Source: Seleniivibrio woodruffii (GTDB lineage: Bacteria; Chrysiogenota; Deferribacteres; Deferribacterales; Geovibrionaceae). From it: a stretch of 64,000 bases of DNA. Made by a program: the position numbers and the translations under genes. The stretch spans positions 213,106 through 277,105 of the forward strand of contig NZ_SMGG01000003.1 in the NCBI RefSeq assembly GCF_004339245.1, written 5' to 3'. Below are positions 1 through 64,000 of this stretch, in pieces (positions within the stretch are counted from its first letter, which is position 1; every line of letters begins with the position of its first letter). The notes under the pieces are model-generated. The model searched no databases and had not been told where the DNA came from. It saw nothing but the letters and a program-made list of their open reading frames with translations.

Positions 1-1341
1 GATACCCTGAGCGGCGTGCATACCGCCGATGTCTTCGGGTGAAGTTTCAGCCCTTACAAGGATTACCTTTTCGCCCTGAGCTGCCCAGCTCTCCGCATCT
101 TCAGCAGAGAAAACCGCTTTGCCCACAGCCGCACCGGGGGATGCGGGGAGACCCTTTGCGATGATATCGTATTTGATGGAAGTATCTATCATGGGGTGAA
201 GAAGCTGATCCACCTGCTCGGGCGCAACACGGAGAACTGCAGTTCTCTTGTCGATAAGCCCTTCCTGAACCATGTCATAGGCTATCTTAACAGCCGCTCT
301 GGCAGTTCTTTTGCCTGTTCTGGTCTGGAGCATGTAGAGCGTGCCTCTTTCGATGGTGAACTCAATGTCCTGAACGTCCTTGTAGTGGTTCTCCAGTTTC
401 TTGTAGACCTCTTCGAGCTGTCCGAAAACTTCGGGCATAGCCGTCTGGAGTTTCGCAATGGGTTCGGGAGTTCTGATACCGGCGACCACGTCCTCACCCT
501 GAGCATTTACAAGGTATTCGCCGAAGAAGACCTTTTCGCCTGTGGAGGGGTCACGGGTGAACGCAACGCCTGTTCCGCAGTCGTCGCCCATGTTTCCGAA
601 AACCATGGACTGAACGTTGACCGCTGTTCCCCAGTCGTCGGACATTTTGTTTATCTTTCTGCAGGTCTTGGCTCTCTGGTTGTTCCATGAGTCAAAGACC
701 GCATCGATTGCATATTTAAGCTGTTCCTTGGGATCCTGAGGAAACTGTCTGCCTATTTCGCTGAGAACCAGAGCCTTGTATTTCTCAACAAGCTCTTTCA
801 TGTCCGCTGCGTTAAGCTCGGTATCCTCTTTCACTCCTCTGGCGTTCTTCATATCCTTAAGGATATGTTCGAACTGGTGATGGCCTATGCCGAGCACCAC
901 GTCGGAGAACATCTGGATGAATCTTCTGTAGCTGTCGTATGCAAATCTTTCGTTGCCGGAAGATTTTGCAAGACCTTTTACCGATTCGTCGGTGAGGCCG
1001 AGGTTCAGAACAGTATCCATCATGCCGGGCATTGAAACCCTTGCACCGGAACGTACTGAAACCAGAAGGGGATTTTCGATGTCCCCGAATTTTTTGCCCA
1101 TTGCGGTCTCAAGTGTCGCCAGAGCCGCAAGAACCTGATCCCACAGTCCTGCGGGATAGTTTTTGTTGTCTTTGTAAAACTGTACGCACGCTTCCGTGGT
1201 GATGGTAAAACCGGGAGGAACGGGAATTCCTATACTGGTCATTTCAGCCAGACCAGCCCCCTTTCCGCCGAGAAGGTTTTTGTTTTTGCCGTCCCCTTCC
1301 GTGCGGTCTTTACCGAAGAAGTAAACCCATTTGGCGCTCAT
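1..1341 (-). CDS. ppdK: Pyruvate, phosphate dikinase (partial, N-terminal part)
   Basis: Interconverts pyruvate, ATP and phosphate with PEP, AMP and diphosphate in the cytosol. The reading frame opens at an ATG at 1341 (MSAKWVYFFGKDRTEG) after a G-rich ribosome site and runs off the left edge. The visible 447 residues cover the ATP-grasp nucleotide-binding part (GGKGAGLAEM near residue 25, SVRSGARVSMPGMMDTVLNL near 95, IEFTIERG and YMLQTRTGKRT near 340) and the start of the phosphohistidine domain (PASPGAAVGKAVF). The window ends just before the phosphorylated histidine, and the PEP/pyruvate barrel is outside. The start lies 16 bases after the glyS stop, so the two are probably co-transcribed. 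The family is unambiguous because PEP synthase lacks this N-terminal insert pattern. Confidence 0.95.
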   Translation of the reverse strand, partial: MSAKWVYFFGKDRTEGDGKNKNLLGGKGAGLAEMTSIGIPVPPGFTITTEACVQFYKDNKNYPAGLWDQVLAALATLETAMGKKFGDIENPLLVSVRSGARVSMPGMMDTVLNLGLTDESVKGLAKSSGNERFAYDSYRRFIQMFSDVVLGIGHHQFEHILKDMKNARGVKEDTELNAADMKELVEKYKALVLSEIGRQFPQDPKEQLKYAIDAVFDSWNNQRAKTCRKINKMSDDWGTAVNVQSMVFGNMGDDCGTGVAFTRDPSTGEKVFFGEYLVNAQGEDVVAGIRTPEPIAKLQTAMPEVFGQLEEVYKKLENHYKDVQDIEFTIERGTLYMLQTRTGKRTARAAVKIAYDMVQEGLIDKRTAVLRVAPEQVDQLLHPMIDTSIKYDIIAKGLPASPGAAVGKAVFSAEDAESWAAQGEKVILVRAETSPEDIGGMHAAQGI

Positions 1342-1357
1342 TACGATAGACCCCCTG

Positions 1358-3421
1358 TCATATGATTTTTGTCAGATCGCCCAGCCTGTTGAACAGACCT
1401 ATCAGACGGTTAAGCAAGCTTAATCTGTTTTCCTTAACCTTTTCATCCTTCGCCATAACCATGACGTTGTCGAAAAAGCGGTCAACAGGGCCGCTGAAGG
1501 TCAGTAGCTGAGTCATCGCCTCAGTGAAGTTCTCTTCACTCACCTCTCTATTAATACCGGCAGACTTAGTTTCGATAAGTTCCGCCAGTTCCCTCTCAAA
1601 GTCGGACTCAAAAAGAGACGCATCATATTCCGTTCCGGTATGTCCGCTCTTTTTAAGGATGTTGTTGATACGCTTGTAGCCTGCTGCGATGCTTGCAAAC
1701 TCAGCCGTCTCCCTGTACCGGGCAAGAGCTCTTGCTGCCTTTTCTACAGTGATTATATCACCTGAAATGCTCGCTGCACAGTCAACACAGTCCGCAGCCA
1801 GCCCCTCTGTTGTGAGCATTTGGCGGAAACGCTGTGTTATGAAGTCGTTAACAGCATCCACAGTTTTAGCTTTATCAAATTTTATGAACCCTGTCAGTAT
1901 GTCCGCACTCTTCTCAACCAGTGTGCGGATGTCGGCTCTCAGACCTCTCTGACGGATTATGTTCAGTATACCGATGGCGTTTCTGCGCAGGGCATAGGGA
2001 TCCTGATTTCCCGTGGGGATAAGGTCCACTGCAAAACAGCCTACGATGGTGTCCAGTTTGTCCGCCATTGAAACGAATGCTCCGGCCTCTGTGGAAGGCA
2101 GTGCGTCCCCTGCGAATCTGGGCATGTAGTGTTCGTCTATGGCTGTTGCCACAGTCTCATTCTCGCCCTGAAGTTTTGAATAGGTCTTGCCCATGATACC
2201 CTGAAGTTCGGGGAACTCGTATACCATTGAGCTGAGGAGGTCGGCCTTGCAGAGATAAGCCGCACGGTCGGTATCGGCCTTTGCCGCAGGTGCGAAGGTT
2301 TCGGCAAAATATACGGCAAGAGCACGGAAACGCTCCATTTTCGCATAGGATGTGCCGAGTTTCTCCTGATATGTAACGCTCTTAAGTGCTTCAACGTGGT
2401 TTTCCAGAGGATATGCCTTGTCCTTCTCCCAGAAGAACGCCGCATCTGCCAGTCTGGCACGCAGAACCCTTGCGTAGCCTGCTTTAACCACAGCCGCATC
2501 TTTGGGTTCGGTGTTGGAGACACCTATGAACTTGTTCACAAGTTTTCCTGTTTTATCCGCAACATAGAAATATTTCTGGTGGTTTTTCATGGAAGTGATG
2601 AGCACTTCTGCGGGGAGGGCAAGATATTTCTCTTCAAACTCGCCCATCAGCGAAACGGGATATTCCACAAGTCCGGCAACTGTATCCAGAAGCCCTTCGT
2701 CAAGATCCACAACGTAGCCTGTCTGTTTCTCAATTTCAGCTACCTGCTTTCTCACAAGCTCCTTTCTGGCTTCGGTGGAGACTATCACTCTGGCCTTTTC
2801 AAGCACAGCCATATAGTCTGCGAAATCTTTAACGGGAAACTCCGTGTTGAAATGTATGCGGTGCCCCATAGTGAAATCGCCGCTCTTAATTCCGTCGATC
2901 TCGAACTTGATGACCTTTCCGCCGAACAGCGCAAGGAACCAGTGGACAGGTCTGGCATATCTGAAAGTGCCGTCGCCCCATTTCATGGATTTTTTGAAGG
3001 GGATGCCTTTGATAACAGCGGGAACGAGTGTTTCGAAAAGCTCCGCCGTGTCAACGCCTTTGGTCTTTTTAACACCGCTCAGGTATTCGCCCTTTTCGGT
3101 GCTCTCCTTTTTCAGAGTGTCAAAGTCCAGACCTTTGGACTTAGCAAAACCCTCTCCGGCCTTTGTCAGTCTGCCTTCGGAATCGAAAGCCACAGCCGCA
3201 GGAGGACCCATTATTATCTCTTCACGGTCGGGCTGTTTCCCGCTCAGTCCCGTGATGTGTATATAGCTTCTTCTGGGTGTGCCGTCAGATTCGACAGATG
3301 CAAACGGAACTCCCTCTTCAGTAAGTCTTTTTGTAAATTCTTTAACAAGGTATTCGCTGGTTCCGCTGATGAAACCCGCCGGTATCTCTTCGCTACCTAT
3401 TTCAAGCAGAAAATCGGGCAT
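1358..3421 (-). CDS. glyS: Glycyl-tRNA synthetase, beta subunit
   Basis: Beta subunit of the bacterial alpha2beta2 glycine-tRNA ligase, which supplies tRNA recognition for the catalytic alpha chain. The 687 residues match the usual length. The N-terminus (MPDFLLEIGSEEIPAGF) is the family signature, followed by KWGDGTFRYARPVHW near residue 150 and a C-terminal anticodon-binding-like region (NFTEAMTQLL, PVDRFFDNVMVMA). An AGGTG site precedes the ATG by about 6 bases. The alpha subunit gene glyQ usually sits directly upstream but is not here: the upstream neighbour is leuD, separated by 244 bases that hold a palindromic repeat and a possible promoter. ppdK follows closely. Confidence 0.97.
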   Translation of the reverse strand: MPDFLLEIGSEEIPAGFISGTSEYLVKEFTKRLTEEGVPFASVESDGTPRRSYIHITGLSGKQPDREEIIMGPPAAVAFDSEGRLTKAGEGFAKSKGLDFDTLKKESTEKGEYLSGVKKTKGVDTAELFETLVPAVIKGIPFKKSMKWGDGTFRYARPVHWFLALFGGKVIKFEIDGIKSGDFTMGHRIHFNTEFPVKDFADYMAVLEKARVIVSTEARKELVRKQVAEIEKQTGYVVDLDEGLLDTVAGLVEYPVSLMGEFEEKYLALPAEVLITSMKNHQKYFYVADKTGKLVNKFIGVSNTEPKDAAVVKAGYARVLRARLADAAFFWEKDKAYPLENHVEALKSVTYQEKLGTSYAKMERFRALAVYFAETFAPAAKADTDRAAYLCKADLLSSMVYEFPELQGIMGKTYSKLQGENETVATAIDEHYMPRFAGDALPSTEAGAFVSMADKLDTIVGCFAVDLIPTGNQDPYALRRNAIGILNIIRQRGLRADIRTLVEKSADILTGFIKFDKAKTVDAVNDFITQRFRQMLTTEGLAADCVDCAASISGDIITVEKAARALARYRETAEFASIAAGYKRINNILKKSGHTGTEYDASLFESDFERELAELIETKSAGINREVSEENFTEAMTQLLTFSGPVDRFFDNVMVMAKDEKVKENRLSLLNRLIGLFNRLGDLTKII

Positions 3422-3455
3422 TTTAACACCTGAACATGATTATTTTAGACCTAGC

Positions 3456-3483
3456 ATCCTACAATAGATTCAGATAATTTCAA
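3456..3483 (-). promoter_or_regulatory. Candidate promoter for glyS-ppdK
   Basis: On the minus strand TTGAAA (3483-3478) and TAGGAT (3461-3456) are separated by 16 bases, about 35 bases before the glyS start. The match to the sigma-70 consensus is moderate. It is the best candidate in the leuD-glyS gap. Confidence 0.4.
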
Positions 3484-3589
3484 GAAGTTTATACCCTTAT
3501 ATATATAAGATGCAAGAATTTGTGGGTTGTTCATCAGGCACGGGTTTCAGAGATAGGATTTATCAATATGGCAATATAAAAAGAAATAC

Positions 3590-3659
3590 AGACTGCTTCG
3601 CCTGCGGCTCGCAGAGACGACTGAACGTCTTTGCGAGCAACGCAGTGACAAAGCAATCT
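3590..3659. repeat. Imperfect palindromic intergenic repeat
   Basis: About 70 bases form a long imperfect inverted repeat: AGACTGCTTCGCCTGCGG on the left mirrors the reverse complement of the right arm ending GTGACAAAGCAATCT, with a short loop near 3628. On the minus strand it follows the leuD stop by 6 bases and is trailed by a T-rich stretch, so it could end leuCD transcription. It resembles the dispersed GTCATTGCGAGC...AAGCAATCT-type palindromes found in many bacterial genomes. That resemblance is from memory. Confidence 0.7.
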
Positions 3660-3665
3660 CATTTA

Positions 3666-4268
3666 TTAAACGAAAGAGTATTTCAGTGTTTTTTCGACTT
3701 CTTTTACCTGAGGCAGGCCGTTAAGAAGTTCCGCCAGCGAGTCGTAGCTTCCTTCAAGGAAAGCCTTTCTGGCGTTGGGTTTGATTTCAACAGCATATTC
3801 TTTGCCGTTGAATCTGACCTTTGATGCGTCAACGTCTATCACCATCTCAGCAGAAGGGTTGGCCTCTGCATCCGCCATGAGGGCGTCACGGGTTGCTCTG
3901 TCAGCCACAACACACACTATGCCAAGCGTTGTGCAGTTGCCGAAGAAAATCTCCGCATAGCTTCCTGCGATTACGGCGTTGAAGCCCGCACGCTTGATGG
4001 CCTGAGGCGCATGCTCACGGGATGAGCCGCAGCCGAAGTTGTCGCCGGATATTATTATGGATGCACCGACAAACTGGGGCTTGTCGATGGGGTGTCCGAT
4101 GGATTTGCCTTCGCTGTCGAAACGCACGTCATAGAAAAGCTGACCGCCGAGATCGTCAAAAACCACGCATTTCAGGAATCTTGCGGGGATGATGCGGTCT
4201 GTGTCTATATCGTCCCCGGGAACGGGAACAGCTCTGCCGACTACTTGCTTGATAGGTCCGAGACTCAT
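3666..4268 (-). CDS. leuD: 3-isopropylmalate dehydratase, small subunit
   Basis: Swivel-domain subunit that pairs with LeuC to isomerise 2- to 3-isopropylmalate in leucine synthesis. The 200 residues contain the family motifs GDDIDTDRIIPARFL near residue 20 and FGCGSSREHAPQAI near 75. I place the start at the ATG at 4268 rather than at an upstream TTG at 4274, because the GGAGG site (4279-4275) is then 6 bases away; that site lies inside the last codons of leuC. Only two bases separate the genes, so translation is probably coupled. A citraconate or homoaconitase-type activity cannot be excluded from sequence alone, but the pairing with leuC favours leucine synthesis. Confidence 0.93.
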   Translation of the reverse strand: MSLGPIKQVVGRAVPVPGDDIDTDRIIPARFLKCVVFDDLGGQLFYDVRFDSEGKSIGHPIDKPQFVGASIIISGDNFGCGSSREHAPQAIKRAGFNAVIAGSYAEIFFGNCTTLGIVCVVADRATRDALMADAEANPSAEMVIDVDASKVRFNGKEYAVEIKPNARKAFLEGSYDSLAELLNGLPQVKEVEKTLKYSFV

Positions 4269-4270
4269 GA

Positions 4271-5665
4271 TCAACCTCCGATTCCGAATACTTTTCTGGC
4301 ATCAGTGATGGTGCCTGTAACAGCTGCCGCAACAGCCATAACGGGGGAGACGAGGAGCGTTCTGCCTGTGGCGGAACCCTGTCTGCCCTTAAAGTTTCTG
4401 TTGGATGTGGATGCGCTTATCTGTCTGCCAACGAGTTTGTCGGGGTTCATTGCAAGACACATTGAACAGCCCGGCTCACGCCATTCGAATCCGGCTTCGA
4501 TGAATATCTTGTCGAGACCTTCGGCCTCCGCCTGTTTCTTGACGTTGTATGATCCGGGAACCGCCATAGCTCTCACGCCCTCTGCCACTTTGCGGCCTTG
4601 TGCGTATTTAGCGGCCTCACGGAAGTCTTCTATTCTGCCGTTTGTACAGCTTCCGATGAACACCACGTCCACCTTTTTGCCGTCCATTTTGTCGCCTGCG
4701 GCAAAGCCTGTGTACTCAAGAGCCTCTGCCATGACCTCGTTGGAAACAGCAGGGATGCTCTCGGAAATGCCGATGGCCTGCTCAGGAGTGATACCCCATG
4801 TAACCATAGGCTCTATAGCCTCACCTGCAAAAGTAACAACATCATCGTAAACTGCATCAGCATCGGATTTGATGCTTTCCCAGTAAGCAACTGCCTTGTC
4901 CCAGTCTTTGGGAGCATAGGGTTTGCCTTTGAGGTATTCATATGTAACCTCGTCAGGGTTGATGTAGCCTACACGTGCGCCGCCCTCGATGGCCATGTTG
5001 CACACGGTCATTCTGGATTCCATGCTCATGTTTTTGATAACATCGCCGCAGAACTCGTATGCGTATCCGATACCGCCGTTAACGCCGAGCTTGCTGATTA
5101 TATAGAGGATAACGTCTTTAGCGTAGACGCCGGGTTTAAGTTTGCCTGTTATCTCGACCTTGCGCACTTTGAAAGGAGCGATGGACATTGTCTGGGTAGC
5201 CAGAACGTCACGCACCTGCGAAGTGCCTATTCCGAAGGCTATTGCGCCGAATGCGCCGTGGGTTGCCGTGTGGCTGTCGCCGCAGGCTATTGTGGAACCG
5301 GGCTGAGTTACGCCCTGCTCGGGACCGACGATGTGAACAACACCCTGACGCTCTGTTTCGGGATTGAAGAATGTGATTCCGTTCTCCCTTGTGTTGCGCT
5401 CGATGGCCTGAAACATCTCCTCCGCCATGGGGTCTGCCAGAGGTCTCTGACGCTCTGCGGCATCCGTGGGGATGATGTGGTCGACAGTTGCGAACGTTCT
5501 TTCGGGGAACGCAACTTTGATGTTAAGCTCTCTCAGCATTGCGAATGCCTGAGGGCTGGTTACCTCATGAATAAGGTGCATGCCGATGAAAAGCTGGGTC
5601 TGTCCGTTGGGAAGCACACGAACGGTGTGGGCATCCCAGACCTTTTGAAAAAGGCTTTTTCCCAT
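4271..5665 (-). CDS. leuC: 3-isopropylmalate dehydratase, large subunit
   Basis: Aconitase-superfamily catalytic subunit of the LeuCD isomerase, carrying the [4Fe-4S] cluster. At 464 residues it has the normal length. Visible motifs are VDHIIPT near residue 62, [20 protein letters not shown] near 130, and the cluster cysteines in [13 protein letters not shown] near 335 and [11 protein letters not shown] near 400. An AAGGAG site sits 6-7 bases before the ATG. leuC and leuD form one transcription unit reading away from groES. No leucine leader peptide or T-box is recognisable upstream. Confidence 0.96.
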
Positions 5666-5689
5666 ATATTTCTCCTTAATCTCTTATCT

Positions 5690-5720
5690 CCCTCTTAAAC
5701 AAAGAGGGACTAAGGGGGAT
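5690..5720. repeat. Short palindrome in the leuC leader (CCCTC/GAGGG type)
   Basis: CCCTCTT (5690-5696) pairs with AAGAGGG (5702-5708) around a 5-base loop, followed by CTAAGGGGGAT. It lies in the leuC untranslated leader, about 25 bases upstream of the start. The wording resembles a dispersed C-rich/G-rich intergenic palindrome; a relative stands at 31042-31062. It could also act as an mRNA hairpin. Confidence 0.5.
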
Positions 5721-5741
5721 TTGCGTTAATAGCAGTTTGTG

Positions 5742-5770
5742 ATTCTGCATAATACATCAGCATATGTCAA
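5742..5770 (-). promoter_or_regulatory. Candidate leuCD promoter
   Basis: On the minus strand a perfect TTGACA (5770-5765) is followed after 17 bases by CAGAAT (5747-5742), giving a leader of roughly 70 bases before leuC. Confidence 0.5.
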
Positions 5771-5845
5771 ATGTAAAGGATAAAGTTTGATTAGCTTTAA
5801 CAAAGTTAAGGGAAAATGGATTAGCACCCGGATATCAATTTTCTC

Positions 5846-5874
5846 TTGATTTTTAGCCTGTGCGATTATATATA
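5846..5874 (+). promoter_or_regulatory. Candidate groESL promoter
   Basis: TTGATT (5846-5851) and TATATA (5869-5874) are spaced by 17 bases. Transcription would start around 5881, at the left edge of the CIRCE operator, which is the normal arrangement for HrcA control. Confidence 0.6.
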
Positions 5875-5882
5875 TTCATCTG

Positions 5883-5909
5883 TTAGCACTCGGAGCTATT
5901 GAGTGCTAA
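5883..5909. promoter_or_regulatory. CIRCE operator (HrcA binding site)
   Basis: TTAGCACTC (5883-5891), nine bases, then GAGTGCTAA (5901-5909): a perfect match to the CIRCE inverted repeat, extended by two further pairs on each side. The HrcA repressor binds CIRCE at groE and dnaK operons and releases it on heat or unfolding stress. hrcA is not in this window. A lone 8-of-9 half site (TTAGCACCC) at 5821-5829 has no partner. Confidence 0.97.
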
Positions 5910-5964
5910 CAACTTCAAAAAGACTTCTTAAAACAAAACTAATAAAGGTAAATGGAGGAAACAA

Positions 5965-6258
5965 ATGGCATCAATCAAACCTCTTCAGGACAGGATTATT
6001 GTCAAACGCTTCGAATCAGAAGAGAAAACAGCTTCCGGAATCTTCATCCCCGACAGTGCAAAAGAAAAGCCCATGGAAGGCGAAGTTATCGCTGTTGGCC
6101 CCGGACGCACATACGACAACGGCAACAAAATGGAATTGACCGTTAAAGTCGGCGACAGAGTTCTGTTTGCTAAGTATGCAGGTACCGAGATCAAGTTTGA
6201 CGGTCAGGACTACCTCATCATGAGAGAAGATGACATCCTTGGTGTTGTTACAAAGTAA
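5965..6258 (+). CDS. groES: Co-chaperonin GroES
   Basis: The 97-residue subunit of the heptameric lid that caps GroEL in the cytosol. The sequence starts [15 protein letters not shown], has the mobile-loop region near [13 protein letters not shown], and ends [17 protein letters not shown] ribosome site lies just before the ATG. It is the first gene of the CIRCE-controlled operon, 37 bases before groEL. Confidence 0.98.
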
Positions 6259-6277
6259 TTGCATCATATTCCATTAA

Positions 6278-7939
<1,662 letters not shown>

Positions 7940-7984
7940 TCCCATTCGGGTTACACTGCTCAGGCAGATCAGATAACTAAAAAC

Positions 7985-8018
7985 AAAGGGAGCTTTTCAG
8001 GCTCCCTTTTTTATTTTA
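7985..8018 (+). terminator. Rho-independent terminator of groESL
   Basis: AAAGGGAGC (7985-7993) pairs perfectly with GCTCCCTTT (8001-8009) across a 7-base loop, followed by a T-rich tract to about 8018. Confidence 0.93.
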
Positions 8019-8037
8019 TTCATAATGATAACCGCCA

Positions 8038-8068
8038 CGAGACTCTTCGCTTACGCTCAGAGTGACCG
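8038..8068. repeat. Possible fragment of a dispersed intergenic repeat
   Basis: The stretch ACTCTTCGCTTACGCTCAGA followed by GTGACC lies between the groESL terminator and the end of the GGDEF gene. It resembles half of a common dispersed palindromic repeat, but the opposite arm is missing. The assignment is tentative. Confidence 0.3.
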
Positions 8069-8070
8069 GG

Positions 8071-8871
8071 CTATGCTCCCTTTGCTATTTCATCAAGCGG
8101 ACTTGCAACCCTGTTGCGGCCGCTTCTTTTTGCCGTATAGAGATATTTATCCACATGTTCAACAAGCTGTTCCATTGTTTCAACACCGCTGCCGGCAGGA
8201 ACCACGACAACACCCATGCTGAGCGTTACGCTGAACCTTTCCCTCAGCGGACCGAAGATGAGTTTTGAAACGTTCTCCTTTATTTTGTCCGCAACAATGA
8301 TACCCTTGCTCAGCTCCGTATAGGGCAGAATCACCCCGAACTCATCGCCGCCGAATCTTCCGCAGACATCGGTCTTTCTGACCGAACAGACAACCGTCTT
8401 CGCCACCTCACGCAGAACAGTGTCACCCGTCGCATGGCCGTAGCCGTCATTGATTCCTTTGAAATTGTCTATATCAAACAGAAGAAAGCAGAATTTTGCA
8501 TCGGGGAACCGCTTGTTCTTGTTAAACTCCAGCTCAAGCATCTCAAAAAGAGCCCTGCGGTTGTAGACTTCTGTCAGAAAGTCCATTCTTGACATAGCCA
8601 TGGCCTCTTTGAAAAACCTCTTCATCTCCACCAGACGCTTCAGCGAAAAATATGACACCACGATGAAGAACGAAAAAAGAAATCCCGCCATAACATCGAT
8701 ATAGCTCCCCTCTCTTCCGCTCATTTCGTAAAGGGTGCTGACCGGCTTGTAATACATGAAAGCGATAAAAAGAATCATTCCCGAAAAGACCGCCGCCGCC
8801 ATATCTTTTTTAAGCGCCAGCTTCATCTCCTGAACCACACTCATAGTTGACCTGTTTGAATTGCTGCTCAT
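8071..8871 (-). CDS. Membrane-bound diguanylate cyclase (GGDEF)
   Basis: Predicted to make cyclic di-GMP at the inner membrane. I start it at the ATG at 8871 (MSSNSNRSTMSVVQEMK, 266 residues); a longer frame to 9045 would overlap the divergent kinase gene and lacks family-like sequence. Two hydrophobic segments (about residues 22-40 and 58-80) precede a complete GGDEF domain: MDFLTEVYNRRA, FDIDNFKGIND and an intact GRFGGDEFGVIL active site. An RKTD allosteric I-site stands five residues before GGDEF, so product inhibition is likely. No recognisable input domain lies between the membrane segments. It is divergent from the heme-motif kinase, with a 113-base shared upstream region. Confidence 0.9.
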   Translation of the reverse strand: MSSNSNRSTMSVVQEMKLALKKDMAAAVFSGMILFIAFMYYKPVSTLYEMSGREGSYIDVMAGFLFSFFIVVSYFSLKRLVEMKRFFKEAMAMSRMDFLTEVYNRRALFEMLELEFNKNKRFPDAKFCFLLFDIDNFKGINDGYGHATGDTVLREVAKTVVCSVRKTDVCGRFGGDEFGVILPYTELSKGIIVADKIKENVSKLIFGPLRERFSVTLSMGVVVVPAGSGVETMEQLVEHVDKYLYTAKRSGRNRVASPLDEIAKGA

Positions 8872-8984
8872 AGCACACCTGTATTTTGAGGAATATAATT
8901 TTAAACCAATAATCCTTATAAAGAGACTATCACTAATGGTAGAAACTAAATTATATTGCCTTCTCGGCGCACTTTTGCCATCAT

Positions 8985-10478
8985 ATGCAGATGAACATAA
9001 AGGCGTACATCGACCGCAAATTCGGCATTCAGGCCAAGATAACAATACTCATCTTCCTGATAATGATGGGATTCAGCTTTGTTGTCGCACACCAGATGAG
9101 CGAAAACGTTAAAAAGCAGACCTATCAGATAACCAGAAATTATATCGAAAGTATCCCTTCGCTTATCTTCAACTCGCTGTACAACTTCATGCTCAACGGC
9201 GACAGACAGTCCATAAACAGGCTGGTTCAGCATCTGGAAGACGACAACAACATCATGGGAGTCCACATTTTCAACAACCAGTGGAAGCTGACGGACACCC
9301 TGCCAGATCTTGTTCATAAATACGATAAGTCATACATAGACATAATTATTCAAAACCGTAAAGAGGAAGGGTTCATAGAGAACACCATAAACGGAACGAG
9401 GGTGATGTCATACTACACCTCGATACCCAACGCCCCGGAGTGTCACCAGTGCCATCTGGAGGAGGAGGGGCAGGTTCTCGGCCACCTGAACATAAACATA
9501 AACCTGACGTATCTTTCCGAGATACTTGAGCGGGATGCAGTGAACATCAAGAACATCCTTGTTATATCCAATATAGTCATGTTCGTGGTGCTGATAGTGC
9601 TTATAAGGTTTCTGGTGGTGGCTCCCGTCAGAAAGATAGAAAAGGCCATGCAGGAGGTTGCCAACAGCAATCTGGACGTGCGGCTTGACGCTGATTTCGA
9701 GGATGAGTTCGGGCGGATGTCCCGTCTGTTCAACTACATGGTATATTCACTGCGGAAATCATTCCGCACGGTTTCCAGCATAAACAAGAGCATGCTTCAC
9801 AACGACAGGCTCATGACCATAGGCACCCTTGCCGCCGCTGTCAGCCACGAGATAAAAAACCCGCTGAACTCCATAATGCTCTCATCAGACATTCTTTCGG
9901 TAAGGTGCAAAGATCAGAAGGAACTCACCGAGCGGATAGCGTCTGATGCGGAACGGATAAAGGATATCATCGACAACACGCTTAATTTCTCCCGCATTGA
10001 TGACGACAGGCACAACAGCATAATAGACCTGAACAAATTCATGGACGATCTCTGCCACTACACCGACAGAACCCTGTTCAAATGGACGGAGATACCCTTC
10101 ATAACCGACATCGGCGAAGGGCTGGGATACATCAATGCAAACCCCGTTCACCTTGAGCAGATTTTCATGAACATTCTGCGGAACGCCTCGGAAGCTGTCG
10201 AGGACAACGACAATCCTGAAATACGCCTTTCCGCACGCAGAGAGGGCGGAGAAACAGTAATATCCGTAAGCGATAACGGTGCAGGAATCCCCCAGAGCAC
10301 CCGCAGCATGATTTTCAACGAGTTTTACACCACTAAACAGAACGGTACAGGCATAGGCCTCTACATTGTTAAAGAACTTACCGACAGATATAAGGGGCGG
10401 ATTTCATTCGAATCCGAACAGGGCAAAGGCACCGTTTTCAGCATCGCTCTGCCCACAAAGGACACGGCGGATATGTAA
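8985..10478 (+). CDS. Membrane sensor histidine kinase with periplasmic c-type heme motif
   Basis: The 497 residues comprise a first membrane helix (about 18-36), a periplasmic sensor region, a second helix (about 190-212), HAMP (about 213-265) and a kinase core. The core has HisKA at SHEIKNPLNS (His288), the N box NILRNASEAV, G1 DNGAGIP and G2 GTGIGLYIVKEL. The periplasmic region contains CHQCH at residues 153-157, a CxxCH signature for covalent heme c, placed just before the second helix. Heme-carrying periplasmic sensors of this layout detect redox state or small gases. That is known for related families and inferred here. No response regulator is adjacent. The start could also be the ATG at 8991; neither has a strong ribosome site. 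Confidence 0.9.
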   Translation: MQMNIKAYIDRKFGIQAKITILIFLIMMGFSFVVAHQMSENVKKQTYQITRNYIESIPSLIFNSLYNFMLNGDRQSINRLVQHLEDDNNIMGVHIFNNQWKLTDTLPDLVHKYDKSYIDIIIQNRKEEGFIENTINGTRVMSYYTSIPNAPECHQCHLEEEGQVLGHLNININLTYLSEILERDAVNIKNILVISNIVMFVVLIVLIRFLVVAPVRKIEKAMQEVANSNLDVRLDADFEDEFGRMSRLFNYMVYSLRKSFRTVSSINKSMLHNDRLMTIGTLAAAVSHEIKNPLNSIMLSSDILSVRCKDQKELTERIASDAERIKDIIDNTLNFSRIDDDRHNSIIDLNKFMDDLCHYTDRTLFKWTEIPFITDIGEGLGYINANPVHLEQIFMNILRNASEAVEDNDNPEIRLSARREGGETVISVSDNGAGIPQSTRSMIFNEFYTTKQNGTGIGLYIVKELTDRYKGRISFESEQGKGTVFSIALPTKDTADM

Positions 10479-10558
10479 TTTCCACCAATCCTCGGTATTG
10501 ATAAACAGGTCTCAACCTGCTATAAGAATATAAGCAAAGTCTTTTTTTGAGAGAATAC

Positions 10559-11068
10559 ATGCAAAGAGGCATTAAGAAGCTGTGGGCTCCCTGGAGAATG
10601 GCATACATCTCCAAACTGGGCGGAAAGGACGAGGGATGCATTTTCTGCACAAAACCCAAACAGCAGACAGACAAAGAAAATCTGATACTCCACAGAGGCA
10701 GGACGGCGTTTGTCATCATGAACCTATACCCCTACAGCAACGGCCACTGCATGGTGATTCCCTACAAACACACATCTGACCTGACAGAACTGACAGACGA
10801 AGAGACACTCGAGCTGATGCAGCTCGTTAAGCTCACAATAAAAGTTTTCAAAAAGGTGTTCAACCCCGAAGGGTTCAACACAGGTTTCAACCTCGGCAGA
10901 GCCGGAGGTGCGGGAATCAGCCAGCACATCCATTTCCACGTTCTGCCCAGATGGGTCGGCGATACCAACTTTATGCCCGTTCTGGCCGAAACAAGGGTCA
11001 TTTCCGAGCATATCGCAGACACATATGACAAACTGAAAAAAGCGTTCGACGAGGAGACAAAAGCATGA
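10559..11068 (+). CDS. HIT-family nucleotide phosphorylase/hydrolase
   Basis: Histidine-triad protein of about 169 residues. The triad motif HIHFHVLPRW is near residue 125, and an N-terminal CIFC pair is present. The start MQRGIKKLWAPWRMAYI is typical of the AP4A-phosphorylase-like bacterial HIT branch. The likely role is cleavage of dinucleoside polyphosphates or nucleoside phosphoramidates. I prefer the ATG at 10559 to an upstream TTG at 10547. It heads a tight operon and its stop overlaps the lapA start by four bases. Confidence 0.9.
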   Translation: MQRGIKKLWAPWRMAYISKLGGKDEGCIFCTKPKQQTDKENLILHRGRTAFVIMNLYPYSNGHCMVIPYKHTSDLTELTDEETLELMQLVKLTIKVFKKVFNPEGFNTGFNLGRAGGAGISQHIHFHVLPRWVGDTNFMPVLAETRVISEHIADTYDKLKKAFDEETKA

Positions 11069-11364
11069 GAGCCATAGCAGGACTTATTAAAATAGCAGTT
11101 ACACTGGTGATTATAGTTTTCGCCATTATGAATGTGAACACCGTTGAAGTGAAATATTTCTTCGGCGCACCCACTCTTAAAATGCCGCTGTTCATAGTTG
11201 TTCTGGGTTCAATGCTCTTCGGCGTTGTTCTCGCCACGCTAATGTATTATCTGGACAGATTCAAAATGTCACACCAGATAGGTCAGCTGAAAAAGCAGGT
11301 TAAAAAGCAGGAAGACGAACTGGAACGCCTGCGCAACATCCCCTTTATGGATAAAATGGACTAG
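11065..11364 (+). CDS. lapA: LapA-like inner-membrane protein (DUF1049)
   Basis: A 99-residue protein with two hydrophobic helices (about residues 8-25 and 40-62) and a charged coiled-coil tail (HQIGQLKKQVKKQEDELERL), which is the LapA/DUF1049 layout. In enterobacteria LapA works with LapB in controlling lipopolysaccharide synthesis. The next gene is a LapB homologue, which supports the call. The start overlaps the HIT gene stop (ATGA). Confidence 0.8.
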   Translation: MRAIAGLIKIAVTLVIIVFAIMNVNTVEVKYFFGAPTLKMPLFIVVLGSMLFGVVLATLMYYLDRFKMSHQIGQLKKQVKKQEDELERLRNIPFMDKMD

Positions 11365-11372
11365 GTATCCGT

Positions 11373-12362
11373 ATGAAATACAGCACAGATTTTTTAAAAG
11401 GACTCTCCGCTCTCACTGAGGGCAACTATGAAAAGGCCGCTTCTTACCTTAAAAGTGCGGTTATGGACAATAAGGAACGTATCGAAGCCTACTACACCGC
11501 CGGACTTGTTTTCAAAAAGCTCGGTCAGTTCGAGAAGGCTTCATACATAATCGAGACAATTCTCAGCAGTGATGATGTGGACAGCCACACCAAGCGCACG
11601 CTGAACGTTGAGCTGGGCAAGATAATGTTTGCCGCAGGCAACTACAAAAGAGCCGCAAAACAGCTGGAAATGACATCCGACACAGACGGTATCCTGCTCA
11701 AGGCAAAGGCTCTGCGTGAGACCGGCGATTTCGACGAGGCCGCCAACACCTATAAGTCCCTTGCCCGTATGACGGGAATGAATCTGGACAACGAAATAGG
11801 CTATTGCTACTACCGTTGCGTTCTGGCTGACAAAAAAGACGGCTACTCAAAATGTTTCGCCAACGCACTGAAATATATCCCCAAGTCAAGAGTTCTGCGC
11901 ATGGCTCTCATCGACCAGCACCTGCTGGAAGGCAGAGGCGCAAAGGCTGTGGAGGAGATCGAATCGTTCATTCAGGACGACCTCACCGCAACCCACCACG
12001 ATATGATGAAGTTTCAGACCATCTTTTTTGACGAAGGGAAGTTCGAGTGGCTTGTTCGCCACTGTCTTAAACGAATCAATGCGGGTTCCGACAACCCGTT
12101 CAACTATACCTATGTCATCTCCCGCTACCTTTCAACAGGCAACAAGGAGAAGGCACAGGCTTTCATCGACAGATATGTCAAAAACTTCGGCCCCACAAAG
12201 ATCATCGCCAGAGCTTCGCTCTCCATTGAGCATAACGCAATGCTGGCCATGGTTCTTGAAAAAGCTGATTTCTATCAGTGCAGGTCTTGCGGAGCAAAAG
12301 CGAAGGACTATTCCGACACATGCAAAACGTGTCACTCTTTCGAAACGCTTAAACCTGTTTAA
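11373..12362 (+). CDS. lapB: LapB-like TPR protein with C-terminal rubredoxin-type zinc ribbon
   Basis: The 329 residues are mostly tetratricopeptide repeats (FLKGLSALTEGNYEKAASYL, then LGKIMFAAGNYKRAAKQLEM), closing with a four-cysteine metal site: CRSCG and CKTC spaced as in the LapB/YciM rubredoxin-like domain. LapB regulates LpxC turnover and lipopolysaccharide assembly in Escherichia coli; the same role is inferred. Unlike the enterobacterial protein, there is no N-terminal membrane helix: the frame starts MKYSTDFLKG, directly in the first TPR. Membrane attachment would then have to come from LapA or another partner. Confidence 0.82.
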   Translation: MKYSTDFLKGLSALTEGNYEKAASYLKSAVMDNKERIEAYYTAGLVFKKLGQFEKASYIIETILSSDDVDSHTKRTLNVELGKIMFAAGNYKRAAKQLEMTSDTDGILLKAKALRETGDFDEAANTYKSLARMTGMNLDNEIGYCYYRCVLADKKDGYSKCFANALKYIPKSRVLRMALIDQHLLEGRGAKAVEEIESFIQDDLTATHHDMMKFQTIFFDEGKFEWLVRHCLKRINAGSDNPFNYTYVISRYLSTGNKEKAQAFIDRYVKNFGPTKIIARASLSIEHNAMLAMVLEKADFYQCRSCGAKAKDYSDTCKTCHSFETLKPV

Positions 12363-12373
12363 AGGGGTCCTGA

Positions 12374-14932
12374 ATGGACAGACCTGAAAAAATTACCCCG
12401 ATGATGCAGCAGTTCTATGAGATGAAGGAGAAGCATCGGGGCTCCCTTCTCTTCTTCCGCATGGGCGATTTCTATGAAATGTTCGGCGACGACGCTGTCA
12501 CTGCATCAAAAATTCTGGGCATAGCACTCACAAGCAGAGAGAAGGACAAAGAGAACGGAATGCCAATGTGCGGCGTTCCCCATCACAGCTATCAGGCATA
12601 TCTTGTTAAGCTCTTAAGAGCAGGGCTGAACGTTGCCATCTGCGATCAACTGGAAGACCCTGCACAGGCCAAGGGCATCGTTAAAAGGGGTGTAACTAAG
12701 GTTCTGACCCCCGGAACCGTGGTTGACGAGGCGGCACTTCCCGCATCGGACAACAACTTTTTCGCATGCATCTACAAATCCGAAAAGAACTACCGTCTTG
12801 CCTTCGCCGACTCATCCACAGGCGAGCTTTATCTTGAACCTGCCACAGAGGATACTTTCAGGGATATTCTGAGCAGATATGCCCCAAAAGAGACAGTGCG
12901 CAACTTCAAGGTCACCGAAGGCGAGGATTTTTCATATTCCGGCAATTTCTCGGAGGCCATGGCTCTCAGAGAGGTTTCCGACTATTACGGCGTGGCATCC
13001 CTCAAATCTCTGGGACTGGACGACAGCTCTTTCGCATGCCCCATATACATGGCGATAAGACATCTGAACAGGGTAATGCTTGATGTTAAACTCCTGAAGC
13101 CCCGTCTGGTGACGGACGAGGAAAGGGTATATCTGGACAGCGTGGCATCATCCACTCTGGAACTGGTAAAAAACAGCCGTGACGGTTCTGAGGACAACAC
13201 CCTATATTCCGTTCTGAATCATACTAAGACGACAATGGGCTCAAGTCTTCTTAAAAAATGGCTGCTGAATCCCCTGCGCAGCGTGGAGGCCATCCGCAGA
13301 AGGCAGGAGATAGCCGAATTTTTCATAAACAGACAGGACATTGCAGACGGTTTGAGGGAGCAGCTCTCAGGTGTTTACGATGTTGAACGTATCGCAACCC
13401 GCATAGCCGCCAACAGATGCAACGCAAAAGACCTTGTGTGGCTTAAGAACTCGACCAGAACCTTCCCCATATTGAAATACATGCTCCAGAGCTGTGACAA
13501 TCCGCTTATAAACGAACTTGCCGAAAGCTTCGACGCACTGGAAGACCTCACAGGTCTTATAGATTCCGCAATTGACGACAATCCTCCGGCCACACTCTCC
13601 GAAGGCGGAATAATCCGCACAGGCTACAATGCCGAGATTGATGAGCTGAAAGACATAAAAGAGAACAGCAGGAACATCCTGATGAAAATTGAAGCCCGTG
13701 AGAAGACCTCAACGGGAATCAGTACCCTGCGGGTAAAATTCAACAAGGTGTTCGGCTATTACATTGAAGTTTCAAAGGGTGCACTGGACAAAGTGCCCGA
13801 TACATACATCCGCAAACAGACGATAGTGAACGGCGAGAGATACATAATCCCTGAGCTTAAAGAGCTTGAGGACAAGATTCTCAACGCCGATTCAAAGCTG
13901 TTTGCCCTCGAATATGAGATATTCACGGGTATCAGGCTGAAAATTGCCGAGAACGCACAGCGTATCAGAAATTCAGCGGCCATTGCGGCTGAGCTGGACG
14001 TGCTTCTGTCGTTTGCGCAGGCCGCCGTTAAGAACAATTATTCAAAGCCCCACGTCACCGACTCCGATGGGATTATAATCAAAGACGGCAGACACCCCGT
14101 CGTTGAGCAGAACATACGCACAAGCTACGTTCCCAACGACATAGAGATGAACACGGACGACAGCAGACTCTCTATCATAACCGGCCCCAACATGGCCGGT
14201 AAATCGACCTACCTGCGCATGTGCGCACTGATAACGCTTATGGCTCACACAGGCTCATACGTCCCCGCCTCATCCGCCGAGATCGGCCTTGTGGACAGGA
14301 TTTTCACCCGTGTGGGAGCCAGCGACAACCTCGCCGGAGGCGAATCAACATTTATGGTGGAGATGGTGGAAACATCCAACATCCTGAACAACGCCACCGA
14401 AAGGTCGCTTCTGATACTTGATGAAATAGGCAGAGGGACGTCCACATTCGACGGCGTATCAATCGCCTGGTCAATCGCCGAATACATAGCTGACAAAATA
14501 AAGGCTAAAACGCTTTTCGCCACCCACTACCACGAAATAACCGACATCGCCCGCACAGGCTCAGGAGTCAAAAACCTTGCAACTCAGGTTCTTGAACACA
14601 AGGGCGAGCTTATCTTCATGCGCAAGGTCGTTGAAGGCACGGCGGATAAGAGCTACGGAATACACGTTGCCGAGCTTGCGGGACTGCCCAAAAAGGTTAT
14701 CACCCGTGCTAACGCAATATTAAAAAACCTTGAAAAGAATGAGCTTTCACCCAATGGTATAGCAAACGCCGCAAAGAGCGGAAAGGACACAGGCGGAGTG
14801 GTTCAGACCATGCTTGTTTTCGACGACCACCCTGTTGTGGACGAACTGCGCAAACTCGACCTGAACAGCATCACGCCCCTTATGGCTCTGAACGTTCTGG
14901 CGGCAATGAAAGAAAAGGCAGAAAAGGAATGA
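12374..14932 (+). CDS. mutS: DNA mismatch repair protein MutS
   Basis: Mismatch-recognition ATPase of 852 residues. The N-terminal mismatch-binding domain carries FFRMGDFYEMFGDDA (Phe-x-Glu motif) near residue 30. The lever and clamp region follows, with KFNKVFGYYIEVSKG. The ATPase has Walker A GPNMAGKSTYLR near 605, DEIGRGTSTFDG near 690 and FATHYHE near 720. The full helix-turn-helix and dimer tail are present. It starts 11 bases after lapB behind an AGGGG site. No mutL is seen in the window. Confidence 0.98.
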   Translation: MDRPEKITPMMQQFYEMKEKHRGSLLFFRMGDFYEMFGDDAVTASKILGIALTSREKDKENGMPMCGVPHHSYQAYLVKLLRAGLNVAICDQLEDPAQAKGIVKRGVTKVLTPGTVVDEAALPASDNNFFACIYKSEKNYRLAFADSSTGELYLEPATEDTFRDILSRYAPKETVRNFKVTEGEDFSYSGNFSEAMALREVSDYYGVASLKSLGLDDSSFACPIYMAIRHLNRVMLDVKLLKPRLVTDEERVYLDSVASSTLELVKNSRDGSEDNTLYSVLNHTKTTMGSSLLKKWLLNPLRSVEAIRRRQEIAEFFINRQDIADGLREQLSGVYDVERIATRIAANRCNAKDLVWLKNSTRTFPILKYMLQSCDNPLINELAESFDALEDLTGLIDSAIDDNPPATLSEGGIIRTGYNAEIDELKDIKENSRNILMKIEAREKTSTGISTLRVKFNKVFGYYIEVSKGALDKVPDTYIRKQTIVNGERYIIPELKELEDKILNADSKLFALEYEIFTGIRLKIAENAQRIRNSAAIAAELDVLLSFAQAAVKNNYSKPHVTDSDGIIIKDGRHPVVEQNIRTSYVPNDIEMNTDDSRLSIITGPNMAGKSTYLRMCALITLMAHTGSYVPASSAEIGLVDRIFTRVGASDNLAGGESTFMVEMVETSNILNNATERSLLILDEIGRGTSTFDGVSIAWSIAEYIADKIKAKTLFATHYHEITDIARTGSGVKNLATQVLEHKGELIFMRKVVEGTADKSYGIHVAELAGLPKKVITRANAILKNLEKNELSPNGIANAAKSGKDTGGVVQTMLVFDDHPVVDELRKLDLNSITPLMALNVLAAMKEKAEKE

Positions 14933-15432
14933 CACTGAGCAGGTTTTTCGGTTTCTACTCGAACCCGCTTCTGACAGTCTGTGTGGCTTTCGCCTCTATA
15001 CCCTTCTGGGTTCCTCTGGCGGCTATGTTCACAGCTGATGCTGACTCCAAACTGATGATCCTGACAGCCGTACTCTCCCTCACTGCTAAAATAGCATCGA
15101 AAAGACTGGTTAACGCTTCGGTTTTCTCCGCAGATTCCCCTTTTTCCAACCTTCTGACGCTTTTTCTGGGCACTGTTGCGGTGCTGGTTCTTCTGGTTTA
15201 CGGCGCATCCGGTCAGGAGGCAGACATCGCAATAGCGGCTATATGTATATCTCTTCTTTTTCTTATGTTCTTCAACAGGATAAGGCAGTCCGTCAGATGG
15301 ACGAACTCCCTGCTCTATCTGCTTATATTTTTCCTCTGGCTGGGCTTTCTGAACGGAATGGGCAACACCTATGCCTTCTGCGCAGTTGCGCTCTATTTCA
15401 TGCTATTTTTCCGCAGGTTCAGCATAGCATGA
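14929..15432 (+). CDS. Small integral membrane protein of unknown function
   Basis: A 167-residue, strongly hydrophobic protein with about five predicted membrane helices and no recognised catalytic motif. It overlaps mutS by four bases at its start and the metallohydrolase gene by four bases at its end, so it is almost certainly translated within this operon. I do not recognise a family. Confidence 0.7.
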   Translation: MTLSRFFGFYSNPLLTVCVAFASIPFWVPLAAMFTADADSKLMILTAVLSLTAKIASKRLVNASVFSADSPFSNLLTLFLGTVAVLVLLVYGASGQEADIAIAAICISLLFLMFFNRIRQSVRWTNSLLYLLIFFLWLGFLNGMGNTYAFCAVALYFMLFFRRFSIA

Positions 15433-16190
15433 CATTCAACTGCATATCGTCCGGCAGTTCCGGCAACTGCTATTTTCTGGAGTTTGACGACAGAGTTGTC
15501 TTTGTGGACTGCGGTGTCACCATGAAGAGCATCAAAGCCAGTGTGGATATTTCCCGCTTTCAGGGCAAAGAGATACAGCTTTATATCACCCACGAACACC
15601 ACGACCACGTCAGCGGTCTGAAACCCTTCATAAACAAGTTCTCCCCTAAAATATTCGCCAGCGAGGGAACCGCATCGGCTCTCCACTCAGCGGTGGGGCA
15701 TGCGGCGCATATCTATGTGCTTAAAGGCGGATGTGAATATGATGTCAGCGGGCTTTCAGTTATCCCGTTCGACATAAACCACGACAGCCGTGAACCTCTT
15801 GGCTATCGTTTCAGCTTTTCGGAAAAGGTTGTGACCTTCGCAACCGACCTTGGCGTTGTATCCAAAGAGGTGGAAAAGTTCCTGTGCTGCTGTGATGTGC
15901 TCGTGCTTGAGTCCAACTACGAACCGAAGCTGCTGGAGCAGGGCAAATATCCCCTCTATCTGAAAAAGCGCATTGCCTCACAGAAAGGGCATCTCTCGAA
16001 CAAGGATGCCGTAAAGATCCTCAGCTCAATATGCGACACAGGGCTTGGCAAGGTCTTTCTGGCACATGTGAGCGAGGAGAACAACGACTATGAACTGCTT
16101 GAGAGCTATGCGAAATACTGTCGGGATAAATTCAATATAGACACTTCTGTGTTAAGGAAAGAGACGCCCAGAACAGGCGTCTCCCTGTAA
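15429..16190 (+). CDS. MBL-fold metallohydrolase, YycJ/VicX-like
   Basis: The start is the ATG at 15429, overlapping the previous stop by four bases; a longer open frame to 15243 only runs inside the preceding gene. The 253 residues begin MTFNCISSGSSGNCYF, typical of the YycJ/VicX branch. Metal ligands are visible in THEHHDHVSG near residue 55, INHD near 117, ATDLG near 138 and LAHVSEENN near 215. The family is thought to act on nucleic acids (exonuclease-like), and linkage to mutS would fit DNA repair. That link is inference. Confidence 0.87.
   Translation: MTFNCISSGSSGNCYFLEFDDRVVFVDCGVTMKSIKASVDISRFQGKEIQLYITHEHHDHVSGLKPFINKFSPKIFASEGTASALHSAVGHAAHIYVLKGGCEYDVSGLSVIPFDINHDSREPLGYRFSFSEKVVTFATDLGVVSKEVEKFLCCCDVLVLESNYEPKLLEQGKYPLYLKKRIASQKGHLSNKDAVKILSSICDTGLGKVFLAHVSEENNDYELLESYAKYCRDKFNIDTSVLRKETPRTGVSL
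16161..16185. terminator. Stem-loop between convergent genes, embedded in coding sequence
   Basis: GAGACGCC (16161-16168) pairs with GGCGTCTC (16176-16183) around a 7-base loop, inside the last codons of the metallohydrolase gene. On the minus strand it is followed by TTTCCTTAA, so it can serve the CorC-type gene. On the plus strand the T tract is weak. Confidence 0.6.
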
Positions 16191-16193
16191 TCT

Positions 16194-17510
16194 TTATATC
16201 ACGTCGTCTTCGTTTTCGGTCTTAACAACCACACGAACCTTGGTTATGCGCTTGTCCTGAACCTGCTCTGCGGTGAACACAAAGTTGTTCCACTCAGCCA
16301 CGTCACCTGTGACAGGTATTCTGTCCAGAAGCCCCGTGACAAATCCGCCAACCGTGTCAAAATCTTCCACAGGAAAATCAGCAAGGAAAAAATCCCTCAG
16401 CTTGAACAGGTTGATACTGCCGTCCACAAGGAACTCTCTGTCGCCCGCCTCGGTTATCTCCTGCTCCTCGTCGTCGTACTCGTCCACAATGTTGCCCACT
16501 ATCTCTTCCAGCAGGTCTTCAATGGTGACGATACCCGCCGTTCCGCCGTATTCGTCGATGGCAACAGCCATCTGACGTTTACCCGCCTGCATGTCCGTAA
16601 ACAGCAGATCAAGACGCTTTGTCTCCGGAACAAACATGGGCTCCCTGATTAGATTCTCCAGAGAAAAGCCTTCGGATGAAGGATTCTCCGCCATAAAGCT
16701 CAGAATGTCCTTTGAGTGGAGAATACCCACGATATTGTCGATGCTCTCTTTGTAAACAGGGATTCTTGAATACTGCTCGCTTTTCAGAATGCTTATGGTG
16801 TCGTCAAAGCTCGCATCAACGGGAAGTGCCGCTATCTTGATTCTATGGGTCATGATGTCCGCAACGTTCTTGTTGTTGAACTCGAAAATGTTGTTGATCA
16901 TCTGCTTTTCAGTTTCGTGGATCGCTCCTCTCTCCTCGCCCACATCGACCATCATCCGTATCTCCTCCTCCGTCACCCTCTCATCCTCCTCATCGGGATT
17001 CACCCCGAAAAGACGGACAAAAAAGTTTGTGGACACGGACAGAAACTTGACGAAAGGCGCCGTGCATACATAGAGCACGTTCAGAGGCTTAGCAATTATC
17101 CTTGAGATCACCTCCGCCTTTTTCATTGCCAGACGCTTGGGAACAAGCTCTCCCAGAACCAGCGTGAAATATGACAGGATGAGCGTAATGGCAATCATTG
17201 ATGCTGTCTTCAGCACTGTTACTGATACTGTCGGAAAGATCCCTGCAAGATAATCTGCCGATCTGTCGGCAAACGTTTCCGAAGCGTATGCACTGGCAAG
17301 GAATCCCGCCAGAGTGATACCTATCTGGATGGTTGCGAGGAACCTGCCCGGCTCTTTCAGCAATGACTGGATGAGAATGGCCTTTTTGTCGCCGCTTTCG
17401 GCCTGGATACGAAGTTTGTTGTCGTTCAGAGAGATCAGGGCTATTTCGGAAGCCGCAAAAAATGCGTTAAGCAGGATCAGAAACAGCAGGAACGCCAATT
17501 CGGTAATCAA
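16194..17510 (-). CDS. CNNM/CBS-domain membrane protein (CorC/HlyC family)
   Basis: A 438-residue inner-membrane protein: an N-terminal CNNM (DUF21) membrane domain with four hydrophobic segments (1-190), a CBS pair (about 205-330, with IPVYKESIDNIVGILHSKDI) and a C-terminal CorC_HlyC domain (about 345-430). Relatives take part in magnesium or cobalt efflux or in tolerance to divalent cations; the older label hemolysin is not functional evidence. The start is a TTG at 17510, supported by an AAGGAG site seven bases upstream and by the expected MITELAFLLFLILLNAFFAASE terminus. It stands alone between the glmS terminator and a convergent neighbour three bases away. Confidence 0.88.
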   Translation of the reverse strand: MITELAFLLFLILLNAFFAASEIALISLNDNKLRIQAESGDKKAILIQSLLKEPGRFLATIQIGITLAGFLASAYASETFADRSADYLAGIFPTVSVTVLKTASMIAITLILSYFTLVLGELVPKRLAMKKAEVISRIIAKPLNVLYVCTAPFVKFLSVSTNFFVRLFGVNPDEEDERVTEEEIRMMVDVGEERGAIHETEKQMINNIFEFNNKNVADIMTHRIKIAALPVDASFDDTISILKSEQYSRIPVYKESIDNIVGILHSKDILSFMAENPSSEGFSLENLIREPMFVPETKRLDLLFTDMQAGKRQMAVAIDEYGGTAGIVTIEDLLEEIVGNIVDEYDDEEQEITEAGDREFLVDGSINLFKLRDFFLADFPVEDFDTVGGFVTGLLDRIPVTGDVAEWNNFVFTAEQVQDKRITKVRVVVKTENEDDVI

Positions 17511-17525
17511 AATATACTCCTTATG

Positions 17526-17551
17526 TTAAAAAGGGCGGCACAATGCCGCCC
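17526..17551 (-). terminator. Rho-independent terminator of the mqnC-glmS unit
   Basis: On the minus strand, GGGCGGC (17551-17545), a 5-base loop and GCCGCCC (17539-17533) are followed by TTTTT, four bases after the glmS stop. Confidence 0.92.
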
Positions 17552-17555
17552 GTAG

Positions 17556-19379
17556 TTATTCAACCGTGACTGATTTCGCCAGATTTCGGGGCTGATCGAC
17601 ATCAAGCCCCAGAAGACTCGCCACGTAATACGAAAATATCTGTGTCACCACCACAGCGGGGAACACCGAAAGCTCCTCGGCAATGGCGGGGATCTCAATT
17701 TTGTGGTCGGCCAGAGCATCAAGCCCTGTGTCGCCCTCTGTTACCACCGCCAGAACTATTCCGTCTCTGGATTTAACCTCCTGAACGTTGGAAGCTATCT
17801 TTTCATAAACGGATGACTGGGGGCATATTATGAACACGGGCAGGTTCTCGTCGATGAGAGCGATGGGGCCGTGTTTCATTTCGCCTGCGGGGTAGCCTTC
17901 AGCGTGGATATAGGATATCTCTTTCAGCTTGAGCGCACCCTCAAGGGCGATGGGATAGTTCACGTTTCTGCCCAGATACAGGAAGTCTTTTGCATCCTTG
18001 AACTTTTTAGCAAGTGAAAGGATGTAGTCCTCATGTTTCAGGGTTTTCTCTATGACCTCAGGAACCCTTACGAGCTCCTTCAGGTAATGTCTTATCTGGT
18101 CGGGTGTCATTGTCTTCTTTGTCTGCGCCAGCTGAAGGGCAAACAGGAAAAGGCTGGCCACCTGAGTTGTAAACGCCTTCGTGGATGCAACACCTATTTC
18201 GGGTCCAGCATGGGTATAGACAGTGCTGTCGGCCTCACGGGAAACGGACGAGCCCACAACGTTGCAGACAGCCGCCACAGCCGCACCCATCTTCTTTGCG
18301 ATGCGCATTGCCGAAAGGGTGTCAGCGGTCTCTCCGGACTGGGTAATGGCAACGAAAAGGGTCTTGTCGTCTATCACAAGGTCTCTGTATCTGAACTCGG
18401 AAGCAATATCCACCTCAACGGGTATCTTTGCGAATTTTTCAATGTAGAATTTTCCGATAAGCCCCGCATGCCAGCTGGTTCCGCATGCGACTATGACTAT
18501 ACGGTTAAAGTCCTTTATCCTGTGCTGGATACCTTCCAGCAGTTCGCCGCCTATCGTCCCCTGCTCAAGGCTGAATTTGCCTCTGATGGTATCGATTATG
18601 GCTCTGGGCTGCTCGTGTATCTCTTTCTGCATAAAGTGGCTGTATCCGGCCTTCTCCGCCATTACGGGGTTCCAGTCGATTGTTCTCATCTCTCTGGTGA
18701 CAGGAATATCGTTCTTGTCGTATATCTGATAGCCGTCTTTGGTGAGGCATGCCACATCTCCGTCATCCATGAAGATGAATTTTCTGGTGTGGGCAAGCAC
18801 AGCGGGAATGTCGCTGGCCGCAAACATTTCGCCTTCGCCGACACCTATTACAAGGGGGCTGTCCTTTCTGGCTATTATTATCTTGTCAGGTTCTTTTTCG
18901 CTGATGATGGCAAGACCGTATGAACCGTGAACCTGTTTCAGCGTCTTCTGGACGCTTTTCAGCAGGTCGCCTTCATAGTTCTCGTGTATCAGGTGGGCAA
19001 CAACCTCTGTGTCCGTTTCGGATGTGAAGCCGTATCCCTTGCTGAGCAGAAACTGTTTCAGTTCCAGATAGTTCTCAATGATACCGTTGTGAACGACGGT
19101 AAGCTCGTTTGACCTGTGGGGGTGGGCATTCTCGAAAGAGGGTTTGCCGTGTGTCGCCCAGCGGGTGTGGCCTATGCCCAGCACTGCGGTGAAGTGTTTC
19201 TGCGCTATCTGGTTTTTCAGATTTATCAGTTTGCCCACGCTCCGCTCAATCTCTATCCCGCTTTTTTCCATCAGAGCGAGACCCGCAGAGTCGTAGCCTC
19301 TGTATTCAAGTTTTGTAAGACCGTCAACCAGTATGCTCGATGCGTTCTGTTCGCCTATGTATCCCACTATTCCGCACAT
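17556..19379 (-). CDS. glmS: Glucosamine-fructose-6-phosphate aminotransferase (isomerising)
   Basis: Makes glucosamine-6-phosphate from fructose-6-phosphate and glutamine, the first step to UDP-GlcNAc. The 607 residues show the N-terminal glutaminase with catalytic Cys2 (MCGIVGYIG), TRWATHG and the AMIDOtransferase motifs. Two SIS sugar-isomerase domains follow (ACGTSWHAGL, SQSGET-type ITQSGETADTL, HAEGYPAGEMKHGPIAL). The terminus is PRNLAKSVTVE. It lies two bases after glmU, so no glmS ribozyme or separate leader is present. A terminator follows. Confidence 0.98.
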   Translation of the reverse strand: MCGIVGYIGEQNASSILVDGLTKLEYRGYDSAGLALMEKSGIEIERSVGKLINLKNQIAQKHFTAVLGIGHTRWATHGKPSFENAHPHRSNELTVVHNGIIENYLELKQFLLSKGYGFTSETDTEVVAHLIHENYEGDLLKSVQKTLKQVHGSYGLAIISEKEPDKIIIARKDSPLVIGVGEGEMFAASDIPAVLAHTRKFIFMDDGDVACLTKDGYQIYDKNDIPVTREMRTIDWNPVMAEKAGYSHFMQKEIHEQPRAIIDTIRGKFSLEQGTIGGELLEGIQHRIKDFNRIVIVACGTSWHAGLIGKFYIEKFAKIPVEVDIASEFRYRDLVIDDKTLFVAITQSGETADTLSAMRIAKKMGAAVAAVCNVVGSSVSREADSTVYTHAGPEIGVASTKAFTTQVASLFLFALQLAQTKKTMTPDQIRHYLKELVRVPEVIEKTLKHEDYILSLAKKFKDAKDFLYLGRNVNYPIALEGALKLKEISYIHAEGYPAGEMKHGPIALIDENLPVFIICPQSSVYEKIASNVQEVKSRDGIVLAVVTEGDTGLDALADHKIEIPAIAEELSVFPAVVVTQIFSYYVASLLGLDVDQPRNLAKSVTVE

Positions 19380-19381
19380 AT

Positions 19382-20740
19382 CTATTCAACCCCTTTCTTC
19401 TTTTTCCATGCTGATACCCAGCCTTCCATATTCTGCTGTTTTGCTCTGGTTATTCCCAGTGCATCGGCGGGGACATCCTTTGTGATGGTCGATCCGGCGG
19501 CAACCAGTGCGCCCTTGCCCACTGTGACCGGAGCCACAAGCTGGGTGTCGCTTCCAATGAAAACGCCGTCCTCTATCACTGTCTTATATTTATTATATCC
19601 GTCATAGTTGCATGTTATGGTTCCGCAGCCTATGTTGACATCCTTTCCTATCTCGGCATCACCCAGATATGTCAGGTGGCTGGCCTTTGAGCCCTCGCCC
19701 ATACAGGCCTTTTTCATCTCCACAAAGTTGCCTATCTTGTTGTCGCCTTTCAGCACCGAGCCGGGTCTCAGATGTGCCATGGGTCCTATGTGGCTTTCTG
19801 CGCCAACATGGCTGTCGGTTATCAGGCAATTCTCTTTTATCTCGCAATTCTCAGCGATAACGCTGTCCTTGATCCTTGTTCCGGAATAAACGATGCTCCC
19901 CTTGCCGATCTTCGTATCCCCTTCCAGAAATACGTTGGGATAGATGGTGACATCGTTCTCAATTTCAACCGTACTGTCGCAGTAAAATGTTGCGGGATCG
20001 AGGACGGAAACGCCGTTCATCATATGTTTTTCGGCTATTCTGTCCCAGAGGACTCTGGAAGCCTCGGCAAGCTGAACTCTGTTGTTCACTCCGAGAAACT
20101 CCTTCTCATCCTTGCAAAGATATGCAAAAGCACCCTTTTTGACAATATCCGTCAGATAATATTCGCACTGTGCGTTCACGCAGTCGATCCCTTCCAGTCT
20201 GGCCAGAAGTTCTTTGCTGTCGCACAGATAAATTCCTGTGTTGATCTCATCTTCACGTTTTTCGTCTTCGGTGGCGTCCTTCTCCTCGACGATCTTAATG
20301 ACCGAACCGTCGACACCCCGGATAACCCTTCCATAGCCGAAAGGATTTTTCACCTTCACAGACATGAATGCAACGGGATGTTTTGAAGCGGCATCCATGA
20401 ACGCCTTGAGGGTTTCGGGTTTCACCAGAGGCATATCGCCGCAGAGTATCAGCACCTTGCCGTTGAAACTGCTTATGCTTTCAGCGGCCGCCATAACTGC
20501 GTCACCTGTTCCCCTCTGCTCGGTCTGAACGGAGAACTCCGCCCTGCCCGCCAGATGTTTCTGAACAAGTTCCGCTCCGTTGCCTATTACGACATTTATC
20601 CTTTCCGCACCAAGCTCTGATGCGGCATCAGCAACATAGTCAACCATAGGTCTGCCCGCCGCCCTGAAAAGCACCTTCGGCGTCTCGGATTTCATACGAG
20701 TCCCCTTGCCAGCGGCAAGTATGAGCACCATAAGATTCAT
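19382..20740 (-). CDS. glmU: Bifunctional GlmU: GlcN-1-P acetyltransferase / GlcNAc-1-P uridylyltransferase
   Basis: Makes UDP-GlcNAc for peptidoglycan and lipopolysaccharide. The N-terminal pyrophosphorylase half has LAAGKGTRMKSETPKVLF at residue 7. The C-terminal left-handed beta-helix is built of hexapeptide repeats, with NFVEMKKACMGEGSKASHLTY near 345 and GCGTITCNYDG near 380. The 452 residues are standard. A GGAGA site precedes the ATG. The gene pair glmU-glmS gives a complete route from fructose-6-phosphate apart from glmM. Confidence 0.98.
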   Translation of the reverse strand: MNLMVLILAAGKGTRMKSETPKVLFRAAGRPMVDYVADAASELGAERINVVIGNGAELVQKHLAGRAEFSVQTEQRGTGDAVMAAAESISSFNGKVLILCGDMPLVKPETLKAFMDAASKHPVAFMSVKVKNPFGYGRVIRGVDGSVIKIVEEKDATEDEKREDEINTGIYLCDSKELLARLEGIDCVNAQCEYYLTDIVKKGAFAYLCKDEKEFLGVNNRVQLAEASRVLWDRIAEKHMMNGVSVLDPATFYCDSTVEIENDVTIYPNVFLEGDTKIGKGSIVYSGTRIKDSVIAENCEIKENCLITDSHVGAESHIGPMAHLRPGSVLKGDNKIGNFVEMKKACMGEGSKASHLTYLGDAEIGKDVNIGCGTITCNYDGYNKYKTVIEDGVFIGSDTQLVAPVTVGKGALVAAGSTITKDVPADALGITRAKQQNMEGWVSAWKKKKGVE

Positions 20741-20758
20741 AACGTCTCCAGAAAAAAA

Positions 20759-22564
20759 TTAATTACCGTTAAACTGTTTGATATAGGAGGTTATACCCTG
20801 AAAAACACCTTTTGCAATCTCTTTTCTATAGCTCTCTTTGGTAAGATTATCAGCTTCGTCCTGATTGGACACAAAGCCCGCTTCGACAAGTATCGAAGGC
20901 ATCATCGCACCTACGAGAACATAGAACGGAGCCTGTTTAACACCGAGGTTGTATCTGCTGTCGGTGTAAAGGTTTGCGTGCAGGTTCTTCTGAACATAAG
21001 AGGCCAGCTGAAGAGACTCTTCAAGTTTGGAGTTCATCATCAGATCCTTCAGGATTCCCTGCAGGTCGGACATCGATTTCTGCGTGGTCTGGTTTTCCAG
21101 AGCCGCAACGGCAAGAGCACGCTTGTCATTGGTGACGTTCAGAACGTAGGTCTCAACGCCTCTCGCAGACTTATTCGGGGCAGCATTTATGTGAATTGAA
21201 ACAAAGAGGTCGGCCTTTTTGCGGTTTGCAAATGCCGTACGCTCTTCAAGGGGTATGAAAACGTCTGTGTTTCTGGTCATGTATACGTCAATGTTGGGAT
21301 ATGCCTCTTTCAGCTGAGCATAAAGCTCTTTGCCTATGTCGAGAACAACATCCTTCTCCTTCACTCCGTAATAGCTTGCGCCGGGGTCTTTTCCGCCGTG
21401 TCCGGGGTCGATCACTATGCTTCTGATCTTAAGCCCGAATACGCTGGCCAGTGTTGCCGCACTGCCTGTGCCCTTGATGGCGGGAACGGGGGACGAAGAG
21501 GCAACTTCGTTCTTTGCAGGGGTCGAAGGTCTGCTGTCGGCCTGATGAACGGGAGGTTTGGGACTTCCCACTGCGTTGCTGACGTCTATCACCAGTCTGT
21601 CCGGATCGGGCATCGCAAACACTGTGAAATCCTGAACGTTGTCGCTGTCCAGAACCACCCTTGCAACTCCCGGTCTGTTATAAGCCCAGCGGAGTGAACG
21701 GAGCAGTCCGTCCTTTATCTCGATATCCTGAGGAATGTCAGGAGAAATGACCACGTTGTTAAGGTCGATAAAGAGTCTCGGCGGCTTCTGGATGGAGGGG
21801 TCAGCCTTCAGCCAGTGTTTGTCGAACTCAACCTTGCCTGTAAGATCCATGACCACACGGGTGTAGTCCGGAGTTGTGAAATATCTGATACGCTTAACGG
21901 CCGCTTTGCCGTCGGTCGCTTTTACATTTGAGTTGATATCACCGAAGCTTGTCTGTCTGTTGGCAGACTGAGCTTTGTCAGCAGTGTCCTCCTCTTTGGG
22001 CTGATATGCCACCGTTTCCGCTTTTATGGGCGGTTTGGGCTGGAGGCTGGGACGCTGTATTCTGTCTGTGGGGGTTTTCGATGCAAACTGGGCATCAATG
22101 CCGTCCAGTTTCGATCTTGCCTCTGCCGCATCCTCCGATCTGGGGAATCTGGCAATCAGCTTTCTCAGCATGAACTGAGCCGAAGGATAGTCCTTCTGGT
22201 CTTCATATATTTTTGCGGACTGGAGAAATGCTTTTGATGCCAGAACCGTGTCGTAGTTGCTGGAGAGTATGCGCCAGTAGCGCAGTGCTTTCAGCAGGTC
22301 GTCCCTGTTGGCATAACGCATGTAGCTTCTGTAGTAGGTCTGTGCGGCATAATGGAGTGAATCGTCACCCAGATCCGCCTTGGGAGCTGAAGCATATATC
22401 TTATAAAACTTATCCGCCACAATGACATAGGAGCGTCTTGTGACTTTGTCCGAACGTTCAATATAGTCAAAGTCCCTTTTTGCGGAGTTATACTCGTCAA
22501 CATCGTCCGCAAACAGGGCAAAACATGAGAACAGCACCAAAAGGAGAATTAGGATTTTTTTCAT
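20759..22564 (-). CDS. N-acetylmuramoyl-L-alanine amidase with TPR-like and AMIN domains
   Basis: Periplasmic zinc amidase that cuts the peptide from peptidoglycan during cell separation. The 601 residues comprise a signal peptide (MKKILILLLVLFSCFALFA), a helical repeat region (about 25-155), a linker, an AMIN domain (about 225-330; RYFTTPDYTRVVMDLTG, RVVLDSDNV) and an Amidase_3 domain (about 385-600). The catalytic zinc ligands are visible in IDPGHGGKDPGA, PLEERTAFAN and SIHINAAPN, and the active glutamate in ILVEAGFVSN. The AMIN domain targets such enzymes to the septum. The amidase starts directly at the uvrA stop, so the genes are one transcript. Confidence 0.95.
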   Translation of the reverse strand: MKKILILLLVLFSCFALFADDVDEYNSAKRDFDYIERSDKVTRRSYVIVADKFYKIYASAPKADLGDDSLHYAAQTYYRSYMRYANRDDLLKALRYWRILSSNYDTVLASKAFLQSAKIYEDQKDYPSAQFMLRKLIARFPRSEDAAEARSKLDGIDAQFASKTPTDRIQRPSLQPKPPIKAETVAYQPKEEDTADKAQSANRQTSFGDINSNVKATDGKAAVKRIRYFTTPDYTRVVMDLTGKVEFDKHWLKADPSIQKPPRLFIDLNNVVISPDIPQDIEIKDGLLRSLRWAYNRPGVARVVLDSDNVQDFTVFAMPDPDRLVIDVSNAVGSPKPPVHQADSRPSTPAKNEVASSSPVPAIKGTGSAATLASVFGLKIRSIVIDPGHGGKDPGASYYGVKEKDVVLDIGKELYAQLKEAYPNIDVYMTRNTDVFIPLEERTAFANRKKADLFVSIHINAAPNKSARGVETYVLNVTNDKRALAVAALENQTTQKSMSDLQGILKDLMMNSKLEESLQLASYVQKNLHANLYTDSRYNLGVKQAPFYVLVGAMMPSILVEAGFVSNQDEADNLTKESYRKEIAKGVFQGITSYIKQFNGN

Positions 22565-25369
22565 TTAAAGCAGTTTACCTTTTAAGTATTTGCCTGTAAA
22601 GGACTGTTTATGCTTCGCACAATCCTCCGGCGTTCCTTCGAAGATTATTTCGCCTCCGCCAATGCCGCCTTCCGGCCCTAAGTCTATGATATGGTCGGCA
22701 CATTTTATCACATCGAGGTTGTGCTCGATGATTATGACGGTGTTTCCGCTCTCTGTCAGCCTTTTAAAGATGCCTATGAGCTTGTTTATATCGTCAAAGT
22801 GCAGACCCGTGGTGGGTTCGTCAAAGATATAAACGGTTTTGCCTGTGGGTTTCTTCATCAGCTCTTTCGAGAGCTTCACCCTCTGGGCTTCCCCTCCGGA
22901 AAGAGTGGTTGCCGGCTGACCCAGCTTTATGTAGCCGAGGCCTACGTCTTTTAAAACTGCGAGCTTATTACATAGTTTCGGAATATTTTCGAAAAACTCA
23001 AATGCCTGATTAACGGTCATGTCCAGAACGTCCGCAATGCTCTTGCCCTTGTATTTGATATCAAGGGTATCACGGTTGTATCTTTTACCGTGGCATGAGT
23101 CGCATTTAACGTACATATCGGGCAGGAAATGCATCTCTATCTTGATGTATCCCTCACCCTGACAGGTTTCGCAGCGGCCGGACTTAACGTTGAAGCTGAA
23201 ACGGCCTATTTTGTAGCCCCTCAGTTTCGCATCGGGGGTCATTGCGAAAAGCTCCCTGATGTCCGAAAAAAGACTGGTGTAGGTCGAAGGGTTGGAGCGT
23301 GGGGTTCTGCCTATGGGCGACTGGTCGATGTCTATCACCTTATCCAGATATTCAACACCAGTAAGGCTTTCATACGCCCCTGTCTTTATATTTGTTCCCA
23401 GCAGACTCTTTTTCAGGGCAGCCTGAAGGGTGTCCATTATCAATGTCGATTTGCCGGAACCTGAAACGCCTGTAACACATACCATCAGCCCCAGAGGAAT
23501 CTTTACGCTGACGTTTCTGAGGTTGTGCTCAGTGGCATTTTTCAGTTCAAGGTATCTGCCGTCCGGTTTCTTGCGCTTGGCGGGAACCTCAATCATCCTT
23601 CGGCCGGACATATACATGCCCGTGAGTGATTCCTCGCTGTGGCGGAGTTTTTCCGGATGTCCGGTGAAGACAACCTCGCCGCCCTTTCTTCCTGCACCCG
23701 GCCCCATATCAATAACGAAGTCGCACGCATTAATGGTGTCCTCGTCGTGTTCGACAACTATGACCGTGTTGCCGATATCCCTCAGGTTTTTAAGGGTTTC
23801 GATGAGCATATCGTTGTCACGCTGGTGAAGGCCTATGCTGGGTTCATCCAGAACATACAGCACGCCCGTAAGCCCCGAGCCTATCTGGGTTGCAAGCCTG
23901 ATACGCTGTGCCTCGCCGCCGGAAAGGGTTGCGGATTTTCTCTCTATGGTAATGTAGCTCAGACCTACGTCATTCAGGAAGGCCAGTCTGCGCTTAACCT
24001 CTGTAATAATTTTTTCGGCCACTTCTTTTATGAAGCCGTCAAATTCCAGAGCTGTAAAGAAATCCAGAGATTCCTTTACGTTCATTGCGGATACTTCAGC
24101 AATGTTCCTGCCGCCGACACGCACCGCAAGGCTGGTTCTCTTGAGTCTCGCCCCACGGCATGAGGGGCAGTCCTGCGACGACATGAACTGCTTTGCGAAC
24201 TCTTTATCCGCCATTGTGCCTGTGTAGAGCTTCTCTTTAAGATAGCCGCAGACTCCGGTGAATTTTTTCTCATAGGGTATCTTTTTATCACCCTTAAAAG
24301 TGTAGAGCTTAACAGGTTCTTCCATGCCGTTCAGCAGGATCTCCTGATGCTTTTTGTCAAGGGAGCCGAAGGGTTTGTTCATGTCTATTCCGAACTGTTC
24401 GGAAAGAGCCACAAGTGTATTGTAGTAGTGGAAATTATCGAACTGTTCCCAGGGCTTCAAAGCTCCTTCACGGACACTGAGTCTGGGATCGGGCACTATG
24501 GAATCTATATCGAAGACCTGCATTTCTCCGAGACCTTCGCACTCGGGGCATGCGCCGAAAGGGTTGTTGAACGAAAAACTTCTTGGCTCAACCTCTTCGA
24601 TGCTGATGTCGCAGTGGGGGCAGGTGAAGTTCTGTGAATAGAGGGTCACTCCGTCGTCGGTGGAGACCTCGCAGAGGCCTTCGCCCAGCCTGAGAGCAGT
24701 TTCAACCGAGTCTGTCAGCCTGCGCTTTATGCCTTCTTTTATCTTGATACGGTCTATGACAACGGAAATGCTGTGCTTAACGTTCTTGTCCAGTTCGATG
24801 GGCTCTTCCAGCCTCTTCATCTCACCGTCGACGTATGCACGGACATATCCGTCCTTAAGCAGTTTTTCGAAAAGTTTTTTGTATTCGCCCTTTTTGCCGC
24901 GGATGACAGGAGCCAGAAGCTCCGCCTTCGCATCTTCGCCCAGAGCCATTATACGGTCGACTATCTGCTGAACGGTATAGCTGGCTACTTCCTGGCCGCA
25001 GCTGTAGCAGTGTACCCTGCCCGCTCTTGCCCAGAGCAGACGCATGTAGTCGTAGATTTCAGTGATAGTTCCCACTGTGGAGCGGGGGTTTCTGCTGATG
25101 GATTTCTGTTCGATGCTGATTGCGGGGGACAGATAATCAATTGAATCCACATCCGGTTTTTCCATAAGCTCAAGAAACTGACGGGCATAGGCCGAAAGTG
25201 ATTCCACATAGCGTCTCTGACCCTCTGCGTAGAGAGTGTCAAAGGCAAGAGTGGATTTTCCGGAACCGGAAACTCCGGTTATAACCACCAGTCTGTTTTT
25301 AGGAATATTCAGATTGATATTCTTGAGATTGTGCTGCCTCGCCCCTTTTATAATTATATGGTCATTCAT
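22565..25369 (-). CDS. uvrA: UvrABC excinuclease, subunit A
   Basis: Damage-sensing ATPase of nucleotide excision repair. It has two ABC cassettes: Walker [21 protein letters not shown] near residue 32 and [15 protein letters not shown] near 635, each with its signature LSGGEAQR. Zinc fingers are present ([15 protein letters not shown] to [15 protein letters not shown] to CDSCHGKRY). I start it at the second ATG of the pair at 25372/25369 ([18 protein letters not shown], 934 residues). The longer frame to 25423 runs into the upstream gene and is not family-like. It overlaps the FapA-like gene by eight bases. Confidence 0.97.
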
Positions 25370-26906
25370 CATTCCAGTCTTTGTCTTCCAGAGATATGGC
25401 CTGAATCTTCTGATACTTATCATCGAACATGTAGACCATATTTTTCTGATTCTCCCTGATTGATACTCTTTCTCTGTATACCTGAACGTCTATGCCGCCG
25501 TATAGTTCATTCAAAACCTTAAGTCTTGGTCTGGGGTGGTGAGCCTCTTTGATCAGCTTCTGCATTGCCGCATCAGCCGCCGCTATCTTGGCATCCAGCT
25601 GCTTTCTGAGGGCTATCAGCTGCCTAACCTTCGGGTTTTCCAGAACCTCTTTCTTCTTAAGATTTACCCCGCCGAGAAACTCGTCTATTTTCGATTTGTT
25701 CTCCAGAAACTTGTCTTTGCTGAGTTTTAGCTCCTGCAGTTCGTTCTCGAAATAGAATTTCGTGCCGACACTTATGGTAAAGCGTGAGTTGCCTACTGTT
25801 CCGGCCTGAATCATCTTGATCTCGGAAAAACCTGTGACCTCGCCTCCGGCAATTATCCCCGGGTCTTTAACCGCCTCTATGGATCCGCCGGCTCTAAGCC
25901 TGCAGTTGTAGGCGTATTTCATAATCTCGATATTTCCCCTCGCTTCCACAAGGGCATTTTCAACATATCCTACGAAAATATCGCCTTTCGCCTTAATAAC
26001 ACTCTTGCCCTCGCCCCGGACACCAAGCCTGACAACGATGTTCCCTCCGCTGATAAGCTCCGCATCCTGACATACTCCCTCCACGAATATGTCCTTTTCG
26101 GCCTTCACCGAAAAGTTGGCAAGCACGTCGTTCTTGATATACACGCTACCGTTGAATACTATATTTCCTGTGCCGTAGTCAACATCTCCCCGCACGGTAT
26201 ATACGGGGCTGACCTCTAAAGTGTTGCGTTCAAAGGTGACACAGCCGTCAGATTTCGCATAGAACTGAGTTCCGTTGTTTTCAGAACGGACACCGTCGCC
26301 GGAATATATCTCGGTTTCAACTCCCGGTTCTGCCGGCAGTTCAGTGTTGTATACAGTAAGTCCGCGAACGCCTGCCGTAGCAGGTTTTTTCGTAAGCAGA
26401 AGATCGCCTTCGTTAACAACCCTTATGTTGTCAACGTTCTTGTAGTCAACTTTTCCGTTCTTAAGGATCCTCGGCTTATTCTTAACAGGTTCAAAGTTAA
26501 GAATTATGTTCGCATCTTTTCCTGAAATAGGCTCAACGCCCTCGGCAATAAGGACTTTTTCAGATATTCCGCCCTCTCCTGCCAGACGCACGATATTGTT
26601 TATGGCTTCACGGTTAACATTAACGGTTATCATCTCCTGCTGAAGAAGACCCATTATGTCGTCCGTGGATACTATCTCCTGAGTATTGATTCCGGGATAA
26701 ACGTTCAGATACGCCTTAAGCGAGTCAGGCGAAACAGCGACCTCTATAGCCGGAGACACAGATTTCTCAGAGATAATCTTTATGATTATCCTGCCGCTGT
26801 CGTCTCTGGATGTGATAAAATCAGCGATGTCCAGTTTGTATCTGGTGGTCAGAAGCTTAATTACTTCTTTTTCATCTCTGCCTGTGTAGTTCTTTAACAG
26901 ATTCAT
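25362..26906 (-). CDS. FapA/DUF342-family protein
   Basis: The 514 residues have a small N-terminal domain ([14 protein letters not shown]), then the DUF342 region. That region carries a series of beta-helix-like turns ([59 protein letters not shown]) and a C-terminal coiled coil ([30 protein letters not shown]). FapA-type proteins have been linked to flagellar assembly and polar localisation in some bacteria, and the helical face is polyactin- or bactofilin-like. Function here is not established. The ATG lies inside the end of the upstream kinase gene (35-base overlap) behind a distant AAGGA. Confidence 0.8.
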
Positions 26907-28002
26907 AGTCGTATGGTATCCTTACGGTAAATTCGGTGAACACCCCTTCCTCCGAATCTACATCGATAGTCCCGCAATGAGCTTCCACAATCATCTTTAC
27001 GATGGCCAACCCCAGTCCTGTTCCTTTCGCTTTTCCTGACGTAAAGAACGGCTGAAACAGCTTTTTCCGGTTGTCGCTGCTTATTCCCTTTCCTGTGTCC
27101 TTCACCCTTATGACACAGTATTCGCCGTCTTTAACAGCAGAAAGCGTAACTTTTCCGCTTACGGACAGAGCGTCTATTGCATTAGACACAAGATTGAAAA
27201 TAACTCTGAAAATCTTGCCTCTGTCCACTGTCATTATAATATCGTCCGAAACTGATACCTCAACACTTATGGCAGTGTCCCTGGTCATAATATTAGCATG
27301 TTTTCTTATTTCATCAAATAATTCCGCCAGCGGGAAGGTTTCAATGGCCATTGAAACACGCTGACGCGAGAAGTCCAGAATATCCATTGTAAGACCGTGG
27401 ATACGCTTAACCTCCGAATGGATTGCGTCTATATACTCCTGCATTTCAGGTTTTATATCTTTTTCAAGAGCCATAAGTTCAAGATAGGACTGAACAATAT
27501 TCAGCAGATTCTTAATGTCGTGGGCAATGGACGAGTTAAGCATCCCTATCACACGCAGGTTCTCGCTTTTGCGCATATCGCTGTACAGGTTGAACCTGTC
27601 GACACCCAGCGCACACTGGGATGCGATATAGCGGGCTATCTTCACATCCTCTTCGGTGAAAAAATCGTCCTCTTTGTCAGTCAGGTTAAGAACACCGAGA
27701 ACCTTGTCCCCCTTTTTCAGAGGAACGGACATGAACGACGAGGCCTGATATCCCAGAACTTCCTTGACGATATCAGATTTATTGGCTGTGACCTCTATTC
27801 CGGTCTTGGCGACCTTTCCGGCCACTCCCTCGCCCAGACGGATGTTGACACTGCTCTGATCCACCTCGAAACCGGCGTGGGCATACATTTTCAGATAATC
27901 ATCCTCTATGAGCATCAGAGAGATACGCTTAACCCCCAGATATTCCTTAGCTATGGTGATTATAGCCGGAAGCAGGTTATGCAGCTCAAACATGCTGTTC
28001 AT
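26872..28002 (-). CDS. Soluble GAF-domain sensor histidine kinase
   Basis: At least 376 residues with no membrane helix: a GAF domain (about 5-145; IRLGEGVAGKVAKTG, SFMSVPLKKGDKVLGVLNL), then HisKA with phospho-acceptor SSIAHDIKNLLNIV near residue 160 and HATPase (NLVSNAIDAL, DTGKGIS, GKAKGTGLGLAIVKMI). The coordinates use the first in-frame ATG. However, a CTG at 28047 overlaps the mqnC stop (CTGA), has a GAGG site eight bases upstream and would add 15 residues (KKDLLEVLVEISEK) that look like a normal GAF lead-in. I think the CTG is the more likely start. No cognate regulator is adjacent. Confidence 0.85.
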   Translation of the reverse strand: MNSMFELHNLLPAIITIAKEYLGVKRISLMLIEDDYLKMYAHAGFEVDQSSVNIRLGEGVAGKVAKTGIEVTANKSDIVKEVLGYQASSFMSVPLKKGDKVLGVLNLTDKEDDFFTEEDVKIARYIASQCALGVDRFNLYSDMRKSENLRVIGMLNSSIAHDIKNLLNIVQSYLELMALEKDIKPEMQEYIDAIHSEVKRIHGLTMDILDFSRQRVSMAIETFPLAELFDEIRKHANIMTRDTAISVEVSVSDDIIMTVDRGKIFRVIFNLVSNAIDALSVSGKVTLSAVKDGEYCVIRVKDTGKGISSDNRKKLFQPFFTSGKAKGTGLGLAIVKMIVEAHCGTIDVDSEEGVFTEFTVRIPYDYESVKELHRQR

Positions 28003-28043
28003 CTTTTCGGAAATCTCTACAAGGACTTCCAGCAGATCTTTTT

Positions 28044-29072
28044 TCAGTCGAAATACCTCAGGATGTTATATTCCATATCCCTCTGGGCGGGTCTGAAACC
28101 TGCCTTGCGGATGTTGTTGTTTATCTCTTCAATACTCATGCGGAAGCCTACGCCGCAGGCCGCAACAACGTTCTCCTCTATCATGAGGCTTCCGAAGTCG
28201 TTTCCGCCGAAACGCAATGCAGTCTGACCGATCTTAGGCCCCTGTGTCACCCACGAAACCTGAATGTTCGGTACGTTGTCCAGATATATCCTTGCAACTG
28301 CAAGGAGCCTGAGATATTCCACAGCGGATACGTTCTCGCCGCCCAGTTCGGTGTTCGCCGGCTGATACGGCCAGGGAATGAACGCAGTGAAACCTCCGGT
28401 TCTGTCCTGTACACTTCTTATTTTATCAAAATGCTCGATGATATGCTCAACTTTATCTGTCTTTTTGAACATCATGGTTGCTGTGGTCTTAAGACCCAGT
28501 CCGTGTGCTGTCTCCATCACAGAGAGCCACTTGTCGGAAGATATCTTGTTGGGGCTGACCAGCCTGCGCTCGGAATCAACCAGAAGCTCAGCTCCCGCAC
28601 CGGGAATTGAGTTCAGTCCGGCCTTGACCAGCCTTTTTATGGTCTCCTCAACAGACAGATTCTCCAGTTTTGCGATGTGGTTTATCTCCGGCGCCGAAAG
28701 ACCGTGTATCCAGACCCCCTGCTCCCTGATGAAGGAGAGCATGTCCTCGTAGAACTCTATGCCCAGATCCGGATGCAGACCGCCCTGAAGCAGAATCTGT
28801 GTTCCGCCGAGGGATTTCGTCTCATCTATCTTATCTTTCAGCAGTTCCTTACTGATCACATACGCCCCGTCGTCCTCCGCATCCCTGTAAAAGGCGCAGA
28901 AGGAGCATTTGCAGGTGCATATGTTTGTGTAGTTTATGTTTCTGTCTATTACATAGGCCACCACACCTTCGGGGTGAAGCCTCTTCCTTGTGTCGTCCGC
29001 CAGCTGTGCCAATTCGTAAAAATCTGCCTCTGCCAGCATTCTGCATGCGTCGTCAAAGCCTGTTCTGGACAA
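28044..29072 (-). CDS. mqnC: Cyclic dehypoxanthine futalosine synthase
   Basis: Radical-SAM enzyme of the futalosine route to menaquinone. The 342 residues carry the cluster motif in NICTCKCSFCAFYR (CxxxCxxC) near residue 55, TQILLQGGLHPDLG near 95 and the PWPYQPANT region. The lead-in AYVIDRNINYTNIC matches MqnC better than MqnE or CofH. The start is a TTG at 29072 with GAGG six bases upstream. It heads a seven-gene minus-strand run (kinase, FapA-like, uvrA, amidase, glmU, glmS). Other mqn genes are not in the window. Confidence 0.9.
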   Translation of the reverse strand: MSRTGFDDACRMLAEADFYELAQLADDTRKRLHPEGVVAYVIDRNINYTNICTCKCSFCAFYRDAEDDGAYVISKELLKDKIDETKSLGGTQILLQGGLHPDLGIEFYEDMLSFIREQGVWIHGLSAPEINHIAKLENLSVEETIKRLVKAGLNSIPGAGAELLVDSERRLVSPNKISSDKWLSVMETAHGLGLKTTATMMFKKTDKVEHIIEHFDKIRSVQDRTGGFTAFIPWPYQPANTELGGENVSAVEYLRLLAVARIYLDNVPNIQVSWVTQGPKIGQTALRFGGNDFGSLMIEENVVAACGVGFRMSIEEINNNIRKAGFRPAQRDMEYNILRYFD

Positions 29073-29198
29073 TTAAAACCTCATAAAAGTTAAGCAGAAA
29101 AAATATTATGCTTACTATTTTACATAACATAAAAACAATTGAAAGTGTTTTTTCCTGAAATCCATTGTAATTATTCCCGACTGGCAATAGAATATGGC

Positions 29199-29972
29199 AT
29201 GTTTGAATTCCTGAACGATACTTCCGTATTCATAACTTTTCTGCTGGTGATGATACGCACCGCCGCCATAATGAGTACCGCTCCGGTGTTCGGCAGCAAC
29301 GTCATCAAACCGCATATCCGCATGCTGTTTTCACTCATCTATGCGATGATAGTCTATACGTCCGTCAAGAAACTGGATATCTCCGACCCCACCGGCCCCA
29401 TGCTCATCATGATGATAGCGAAAGAGATTATGCTGGGCGTCTGCATCGGAATGCTGGCGCACCTTATTTTCATAGGCGTTCAGATGGGCGGACAGATAAT
29501 CGGAACCCAGATGGGCTTCGGCGTGGTGAACGTTTTCGACCCTCAGGCGAACATATCAATTTCCATCATCTCCCAGTTTCTCAACATCGCCATGCTGCTT
29601 ATCTTCATCGCCGTCGGGGGGCACTATCTGGTCATTCAGGCAATCAGGGCATCCTTTGAAACGCTGCCCGTGGGGATTTATCCCGTAGACCCCAACGCAT
29701 TTCTTTATCTGACCAAGCTGTTCTCGATGATATTCGTCACAGCTCTTAAAATAACCGCTCCGGTTCTCATAACACTGCTTATTCTTCAGCTTGTTATGGG
29801 CATAATGGGGCGAATGGTCCCTCAGCTTAACATCATGATGGTGGGTTTTCCCATTCAGATAGCGGTAGGAATGTCGGTCATGGCCATGGGTATGAGTTAT
29901 TTTTATATCGTTTACGAAAAACTCCTCCACAGGTATTTCGAAGAGGTCGCAAACCTCATAAGGTATTTATAG
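29199..29972 (+). CDS. fliR: Flagellar export apparatus protein FliR
   Basis: Inner-membrane component of the flagellar type III export gate. From the ATG at 29199 the protein has 257 residues and starts MFEFLNDTSVFITFLLVMIRTAA, the normal FliR beginning. The open frame extends back to a TTG at 29139, but those 20 residues are not family-like. Six membrane segments and the conserved QIIGTQMGFGVVNVFDPQ are visible. It is followed one base later by flhB. fliP and fliQ, its usual neighbours, are absent; upstream is the divergent mqnC. Confidence 0.93.
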   Translation: MFEFLNDTSVFITFLLVMIRTAAIMSTAPVFGSNVIKPHIRMLFSLIYAMIVYTSVKKLDISDPTGPMLIMMIAKEIMLGVCIGMLAHLIFIGVQMGGQIIGTQMGFGVVNVFDPQANISISIISQFLNIAMLLIFIAVGGHYLVIQAIRASFETLPVGIYPVDPNAFLYLTKLFSMIFVTALKITAPVLITLLILQLVMGIMGRMVPQLNIMMVGFPIQIAVGMSVMAMGMSYFYIVYEKLLHRYFEEVANLIRYL

Positions 29973-29973
29973 A

Positions 29974-31026
29974 ATGGCCGACGAAAACAAGACCGAAGAC
30001 CCGACCGGTAAGCGGCTTTCAGATGCCGCTGCCGAAGGGAATATACCTAAAAGCCGTGAACTTGCCACCGCAATAATTCTGCTGGGCGGCGCTATCTTCA
30101 TGCATTTTTACGGCCCTTATTTTATGAAAGGCATGGGAAGGCTGATGCGTGAGATGCTCACCGTCAGAGACCACAACATCACAGTTGACAACCTGATGGC
30201 CATCCTTGTGTTCACGGTCAAAGAGGTCGGAATCATAGTGGCTCCGCTCATGGCACTTCTGCTGATAATATCCATCGCCGCAAACGTGATGCAGGTGGGT
30301 TTTGTTTTCACCCCCAAGGCTCTGGAGCTGAAATGGGACAGAATAAACCCCTTCACAGGCTTCGGCCGCTTCTTTTCAAAAAAGAGTCTGGTGGAGCTTT
30401 TTAAATCGATTTTTAAAATATTCATCATCGGCTGGTTCGCCTATTACATCGTAAAGGGCAAAATGGAGACCATAGTAACCCTCGCCGATGCGGACATAAT
30501 GGACATCATTGAGTTTTTCGGCGAGCTTATGTATGAACTGCTGTGGAAAATAGGCCTCATGACGCTGATAATGGCTCTTCTGGACTACATGTATGTGCGC
30601 TATCAGCACAAGCAGGACCTGAAGATGACCAAACAGGAGGTCAAGGACGAACATAAGCAGATGGAAGGGGATCCGCAGATCAAACAGCGGATACGCAAAG
30701 CTCAGAGAGACCTGGCCCGCCAGAGGATGATGGAGGACGTTCCCAAGGCCGACGTTGTGGTCACAAACCCGACCCACTATGCGGTAGCCCTCCGGTATAA
30801 CATCGGGCAGGACAGAGCACCCATTTGCCTTGCTAAAGGTCAGAGGCTTATGGCGCTTCGCATCCGGGAAGTTGCCAAGGAGAACGGCATACTTATCCAC
30901 GAGGATCCGCCCGTGGCACGCTCACTTTTCAAAACGGTTGACATAGGGGAGGAAATACCCGAAAATCTGTTCAAAGCAGTTGCGGAAATCCTTGCTCTGG
31001 TTGACAAGTTCAAGAACAGACTATAA
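29974..31026 (+). CDS. flhB: Flagellar export apparatus protein FlhB
   Basis: Export-gate membrane protein that switches substrate class from hook to filament. The 350 residues have the N-terminal EDPTGKRLSDAAAEGNIPKS signature, four membrane helices and a cytoplasmic C-domain. The self-cleavage motif NPTH (VVTNPTHYAVALRY) is near residue 265. It starts one base after the fliR stop. A 318-base gap with structured repeats separates it from flhA. Confidence 0.97.
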   Translation: MADENKTEDPTGKRLSDAAAEGNIPKSRELATAIILLGGAIFMHFYGPYFMKGMGRLMREMLTVRDHNITVDNLMAILVFTVKEVGIIVAPLMALLLIISIAANVMQVGFVFTPKALELKWDRINPFTGFGRFFSKKSLVELFKSIFKIFIIGWFAYYIVKGKMETIVTLADADIMDIIEFFGELMYELLWKIGLMTLIMALLDYMYVRYQHKQDLKMTKQEVKDEHKQMEGDPQIKQRIRKAQRDLARQRMMEDVPKADVVVTNPTHYAVALRYNIGQDRAPICLAKGQRLMALRIREVAKENGILIHEDPPVARSLFKTVDIGEEIPENLFKAVAEILALVDKFKNRL

Positions 31027-31041
31027 GAAAATCCACCCCGG

Positions 31042-31062
31042 CCCTCCTTTGACAAAGGAGGG
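31042..31062. repeat. Perfect 9-bp stem-loop after flhB
   Basis: CCCTCCTTT (31042-31050) and AAAGGAGGG (31054-31062) flank GAC. There is no T tract after it, so a terminator is unlikely. It is a C-rich/G-rich palindrome similar in kind to the one at 5690. Confidence 0.6.
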
Positions 31063-31085
31063 GGCGGTTTCAGCATAGCATTTAG

Positions 31086-31335
31086 ACTTGCTGTTTAGAT
31101 GCAAGTTATGCAAGGAAGATTCTGTAAGACGAGCAAAAGCATACGTTTAAGTATGTGTTGCGAGCGAACGGAATATGACGCCGCAGAACGAAGTATATAA
31201 ATCGGCAACACTTGCTGTTTAGATGCAAGCAGCACAAGGAAGGCTCTCCCGAGAGGGCTGCGAGCATACGCACAGGTATGTGAGCAGTTCCGAGGGAAAA
31301 CTGACGCAGTAATGCGCCGCATATAAACAGCAAAA
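31086..31335. repeat. Tandem pair of ~125-bp structured elements between flhB and flhA
   Basis: Two diverged copies, 31086-31209 and 31210-31335, both begin ACTTGCTGTTTAGATGCAAG. Copy 2 has 15-bp terminal inverted repeats (TTGCTGTTTAGATGC at 31212 and GCATATAAACAGCAA at 31319, one mismatch). Copy 1 has a decayed version. Each contains a central hairpin, CATAC-loop-GTATG, topped by a second stem that differs between copies but still pairs: GCAA/TTGC in copy 1 and CTGC/GCAG in copy 2. That is compensatory change. Short open frames across it are not convincing genes. It could be a miniature mobile element or a structured RNA region in the flagellar mRNA. Confidence 0.75.
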
Positions 31336-31344
31336 GGAAGGTAA

Positions 31345-33429
31345 ATGGCAGCAGCTTCTGAATATTTGAACATACTTAAGCAGAAGGAGATCTCGTTCTC
31401 AGTATTCTTCATGGCCATAATCGCCGTGATGATTCTGCCCGTGCCCCCTATTCTGCTCGACCTGCTGCTGACCCTCAGCGTGGCGCTGTCCATCATAATT
31501 CTGATGGTGGCGATACACGCCGACCAGCCCCTTAAGTTTTCAACGTTTCCGACAGTACTTCTGATAGTAACGCTGTTCAGGCTGTCGCTGAACGTTGCAA
31601 CCACAAGGGTTATTCTTCTCCACGGATATGAGGGAGAGGATGCGGCGGGTGAAGTTATCCGTGCTTTCGGACAGTTTGTTATCGGCGGGAACTATGCCGT
31701 CGGTATTATCATATTCCTGATACTTATCATCATCAACTTCATGGTTATCACAAAGGGTTCAACCCGTATCGCCGAAGTTGCAGCCAGATTCACACTGGAC
31801 GCCATGCCCGGAAAGCAGATGTCCATTGATGCCGACCTGAACGCAGGTCTCATAAACGAAGACGAAGCCAGACAGAAGCGTATCGACATCCAGAAGGAGG
31901 CCGACTACTACGGTTCTATGGATGGTGCGAGTAAATTTGTACGGGGCGATGCCGTTGCAGGACTTATCGTTACCGCCATCAACATCATCGCAGGTCTTGC
32001 CATCGGTGTTATCATGGGCGGAATGGAGATTATGGAGGCGGCCGAACGCTACACCATCCTCACCATAGGCGACGGTCTGGTATCTCAGATCCCATCTCTG
32101 ATAATATCCACAGCCGCAGGTCTTATCGTTTCCCGTGCCGGATCAGGCGGCGACCTGTCCAACCAGCTTTACGGTCAGCTTTTCAACAGCGCAAAAGTTA
32201 TGGGAATAACAGGCGGTATCCTGCTGTTCTTCGCTATTATACCCGGCATGCCCAAGATATCGTTCATTCTTCTGGGTGCTCTTTTCATATACCTCTCACG
32301 TCTGAGCAGAGTTCAGACACAGGAGAAAGAAAAAGAGCAGGAAAAGGCCGCAACGGAGAAAGAAAAAGCGCCTGTGGCCGAAGAGGACGAGGTAAAAAGT
32401 CTACTGGAGATGGATATTCTGGAGCTGGAGATCGGATTTGCGCTTATTCCCCTTGTTGATGCGGCGCAGGGCGGAACACTGCTTAACCGTATAAAGGCCA
32501 TTCGCCGTCAGCTCGCTCTGGAGATGGGCTTCATTGTTCCTCCGGTGCGTATCCGTGACAACCTTCAGCTGGATGCCAACGGCTACTCGGTCATGCTGAA
32601 AGGCGTTAAGATAAACAGCGGATTCATTTTCCCCGACAAGTTCCTGATAATGAACCCCGAAGGCAGTGTAGCCAATTTTGACGGAATCCCCACCAAGGAA
32701 CCCGCATACGGACTTGAGGCAAAATGGGTTGATGAACCCGTTAAGGATATGGCGGAGGTTGAGGGATGTACCATTGTCGACCCCTCGACTGTCATAGCAA
32801 CGCATCTCACCGAAATTATAAAGTCCAACGCATATGAACTGCTGGGCAGACAGGAGACTCAGGAACTTCTGGACAAACTGAAAGAGAAATATCCCAAACT
32901 GGTGGACGACGTTGTTCCGGGAATACTCGATCTGGGTACGGTGAACCGTGTGCTTCAGGCACTGCTCAAAGAGCGTGTATCCATCAGAAACCTCCAGACC
33001 ATAATGGAGATTCTGGCCACCTACGGAATGCAGAACAAACATCCCGACTTCCTCACAGAGCGGGTTCGAACCATACTTAAACGTCAGATAACCGAGAGCT
33101 TTGTTGCGGCGGACGGAAAACTGTATGTCTTCACCCTGCCCTCAAAGGTCGAACAGCTTCTTGCGGCCAGCCTCCAGAAAGGCGACGACGGTCAGGAGAT
33201 TGTCATCGACCCGTCTGTTGCGCAAAAAATTCTGTCTGCTATAATCGGCAAGTGCGACCAGTGCGTCGGCAAGGGACTGCCCCCCGTTCTAATCATCTCG
33301 CCGCCCATAAGGCTGCCCATGAGAAGATTTGTTGAAAAGTTTGTACACAACATCAATATTATGTCCCATAATGAGATAAGCGACAGCGTAAGGATCGAGA
33401 GCCTCGGAATGCTGGAGATTGAAATATGA
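31345..33429 (+). CDS. flhA: Flagellar export apparatus protein FlhA
   Basis: Central export-gate protein of 694 residues. The N-terminal membrane domain has about eight helices and the FHIPEP-type region (FPTVLLIVTLFRLSLNVATTR, GNYAVGIIIFLILIIINFMV, FTLDAMPGKQMSIDADLNAG). A charged linker follows (about 325-350), then the cytoplasmic domain that docks chaperone-substrate complexes. An AGGAAGG site immediately after the repeat elements precedes the ATG. It overlaps flhF by four bases. Confidence 0.98.
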   Translation: MAAASEYLNILKQKEISFSVFFMAIIAVMILPVPPILLDLLLTLSVALSIIILMVAIHADQPLKFSTFPTVLLIVTLFRLSLNVATTRVILLHGYEGEDAAGEVIRAFGQFVIGGNYAVGIIIFLILIIINFMVITKGSTRIAEVAARFTLDAMPGKQMSIDADLNAGLINEDEARQKRIDIQKEADYYGSMDGASKFVRGDAVAGLIVTAINIIAGLAIGVIMGGMEIMEAAERYTILTIGDGLVSQIPSLIISTAAGLIVSRAGSGGDLSNQLYGQLFNSAKVMGITGGILLFFAIIPGMPKISFILLGALFIYLSRLSRVQTQEKEKEQEKAATEKEKAPVAEEDEVKSLLEMDILELEIGFALIPLVDAAQGGTLLNRIKAIRRQLALEMGFIVPPVRIRDNLQLDANGYSVMLKGVKINSGFIFPDKFLIMNPEGSVANFDGIPTKEPAYGLEAKWVDEPVKDMAEVEGCTIVDPSTVIATHLTEIIKSNAYELLGRQETQELLDKLKEKYPKLVDDVVPGILDLGTVNRVLQALLKERVSIRNLQTIMEILATYGMQNKHPDFLTERVRTILKRQITESFVAADGKLYVFTLPSKVEQLLAASLQKGDDGQEIVIDPSVAQKILSAIIGKCDQCVGKGLPPVLIISPPIRLPMRRFVEKFVHNINIMSHNEISDSVRIESLGMLEIEI

Positions 33430-34664
33430 GGATAAAGAAGTACGAAGTCTTCGATATGAAAGAGGCCATGAAACTCATAAAGGAAGAGCTGGGGCCGGAA
33501 GCCATGATCCTCTCCACCCGCAAGGTGGTGAAGAACAACAGCTTCGGTCTTTTCTCGCGCCCTATCATAGAGGTGACTGTCGGAATAGAGGATGACGAAA
33601 GGGTTATCAGCGCAAGGAAGACGGTGGGAAAGACCGTTGTTCAGGACGATCCCTTCGCAAAGACCTACAAGCCTCAGTTCCGCCCGGCAACCGCACCCTC
33701 TGCTTCACCTGCCGCTCCCGAAAGGTCGGAGACGGACAGGATTTCCGAAGTTATAAACGCTCTGGGGCTTAACCGCTTTGAAGGGCTTATAAACGATATA
33801 TCCGAGATTAAAAGACAGATGATGGAGATCAAATCCGGCATGAAGGAGAACTTTGTGGTGGATCTGGCTCAGCCCGTTCTGGAATTTTACAACATACTGC
33901 TGAAAAACGGCGTGGATGACGACATAGCCTACAAGTTTCTTAAGAAAATAGAGAAGCGTGCGGCGGCGGGACTCACCCGCAATCAGGTAAAAAACCTCTC
34001 CGTTCAGCTTCTGGGCGACCTTGTGCCGCTGGAAAAGGACTATTTCTCAAGCCTTAAGCAGAAGGTGCTTGCTCTTGTCGGCCCCACAGGCGTTGGCAAG
34101 ACCACAACCATAGCAAAAATAGCGGCAAACCTGAGCCTTCAGCTTAAAAAGTCCGTCGCACTCATAACCATAGACAATTTCCGTATCGGAGCCGTTGAAC
34201 AGCTCAAGAACTATGCGGAGATAGTCAGCATACCCCTGCGGGTGGCATCGTCCCCCAATGAGCTTGAAAAGATAATCTACGAATGCAAGGATTTTGAATA
34301 CGTTTTCATCGATTCAATGGGCAGAAGCCAGTTCGACAACGAACAGATAGGCGACCTGCGGAAATTCCTTGAGGTCAGCCCGCTGATAAAGGTTGCGCTG
34401 GTGCTCTCAATGAGCTGCAACCATCAGGAGCTTTCGGATACCTTCGACAGATATTCGAAGCTGATGCCTGAGTACACGATCTTCACAAAGCTGGACGAAA
34501 CCAAATATTTCGGCCCGCTGATAAACCTTCCCATAAAAAAGAAGACACCTATTATGCTTTTATCTAAAGGACAAAATGTACCGGACGACATGGAGATACC
34601 TGATGGCAGGAAAATTGCTTCTCAGGTGCTCAGAGAGATACCGTCCCTATGGAGCGATAAATGA
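33426..34664 (+). CDS. flhF: Flagellar SRP-family GTPase FlhF
   Basis: Places and numbers polar flagella. The 412 residues have a variable basic N-domain (MRIKKYEVFDMKEAMKLIKEE), a Pro/Ala linker, and the NG GTPase domain with GPTGVGKTTTIAKIAANLSL near residue 220, DNFRIGAVEQLKNYA, DSMGRSQFD and TKLDET. It overlaps flhA and fleN by four bases each, so the three are translationally coupled. Confidence 0.97.
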   Translation: MRIKKYEVFDMKEAMKLIKEELGPEAMILSTRKVVKNNSFGLFSRPIIEVTVGIEDDERVISARKTVGKTVVQDDPFAKTYKPQFRPATAPSASPAAPERSETDRISEVINALGLNRFEGLINDISEIKRQMMEIKSGMKENFVVDLAQPVLEFYNILLKNGVDDDIAYKFLKKIEKRAAAGLTRNQVKNLSVQLLGDLVPLEKDYFSSLKQKVLALVGPTGVGKTTTIAKIAANLSLQLKKSVALITIDNFRIGAVEQLKNYAEIVSIPLRVASSPNELEKIIYECKDFEYVFIDSMGRSQFDNEQIGDLRKFLEVSPLIKVALVLSMSCNHQELSDTFDRYSKLMPEYTIFTKLDETKYFGPLINLPIKKKTPIMLLSKGQNVPDDMEIPDGRKIASQVLREIPSLWSDK

Positions 34665-35506
34665 CGGATCAGGCACACAGCCTGCGAAAGAAAGCATGGG
34701 AGCAGAACAGAAAGGCAACGTACCTCTCTATATCCAGCGGAAAAGGGGGAGTCGGCAAGACAAATTTTGCCGTTAACCTCGCATGTCTGCTGGCTCAGCT
34801 AGGCAAAAAAGTCCTTGTTTTCGACGCAGATCTCGGACTGGCCAACGTTGACATTCTGCTCAATATCAGTGTTTCAGCCTCTATCAGAAAGTATCTGACG
34901 GGGGAGGTTGCTCTTAACGAGATCATAAAGCGCAATGTTTACGGCGTGGATGTGATTCCCGCCTCAAGCGGCTTTGTGGAGCTTTCGAATCTGTCGGAAC
35001 AGGAGCACGACAAGCTTCTGGATATTTTCGTTCTGCTTGACGGACAGTATGACTTCATTCTGTTCGACACAGGTGCGGGTATCTCCGAAAACGTGATAAG
35101 GTTCACCTCCATTGCGGACATGGTCATCGTGCTGACAGTACCCGAACCAACCGCAATAACCGACGCATACGCTTTTATGAAGGTCGTTCATTTTCAGTAC
35201 GGCATTCAGGAGATCCACTTTGTTCTCAACAGGGTGGACGATGTCGCAGGGGTTAAGGGGATTTTTGAGAGCATGAAAAACGTCGCTCAGAAGTTCCTGA
35301 ACGTGGAGCTTTCGCTGCTGGGATATCTGCGGGAGGACAAGACACTTATAAAGTCTGTCAAAAGCCAGAAACCCATATGCATACTCGCTCCCACCTCACC
35401 CTATGTCAAAGACCTTCTGCCCATCGCAAAGAAAATAACAGGGCAGTTGGACATCGAGCTGAAAAAACAGAATCTCTACGAGAAGCTGAAAGGCGTATTC
35501 AGGTGA
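34661..35506 (+). CDS. fleN: Flagellar number regulator FleN/FlhG (MinD-like ATPase)
   Basis: Partner of FlhF that limits flagellar number. The 281 residues have a deviant Walker A ISSGKGGVGKTNFAVNLACL near residue 27, VLVFDADLGLANVDILL and the FDTGAGIS switch region. The C-terminal amphipathic stretch is ELKKQNLYEKLKGVF. An N-terminal HSLRKKAWEQNRK segment corresponds to the activator motif region that stimulates FlhF in relatives (inferred). It overlaps flhF by four bases. Confidence 0.95.
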   Translation: MTDQAHSLRKKAWEQNRKATYLSISSGKGGVGKTNFAVNLACLLAQLGKKVLVFDADLGLANVDILLNISVSASIRKYLTGEVALNEIIKRNVYGVDVIPASSGFVELSNLSEQEHDKLLDIFVLLDGQYDFILFDTGAGISENVIRFTSIADMVIVLTVPEPTAITDAYAFMKVVHFQYGIQEIHFVLNRVDDVAGVKGIFESMKNVAQKFLNVELSLLGYLREDKTLIKSVKSQKPICILAPTSPYVKDLLPIAKKITGQLDIELKKQNLYEKLKGVFR

Positions 35507-35528
35507 GCCGGATCATACGGAGGACGGT

Positions 35529-35732
35529 ATGAATCTATCTTACAGAGAAATGGCATTGCTTTTGTCTTCAACGGTGTTCATCACCTCATTTGTGGTGAAA
35601 TTCATAATTTTTGATGTAAAATTGACTTATATGATAAGGGACATTATAATGTTCTTTGCGATTTACATGATTGCAAAGAGTCTGTTCTTTATGATAGACC
35701 GGATACTAATTAACTTCAGGAAGATAATGTGA
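35529..35732 (+). CDS. Small two-helix membrane protein between fleN and fliA
   Basis: A 67-residue protein with hydrophobic segments at about 8-28 and 36-56, starting MNLSYREMALLLSS behind a clear GGAGG site. Its last codon and stop overlap the fliA GTG start (ATGTGA), so expression of fliA is probably coupled to it. I do not recognise a family. Its place in the operon argues for a flagellar or membrane-tethering role. Confidence 0.7.
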   Translation: MNLSYREMALLLSSTVFITSFVVKFIIFDVKLTYMIRDIIMFFAIYMIAKSLFFMIDRILINFRKIM

Positions 35733-36466
35733 CGCCATACGAGTCTGCATCCGGCAACAAATTCAGCAGAGAAGAGAAGGACCAGATAATTTCGGAGTTC
35801 ATGCCGAGAATCAAGTCGTGGGTTCTCCGGATCAGCACAACTCTTCCTGACAGCGTGGATGTTGACGACCTCTATTCCTCCGCCTGTCTGGGGCTCATAG
35901 AGTCTCTGGAAAGGTTTGACAAAGACAGAAACGTAAATTTCTATACATACGGCGAAAGGCGTATCAAAGGAGCTATCCTTGATACCCTGCGCAACCTCGA
36001 TTTCCTCCCCAGAAACGTGCGCACAAGGCTGAAACAGCTTGAAAGGCACATGGAAAGCCACTACAGACACTCCGGAACTAAGCCCAGTGTGGAGGATATC
36101 GTTAAAAACAGCGACTTCACCGAAACCGAGGTGCACAGGCTTCAGGAGCTTATGGAAAACGACAAGCTCTTAAGTCTCGACGAATCCATAGGTCCTGACG
36201 GCGAAAGCACGATGGTGGATTTCATCCGCTTCGCAGGCCTGACCCCCGAAGACGAAACAGTGCGCAACAGGCTGGTGGACAAACTGGCCGAAGAGATAGA
36301 CGCACTCAATGAAAAAGAGAAATATGTGGTCTCTCTGTATTATTATGAGGAGCTCACTATGAAGGAGATAGCTGAGGTTCTCGGCATCACCGAATCCCGT
36401 GTGTCGCAGATCCACTCTGCGGCGGCGGCCAAACTTCAGAAGAGACTGAGGGAGTTTTATGAATAG
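35729..36466 (+). CDS. fliA: Flagellar sigma factor sigma-28
   Basis: Sigma-70-family factor of 245 residues that directs late flagellar and chemotaxis genes. Regions 2 (VDDLYSSACLGLIESLERFD, FYTYGERRIKGAILDTLR), 3 (RHMESHYRHSGTKPSVED) and 4 (YYYEELTMKEIAEVLGITES) are all visible. The start is a GTG at 35729 with AGGAAG upstream. The end overlaps cheB by eight bases. No anti-sigma FlgM is seen in the window. Confidence 0.97.
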   Translation: MTPYESASGNKFSREEKDQIISEFMPRIKSWVLRISTTLPDSVDVDDLYSSACLGLIESLERFDKDRNVNFYTYGERRIKGAILDTLRNLDFLPRNVRTRLKQLERHMESHYRHSGTKPSVEDIVKNSDFTETEVHRLQELMENDKLLSLDESIGPDGESTMVDFIRFAGLTPEDETVRNRLVDKLAEEIDALNEKEKYVVSLYYYEELTMKEIAEVLGITESRVSQIHSAAAAKLQKRLREFYE

Positions 36467-37529
36467 AATCACTGTGCTTGTTGTTGATGATTCGGCCTTC
36501 ATGCGTAAGGCCATTGAAGGCATGCTCGCCAAAGACCCGGACATTCAGGTGGTTGGCACAGCCAGCAACGGCATCGAAGCAATAGAAAAAGTTAAAACAC
36601 TGAAGCCCGACGTGGTCACTCTGGACATCGAGATGCCCAGAATGGACGGACTCACCGCCCTTGAAAAGATAATGGCTGAGAACCCTCTTCCCGTTATCAT
36701 GGTCAGCTCGCTCACCACAGAGGGAGCGGAAGCGACCCTGCGCGCCCTGGATCTGGGTGCGGTGGACTTTATTCCCAAAGATAAATCTTTTGCCAGCTTC
36801 GGCGTACTCAAGATAGAAGACGACCTGCGTGAGAAGATAAAAAACTTCGGCAGAAGAAAGGCTTTCTTCGCCCGCACCGTCAGAAAGCCCATAGCCCCCT
36901 CGGGCATTGCTGCTCCGGCCGCACCGCTGATCACCAGAGCGGCGCCCAAAATAACCTCTAAAAAGAAACTGGTCATAATAGGCACATCAACCGGCGGCCC
37001 CCAGTCTCTGCAAAAGGTTATTCCCATGCTTCCTGCGGATCTCGGCGTTCCTGTGCTGGTGGTTCAGCACATGCCCCCCAACTTCACAAAATCCCTCGCC
37101 CAGAGACTCGACTCTCTCAGCAAGGTGCACGTTGTGGAGGCGCAGGGCAAGGAACAGCTGGAACCCAACACTGTGTACATCGCCAAAGGCGGCATACACC
37201 TGAAACTTAAAAAAATGGGAGTCCATTATTATACTGAATTAAGCCCCGAACCTGCAAACTCGCTCCACATACCCAGTGTCGATGTCACTGCCGCATCCGT
37301 GGCCGAAAACATCGGAAGGGATGCGCTGGGGGTTATCATGACAGGAATGGGCTCAGACGGAATGAAAGGACTTCAGCTGCTTAAGCTGAAAGGCGGAAAC
37401 GTAATAGCCCAGAACGAAGCTTCCTGCGTGGTCTACGGCATGCCCAGAGCGGTTGTCGAGGCAAACATTCATGACGAGGTCGTTCCGCTGGACGAAATCT
37501 ACCAGCGCATAGTGGCATACTGCAAGTGA
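36459..37529 (+). CDS. cheB: Chemotaxis response regulator / receptor methylesterase CheB
   Basis: Removes methyl groups from chemoreceptors when phosphorylated. The 356 residues have a receiver domain (VVDDSAFMRK, phospho-acceptor in LDIEMPRMDG) and a Pro/Ala linker. The esterase domain has the serine in GTSTGGPQSLQ, histidine in VQHMPPNFTKSLAQRLD and aspartate in MTGMGSDGMKG. cheR lies 11 kb downstream in the same block. Confidence 0.97.
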   Translation: MNRITVLVVDDSAFMRKAIEGMLAKDPDIQVVGTASNGIEAIEKVKTLKPDVVTLDIEMPRMDGLTALEKIMAENPLPVIMVSSLTTEGAEATLRALDLGAVDFIPKDKSFASFGVLKIEDDLREKIKNFGRRKAFFARTVRKPIAPSGIAAPAAPLITRAAPKITSKKKLVIIGTSTGGPQSLQKVIPMLPADLGVPVLVVQHMPPNFTKSLAQRLDSLSKVHVVEAQGKEQLEPNTVYIAKGGIHLKLKKMGVHYYTELSPEPANSLHIPSVDVTAASVAENIGRDALGVIMTGMGSDGMKGLQLLKLKGGNVIAQNEASCVVYGMPRAVVEANIHDEVVPLDEIYQRIVAYCK

Positions 37530-37539
37530 AGGGTGATTA

Positions 37540-38550
37540 ATGGCGGATATTCTTAGTCAGGAGGAGATTGACGCCCTGTTGTCCACAGTATCGACAGACG
37601 ACGAGATGTCGGATGATACTGTTGAACAGTTGGACTTCGTCCCCAAGAAAATATCCGTATACGACTTCCGCAGACCCGACCGGGTCAGCAAGGAACAGTT
37701 GCGCTCAATACGCAACCTCCACGATAAATTCGCCAGAAACTTCTCTTCCACGCTCTCAAACTACCTGAGAACCATAACGGACATTACCCTTACATCCGTT
37801 GACCAGATGACCTACGGCGAGTTCCTTATGTCGCTGCCCGACCCCACCAGCTTCAACATCATCAGCATGATACCCATGGAGGGAAACACAGTCCTTGAGA
37901 TCAACCCCTCTCTGGTTTTCCCCATAGTTGACAAACTGCTGGGAGGAACAGGCAAGCCCCTTTTCAACACAAGGGAACTGACCACCCTTGAACAGCATAT
38001 CATGGACGGAATCCTTAGCCTCATACTGAAAGACCTTGAAGAGGTCTGGAGGCAGATCATCCCCAATATAAGAATGAAGAAGGAACTGTCGGAAAACAGC
38101 CCCCACATCATTCAGATCGTTTCCCAGAACGAGGTCGTCATTCTGGTGGTGTTCGAGGTCAAGTTCGGCGAGGTGCTGGGCATGATGAACCTCTGCATCC
38201 CCGCAATCGTTCTTGAGCCGGTACTGGGCAAAATAAGCTCCACCGACTGGCTGATAGGCTCCAAGAAAGGAGCTGTCGGCGACAACGAGCACGAAATTCT
38301 TGGCATCCTGAACGACACCGAAATAAGCACAAACGTATACATGGGTCACAGCAAACTGAGCATTGAGGATATCCTTGAGCTTTCCAAAGGGGATCTCATC
38401 ATGTTCAAGGTAAAAAGCGAAAAGCCCTGCGAGATTTTCCTGAACAACAAAAAGAAATTCATGGGAACCGTGGGCACCCTCGGGGTTAAGAAGGCTGTGA
38501 AAATTACCGAATTTTTAACGGAGAACAACGATGAAAACACCGCTGAGTGA
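37540..38550 (+). CDS. fliM: Flagellar motor switch protein FliM
   Basis: C-ring switch protein of 336 residues. The N-terminal CheY-P binding peptide (DILSQEEIDALLST) is intact, followed by the CheC-like middle domain and the C-terminal SpoA domain. It precedes the fliN gene, which begins 20 bases inside the fliM end. Confidence 0.97.
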   Translation: MADILSQEEIDALLSTVSTDDEMSDDTVEQLDFVPKKISVYDFRRPDRVSKEQLRSIRNLHDKFARNFSSTLSNYLRTITDITLTSVDQMTYGEFLMSLPDPTSFNIISMIPMEGNTVLEINPSLVFPIVDKLLGGTGKPLFNTRELTTLEQHIMDGILSLILKDLEEVWRQIIPNIRMKKELSENSPHIIQIVSQNEVVILVVFEVKFGEVLGMMNLCIPAIVLEPVLGKISSTDWLIGSKKGAVGDNEHEILGILNDTEISTNVYMGHSKLSIEDILELSKGDLIMFKVKSEKPCEIFLNNKKKFMGTVGTLGVKKAVKITEFLTENNDENTAE

Positions 38551-39448
38551 CAGCAGACATACAAATTTCACCGATGTCCTTGCATCCGTTTTCCAGAACA
38601 CTCTGGACAGCATGTTCGACAAGGATATCTCGGTCTCCTTTGCGCAGGTCAGCTCGGCAGGGCCGGAAGACCTCTCCGGAGGCTACGAAGAGCAGACGCT
38701 CATCCTCGCCACAGAGGAGAAAACCGGAACTGAAGCGGGTCTGATGTTCAACACCGTTGACATCACATATATGACAAACCTTATGATGATGATGGACGAA
38801 CCGGGCAAGGACAGTCTTGAACCGGACGACAAGGACGCAATAAAAGAGCTTACCTCGCAGATGCTTGCCGCATGCAGTGTTCCTGTTGAGGAGAAGACCG
38901 GAACTAAGGTTTCCTTCAGGATAGACGATGTTATGGTTAACGATGCGCCTGCACTGTTTCAGGCGGATGAATATATGATAGTCGATGCCGCAATAAGCAT
39001 CGGCTCAACAAAGACCACCTTCCGTTTCTTTACTGATGCCGCACTGCTGAATGCCTTTTCAAAAGGCGGTTCCGCAGGGGCCGGACTCTCCGACGAACCC
39101 GATTTCGGAGCCGCATTCAAGTTCCCTGACGATGAGGGTGTGCATATTCCCGACCTCGGCGGAGGGGGCGGAAGCCACCATACCCCCGGCAACCTGGACC
39201 TGCTTCTTGATATTGATGTTCCCGTAAGTGTAAAAATGGGTTCGACCAATATGTTTTTAAAGGATATACTAACAATGGGCTCCGGAAACATAATAGAACT
39301 GGACGAATCCGCTGACGAACCTGTTGAACTTGTAATTAACAACAAAGTCATCGCACGGGGTGAAGTTGTCATCGTCGACGGTTATTTCGGCTTCAGAATT
39401 AAAGAAATTGTCAGCCGTGCCGAAAGAATAAAGAAATTAAAAGATTGA
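38531..39448 (+). CDS. fliN: Flagellar motor switch protein FliN with CheC-like N-terminal domain
   Basis: The 305 residues are much longer than classical FliN. The C-terminal 75 residues are the SpoA/FliN domain (LLLDIDVPVSVKMGSTNMFL, GNIIELDESADEPVELVINN). The first about 190 residues resemble the CheC/FliY phosphatase domain, joined by a Gly-rich linker. The single recognisable phosphatase signature reads DAIKELTSQML: the usual asparagine two residues after the glutamate is a serine, so activity toward CheY-P is doubtful. The gene starts at ATG 38531 inside fliM behind GGAG. Confidence 0.9.
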   Translation: MKTPLSDSRHTNFTDVLASVFQNTLDSMFDKDISVSFAQVSSAGPEDLSGGYEEQTLILATEEKTGTEAGLMFNTVDITYMTNLMMMMDEPGKDSLEPDDKDAIKELTSQMLAACSVPVEEKTGTKVSFRIDDVMVNDAPALFQADEYMIVDAAISIGSTKTTFRFFTDAALLNAFSKGGSAGAGLSDEPDFGAAFKFPDDEGVHIPDLGGGGGSHHTPGNLDLLLDIDVPVSVKMGSTNMFLKDILTMGSGNIIELDESADEPVELVINNKVIARGEVVIVDGYFGFRIKEIVSRAERIKKLKD

Positions 39449-39473
39449 CAGTAACAACTGTTTTGGAAATAAT
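39445..39473 (+). promoter_or_regulatory. Promoter for cheY-cheZ-cheA
   Basis: TTGACA (39445-39450, overlapping the fliN stop) and AATAAT (39468-39473) are separated by exactly 17 bases. It is a strong sigma-70-type match and suggests the chemotaxis core can be expressed apart from the upstream flagellar genes. Confidence 0.75.
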
Positions 39474-39505
39474 ATATAGTAGATAAACAGGTGGAGGATC
39501 CTATA

Positions 39506-39883
39506 ATGGCTTACGACCATGTGATTATAACAGTGGACGATTCTTCAACGATGCGCAGGATCATCAAAAATACACTCACAAAACTCGGCTTCACGAACGT
39601 TCTTGAAGCGGGCAACGGAGTGGAAGGTCTTGATGTCCTTGCTAAAAACGAAGTTGATTTGATAATCACCGACTGGAACATGCCTGAAATGGATGGTCTG
39701 ACCTTCGTAAAAACACTCAGAGCGAAGGACGAATACAAAGAGACCCCCATTCTTATGGTTACTACAGAAGCCGCCAAAGAAGATATCCTGACTGCGCTGC
39801 GCAGCGGTGTAAACAACTATGTTGTAAAACCTTTCACACCGGATACTCTTCAGGAGAAGGTGAACAAACTTCTGGGACTGTAA
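39506..39883 (+). CDS. cheY: Chemotaxis response regulator CheY
   Basis: Single receiver domain of 125 residues that carries the signal to FliM. It has the acidic pair in TVDDSSTMRR, phospho-acceptor aspartate in IITDWNMPEMDG near residue 57, TTEAAKED and the lysine in VVKPFTPD. I start it at the ATG at 39506, eight bases after GGAGG. An upstream in-frame GTG at 39491 overlaps that site and is rejected. Confidence 0.97.
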   Translation: MAYDHVIITVDDSSTMRRIIKNTLTKLGFTNVLEAGNGVEGLDVLAKNEVDLIITDWNMPEMDGLTFVKTLRAKDEYKETPILMVTTEAAKEDILTALRSGVNNYVVKPFTPDTLQEKVNKLLGL

Positions 39884-39884
39884 T

Positions 39885-40517
39885 ATGTCCGGTTACAAAG
39901 ATATTAATGAACTTCTGGATATCGCCAGATGTATCAACGAAGGAAAATATGACGTTGCCGGCGTTGACGTAAACGCTGAAAACGAACTCTATCATATCGC
40001 TCAGTATTTCAGCGAAGCCGTAAACAAGCTGAAAACAGTGTACGATACGGTGGAAGACAGCTATGAAGACCTCCCCGGATTCGAAGACACCCTTAAAGCA
40101 ATAATAGCAGATTCAAAAACCGCATCGGAGAACGTTCTCTCCTGTGTGGATAAAATCAATTTTATAACAGACGACATCAGAGAAAATATTCAGACCATTA
40201 AAAATCAGGTGGCCGCAGGACAGTTCAGCCAGGCCGGCGGAATAATCGACAGACTGCGGGACAAAGCTCTGGGAGGACAGGATACATGCTTCGACATTAT
40301 CGCCTCTCTGGAATTTCAGGATATCACCAAGCAAAAGATAGATAAACTTGTTAAAATAATCTACGACCTTCAGGAAAGACTCGCTCACCTCGTTCTTATG
40401 TTCGGCGTGAAAGAGAACAAAATTGATGTACAGATGCTTGATATGATAAAAGATAAAAAAGACCTTCTTAAGGACCAGAATCTTGTTGACGAGCTCCTCA
40501 AAGAGTTCGGTCAGTAA
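39885..40517 (+). CDS. cheZ: CheY-P phosphatase CheZ
   Basis: Dephosphorylates CheY-P. The 210-residue, all-helical protein has the catalytic segment LEFQDITKQKIDKLV near residue 145, where the Asp and Gln five residues apart match the active pair of Escherichia coli CheZ. A C-terminal amphipathic peptide NLVDELLKEFGQ corresponds to the CheY-binding tail. It begins one base after the cheY stop. CheZ outside proteobacteria is less common. Confidence 0.9.
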   Translation: MSGYKDINELLDIARCINEGKYDVAGVDVNAENELYHIAQYFSEAVNKLKTVYDTVEDSYEDLPGFEDTLKAIIADSKTASENVLSCVDKINFITDDIRENIQTIKNQVAAGQFSQAGGIIDRLRDKALGGQDTCFDIIASLEFQDITKQKIDKLVKIIYDLQERLAHLVLMFGVKENKIDVQMLDMIKDKKDLLKDQNLVDELLKEFGQ

Positions 40518-40532
40518 GATTTGGAGGACGCC

Positions 40533-42608
40533 ATGAACAACGCAAACGAAATGCAGGACCTTGTCCAGGATTTTATTCTTGAAACCGATGAAATAATTGA
40601 AAGCCTCGATCAGGATCTTATTGAACTTGAGAACAGAAAGAATGATTTTGATCTGCTGAATAAAATATTCAGGGCGGCTCATACCATGAAGGGAGCGTCT
40701 TCCTTCCTGGGCTTTGACAAAATGAGCAGCGTTACACACCACGCAGAGGAGATCCTGAACAAGCTCAGAAAGAACGAAATGCAGGTCACCCCTGAAATAA
40801 TGGACATCCTGCTTGAGTTCGTGGACGTCACAAAAACAATACTCGGCGATATCAAAAACGGTACAAACACCGCTGTTACCGACGAGATAGTAGCTAAACT
40901 GAAACTGGCCAACGAAGGAAAACTCGGCGCAGGCGCAGGAGCAGCATCCGGCGGGGCTAAGAGAGAGAGCGTTGAGCAGGTTAAAAAGGCCGCAGTTGCC
41001 GTTGAACAGACCATCCGTGTGGATGTTTCCCGTCTGGATTCACTCATGAACCTCGTGGGAGAGCTTGTTCTCAGCCGTAACCGTATCGGCCAGATATCCG
41101 GCGAGCTGGAAAAGAAATTCGAAGGCGAGTTCCTCATCGAACAGCTTATGGAGACAACCTCTCAGATAGGACTTATCTCCACAGAGCTTCAGCTGGCTGT
41201 TATGAAAACCAGAATGGTTCCCATCGGAAAGGTTTTCAACAAATTCCCCAGAATGGTGCGTGACCTCTGCCGTGACATGGGCAAGGATATTGACCTTGTT
41301 ATAGCCGGTGAAGAGACAGAACTTGATAAATCCGTTGTGGAAGAGATCGGCGACCCCCTTATGCACATGATAAGAAACGCCGTCGACCACGGTGTGGAAA
41401 TCCCCTCTGAAAGACGTAAGAAGGGCAAACCCGATAAAGGTATCGTAAATCTTTCCGCATATCACGAAGGCAACCACATCGTAGTTGAGATCAAAGACGA
41501 CGGAAAAGGCCTCGACGCTGAAATGCTTAAACGCAAAGCTGTTGAAAAGAACGTTATCAGTGCTGAAGAAGCTAAAAACATGGACAACGAGACAGCATAC
41601 GGCCTCATTTTCCGTCCCGGTTTCTCAACAGCGGCTGCAATAACCGACGTTTCAGGCAGAGGCGTTGGTATGGACGTTGTTAAGACCAACATTGAAAAAC
41701 TGAACGGTATCATAAATATAGAATCTGAGATCGGCCACGGAACACGCTTCAAGATGAAGCTGCCCCTCACTCTGGCAATCATTCAGGCTCTGCTGGTTGA
41801 AGTTTCCGGCGAAATCCTCGCCATTCCGCTGGTTTCTGTCATTGAAACAGTGCGCATCAACGAAAAGCAGATACACAGCTTCGAAGGCCGTGAGGTTCTC
41901 AAGCTTCGCGATTCAGTTCTCAGCCTTATCAGACTTAACGAAATTTACGAGTTTCAGGAATCCTACGACGAGGACATTTATGTTGTTGTCGTGGGTATCG
42001 CCGAAAAACGTCTGGGCTTCATTGTGAACAAGCTGGTAGGTCAGGAAGAGATCGTTATCAAATCTCTCGGCGAATATCTCAGCGGAAACGAAGGCATCGC
42101 AGGCGCAACAATCATGGGTGACGGCCGGGTAAGGCTTATCATCGATGTTGCAGGCGTAATGGAGATAGCCTCCAAAATGCCCAGAAGATTCAGACAGAAG
42201 AAAAAGGCCGAAACGAACAAAAAGCAGAACAACAAGATAACCGTAATGATAATCGACGACTCGGCAACCGACCGCAAGATAATCAGCAGGCTGCTCTCTG
42301 CAACAGGCTGGATGGAGACCAAAGAGGTAACCAGCGGCAAGGACGCCATAAAGATAATCGACAAACTCGATCCCGATATCGTCATAACGGACATCATGAT
42401 GCCCGACATGGACGGATACGAGGTTGCCAGGGCACTCAGGGAAAAAGGCTATGAAAAGCCTATTATCGCAGCATCAGGCAGATCAGAGATCTCCGAAAGG
42501 AAGAAAATATCCGCAGCAGGTATTGACGCCTTCCTGCTGAAGCCTCTGAACATGCAGATGCTGATGGATAAGATTGATGAGCTTATGGCGAACTCTTCTA
42601 ATTCTTAG
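40533..42608 (+). CDS. cheA: Chemotaxis histidine kinase CheA with C-terminal receiver
   Basis: About 691 residues from the ATG at 40533, five bases after GGAGG; an upstream TTG at 40521 is less likely. Order: P1 phosphotransfer domain (AAHTMKGASSFLGF, His50), a short Gly/Ala linker in place of the P2 CheY-docking domain, P3 dimerisation (LMNLVGELVLSRNRI), the P4 ATPase (HMIRNAVDHG, DDGKGLD, GRGVGMDVVK), the P5 CheW-like domain, then a complete receiver (IIDDSATDRK, ITDIMMPDMDG). The fused receiver may act as a phosphate sink or internal target. No separate cheW or receptor gene is present. Confidence 0.95.
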   Translation: MNNANEMQDLVQDFILETDEIIESLDQDLIELENRKNDFDLLNKIFRAAHTMKGASSFLGFDKMSSVTHHAEEILNKLRKNEMQVTPEIMDILLEFVDVTKTILGDIKNGTNTAVTDEIVAKLKLANEGKLGAGAGAASGGAKRESVEQVKKAAVAVEQTIRVDVSRLDSLMNLVGELVLSRNRIGQISGELEKKFEGEFLIEQLMETTSQIGLISTELQLAVMKTRMVPIGKVFNKFPRMVRDLCRDMGKDIDLVIAGEETELDKSVVEEIGDPLMHMIRNAVDHGVEIPSERRKKGKPDKGIVNLSAYHEGNHIVVEIKDDGKGLDAEMLKRKAVEKNVISAEEAKNMDNETAYGLIFRPGFSTAAAITDVSGRGVGMDVVKTNIEKLNGIINIESEIGHGTRFKMKLPLTLAIIQALLVEVSGEILAIPLVSVIETVRINEKQIHSFEGREVLKLRDSVLSLIRLNEIYEFQESYDEDIYVVVVGIAEKRLGFIVNKLVGQEEIVIKSLGEYLSGNEGIAGATIMGDGRVRLIIDVAGVMEIASKMPRRFRQKKKAETNKKQNNKITVMIIDDSATDRKIISRLLSATGWMETKEVTSGKDAIKIIDKLDPDIVITDIMMPDMDGYEVARALREKGYEKPIIAASGRSEISERKKISAAGIDAFLLKPLNMQMLMDKIDELMANSSNS

Positions 42609-42897
42609 TTTATTAGCAGTTTTCAGCCGGGAAGCCTCGGCTAGAATTTATATTTACGAGGTGGTCACGGAGCACAGACGCTTCCAGACCGCCTCGAAAC
42701 TCCAGCCCTCCGCTTTTTTAAGTTATTACGGCGGAAAAGACATCATCTATGAGCTGACTGTCGTTGATGTCATGAAAGGTGACAACTTTGAAGAAGCCGT
42801 TAAAAAGCATAAACTTGATGACAACAACTACCGGGATCTATCTCCGAAAATTTCTAAGCGTCCTAGTGATTTTCGCCGTTTTGTATGGTGGAAATAG
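42577..42897 (+). CDS. Small secreted protein of unknown function
   Basis: A 106-residue protein starting MSLWRTLLILSLLAVFSREA, a signal peptide with probable cleavage near ASA-R. The mature part of about 80 residues is polar and ends RFVWWK; I know no family. It begins 32 bases inside cheA and overlaps the next gene by 80 bases, in different frames. The ribosome site is weak. Coding is supported by the signal peptide, the extended frame and the operon position. Confidence 0.6.
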   Translation: MSLWRTLLILSLLAVFSREASARIYIYEVVTEHRRFQTASKLQPSAFLSYYGGKDIIYELTVVDVMKGDNFEEAVKKHKLDDNNYRDLSPKISKRPSDFRRFVWWK

Positions 42898-43717
42898 CTT
42901 TGCGGCCGAACGCAGCTTTTTTCGTGTCATAGTTGCCAAACCCGATTCAAACGTAACAACACAGATGCGGGTCTGGGCCGAATCCGAAGAGGAGGCCCGA
43001 GAGAACGTAGCTCTGAACGGCTGGCAGATACTCTCAATCGAACAATCAACACCCGGAGCACCCTATAATCCTTCCACCGCTGTCAGAGGGGCGGACTCAG
43101 GCGCAAAAGTGTCGCCGTCAGATCATCTTGTTAACGTGACAAAGATCGGTGAAGGGGATATTCAGCCCATTGGCAAACTGACCGTCAAGGACGGAGAGAA
43201 CGTTGATTTCAAACTGAAACCGGGCCCCTGTCAGACCCTTACAAAGCTGGTGGTGAATGGCGAACAGGTGGAAGTTTCCGACAGCTACTCCCTCAAAAAC
43301 GTTAAAACCGATACCTACGTAGTAGCTTTCTTTGACAAAAACGGCAGAGAATGCGACTCCAACGGAATAAAAGACAAAGACCTTAAAGAGATAGCGATTA
43401 TCTACTTTGATCTGGGCAAGTTCTCCACAACTGTTAAAAAGGACACCGCTGAACTGCTGAAAACCCTCAGCAAGAATAAAAAATACGTCATAATAGGCCA
43501 CACGGACGACGTTCGTGTTATCCCCAATGTGGAATACAAAGACAACATGGAGCTTTCAATAAGAAGAGCCGGATTTGCCAAGGCAAGACTGCTGGGCAAC
43601 GGCATCCCTTCATCCTCCATAAAACTTATGGGCATGGGACCCGCCTACCCCGTAGCACCCAACAAACCGGAAGGACAGCCTCTTAACAGGCGTGCAGTGA
43701 TATATGAGCGAAGATAG
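42818..43717 (+). CDS. OmpA-C-like peptidoglycan-binding protein, exported
   Basis: From the ATG at 42818 about 299 residues: a signal peptide (RKFLSVLVIFAVLYGGNSFA-A), a small N-terminal domain (FFRVIVAKPDSNVTTQMRVW) and a middle region. The C-terminal OmpA-like domain (about 195-299) has IYFDLGKFSTTVKKD, IIGHTDDVR, SIRRAGFAKARLLGNGIP and NRRAVI. The longer frame to 42779 is less likely. It probably anchors to the cell wall. MotB is excluded because there is no N-terminal stator helix. A motility-linked envelope role is inferred from location. Confidence 0.75.
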   Translation: MTTTTGIYLRKFLSVLVIFAVLYGGNSFAAERSFFRVIVAKPDSNVTTQMRVWAESEEEARENVALNGWQILSIEQSTPGAPYNPSTAVRGADSGAKVSPSDHLVNVTKIGEGDIQPIGKLTVKDGENVDFKLKPGPCQTLTKLVVNGEQVEVSDSYSLKNVKTDTYVVAFFDKNGRECDSNGIKDKDLKEIAIIYFDLGKFSTTVKKDTAELLKTLSKNKKYVIIGHTDDVRVIPNVEYKDNMELSIRRAGFAKARLLGNGIPSSSIKLMGMGPAYPVAPNKPEGQPLNRRAVIYERR

Positions 43718-44684
43718 CGACAAAAAGGTAACTTATCAGGATTTTTACAATATAAAGCTCAACAAGTTCTATGAATTCGTCACAGAGGTCATGCATGACT
43801 TCACCTTCACCGTCCACAGAAGCATCAAGGAGGAGGAGAACAAACGGAGGATAGAACTCTGGCGTTCCTCAAAGAGCGAGGAATCCGCCATGGTCTGGAT
43901 TGAGATAGCCAAAGGCGATGAACACATCGACCGCTATGTCTCGTCCGACGTTCTGCGCACCATGAACGAAGAGGGGCTTACAAAACTCTTCTTTTTCACA
44001 AACACAGACCTTGAAGACGACACCAGAGACATTCTGGACGGAAAAAACCACTACATCTTCACCCCTGCGGATATAATTGAGACCCTTGAGGCTCTGGACA
44101 TGAAAAAGATGGTGTCCAGACCGGTGAAAAAGCGGAAAACCGTAAAGATAGCCTCCGGATATTTCGTCATCCGCAACTACCTGAAACAGCACCCTCCCAA
44201 AGGAAAGAAGGTTTTTGTCAACACCAGCACCCTTTCCGACATGTGCGACCATTATGTCGTCATGACAAGGCAGATTCTTAACGACGTCGACCGGATTGAC
44301 GATATTAATAATATGAGTCAGGAACTTAAAGACCGATTTAAGCGTGTCCAGACGAAACTGCTCCCTGAACTCAGAAAGACCCTTTACTACAAGTTTACCG
44401 ACAGATTCGATTATCTGGCTCAGTGTATCTACAATATTCAGGAAAGTATGATAATATATATCGGCGCACTGGTGGAAATGGAATCCGAAGAGGAGCTTAA
44501 CAACTCCAGAGACAGGATTGAGAAGGAACTGGCAGTTCTTAAAGAGATAGACGGAAAGCTTGAGGAATTCTACAGTGAACAGATGTCCAAGGCAGAAAGC
44601 CTCAGCTATCGTTTGCTGTATATCTCCATTGGTGTTATTGTCTTTATGGCGGCCTTCTTCGGCATTATGATGCTTAAAAAGTAA
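43704..44684 (+). CDS. Membrane-anchored protein with Mrr-like N-terminal domain, function unknown
   Basis: A 326-residue protein starting 14 bases inside the preceding gene. The N-terminal about 135 residues have the layout of a restriction-endonuclease-like (Mrr-type) fold: MVWIEIAKGDEHIDRYVSSD, then LTKLFFFTNTDLEDDTRDIL. A full catalytic D-(D/E)xK set is not evident, so it may be a non-catalytic version. A helical middle region (about 190-300) and one C-terminal membrane helix (LLYISIGVIVFMAAFFGIMM) follow. The fold assignment is tentative. Confidence 0.6.
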   Translation: MSEDSDKKVTYQDFYNIKLNKFYEFVTEVMHDFTFTVHRSIKEEENKRRIELWRSSKSEESAMVWIEIAKGDEHIDRYVSSDVLRTMNEEGLTKLFFFTNTDLEDDTRDILDGKNHYIFTPADIIETLEALDMKKMVSRPVKKRKTVKIASGYFVIRNYLKQHPPKGKKVFVNTSTLSDMCDHYVVMTRQILNDVDRIDDINNMSQELKDRFKRVQTKLLPELRKTLYYKFTDRFDYLAQCIYNIQESMIIYIGALVEMESEEELNNSRDRIEKELAVLKEIDGKLEEFYSEQMSKAESLSYRLLYISIGVIVFMAAFFGIMMLKK

Positions 44685-44723
44685 AAAATACCTTTAGAGT
44701 CTGCTTTTATAAGTGCAATTTGT

Positions 44724-44752
44724 TTGATTTTTTAACGATTATATTTTAAAAT
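44724..44752 (+). promoter_or_regulatory. Candidate promoter for the SpoIIE-STAS-cheR segment
   Basis: TTGATT (44724-44729) and TAAAAT (44747-44752) are spaced by 17 bases in an AT-rich 117-base gap, about 50 bases before the next start. Confidence 0.5.
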
Positions 44753-44801
44753 TATATAGCTTTAAGTTACTTAGCTCGAAAAGGATACACCGCAGGGCAA
44801 A

Positions 44802-46370
44802 ATGGAATATATTAAAGAGATTTTAAACTACATAAGCGAGGTGGTATTTGTCGTCAACGACAGATACCAGATACAGTACTGCAGCCCTCAGGTGAAGAAC
44901 ATCACGGGCAAGCCCCCTGAAAAAATGGTCGGAAAGAAATGTCACATGGTTCTCTTCAACAAGATGGAACCCTGCAAAGACTGCCAGCTCCAGAAACTTC
45001 GGGAAAACAAGATCCCCGTTGATATCGAGCACGACACTATAACCCACAGGGGCTTCCGCAAACTCCTCTCCGCAAAGTTCATAACTCTGGCGGACGGAAC
45101 CTATGCAGAGATACTAACCGACATAACCAGCACAAAAAAGCTGATAGATAAGCTCACCCGCCACTCCAAAGAGCTGAAAGCCTCAAACGTTATCCTTAAC
45201 CTGAAACGCAAGGAGACGGAGAAGGAACACAGGTTCATCCTTAAGACCATAAACTCGCTGAACGACGGCGTTATGGTTGTAAACCCCGACCTAAGCATAA
45301 ACATGTCCAACTCAAGCATAATGGAGATCTGCGGTGTTCACAGCATGAACAACATAAAGTGCTATGAGGTATACGGATATAAAGAGCAGTGCAAGGACTG
45401 CCCCCTCCTCGACCCAAGAAACGTCCGCGCCTTCCGCGAGGCAAACGGCAAGAAGCTGACAGTCACCATGAACCATTTCGACAAATACATAGTCGAATCA
45501 TTAAGAGACACCACCAAAGAACTCAAACTTATCGAAGAAATAAAGTCCCAGCAGTCGGTGCTTCATGAGAAGCAGAGGCAGATGGCTCTGCTGAACGAAG
45601 ACCTGCTGAGGATGAATGATAAACTTAAAACAGCCCACAAGATAATAGATGAAGAACTTATGCAGGTGGGGCAGATACAGGCGAGCCTTCTGCCCGAGAA
45701 GCTGCCGGAGATACCCGGATATGACTTCGGAGCTTTCTATACCCCTGCGGAGCATGCAGGCGGCGATTATTACGACTGTATCGAAATGAGCAACGGCTAC
45801 TGGGGTCTGGGTGTGGCGGACGTTTCCGGCCACGGCATCCCCGCTTCCGTTATCATGGCGATAACACGTGCCATCATGCGCTCCTATACCTATGATATTA
45901 TCTCATCCTCCGAGGCTGTGGCGATGGTGAACGAGATATTGTGCGACAATATTCACACAAACGACTTTGTCACAATGTTCTATCTCGTTCTTGATTCTGC
46001 AAAAGGCGTATGCAACTTTGCAAGTGCGGGACACAACCCCCTTCTGCTGTATGACAAGTCCGAGATGCTGGTGCGGAAAGTTTCTGCACACGGAATGTTC
46101 CTCGGGGCGTTTGATATGGTAGAATATGAAGAGGGGAGCCTTACTCTTGACAGCGGAGACATAGTGTTCATGTATACCGACGGCCTGAACGAGGCCATGA
46201 ACCGCAGCCGCGAACAGTATGGCTATGACCAGCTGATCTCCAAAATAATGATGTTCTCTGCGCTGCCTGTCAGCGAGATGATAGACAACATCATGGAAGA
46301 TGTCAGAGCATTTACACAGGGGCATCCCTTTGAAGATGATATTACAATACTTGCTTTCAAAAAGCTTTAA
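44802..46370 (+). CDS. PAS-PAS-SpoIIE (PP2C) serine phosphatase
   Basis: A soluble 522-residue protein. PAS 1 (about 1-115) and PAS 2 (about 150-245) each contain a cysteine trio of the form C-x(8-13)-C-x2-C (CHMVLFNKMEPCKDC; CYEVYGYKEQCKDCP). A coiled coil (about 250-300) leads to a PP2C-type phosphatase (about 305-522), with metal-site motifs GGDYYDC, GVADVSGHGIPASV, AGHNPLLLY and FMYTDGLNEAMN, and DDITILAFK at the end. It most likely dephosphorylates the STAS protein encoded 11 bases downstream. The kinase partner of such switches is not in the window. Confidence 0.9.
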   Translation: MEYIKEILNYISEVVFVVNDRYQIQYCSPQVKNITGKPPEKMVGKKCHMVLFNKMEPCKDCQLQKLRENKIPVDIEHDTITHRGFRKLLSAKFITLADGTYAEILTDITSTKKLIDKLTRHSKELKASNVILNLKRKETEKEHRFILKTINSLNDGVMVVNPDLSINMSNSSIMEICGVHSMNNIKCYEVYGYKEQCKDCPLLDPRNVRAFREANGKKLTVTMNHFDKYIVESLRDTTKELKLIEEIKSQQSVLHEKQRQMALLNEDLLRMNDKLKTAHKIIDEELMQVGQIQASLLPEKLPEIPGYDFGAFYTPAEHAGGDYYDCIEMSNGYWGLGVADVSGHGIPASVIMAITRAIMRSYTYDIISSSEAVAMVNEILCDNIHTNDFVTMFYLVLDSAKGVCNFASAGHNPLLLYDKSEMLVRKVSAHGMFLGAFDMVEYEEGSLTLDSGDIVFMYTDGLNEAMNRSREQYGYDQLISKIMMFSALPVSEMIDNIMEDVRAFTQGHPFEDDITILAFKKL

Positions 46371-46381
46371 GGAGGATCTGA

Positions 46382-46702
46382 ATGTTCGAAGTTCAGGATA
46401 ACGGCGGAAAAAAAGTTGTATTTGTTAAAGGCGAAGTGAACGCCCAGACAGGAAGCGAACTGAAAAAAGGCATACTCGACCTTTTCAACTCGTCTTCTTG
46501 CGTTGTTGTTTCTTTCAAGGGCGTTGTTTACATGAACAGCTCCGGCCTGAGAGAGATCATCGACCTGCTGAAAAGCGTCAACAAACTTAAAAAAGAACTT
46601 AAACTCTGCGAAATGTCAGCAGATATCAGAGAAATGTTCACCTTCACAGGTCTGGACAAAGTATTTAAAATTTACGACACGCAAGCCCAAGCGCTGGGGT
46701 AG
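46382..46702 (+). CDS. STAS-domain anti-sigma factor antagonist-like protein
   Basis: A 106-residue stand-alone STAS domain with the phosphorylatable serine region VYMNSSGLREI (Ser53/Ser54). Proteins of this type bind an RsbW/SpoIIAB-type kinase when unphosphorylated. It sits directly after the SpoIIE phosphatase with an AAGGAGG site. Its target could be a sigma factor or, given the neighbours, a chemotaxis or surface-signalling output. That is inference. Confidence 0.9.
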   Translation: MFEVQDNGGKKVVFVKGEVNAQTGSELKKGILDLFNSSSCVVVSFKGVVYMNSSGLREIIDLLKSVNKLKKELKLCEMSADIREMFTFTGLDKVFKIYDTQAQALG

Positions 46703-46705
46703 TCT

Positions 46706-48124
46706 ATGGCTTATAATTTCACCCGTTACGGTGATTTCCTCAAAATAATGGTTGAGCAGGACGCACCCTATAAAGACCTTGAAGATGCGGCCAGAAAGAT
46801 TCCCGAGCTGACAGAAACGAAAAAGATCAGTCTCGACCTGAAAAACTGCTACTACATCCAGAGCAAAGCTCTGGCGGCCATGATAGCAATGAAAAAGAAC
46901 GCTGCGAAGATAGGCGCCGAATTCAGCGTCACAAACGTCTGCGACAACGTTTATCAGGTAATGGAGATGGCGAACCTGTCATCATACTTCACCATTGAAG
47001 AGGACTTCTCCTCATATACACCCGACGAGCTGATGGAAAAATTCTTTCAGCCCGATTATGCCGACCGTGTGTCGGACTTTATAGCTTCCTCCTATTCCGA
47101 TGAATTCCGCAGGAAGCTCCTTGAAATATTGGAGATGCAGGAGCCGGAGCTTAAGTTCTATGCTGTCCTTACCATGGGAAAAGCCCACGACTACAGCGCA
47201 GAGGAGAAGATCAAACAGGAGCTTTCCAGCGACGTTCCGCTGGTTGTGAAGGCTGCTGTGCTTGTTCTTGGCTGGTTCGGCGACACTGCAAGCAAAGAGA
47301 AGATCTACGAAGTGCTTGAGTCAGGCGCAGAAGAGTTGACCGAGGCCGCTGCGGCTTCAATAGCACTTCTCAGCGACGAATCGGATGCGGCTCGTCTGGG
47401 CAAACTGCTCTCAAGTCCCAGCAAGACCATCCGCACAGCCGCAATTCAGGCGCTGACTCTGATAAACGACGATACCTGTTTCGAGCTTCTTAAAAACTCC
47501 CTTGAAACGGAATCCGACGACGATGTTAAAGCCATGCTTATCCGTGCCGTATCCTCCTTCAACAGGGGCGGGGTTTCGGATATCCTCATAAAATGGCTGG
47601 ACAGCAAATCCATCAAGATCCGGGAGGCATCCGCAAGCGGCCTTGCAAAAATAAAGGCTAAGGACAAACTTGAAGATATAATCTCACGGATCACAGATAA
47701 CGACGCATGGGTTGGCTACTTTGCCGTGAAAGCCTGCGGCGAGATATGCTCCGCATCAGAGGCCGGAAGACTCATGGAAAGCTACGACATGGTTGACGAA
47801 AACGTTAAACTGGCCATAGTGGAGGCTCTGGGCAAGATTCCCGGAGATTTCAGCGATTTCTACATGAGCATTCTGGACAACGGAAACGAGGACATCAGAA
47901 AAGAAGTTCTGATTTCGCTCTTCAACGACAACAGAGCCTATGCACTGCCCGCTGCTTCGAACCTTTTTGTGAACGATTCAAGCTGGCTGGTGCGCTATAA
48001 GGCACTTGAAATTCTTGAGCAGATCCGTCCGGAGGGCTTCAAAGACCTGCTTAGAACCAGACTGGTTGCCGAAGACAATAAATATGTCAAAGACAAAATT
48101 CAGTCTGTACTGGAAGTATTATGA
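46706..48124 (+). CDS. STAS-like domain fused to HEAT repeats
   Basis: The 472 residues start with a divergent STAS-like domain (about 1-105; ISLDLKNCYYIQSKALAAMI). About eight HEAT-type helical repeats follow (ELKFYAVLTMGKAHDYSAEE, IRTAAIQALTLINDDTCFEL, IREASASGLAKI, VKLAIVEALGKIPGD, VRYKALEILEQIRPEG). The usual STAS serine is replaced in this copy, so it may bind partners without being a phospho-switch. It begins three bases after the STAS gene and overlaps cheR by four bases. It is probably a scaffold linking the partner switch to CheR or receptors. Confidence 0.8.
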   Translation: MAYNFTRYGDFLKIMVEQDAPYKDLEDAARKIPELTETKKISLDLKNCYYIQSKALAAMIAMKKNAAKIGAEFSVTNVCDNVYQVMEMANLSSYFTIEEDFSSYTPDELMEKFFQPDYADRVSDFIASSYSDEFRRKLLEILEMQEPELKFYAVLTMGKAHDYSAEEKIKQELSSDVPLVVKAAVLVLGWFGDTASKEKIYEVLESGAEELTEAAAASIALLSDESDAARLGKLLSSPSKTIRTAAIQALTLINDDTCFELLKNSLETESDDDVKAMLIRAVSSFNRGGVSDILIKWLDSKSIKIREASASGLAKIKAKDKLEDIISRITDNDAWVGYFAVKACGEICSASEAGRLMESYDMVDENVKLAIVEALGKIPGDFSDFYMSILDNGNEDIRKEVLISLFNDNRAYALPAASNLFVNDSSWLVRYKALEILEQIRPEGFKDLLRTRLVAEDNKYVKDKIQSVLEVL

Positions 48125-48954
48125 TTACAGCTTCAACGATAAAGATTAAAGATGACGAGTTTGTGGAGCTTAAAGATATAATCTATAAGAACGCCGCAAT
48201 CTCGTTTGCAGACAGCAAGAAGTATCTCATCGAGAACAGACTGTCGAAAAGGCTTCAGGAGCTTAACTTCAACAGTTTCAAGGACTACATCTACTATCTT
48301 AAATACGATGCCAAAAAAAGAGAGGAGATGGAGATACTTCTGAATCAGGTGACCATCAACGAGACCTATTTTCTGCGTGAAAGGGCTCAGATGGATCACA
48401 TGATTAAAACTGCTATCCCCGAACTGCTTAACTCGGGCAAAAGAAATATCCGTATCTGGTCTGCCGCCTGCTCTTCCGGCGAGGAGCCCTACTCCATCGC
48501 CATGCTGCTGAACGAGGCGGGACTCTTTGCAAAGGCAAGTATTGAGATTCTGGCCACCGACATTAACACTGAGGTTCTGGACATTGCCCAGAAAGGCATA
48601 TACAGAACAATCTCTTTCAGAGGCGTGCCCCCGCAGATTCAGGATAAATACTTTGCAAAGGACGGCTTTGCGTATAAGCTGGATGCCAACATCATGAACA
48701 AGGTTAAGTTCTTTCAGGGCAACCTGCTGAACCCAATGATGACCACAAAAGTTGGCAGACTGGATGTTATCTTCTGCAGAAACGTACTGATATATTTCGA
48801 TATCCCTGCCAAGCAGAAGGTTATCGATCTGTTCCATAAATCGCTCGGCATGCCCGGTGCGCTTTATCTCGGCCACTCGGAAACTCTGAACAAGATTTCC
48901 GAAGCCTTTAAAATGGAGAATTTCGGCGGCGGTATCATTTACAGAAAGATCTGA
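48121..48954 (+). CDS. cheR: Chemoreceptor methyltransferase CheR
   Basis: Uses S-adenosylmethionine to methylate receptor glutamates. The 277 residues comprise the N-terminal helical domain (about 1-80) and the methyltransferase domain, with NETYFLRE, IWSAACSSGEEPYSIAMLL, ILATDINTEVLDIAQKGIY and VIFCRNVLIYFD. It overlaps the STAS-HEAT gene by four bases. Confidence 0.97.
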   Translation: MITASTIKIKDDEFVELKDIIYKNAAISFADSKKYLIENRLSKRLQELNFNSFKDYIYYLKYDAKKREEMEILLNQVTINETYFLRERAQMDHMIKTAIPELLNSGKRNIRIWSAACSSGEEPYSIAMLLNEAGLFAKASIEILATDINTEVLDIAQKGIYRTISFRGVPPQIQDKYFAKDGFAYKLDANIMNKVKFFQGNLLNPMMTTKVGRLDVIFCRNVLIYFDIPAKQKVIDLFHKSLGMPGALYLGHSETLNKISEAFKMENFGGGIIYRKI

Positions 48955-48964
48955 GGGTAACAAC

Positions 48965-49254
48965 ATGGGATAGGGCCTATTGAGGTTCAGCACTCGCTGG
49001 TTGCCGAAAAAATTCAGGATGTCCAGCAGCGGAATGCCGATAACAAGGCTTTTGCCGTTACCCATGAGCAGCAGACAGAATTCAAGCATAAGGCAGAGTC
49101 TGTGAACGAAAAGGACAAGCCGGAAGGCAAGACCATTGACGACAGAGAACACAGACAGCAGCAGGAGCAGGAACGTCAGAAACGTGAACGCCAGAAGCAG
49201 ATTGCCAGAAGACTTGTTAAAGATACGGGACATATTATTGATTTGGAAGTTTGA
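48965..49254 (+). pseudogene. Small charged protein gene with disrupted start (probable one-base deletion)
   Basis: A frame from 48970 to the TGA at 49252-49254 encodes about 94 residues (GPIEVQHSLVAEKIQDVQQR, then a Gln/Arg/Lys-rich coiled coil ending HIIDLEV) but contains no ATG. A GAGGG site at 48953-48957 points at an ATG at 48965, yet that frame stops after two codons (ATG GGA TAG). Adding one G to the run at 48967-48969 would join the ATG to the long frame as MGIGPIEVQ. It is therefore a recent frameshift, a base error, recoding, or a rare ATA/ATT start. The frame overlaps the next gene's ribosome site correctly. Confidence 0.6.
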
Positions 49255-49256
49255 GT

Positions 49257-50036
49257 ATGCGTTTATGTAAACTAATAGTTATAAGTTCAGACAAAGTTCA
49301 GGTTATTCAGTGCCGGAGTGAAAATCCGGCATCTTTTGTTGTAAGGCTGGCGGGCGCTGATGAGAGCGACCTGACCAATGCCCTGTATCTGCGCCTTGAG
49401 TGGTACGACGGCAACATTTTTCATATGGCCGTGTGCGAGCTGGTCTCTGCCGACAAGGGAAATGTCACCCTTAAACCTGTTTCAGAGGTTCTCAGGAAAG
49501 ATTCGGAACAGTTTCATATCATTGAATCATTCGACACTGTTGAATCTAAAAAGATCTCCCCTGAGCGTCTGCCCGAATACGCACAGAAAACAGACAACAT
49601 AAACAGGCGGTTCCGCAACAGCCTTACTGCCCAGATAAAAAATATGCTTTCAGATGAACCTATATCAAACCAGTTTCTCTTCAAGCTTCTGCTCCAGATA
49701 GACGGTAAGCTTGACGAACTGCTGGCACACAAGATAGACGGAAGCATAGAGGGGCTTTCGGAGTGCACTCTTCTGGCTCTCAGCGGCGGGGGATTGTATT
49801 TCACAGCGGACAGCGCACACCCCGGCGACCTTTTCTATCTCCAGTCGACACCTAAATATACGTCAAATCTTATCTTCGCAGCAGTTTGCAGGGCTGTAGA
49901 GGTTATAAGGACACCCGAAGGTGTTGTGGTTATGTCCGAGTTTGCACATCTGGATGAAACTTCCAGAGACGGAATGGTGCATTTCGTATTTGAAAAGGAA
50001 AGGGAAAAACTGAAAAGGATAAGAGCCAATGTCTGA
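49257..50036 (+). CDS. Degenerate PilZ-like domain protein
   Basis: The 259 residues start at the ATG at 49257, seven bases after GGAAG; a TTG at 49251 is the alternative. The C-terminal about 110 residues resemble a PilZ beta-barrel (LLALSGGGLYFTADSAHPGD, VVVMSEFAHLDETSRDGMVH) with the trailing FVFEKEREKLKR helix. The cyclic di-GMP motifs are incomplete: no RxxxR is seen and the (D/N)xSxxG motif has Ala in first place. Binding of the nucleotide is doubtful. The N-terminal part is not recognised. The gene overlaps its downstream neighbour by eight bases. Confidence 0.65.
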   Translation: MRLCKLIVISSDKVQVIQCRSENPASFVVRLAGADESDLTNALYLRLEWYDGNIFHMAVCELVSADKGNVTLKPVSEVLRKDSEQFHIIESFDTVESKKISPERLPEYAQKTDNINRRFRNSLTAQIKNMLSDEPISNQFLFKLLLQIDGKLDELLAHKIDGSIEGLSECTLLALSGGGLYFTADSAHPGDLFYLQSTPKYTSNLIFAAVCRAVEVIRTPEGVVVMSEFAHLDETSRDGMVHFVFEKEREKLKRIRANV

Positions 50037-50520
50037 GGCCACACTGCTGAGCATCGCATTTTTTCTGATATGCGTGCTTTTCATAATGCTTCTGATAGCA
50101 TTCACCAAGATAATAAACATCCAGAAACGTCTGGCTGATGTCAGTCCCAAGGATCTATATCCCTTCATGGAGGAGCTGAGGGAGCTTGTTATCGAATCCG
50201 AAAGGATCGCCGACAAACTGGAAGACGCAATAGCAAAAAAAGAGGAACTTCTTGAAGATATCTCAACTCTGGCCGAAGATAAGATAAAGCGGCTTGAGTC
50301 TATTCAGGTGCCGGATGAAAAGCCCGTGCTTAAGCAGTATTTCGCAATGCAGAAGCAACAGGCGGCATCCGCCGAAGCCCCATACAGAACCGAGCCGCAA
50401 ACAATGAGAGACAAGATCGCTGAGCTCATCCGGGCCGGTCTGCCGGATACCGAGATCGCCTCCAGACTCGGAATATCCACAACAGAGGTACAGATAGTCA
50501 GAAAACTGGACATAGCATGA
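50029..50520 (+). CDS. Membrane-anchored coiled-coil protein with DUF2802-like C-terminus
   Basis: The 163 residues have one N-terminal membrane helix (LLSIAFFLICVLFIMLLIAF), a long coiled coil (about 35-100), a Gln-rich linker and a small helix-turn-helix-like end (IAELIRAGLPDTEIASRLGI). That end matches the DUF2802 pattern found in flagellar and chemotaxis gene clusters of other bacteria. Its function is unknown. It starts eight bases inside the PilZ-like gene. Confidence 0.7.
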   Translation: MSEATLLSIAFFLICVLFIMLLIAFTKIINIQKRLADVSPKDLYPFMEELRELVIESERIADKLEDAIAKKEELLEDISTLAEDKIKRLESIQVPDEKPVLKQYFAMQKQQAASAEAPYRTEPQTMRDKIAELIRAGLPDTEIASRLGISTTEVQIVRKLDIA

Positions 50521-50521
50521 C

Positions 50522-51970
50522 ATGGAAATGATACAAACCACACCTCCCAACCTCCAGCCGGAGCAGCCGGGGCAGGATGTCACCCTCAAAGAGGGTGAGG
50601 AAGTGAACGTCGAGGTTCTTAAAAAACTTAAAGCTAACGGATTCCTTCTGGCGGTGAAAGGAAAGACCTTTTCGGCTGAGCTGGACTTCGAGCCCTCTTC
50701 CCAGAGTTTCCGTGCAGTTGTGACAAGAGCACCAAACGGAACGGCACAGTTTAAATTCTTCCCGCCGCTCCTTGAAAAAGCGGCCACCACCTTCACACAG
50801 CCCAACAGACAGGACACCTTCGTAAGACAGTCATCAACAGCCGCTCAGGATGCGTTTCAGCCAAAACCCCAGCAGACTCCGGTTCAGCCCCAGACCATAA
50901 AACCTGACGTTCTGACGCCATCTCCCGAGCTACAGAAAGCACATACACAGATCCCTGTTCAGCAAACTGCGGCCGATGCCAGACAAATAGGCACTGCCAC
51001 GGTGAAAGATATAAGAGTTATGCCGCAAAAAGCCGAAACTGCTCAGCCGGCAGCACCCTCACCCGACCCGCAGGCAGTCAAACAGGCACAGCAGATGACA
51101 AATGCAGTGAGTGTCCGGCCTGCCCAGCCTGTTGTGGAAAACAGCAACACCACAGCTGTCAAACTGCCGCCCAATACTCTGCCTGTTGTGGACGGCGAAC
51201 CTGTTGAAGTCAACATTGTCAAGATGATGGACAACGGCAAGACACTTATAAGCGTCAAAAGCACTCTTTTTGAGGTTAAGCTGGAACCTCAGCTCTTCAA
51301 AACCCTTTTTGCCGAGGCACAGATTCAGGAGGATTCGATACTTCTGACCTTTGCCAGAATGCCTGTGGAAAACCTTAACCCCCAGTTCGTGAAACAGCAG
51401 GTGACGGGGTTTGATTTGGAGAAATTCATGAAGGCTTTCGGCAAATTCACCCACGTCGGCATGGAGGATCTGGACGCACAGACCCTTAAGGATTCCCTTA
51501 AGAACAGCGGCCTGACCTTTGAAAATAAGCTTCTTAATAACTCCGCAGTGGACGGCGACGAAAAATTCCGTGCCCTGCTCACAGGCGACAACGCCGCAAA
51601 GGACGGAATCACCAAGATGCAGATAACAAATCTGGTGATTGCCGACGGGGTGATGTCGTTTCTTAAAACCCGTGACGAGAACGTGGGCGACACCCTTATG
51701 AAGATTAAAAGAGGACGTGACGGCTCCAACACGGTTTATGTTTCTACAAACTTTTCTGAACTGGGAGAGACTCTTATTGTCATTAAACAAGTACAGGGCA
51801 CTTTCACCGTTTCAGTCAAAACCGAAAAGGATATATCGGAATACCTGAACGACATAAACGTTGAAAACGGTACTGTGCGATGGTTCAAGTTCTCAAAACA
51901 GGATCTGAAGGTTATGAATCCTGCTTCGGAACTGAACGGAGATATAGGAAAATTTGAGGTTATAATTTAA
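50522..51970 (+). CDS. FliK-like flagellar hook-length-type protein (tentative)
   Basis: The 482 residues comprise two related beta-rich segments (about 20-80, VNVEVLKKLKANGFLLAVKG; about 225-285, VEVNIVKMMDNGKTLISVKS) separated by a Pro/Gln/Ala-rich disordered stretch (about 85-220). The C-terminal region VYVSTNFSELGETLIVIKQV resembles the FliK C-domain. Long disordered length-measuring segments are typical of FliK, and the location fits. The similarity is weak, so the name is provisional. It overlaps the mscS gene by one base. Confidence 0.55.
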   Translation: MEMIQTTPPNLQPEQPGQDVTLKEGEEVNVEVLKKLKANGFLLAVKGKTFSAELDFEPSSQSFRAVVTRAPNGTAQFKFFPPLLEKAATTFTQPNRQDTFVRQSSTAAQDAFQPKPQQTPVQPQTIKPDVLTPSPELQKAHTQIPVQQTAADARQIGTATVKDIRVMPQKAETAQPAAPSPDPQAVKQAQQMTNAVSVRPAQPVVENSNTTAVKLPPNTLPVVDGEPVEVNIVKMMDNGKTLISVKSTLFEVKLEPQLFKTLFAEAQIQEDSILLTFARMPVENLNPQFVKQQVTGFDLEKFMKAFGKFTHVGMEDLDAQTLKDSLKNSGLTFENKLLNNSAVDGDEKFRALLTGDNAAKDGITKMQITNLVIADGVMSFLKTRDENVGDTLMKIKRGRDGSNTVYVSTNFSELGETLIVIKQVQGTFTVSVKTEKDISEYLNDINVENGTVRWFKFSKQDLKVMNPASELNGDIGKFEVII

Positions 51971-53139
51971 TGAATAATCCCGTTGTACAGCGTATCATGC
52001 AGTTTCTCATGGAATCATCTGAGTATTTTGTCGTGCTTTTCATTGCGGCACTCAGCTACTTCATCATCAAAAAAATTCTGGTAAGAGCGATCCACAGATA
52101 TTTTGAAAAGACAGAGAACCACTACGATGACATCCTCATCGAATCCAATATATTTTCACAGCTAGCCTATATCGCCCCTGCCCTTGTGTTCATATACGCT
52201 TCAGACATCATTGTTATACCTAAGTATGTGACACAGATCATAGCTGCATACATTGCTGTAAACATTACTGTTTTCATAATCAGGCTCACTTCTGTCATAA
52301 ACAGCATTTACAGCACTTTCGAAATAGCCGCCCGCAGACCCATCAAAGGCTACATACAGATGGTACAGGTTATTGCCGGATTCTTAGGTGCAATAATTTC
52401 TGTCTGCATGCTGATAGGTAAATCGCCTTTAGGCATACTGAGCGGTCTCGGCGCAATGACAGCCATACTCATGCTGATATTCAAAGACACCATAATGTCT
52501 TTCATCGCCGGAATGCAGATCATGTTCAATGACCTTGTTCATAAAGGCGACTGGATTGAGATGCCCGCTTTCGGTGTCGACGGTACAGTGCTCGATATAG
52601 CCCTTTACACTGTCAAGGTTGAAAACTTCGATAAGACCATCGTGACAGTGCCCACCAGCAAACTCATCGAAGGCTCTTTCAAAAACTACAGAGGCATGCG
52701 TGATGCCGGCGGAAGAAGAATAAAAAGAACAATTATAATAGACCAGTCCACAATCAGATTCCTCAAACCTGAGGACATAGATAAGTTCCGCAGAATAGGC
52801 CTGATAAACAAATATCTCGACAGCAAACTCTCTGAGGATATCGACCCCACGGGATGCGATATCAACAAAAGAAGACTAACAAACATAGGCACTTTCCGTG
52901 CGTATGTCAGAGAGTATCTGAAGAACAACAAAAACATACATAAAGACTTCACACTCATCGTCCGCCAGATGGCTCCAACTTCCGAAGGCCTCCCGATTGA
53001 AATTTATGCATTCGTGTGTAATACTGACTGGGGATTCTATGAAGATGTGCAGGCGGATATCTTTGACCATCTCACGGCAGTTATACGGGAGTTCGATTTA
53101 CGCATTTATCAGCATATTTCGGATAAAACTCAAATCTAG
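51970..53139 (+). CDS. MscS-family mechanosensitive ion channel (YbdG-like)
   Basis: The 389 residues comprise three N-terminal membrane helices, a pore-lining helix region (SPLGILSGLGAMTAILMLIF), the beta domain (DLVHKGDWIEMPAFGVDGTV, TIVTVPTSKLIEGSFKNYRG) and an extended C-terminal domain. The subfamily resembles YbdG, with an insertion around 255-310. It releases solutes on hypo-osmotic shock. The start ATG overlaps the previous stop. Confidence 0.93.
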   Translation: MNNPVVQRIMQFLMESSEYFVVLFIAALSYFIIKKILVRAIHRYFEKTENHYDDILIESNIFSQLAYIAPALVFIYASDIIVIPKYVTQIIAAYIAVNITVFIIRLTSVINSIYSTFEIAARRPIKGYIQMVQVIAGFLGAIISVCMLIGKSPLGILSGLGAMTAILMLIFKDTIMSFIAGMQIMFNDLVHKGDWIEMPAFGVDGTVLDIALYTVKVENFDKTIVTVPTSKLIEGSFKNYRGMRDAGGRRIKRTIIIDQSTIRFLKPEDIDKFRRIGLINKYLDSKLSEDIDPTGCDINKRRLTNIGTFRAYVREYLKNNKNIHKDFTLIVRQMAPTSEGLPIEIYAFVCNTDWGFYEDVQADIFDHLTAVIREFDLRIYQHISDKTQI

Positions 53140-53192
53140 CAGTTTAGTAGTCCGTGTTTCTTCCGATTTAGTTTATACATCCGGGGGTTTTT

Positions 53193-54974
53193 ATGTTTTT
53201 CACCACTAAGTATAAAGTAACGGTTGCAAACAAAAATATAGTTCTGGAGGTCAGGTCCGGCTCAAACCTGTACAAGGTTCTTCGTGAACACGACCTGATA
53301 GACAGAATGCTCTGCGACGGCAGCAGCCAGTGCGGAAAATGTAAGGTCAAAATAATCGGCAGCGACATAAACAAACCCACAAAAAAAGAGAGGCTTGTTC
53401 TCGCTGAATCCAGCCTGGATTCCGGAATCCGTCTGGCATGCCAGTATTCCGTTAAGTCCGATATTAAAGTCGATACTCAGGAACCCTCAAAGCGTGAGAA
53501 CGTCAACCCCGGCATAATCAGCATGAAGGTGGTTAAGAAGACCGGAGAGGTTGAGGAGAACGAGTTCAAAAGTTTCCTCAACCCAGACCTGTTCGCTCCG
53601 AAAACAGAAACGCCCTCCCCTTCAGTACGATCTCAGGAACCGGTTCAGGAACCTGAACTCATAGTTGACGAATCCATAGACGATGAAGAGGAAACCTATG
53701 ACAATATTGTTTCACATGAAACATTTGCTTTTTCATCTCAGCCCACCGGCATAACCCCTCCCCCTCAGCCGGAGATCAGGGAAGTGACTCAGGATGTTAA
53801 AGAGGAACCCGCACAGCCGGAAGAAACTTTTAAGATAATATCCCACATTAACAACGGTCTGGAAAAGGAGGAGTCCTACAGCAATGACGGTCTTCTGCTG
53901 ATCCAGCTTCCCGACGGCATTCAGTATTATCACTACAGCGCAGGGATAGGCAACATCGCCTCTAAGGGTATGATAAAGACTGGCGAGCGTCTTGAAACGC
54001 TTCTTGAAAAGCAGCTGGTTTCTGATTTCATCTATAACAACATTAACGCAAAAGACATAGAACGTGTGATAATCATGCTGGACGACTGCTATTTCGAAGG
54101 CAAGGAGATGTTCAATCTGGTTATCTACACCTCGATAAACGTCGGAACCTTCCTTATCGAAGTTCTGCAACCGATGCAGAACCACAGGGATATGGTTCGT
54201 TTCATGCGCTTTGTAAACCAGACCCCGGGCAAACGTCTGCTTATTCCGCTGGATTCTCTGGAAAAGGCCTATTTCCTCGACGAGGGCAACCTGTTTGAAC
54301 TTGAGGCATCCAACACTGGATATGACGGTCTACTCTCTCTCAGCGAGTTCAACGGAAAGAACCCTGTGATAGGTCTGAGCGACGACCTTCTGGAAACAAC
54401 AATAAGAGATACTTTTCATCTGCCCGATTCGATATCCTTTACGGTATTCTTCCATACAGCGGTGATATTCATGCGCTCCGGACTCACCGACAAAAGGCTG
54501 CAGCTCAGGGAACGTTCGGAAGTTATGGATCTTATGCCTCTTGAGATAACCGTTAAACTGGGCAAACACGACGGACTTAAACGTTTTAATATCTACCGCA
54601 AACAGGGCTGTGACCTGTATATCGATCAGAACGCTCTGAACGGTCTGAACCGTTTCAGACTGTTCATCAGATCTGTGATAAGCTATGCGGAAAAGAAATT
54701 CAGCAATATCGACAATATAGTCTTCTACACTCTCACAGACAGCATGACACTGGCCGAGGATCTTCTCGCCCTGTCTGCCGTTCCCAAAAAATATGAGAAA
54801 AAACTGAAAACCTTCTCCGGAGACCCGTCAATCTACGGCGTACAATTCTTCCAGGAGAAGGATATCGAAAACTACTTTAAGAAGAGATTCGGCACTCACG
54901 AGGTTATAAACCTCGACGAGGATGTGGTTTTCACCGACACCCAGAGGGAGTGCGAACAGAAGATTATTTCCTGA
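53193..54974 (+). CDS. [2Fe-2S] ferredoxin domain fused to a degenerate RACo-like protein
   Basis: A 593-residue protein. Residues 1-100 form a plant-type ferredoxin domain with all four ligands (CDGSSQCGKC, then ACQ near residue 88) and the GSNLYKVLREHDLIDR lead-in seen in the activator RACo (DUF4445). An acidic, Pro-rich linker (about 105-215) follows. The remaining 370 residues lack clear ATPase phosphate loops, but the segment around NALNGLNRFRLFIRSVIS and IDNIVFYTLTDSMTLAEDLL is laid out like the end of the RACo ASKHA domain. No corrinoid-protein genes are near. A redox-sensing or activating role is inference. It stands alone after mscS and converges on the receiver gene with an 11-base overlap. 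Confidence 0.7.
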   Translation: MFFTTKYKVTVANKNIVLEVRSGSNLYKVLREHDLIDRMLCDGSSQCGKCKVKIIGSDINKPTKKERLVLAESSLDSGIRLACQYSVKSDIKVDTQEPSKRENVNPGIISMKVVKKTGEVEENEFKSFLNPDLFAPKTETPSPSVRSQEPVQEPELIVDESIDDEEETYDNIVSHETFAFSSQPTGITPPPQPEIREVTQDVKEEPAQPEETFKIISHINNGLEKEESYSNDGLLLIQLPDGIQYYHYSAGIGNIASKGMIKTGERLETLLEKQLVSDFIYNNINAKDIERVIIMLDDCYFEGKEMFNLVIYTSINVGTFLIEVLQPMQNHRDMVRFMRFVNQTPGKRLLIPLDSLEKAYFLDEGNLFELEASNTGYDGLLSLSEFNGKNPVIGLSDDLLETTIRDTFHLPDSISFTVFFHTAVIFMRSGLTDKRLQLRERSEVMDLMPLEITVKLGKHDGLKRFNIYRKQGCDLYIDQNALNGLNRFRLFIRSVISYAEKKFSNIDNIVFYTLTDSMTLAEDLLALSAVPKKYEKKLKTFSGDPSIYGVQFFQEKDIENYFKKRFGTHEVINLDEDVVFTDTQRECEQKIIS

Positions 54975-55329
54975 AAAGCTCAGTGATAGCTGCGTCCAGA
55001 TCTGCCGCACGGACAGGTTTGTTCAGGTATACGCAGGCGCCGACGTTTTCGGCCTCTTTAAAGGATTTGTATGAACCGAATGCTGTGATAACTATCACTT
55101 TCGCAGCAATATTTCTCTCTTTCATCTTTTCAAGGAACTCAAGACCGTTCAGCTTGGGCATTCTCAGGTCGGTTATGATAAGGTCATACCCGCCATTTTC
55201 CGCCTTAAAGAGTCCGTCCAGTCCGTCCACAGCCAAATCGACCTCATAGCCGCCCATTTTCAGAATTTCGGCATATCCCAGCCTTGTGTGTTCTTCGTCA
55301 TCTACAACAAGAATTTTAAGCGTTTCCAT
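54964..55329 (-). CDS. Single-domain response regulator
   Basis: A 121-residue receiver without an output domain: VVDDEEHTRLG, phospho-acceptor in IITDLRMPKLNG near residue 53, and VITAFGSYKS, with the lysine in NKPVRAADL. Its ATG overlaps the stop of the tandem-Hfq gene by one base (TAATG), so the two are translationally coupled. The YxxxxEIL N-terminus resembles receivers of NtrC-type regulators rather than CheY. Its kinase is unknown. Confidence 0.93.
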   Translation of the reverse strand: METLKILVVDDEEHTRLGYAEILKMGGYEVDLAVDGLDGLFKAENGGYDLIITDLRMPKLNGLEFLEKMKERNIAAKVIVITAFGSYKSFKEAENVGACVYLNKPVRAADLDAAITELFRK

Positions 55330-55853
55330 TATCTCTCGCCGTCGTATTTAATAATTTCCCCTGTCTGATAGATGGGGTATATGGTTGAAATAGTATTTTT
55401 ATAGACCAGCTGCTGACGTCCCTCAAATGATGTCAGAAGTGTATAATTGTCGAAACCGATGAGACTTCCTCTTATCTTTACACCGTTTATAAGGAAGCTG
55501 ACTATGGGTGAGCGTGATTTACGCACTTCGTTAAGAAAGATATCCTGCATGGGGGGTCTCGTGTGCTTCGGGTGTCGTCCCTGATGTGCGCTGTAGTAAA
55601 TCTTTGAGATAAAGTCGATATCAACAACTGTCCTCGCAGATGCTACAGTAGCTATATCATTCTTAGATAAGAGAATTTTAAGTTCTGCGTCATCCAGAAG
55701 GATGTGATACGGGTCGAAATCCATCACCCTCCCTCTGAATCTCTCTTTGTTCTTCATAATGAACATCAGCGGAATCTTTCGTGTTCTTGCGTTGTGCATA
55801 AACACAAATTCTATCTGCGCATGAAATGATGCGCCCGAAACAGAACTATCCAT
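55329..55853 (-). CDS. Tandem (double-domain) Hfq-like RNA chaperone
   Basis: The 174 residues contain two Sm/Hfq domains in one chain. Domain 2 (about 101-162) is clearly Hfq: QDIFLNEVRKSRSPIV, NGVKIRGSLIGFDNYTLL and YKNTISTIYP, against the classical YKHAIS; Gln103, Asp135 and Lys152 are kept, but the histidine is Asn. Domain 1 (about 14-72) is more diverged: FMHNARTRKIPLMFIM, RFRGRVMDFDPYHILL and SKNDIATV; Lys is kept, and the Gln at the proximal RNA site is Glu. A basic linker (HQGRHPKHTRPP) joins them. Three chains could form a pseudo-hexamer. A GGGGAGAG site precedes the ATG, and a receiver gene follows in the same operon. Confidence 0.88.
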   Translation of the reverse strand: MDSSVSGASFHAQIEFVFMHNARTRKIPLMFIMKNKERFRGRVMDFDPYHILLDDAELKILLSKNDIATVASARTVVDIDFISKIYYSAHQGRHPKHTRPPMQDIFLNEVRKSRSPIVSFLINGVKIRGSLIGFDNYTLLTSFEGRQQLVYKNTISTIYPIYQTGEIIKYDGER

Positions 55854-55883
55854 GGTCTCTCCCCAATTATTGTATCTTAGCAG

Positions 55884-55911
55884 ATTATAAATTGTTTATC
55901 TGTGTTTACAA
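55884..55911 (-). promoter_or_regulatory. Candidate promoter of the tandem-Hfq operon
   Basis: On the minus strand TTGTAA (55911-55906) and a perfect TATAAT (55889-55884) are spaced by 16 bases. The leader would be only about 25 bases and contains the GGGGAGAG ribosome site. Confidence 0.6.
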
Positions 55912-55920
55912 GTTATAATT

Positions 55921-56053
55921 TAATCCACAATGTTTATTTCTGTAAATTTCACATCACCACTGCACTGGTTAAACAGTGAAAACAGACATCAGGTTTTCCA
56001 CAATATTCTTTATTCAAAAATCCTTGACAAATTTAGCGTAAATCGCTTGTCAA
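55921..56053. other. AT-rich candidate origin/operator region upstream of dnaN
   Basis: The 266-base gap between the Hfq-like gene and dnaN is AT-rich. It holds DnaA-box-like sites TAATCCACA (55921-55929, one mismatch to TTATCCACA) and TTTTCCACA (55994-56002, fits TTWTNCACA). It also holds a near-perfect palindrome CACTGGTTAAACAGTG (55963-55978) and nested inverted repeats: TTGACAA (56024-56030) with TTGTCAA (56047-56053), enclosing ATTTA-GCG-TAAAT. dnaA is absent. The region may be an origin, an operator, or both; two DnaA-like sites alone are weak evidence. Confidence 0.45.
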
Positions 56054-56075
56054 CAATTTCCAAATAGCTTATTAT
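56047..56075 (+). promoter_or_regulatory. Candidate dnaN promoter
   Basis: TTGTCA (56047-56052) and TATTAT (56070-56075) are spaced by 17 bases. The -35 box is the right arm of the inverted repeat described just upstream, so a protein bound to that repeat would block the promoter. Confidence 0.6.
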
Positions 56076-56119
56076 TACTACGACTATATTTAAAAAATAT
56101 AAAAATAAGAGGAATGGTT

Positions 56120-57225
56120 ATGCGTTTTAAGGCAGTTAAGGACGATATTTATCCCTTCATCCAATATGCGAACAACTTTACGAGCCCTAAAAACCTTAAT
56201 ACAATTCTGCAAAATATATTGATCGAAGCTGAAGCGGACGGTGTCACGCTTAAAGCGACGGACATGCAGGTTGGGTTTTCAGGAAAGCTGGACGTAAGCG
56301 TTGAGACAACTGGTGTCGCCACCGTATCCGGTAAGAAGCTTCTTGATATCGTAAAGGAGATACCGGACGGTTCAGTAATCGATTTCTTCTTTGACGGCTC
56401 AAAGATAAATATCAGCGCAGGAAAGTCAAACTTCAAACTTTCCACTATCAGCCATGAGATATTTCCTACAATGGCCGAGATCACCCCTGAATACAGCCTC
56501 AAGATTAAAAGCCAGCTCCTTCTTGAACTCATAAAAAAGACAAGCTTCTGTATCTCAACAGACGCATCCAAGATAGAATACACAGGAGCGCATCTGGCAG
56601 TATACGGAAACAAGCTTGAAGTATCTGCAGCAGATTTTCAGAGAATAGCCACAAGCAGTCTCATGTTTGACGATGAATACGCAAATGAATTTATCATCAA
56701 TATTCCCAGAAAGACTGTTGTAGAACTTATAAAAATCCTCGATCATGACGAGTATGTCGAAATAGACACAGACAGAAAGCAGATAATATTCAAAATAGGA
56801 ACCATTCAGATATATTCAAAACTCATTGAGAAATATATCAAAAGCATCACTAAACTGTTCTCTAACGAATTTCCGCTTACTGCAAAGCTTAAGCGTTCCG
56901 AGTTTCTCGACGTTATAAAACGTGTATCCGCAATCACAAGTGAAGTCACCCACGGCGTTGTTCTCTCATTTAAAGACGACAGCCTGACACTTTACAGCCT
57001 TGAGACCGAATACGGAGCAGGTAACGAAACTGTCGAGGATTACGAATACAAAGGAAATCCCATAGACATCATTTTCAACTCCAAGCACATGGTGGAGATG
57101 ATAAACAACATAGACACCGACTATTTCATCCTCCAGATGATAGGCGACAGAAACCCTGCCGTCATTCTTCCGGACGGCGGTGACTATAAATACCTTGTGG
57201 TTCCCATCTCTATCAACAGGTTCTG

Positions 57226-57226
<1 letters not shown>
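56120..57226 (+). CDS. dnaN: DNA polymerase III beta sliding clamp
   Basis: Ring-shaped clamp that tethers the polymerase. From the ATG at 56120 it has 368 residues (MRFKAVKDDIYPFIQYANNF). I prefer this to the ATG at 56114 because the AAGAGG site (56107-56112) is then seven bases away. The three clamp domains are visible, with ATDMQVGFSG near residue 45 and the C-terminal DGGDYKYLVVPISINRF. The stop overlaps the recF start by one base (TGATG). Confidence 0.96.
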
Positions 57227-60616
<3,390 letters not shown>

Positions 60617-60624
60617 GTGTATTA

Positions 60625-63114
60625 ATGGAAGATAAAAAACGTATTGTCGGAATATCGATAGAGGATTCCGTAAAAAACAGCTACCTTGATTATGCTATGA
60701 GCGTTATCGTGGGCAGGGCGCTTCCGGACGTTCGTGACGGTCTGAAACCCGTCCACCGCCGTGTGCTCTACTCCATGAGCGAAATGGGAGTTGAATACAA
60801 CAAACCCTATAAAAAATCAGCCCGTATCGTGGGTGACGTTATCGGTAAGTATCACCCCCACGGCGACAGTGCGGTTTATGATACTCTTGTGCGTATGGCA
60901 CAGGATTTCTCGCTGAGATATCCCCTTGTTGACGGTCAGGGTAACTTCGGTTCCGTTGACGGCGACAGTGCAGCGGCAATGAGATATACCGAGGTAAGGC
61001 TCTCAAAGATAGCCGACGAGCTTCTTTCCGATCTCGACAAAGACACGGTGGACTTCTCCCCCAACTACGACGGCTCCCTTGACGAACCCGTTGTTCTCCC
61101 CACCCGTGTCCCTACTCTGCTTATAAACGGAACCAGCGGTATTGCGGTGGGTATGGCTACAAACATTCCTCCCCACAACATAACTGAGATTATTACCGCT
61201 CTTGACTTCATGATAGACAACGAAAACTATACTGAAGAGGATATCCTCGGAATAGTTAAAGGCCCCGACTTCCCTACATACGGCCTTATCATGGGCAAAA
61301 AAGACATTATGAATGCCTACAGAACCGGACGAGGCTCAATCACCATCCGCTCAAGGATCGTTATTGAAGAGACTAAATCCGGCAAGCCTGTGATAATCGT
61401 TCGTGAGATCCCCTATCAGGTTAACAAGGCCTCAATGATAGAGAAGATCGCAGAACTTGTTCAGGAGAAGAAGATAACGGGAATCACTGACCTTCGTGAC
61501 GAATCCGACAAGGACGGTATCAGGGTTGTAATCGAGCTTCGCAAAGGCGAAAACGTGGATGTTGTGCTCAACAGGCTTTATAAATTCACTCAGATGCAGA
61601 CCTCTTTCGGTTTCAACATGGTTGCTCTGGTGGACGGAAAGCCCCACACACTCTCACTTATGCGCATTCTGCAGGAGTTCATCAAACACAGGGTGACAGT
61701 GGTTACCCGCAGAACCAGATTCCTGCTTAAAAAGGCTGAAGACAGACTTCATATCTTGGAAGGTCTGATCAAAGCCGTTGAAAACATTGATGAAGTCATC
61801 AAGACCATCAAAGCATCCAAAGACACAGCGGATGCTAAGAGAAATCTGTGCGAAAAATTCGGATTCTCCGATATTCAGGCTCAGTCCATCCTTGAGATGA
61901 GACTGCAGAAACTCACAGGCCTTGAGATTGAAAAACTTCAGGAAGAATATCAGAACACACTTAAAGATATCGAATATTTCAGAAGCATTCTGGGCAACAG
62001 ACACGTTATGATGTCGCTTATCAAAGAAGAGCTGGACGAAGTGAAAGCTAAGTACGGTGATGAGAGACGCACTGAAATAACTGCTGACGTTCAGGATTTC
62101 GAAGACGAAGACCTTATTCCCAACACTGAGAAAGTTGTGACAATGTCACATCAGGGTTATATAAAGAGCACCCTGCTCAACTCCTTCACATCACAGAGAA
62201 GGGGCGGCAAAGGTAAGACCGGAGCCGGCAGCAAGGAAGAGGACTTCATTGAAAGGATAATCGTGACCACAAATCATACACGCCTGATGTTCTTTACAAA
62301 CACAGGCAAGGTTCATTATCTGAAGGTCTACAACCTGCCCGAAGCGCTTAAAGAGGCGAAAGGCAGACATATTTCGAACCTTCTGACCCTTGAGCCTGAA
62401 GAGAAGATCGCAAGCGTGCTCCCCCTGCCTGCAGACATTGAAGGCAAGTATCTGTTCTTCGCCACAAAAGACGGCGTAGCCAAGAAAACAAGCCTCGATG
62501 AGTTCTCAAGCGGCAGAAGCGGGATCGTAGCTATCAAAATGCGTGACGGTGACGAGATCATCGCCGCAGACATTACAACTGACGAAGACCACGTTATCTT
62601 CACCAGCAGAGACGGAAAAACCATTCAGTTTTCATCTCAGGATGTCCGTTCTATGGGAAGAAGCGCAACAGGCGTCAGAGGCATGACCCTTGAACTCAGA
62701 GACTACGTTGTTTCTATGGAAGTTCTCACAGGAGATCCTTATATTCTCTCTGTAACTGCGGGCGGCTACGGCAAGCTCACCGAAAGAGAGGAATACAGAG
62801 TTCAGACCAGAGGCGGAAAAGGCGTTAAACTTTGCAGAGTAAGCCCCAAAACAGGCTATGTATGCGGAGCCAAGCAGGTTCGCCCCGGCGATGAGGTAAT
62901 GCTGATAACCAAGTCAGGAAAAACAATCAGAATAGATGTCGCAGGCATATCCACAATGGGACGTGACACAATGGGTGTCAAACTTATGGATATCGAAGAG
63001 GACAACGAGATTATATCTTTTGCGGTAGTAAAGGAGGGACAGGATAATGGCAACAGTGATGGACGGGAAGATTCTGGCAGCGAAGGTGAGAGCGGAGCTG
63101 AAACAGAAGGTTGA
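60625..63114 (+). CDS. gyrA: DNA gyrase subunit A
   Basis: DNA-cleaving subunit, 829 residues. The catalytic tyrosine is in AMRYTEVRL near residue 120, and the quinolone-region [10 protein letters not shown] and the winged-helix [13 protein letters not shown] are present. The six-bladed C-domain carries the GyrA box [10 protein letters not shown], which marks true gyrase rather than topoisomerase IV. The protein ends in a Gly/Ser/Glu acidic tail ([15 protein letters not shown]) encoded in a 68-base overlap with folD. Acidic GyrA tails modulate DNA wrapping in other species. Confidence 0.98.
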
Positions 63115-63892
63115 CGGATACAAGGCTAAATCGGGCAGAGTTCCCGGTCTGGCCGTGGTTCTGGTGGGTGAAGACCCCGCCAGCCAGGTTTATGTGAGAA
63201 TGAAGAACAAGGCGTGTGAAGAGGCAGGCTACAAATCCATAGTGAACAGGATGCCCGCCGAAACCACCACGGAAGAGCTTCTGGCAGTGGTTAACGAGTA
63301 TAATAATGATGATACAATCAACGGTATCCTCGTTCAGCTTCCTCTGCCCAAGCAGATAGACGAGAAGAAGATACTTTATGCTATCAAACCAGAGAAGGAT
63401 GTGGACGGTTTCCATCCCTTCAACGTGGGTCTTATGAACATCGGCGAAGAGACTCTCTTCCCCTGTACTCCCTACGGATGTATGAAGTTCTTTGAGGAAT
63501 ACGGCATAGACACAACCGGCAAAAATGCAGTTGTTATAGGCAGAAGCAACATCGTGGGTAAACCCATGACCTCTCTGCTTATAAAAGCTAACTGCACTGT
63601 TACTGTATGCCACTCCAAAACAAAAGATATCGCAGGCATATGCCGTCAGGCCGACATAATTGTTGCGGCGATAGGCAAGCCTGAGTTTGTTACTGCAGAT
63701 TTTGTTAAAGAGGGCGCAGTTGTTATCGACGTAGGTATCAACAGAGTGGACGACAAGCTTGTGGGCGACGTTGCGTATGAAGAGGTGGCAAAAAAAGCCA
63801 GCTATATAACGCCCGTTCCCGGCGGTGTGGGCCCCATGACCATCGCAATGCTTCTCGCCAACACAATGAAGGCTTTCGAGGCTACACTTTAA
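63047..63892 (+). CDS. folD: Methylenetetrahydrofolate dehydrogenase/cyclohydrolase
   Basis: Bifunctional folate enzyme of 281 residues. It has the catalytic lysine region [41 protein letters not shown], the cofactor loop [12 protein letters not shown] and the terminal [16 protein letters not shown]. The ATG at 63047 is preceded by GGAGG and AGGATA sites that lie inside gyrA, and the coding overlap with gyrA is 68 bases in another frame. mnmE, also a folate-dependent enzyme, follows four bases later. Confidence 0.97.
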
Positions 63893-63896
63893 TAAT

Positions 63897-64000
63897 ATGA
63901 ACACCATTTATGCGGCTATTAGCCCGTTGATCTCTTCTGCAATTATTGCCGTACGGATTTCGGGGGACAAAGCCGTTGACGTATTTAAACTTTTAAACGG
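63897..64000 (+). CDS. mnmE: tRNA modification GTPase MnmE (partial, N-terminus)
   Basis: The first 34 residues (MNTIYAAISPLISSAIIAVR, then ISGDKAVDVFKLLNG) match the start of the MnmE folate-binding domain before the window ends. In typical MnmE the middle of this segment carries a Pro-x-Gly-x-Gly-Gly loop (TPPGxGGIAIVRISG), and here it reads SPLISSAIIAVRISG. MnmE with MnmG modifies wobble uridine using methylenetetrahydrofolate, which fits the adjacent folD. Confidence 0.75.
   Translation, partial: MNTIYAAISPLISSAIIAVRISGDKAVDVFKLLN

Follow-up and report, generated by a model that had tools for sequence, protein, structure and literature searches.

The spacer between flhB and flhA of Seleniivibrio woodruffii holds two head-to-tail copies of a hairpin repeat, which belongs to a large, previously unlabelled family that is not in Rfam. 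The copies of this family are dispersed, fold on the + strand, lie in one replication orientation and close to terminators, have had their cores replaced, form tandem arrays, decay, and are patchy in their range. The family probably consists of non-autonomous, structure-conserved mobile repeats that were inserted at replication forks beside terminator hairpins and whose cores were exchanged by conversion. Positions given below refer to the window, that is, the whole stretch of 64,000 nucleotides that was analysed.

The flhB–flhA spacer

The spacer measures 318 bp (flhB, 29974–31026; flhA, 31345–33429), which is unusual, since the two genes are about 13–60 nt apart in the congener G002 and in other genera of the family, much as a preliminary description of this DNA had supposed. 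The two copies that it had placed here are borne out (Table 1): the step between the repeats is 124 nt, and a 38-nt block, starting at 31086 and again at 31210, is 82% identical. The inverted termini of copy 2 are likewise as described, 15 nt long with one mismatch (31212–31226/31319–31333). A GCATAC/GTATGT hairpin is found in both copies, above a GCAA/TTGC stem in copy 1 and a CTGC/GCAG stem in copy 2. This had been taken for a stem that changed while still pairing; the pairing stands, but the difference is that between the old subfamilies A and B and not a change within the pair. Folding of the + strand gave z-scores of -3.8 for copy 1 and -5.7 for copy 2, each beating all 200 shuffles. The minus-strand ORF had no match in Pfam or NCBIfam; the resemblance of such translations to spurious proteins of other genomes, raised in the preliminary description, would suit a dispersed family. 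The stretch between flhB and copy 1 (31031–31075) carries a different kind of repeat, CCACCCCGGCCCTCCTTTGACAAAGGAGGGGGCGG.

Table 1. Features of the two hairpin repeats in the flhB–flhA spacer (window positions; CM, covariance model)
Feature	Position	Strand	Evidence
Copy 1, subfamily A (GTTATGC/GCAGAAC stem)	31086..31209	+	repeat, fold, CM E 1.0e-22
Copy 2, subfamily B (GCAGCAC/GTAATGC stem)	31210..31335	+	repeat, fold, CM E 2.2e-26
Copy 1 left arm, same as copy 2 left arm despite cores of different subfamilies	31088..31097	+	
Copy 1 right arm TAAATCGGCAA, paired to copy 1 left arm with bulge	31198..31208	+	
Copy 2 left arm TTGCTGTTTA	31212..31221	+	
Copy 2 right arm TAAACAGCAA, perfect complement of copy 2 left arm	31324..31333	+	
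Copy 1 conserved box AAGGAAG	31112..31118	+	
Copy 2 conserved box AAGGAAG	31236..31242	+	
Copy 2 conserved box CTGACGCAGTAATGCGCCGCATATAA	31301..31326	+	
Copy 1 apical hairpin GCATAC..GTATGT	31139..31156	+	
Copy 2 apical hairpin GCATAC..GTATGT	31264..31281	+	

At the same site in relatives, single copies are found in G003 and G001, the latter with an additional right-hand remnant; G004 retains a remnant of 67 nt with an internal deletion, and G002 has no copy. The insertion probably predates the split of four Seleniivibrio species, and is present twice in the host. Since it has decayed in relatives, it appears to be dispensable, and the remnant in G004 and the lack of a copy in G002 make a dedicated function in flhBA unlikely. 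A role as a processing element separating flhB from flhA, as had been proposed, finds no support as the reason for its presence, given also that about 50 copies in the genus lie elsewhere, mostly antisense after terminators. Both genes run in the same direction as the element, so that the gene context is atypical, while the replication orientation is the same as elsewhere. Being co-oriented with the operon, these copies would be transcribed, and transcript cleavage or attenuation at the hairpin could arise as a side effect.

Distribution and fold of the family

The idea of a dispersed family is strongly supported. Twenty-six places in the host genome were matched by blastn, and a covariance model made from 24 copies found at least 50 in the host, 40 in G001, 47 in G003, at least 50 in G004 and 2 in G002; copy number is thus high in four of the five species of the genus, the host included. 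Some other Deferribacterota carry 1–35 copies and most carry none, and among the Clostridia copies occur in 19 of the 58 genomes from one order and, across the class, in 18 of 291, giving a patchy distribution across two phyla. Named records with the core pattern come from Seleniivibrio woodruffii, Seleniivibrio sp. and Deferribacteraceae UBA6793, and from the Clostridia Ruminiclostridium cellobioparum and one Gracilibacteraceae MAG. Searched with the window and the copies at gathering and relaxed thresholds, Rfam gave no match (the top sub-threshold match on a copy was the L20 leader, E 0.053). No copies were found in plasmid and phage collections, and viral contigs with the core pattern were rejected for want of a real covariance-model match. 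The open-access literature yielded no description of the repeat.

Subfamilies A, B, C and D have one architecture, a single long imperfect hairpin of about 105–130 nt. Among 47 copies, 93.3% of cells are paired, compared with 75.9% when shuffled, and double compensatory changes occur in 23 of 28 base pairs; for 27 Clostridial matches, all of them outside the model-building set, the values are 91.8% and 21 of 28. Pairing is favoured by the fit of these alignments to the model; slid controls fall to about 22–46%. Selection for structure, suspected from the window pair, is therefore strongly supported, and further copies and conserved structure were both found by the search of genome and relatives that had been suggested. 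In 41 of 44 copies it is the + strand that folds better. The outer 10-bp arms vary by locus and yet still pair, all ten pairs covarying when the arms are taken alone, and sequence constraint is confined to the inner boxes (AGATGCRAG, AAGGAAG and CTGACGC..GCATATA). A k-turn reading of AAGGAAG/CTGACGC was rejected, the geometry being unlike that of a canonical k-turn. GTTAGATGC looks like a simple site of the kind in integron attC, whose boxes are recognised by IntI, but the opposite box does not.

Does such covariation reflect selection at all? Template switching between the arms of a quasi-palindrome could restore complementarity as a mutational artefact, and the arms are indeed locus-specific, with two-sided arm changes outnumbering one-sided ones (81 versus 32 arm pairs). 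However, mismatches and internal loops (AAGGAAG/CTGACG) persist in nearly all copies, G.T mispairs outnumber A.C (42 versus 24), and the stem covariation spans two phyla, all of which makes the artefact scarcely credible. A different caution applies to the core. Because en bloc exchange of a nested module retains pairing automatically, part of the core covariation can be had without base-by-base compensation, and even a strong covariation signal is no proof, in a repeat family, that the RNA has a cellular function. The arms, unlike the core, need base-by-base compensation or are made anew.

Replication orientation and neighbouring genes

At 40 of 41 independent loci, the + strand is on the C-rich replication strand (p about 4e-11). 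This count comprises contigs C5 and C6, the window and three G003 contigs, and rests on GC skew from genome parts, to which 2 of 6 sampled stretches of C3 and C4 do not conform. Of two other dispersed repeat types used as orientation controls, CCCTCCTTT is near balance and GCAGTGACG is less biased overall. To the right there is usually a gene directed at the element, with its stop 0–60 nt away; genes on the leading strand have their 3' end on this side at 30 of 36 loci, compared with 154 of 305 intergenic regions. Immediately to the right, 19 of 46 copies have a terminator-like A-tract and hairpin; a single copy has one immediately to the left, and the background is 3.6%. Most Seleniivibrio copies are antisense to the gene whose terminator precedes them, often to both neighbours. 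The early suggestion of a non-coding RNA, if read as an independent transcript with a promoter to itself, finds no backing here, as promoters are not enriched at the copies.

Repeats of the CCCTCCTTT/AAAGGAGGG type recur in the genome on both strands and may be the homoiteron-rich motif described in PMC7812874. A third dispersed repeat (GAGACTGC...TTCGCAGTGACGG) is often found immediately to the left of the element, e.g., in L012, L013, L021 and L024.

Many Clostridial copies are sense within rRNA and tRNA operons: they either end 0–10 nt short of the 5' terminus of a mature 23S, 5S or tRNA molecule, or lie in a 16S leader. Those at L214, L216, L219, L221, L226, L239 and L240 are in 16S–23S or 23S–5S spacers and nearly touch the mature 5' ends, and tandem copies in a Gracilibacteraceae MAG (L083, 60–268) are flanked by two tRNA genes. 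No Seleniivibrio copy was seen inside an rRNA operon in the genome parts examined. Operons for rRNA and tRNA are usually on the leading strand; if these are, copies sense to stable RNAs lie on the opposite strand, and replication is thus not the sole rule.

The Clostridial positions, together with the strong + strand covariation and tandem GA and G.U features that suit RNA, would fit a functional RNA or RNA-processing element, its + strand RNA being kept for the sake of a working hairpin, such as one at which an RNase cuts rRNA and tRNA precursors and operon transcripts. We regard this as rather unlikely, given the antisense placement of most Seleniivibrio copies, the result for promoters, the limited share of Clostridial genomes with copies, and the decay or loss of the flhBA copy in relatives.

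Core exchange, mobilisation and relation to known repeats

A mobile repeat is the best of the early readings. At orthologous loci of four species, compared by synteny over part of the genomes, some cores are identical (1.00) and others no more alike than random pairs (0.65); of 55 orthologous pairs, 29 have a core identity below 0.70, and these fall at 12 of the 19 loci. G001 and G003 agree at locus g1 in their flanks and in all ten arm pairs, but differ in the subfamily of the core (identity 0.60); loci g2 and h4 resemble g1. At locus g5, flank and arms differ as well, so that at such loci a fresh insertion into a hot spot is no less likely. Averaged over all replaced pairs, the arms are only a little more similar than those of unrelated loci, with 6.1 versus 5.3 of 10 positions alike and a p of 0.006 that assumes independence although the pairs are not independent, and pairs with core identity of at least 0.85 share their arms no more than others do.

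Arrays with common arms but mixed cores include the window pair (A, B), G004:C10 (D, B, D), G001:C33 (C, B) and C5:83714–84086 (B, A, B). There are also homogeneous arrays of 3–4 units (L231 and L232, on G004:C16 and G004:C7), in which all units have the left arm and only the last has the right arm. Between G003 and G004, which are 87% identical, nearly all compared loci are filled in both, and new insertion must therefore be rare. No clean recent insertion with a target duplication was seen; the single empty site (G000, locus h2) has no target duplication, but it also lacks about 190 bp of DNA besides the element.

How, then, would the repeats have spread? By the preferred account, insertion would be into the single-stranded lagging-strand template beside a terminator hairpin, a target rule like that of bacterial-C group II introns, presumably aided by an enzyme now absent or unrecognised. 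Cores may later have spread among existing copies through conversion at the conserved boxes. A more specific version, which we offer tentatively, is a mobile hairpin recognised by its shape and not through the sequence of its ends, in both Deferribacterota and Clostridia, with a core that replaces other cores within locus-specific self-complementary arms in a replication-dependent manner, through an enzyme of unrecognised type.

In about 1.25 Mb of stretches examined, there was neither a matching transposase nor an autonomous relative with a gene between a left and a right box. A resident Y1 transposase or reverse transcriptase as driver was rejected, because Y1_Tnp and RVT_1 genes are uncorrelated with copy number; the mobiliser would accordingly be unrecognised or lost. 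Elsewhere in the Deferribacterota, one 309-kb contig (G025:C2) has 17 equal-scoring Y1 transposase matches, which represent a recent IS200-like burst.

A derivative of IS200/IS605 or RAYT elements, recognised as a single-stranded DNA hairpin in the manner of REPINs, would fit the bias to one replication strand and a hairpin unit with compensatory changes (PMC3116915). It is nevertheless improbable: the observation that counts most directly against it is that Y1_Tnp (PF01797) is absent from G000, G001, G003, G004 and G028, and the repeat is a single long nested hairpin, at which no conserved flanking tetranucleotide was noticed. There is a similarly slim chance of a SINE-like bacterial retro-element, its + RNA made from copies in rRNA or tRNA operons and turned into cDNA by a reverse transcriptase like that of group II introns, primed at the terminator T-tract. 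The A-tract or terminator adjoining the right end, the sense copies in stable RNA operons, and the insertion of bacterial-C introns after terminators with a lagging-strand bias (PMC8919778) would suit it. On the other hand, RVT_1 (PF00078) is absent from G001, G003, G004 and G028, all of them high-copy (G000 has one), Rfam found no group II intron in the window or copies, and the Seleniivibrio genome parts examined showed no copy within an rRNA operon.

Returning to the non-autonomous mobile repeat, the family behaves like a MITE in being short, non-coding, dispersed and folded. It is not placed in any named family, because only the pairing of the arms, and not a conserved terminal inverted repeat sequence, is kept between copies, and because the known drivers are lacking. 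The suggestion of a miniature mobile element holds as the best reading, although conserved terminal inverted repeats, target duplication and a matching transposase, its usual marks, were not found. What is added is a large, cross-phylum set of structured repeats, missing from Rfam, with an exceptionally clear covariation signal. With ends that are kept only as pairs and cores swapped at fixed sites, the family is a natural test case for the spread of short repeats in which no transposase can be recognised, and for the way in which rRNA operons come to tolerate them.

Among known systems, bacterial-C (IIC) introns resemble the family in their position right after intrinsic terminators and in replication-strand bias (PMC8919778), whereas the hairpin repeat is about 125 nt long, has no RT gene and, by Rfam, no intron domains, and its fold-conserved strand is opposite to the terminator strand. 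REPINs mobilised by RAYT are likewise hairpin units with compensatory changes (PMC3116915), but consist of two inverted REPs, unlike the present family, whose high-copy genomes have no Y1/RAYT gene. Expansion segments of Clostridial 5S rRNA are hairpin inserts, and similar motifs are mentioned for intergenic regions and for rRNA leaders and spacers (PMC7812874); the motif there is described as homoiteron-rich. ERIC/IRU, RUP, BOX, NEMIS/Correia and YPAL are non-coding, dispersed intergenic repeats of about 100–170 bp with a stem-loop pairing 5' and 3' ends, and BOX repeats are modular (PMC2229807, PMC3049150). The hairpin family has size, fold and intergenic dispersal in common with ERIC/IRU and other MITE-like repeats. 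It differs from them in having terminal inverted repeats without a conserved sequence and in that no cognate IS was found, in a fold backed by covariation in two phyla and kept in one replication orientation, and in the swapping of cores within locus-specific arms.

Follow-up and report, generated by a model that had tools for sequence, protein, structure and literature searches.

A second hfq gene, whose product joins two Hfq/Sm domains in a single chain, lies within the window (a 64,000-nucleotide stretch of Seleniivibrio woodruffii DNA) directly upstream of a gene for a stand-alone receiver. The double-Hfq gene occupies 55329..55853 on the minus strand, encodes 174 amino acids and has orthologues in 25 genomes. 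The conserved pairing of receiver and Hfq is well supported as genetic linkage, is apparently undescribed, and points to possible direct control of RNA-based gene regulation by a sensor pathway. The preferred reading, with a probability of roughly 45%, is that the two genes form a module in which a specialised second Hfq with two Sm domains is gated by a dedicated phospho-receiver.

The chain and the Hfq motifs named in the original prediction are present on the minus strand, in the frame that runs from 55853 to 55329; the plus-strand translation of the interval has seven stops. The protein begins with a diverged Hfq/Sm domain at residues 18-76 (55626..55802, minus strand; PF17209, 34.1 bits, E 2e-8), followed by a linker at residues 77-101 (55551..55625, minus strand), a well-conserved C-terminal Hfq domain at residues 102-161 (55371..55550, minus strand; PF17209, 84.8 bits, E 3e-24) and a short tail, GEIIKYDGER, at residues 165-174 (55332..55361, minus strand), which is conserved in a 10-sequence alignment. 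The two halves were searched separately, and both score above the 27-bit cut-off of the Pfam Hfq profile. With TIGR02383 the whole protein scores 91.6 against a cut-off of 61.7, and the N-terminal half alone stays below it at 24.7. Models of defence systems gave no match to the double Hfq, and only weak receiver-type matches.

Structure prediction agrees with the profiles. The AlphaFold model of the single chain, built from a 10-sequence alignment, has a mean pLDDT of 75. One of five models was good (75.1 vs 53.6-62.0), and it serves to describe the fold of each half, not the relative placement of the domains. The N-terminal half consists of a helix (residues 14-24) and five strands (residues 28-72) with pLDDT of about 91-94; its helix begins at residue 14, before the start of the Pfam match at residue 18. 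The C-terminal half likewise has a helix (residues 102-113) and five strands (residues 116-160), with pLDDT mostly 80-90. Compared with Hfq crystal structures, residues 9-80 give Z scores of about 10-11.6 and rmsd values of mostly 0.8-2 Å, with Caulobacter Hfq as the best Foldseek match. That one chain holds two Hfq domains is thus borne out by profile, fold and conservation; residues 10-75, the segment on which it hinged, match and fold as an Sm domain by profile, AlphaFold and structural comparison (Z about 11).

The double Hfq is not the only Hfq of its cell. A search for any other hfq in the genome, proposed as a check at the outset, found one further match, a full-strength ordinary Hfq (103.6 bits) on another contig, where the gene lies downstream of mutL and miaA in a mutL-miaA-hfq cluster. 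The two-domain protein is therefore a second, specialised copy. An ordinary Hfq match is also present in all 25 genomes that encode the double Hfq, and Q8, D9 and H57 are kept in the 24 ordinary sequences compared. The C-terminal half of the double Hfq is 45% identical to the ordinary protein of the same genome and the N-terminal half 24%, which is also the identity between the two halves. In a tree of 60 columns, which bears on whether a single tandem duplication gave rise to the two halves, both stand apart from ordinary Hfq (support 0.965), but the N-terminal half nests with the C-terminal one. In one locus (L059:5310-5900, plus strand), the gene after the ordinary hfq, overlapping it by one base, is a DUF4416 gene and not hflX.

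Residues of the 25 orthologues were mapped to the numbering of Escherichia coli Hfq, and the halves were found to differ in what they keep. The C-terminal half retains Q8, D9, N13, R16, a Lys at position 17, D40, Y55 and K56 in all 25 orthologues, and G29, V30, K31 and T61 in 22-23 of them, so that its RNA sites (proximal, rim and distal) seem largely usable. Its equivalent of His57 is N, S or T throughout (Asn in the window protein). The N-terminal half keeps F39, D40 and K56. At the positions of Q8 and D9 it has E and F in every orthologue, and usually I, K, E and R in place of Y25, G29, I30 and K31; its RNA sites consequently appear mostly degraded. The Sm2 motif YKHA with its His57 is absent from all 25 proteins, where YK[NST] stands in the C-terminal half and xK[NRKQ] in the N-terminal one. 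The His-to-Asn change in the second domain and the Gln-to-Glu change in the first are as originally described, and the idea of specialised surfaces gains support from the fixation of such substitutions across the orthologues. Membership of the Hfq family rests on profile and fold, and loss of His57 marks the protein as a diverged member.

Conservation also extends beyond the domains. In the linker, an ISKxYY motif and a basic G-[RK]-x-P-[RK]-H-x-[RK]-PP motif are conserved, and residues I82, S83, K84, Y86, Y87, H97, P100 and P101 are invariant in the 10-sequence alignment. The same alignment shows E166, I167, I168, K169, Y170 and E173 to be invariant in the tail. The tail of Hfq is usually variable, unlike this EIIKY motif. 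Strong conservation of linker, tail and N-terminal half, unaccompanied by matching RNA-contact residues, suggests a role in docking a protein. Comparisons within the genus put dN/dS at about 0.01 in the double-Hfq gene and at about 0.03-0.08 in the receiver gene, values that are rough because dS is mostly above 1.

The same residues can be read in another way. Having ceased to be a lone RNA chaperone, the double Hfq might act as a modulating subunit that mixes with ordinary Hfq and is tuned by the receiver. The constant presence of an ordinary Hfq would fit, as would the degenerate sites of the N domain and the loss of His57 from the C domain. However, the C domain retains nearly all of its other contact residues, and two linked Sm domains can by themselves fill a six-member ring. 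Mixing of this kind seems improbable.

The partner gene (54964..55329, minus strand) encodes a single-domain response regulator of 121 amino acids (Response_reg, 91.3 bits). The receiver profile PF00072 covers residues 6-115, and there is no output domain. The one-base overlap of the two genes was correctly predicted: the stop codon of the double-Hfq gene and the start codon of the receiver gene share a base in TAATG (55327..55331, minus strand). The predicted phospho-acceptor, Asp54 (codon at 55168..55170, minus strand), is invariant in the 25 receivers, which also keep the other phosphorylation residues, D10, D11, T82 and K104. Two stretches are likewise invariant, EEHTR where helix 1 starts and ITAFG following strand 4. 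Among solved structures, the receiver has its best relatives in Spo0F and CheY, and it shares with CheY, Spo0F and McvR the acidic pocket, the phospho-Asp, the Thr and the Lys.

An orthologous receiver lies directly downstream of the double-Hfq gene, on the same strand, in all 25 genomes, at distances of -29 to +6 bases, the largest overlaps possibly reflecting wrong start choices. When 51 Deferribacterota genomes were searched with the receiver, the 25 partners scored 124-255 bits and the next best protein anywhere 78.4; one genome (G008) has neither the double Hfq nor the partner receiver. This gap in scores, together with the co-occurrence, indicates that the receiver forms a distinct orthologous group found exactly where the double Hfq is. 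The coupling first noted in the window is accordingly strongly supported as genetic linkage. Absences fall mostly in a few clades and look like the result of one origin with few independent losses, for which reason co-occurrence alone is weak evidence. More telling is that the two genes stayed adjacent while most other neighbours were rearranged.

These neighbours differ from family to family (names given outside the Pfam search were read from sequence). The pair has dnaN-recF-gyrB upstream in family f1; in f2 its upstream neighbours encode a dehydrogenase and a regulator of the ArsR type, and tuf or efflux genes follow downstream. It is found near plsX/fabH-like genes in f3, near moeA and a gene resembling pseudouridylate synthase in f4, and near a pheT-like gene in one genome of f8. 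No constant third gene and no adjacent kinase were seen in the neighbourhoods inspected. In the window, a convergent gene (53193-54974, plus strand) encodes a 593-amino-acid protein with an N-terminal 2Fe-2S domain (Fer2), the rest of which has no Pfam match. It stands beside the pair in four of the six families and was rejected as a third partner, being present in 47 of the 51 genomes, including those that lack the pair. On the other side, a dnaN-recF-gyrB-gyrA run (56114-63114, plus strand) lacks dnaA, which the same contig carries at a distance of about 165 kb. A link to a replication origin through dnaN was rejected in view of this distance, the presence of only two DnaA-box-like matches near the gap and a GC skew with no clear turn.

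Chance or passenger linkage, in which an ordinary duplication without special function happens to sit beside a receiver gene, is largely refuted by these comparisons and very improbable. Hfq paralogues do exist in other bacteria (PMC7074383), but adjacency has been kept in 25 of 25 genomes from six families with otherwise different neighbourhoods, lineage-specific substitutions are fixed in both halves, and the linker and tail are conserved. A functional link that involves no contact between the proteins deserves more weight, even if it seems rather unlikely. The RNA chaperone would then be co-expressed with a Spo0F-like phosphorelay intermediate of the same pathway, and the gene overlap would set their ratio. 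Spo0F and CheY are indeed the closest solved relatives, and helix 1 of the receiver, often the face that meets a kinase or phosphotransfer protein, is strongly conserved. Relay intermediates are nevertheless more often encoded beside kinase or relay genes, and the pair has no constant third gene. Control in cis offers another account of the adjacency: the double Hfq might regulate the mRNA of the receiver or of its kinase, making the link post-transcriptional instead of physical. The two genes overlap and are presumably read as one transcript, and Hfq autoregulation is known from E. coli (PMC6348989). Such strict adjacency would not be needed for control of this kind, which is doubtful at best. 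A promoter scan found five sites against 3.6 expected, a difference that carries no information.

Under the preferred reading of a receiver-gated second Hfq, three chains would close into a pseudo-hexamer of six Sm domains, in which full (C) and degenerate (N) sites alternate, giving three of each on either face. The trimer first proposed, with its two kinds of RNA surface, is plausible. The C domains would bind certain sRNAs or mRNAs, and the N domains, linker and tail could form a protein-docking surface. For this surface the receiver would be the simplest partner, being the constant companion of the double Hfq. An unlinked kinase may phosphorylate the receiver, which would then dock and switch RNA binding or annealing, allowing the sensor pathway to act after transcription. 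That the ring is in fact a phosphorylation-gated RNA chaperone, on which a two-component sensor pathway acts directly through a dedicated receiver subunit, is put forward tentatively, at somewhat less than even odds. Judged from sequence, the module is favoured by strict adjacency, the absence of the receiver orthologue elsewhere, the invariant receiver residues, the retained contacts of the C domain, the conserved linker and tail, and low dN/dS in both genes. Counting against it, the ordinary Hfq could do all of the sRNA work, and many receivers of the stand-alone type function only within relays.

Two-component systems usually influence sRNA regulation by changing how the sRNAs are transcribed, and Hfq is itself regarded as largely constitutive. 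A conserved receiver-Hfq pair, if functional, would link a sensor kinase to post-transcriptional control by a route that is direct and can be tested. If gating holds, a signal could switch an sRNA network with no transcription step. The alternation of full and degenerate Sm domains would also offer a natural way of testing what three as against six RNA sites in a ring do, something hard to arrange in a homohexamer.

Double-Hfq proteins are known from Sphingomonadales (NCBIfam NF010691/PRK14091), including Zymomonas mobilis ZMO0347, for which a three-chain ring has been proposed (PMC2877685). Like the window protein, these are single chains with two Hfq/Sm domains each, and their length is similar. 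In contrast, the window protein is a second Hfq with a receiver partner. In the one Sphingomonas parapaucimobilis protein examined, from a plasmid record (L072), both halves are canonical and YKH occurs twice, whereas the window protein has a diverged N-terminal half and has lost H57. The Sphingomonas gene precedes hflX, the usual place of hfq, and the window gene lies between dnaN and the receiver gene. Membership of NF010691 was rejected, as the window protein scores 81.8 bits against a cut-off of 270 and the Sphingomonas protein 287.4. Another known case is Burkholderia Hfq2, a longer second Hfq (175-216 amino acids) that exists beside the ordinary one (PMC7074383). It has one structured N-terminal region and an unstructured, variable C-terminus, unlike the two Sm domains of the double Hfq. 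A 2020 study placed two distinct Hfq-like proteins of four Deferribacteraceae species in a tree (PMC7074383). The second of these very probably belongs to the same family as the double Hfq; the main text of that study mentions neither tandem domains nor a response regulator. A literature search, mostly outside subscription journals, found no report of a single-domain regulator with an Hfq partner.

In the genomes searched, the family was found only in Deferribacterota. The 25 of 51 genomes of this phylum that encode the double Hfq belong to six families of one order (f1-f5 and f8). Two further families of the order (f6 and f7; G029-G048), with 20 genomes that include the single-contig G040, lack any Hfq match; f10 has a single, ordinary Hfq. 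No full-length relative was found in 334 genomes of other phyla (the 385 searched less these 51): open-frame matches are confined to the C-domain region, the best scoring 68.9 bits vs 186-329 in the true set, and two longer matches contain stops. In 398 genomes sampled from another phylum, the open frames matched were all of 80-99 amino acids; a further 396 genomes gave no match, a result that carries no weight because the search had no positive control. In plasmid records, matches over most of the double-Hfq length came from Sphingomonas only. A pattern scan of one genome per species across 84,980 species returned 11 loci, all of them in Deferribacterota and including records named Seleniivibrio, Denitrovibrio and Calditerrivibrio; because the scan relies on a pair of short motifs, more distant relatives would escape it. 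In family f9, two genomes of 1.3 Mb have an ordinary hfq and a gene for a 151-amino-acid protein (L052:4798-5253, plus strand; L053:5057-5512, minus strand) with a diverged C-terminal Hfq domain of about 36 bits. Only the C-terminal half of this protein aligns with the double Hfq, and no receiver gene lies beside it.
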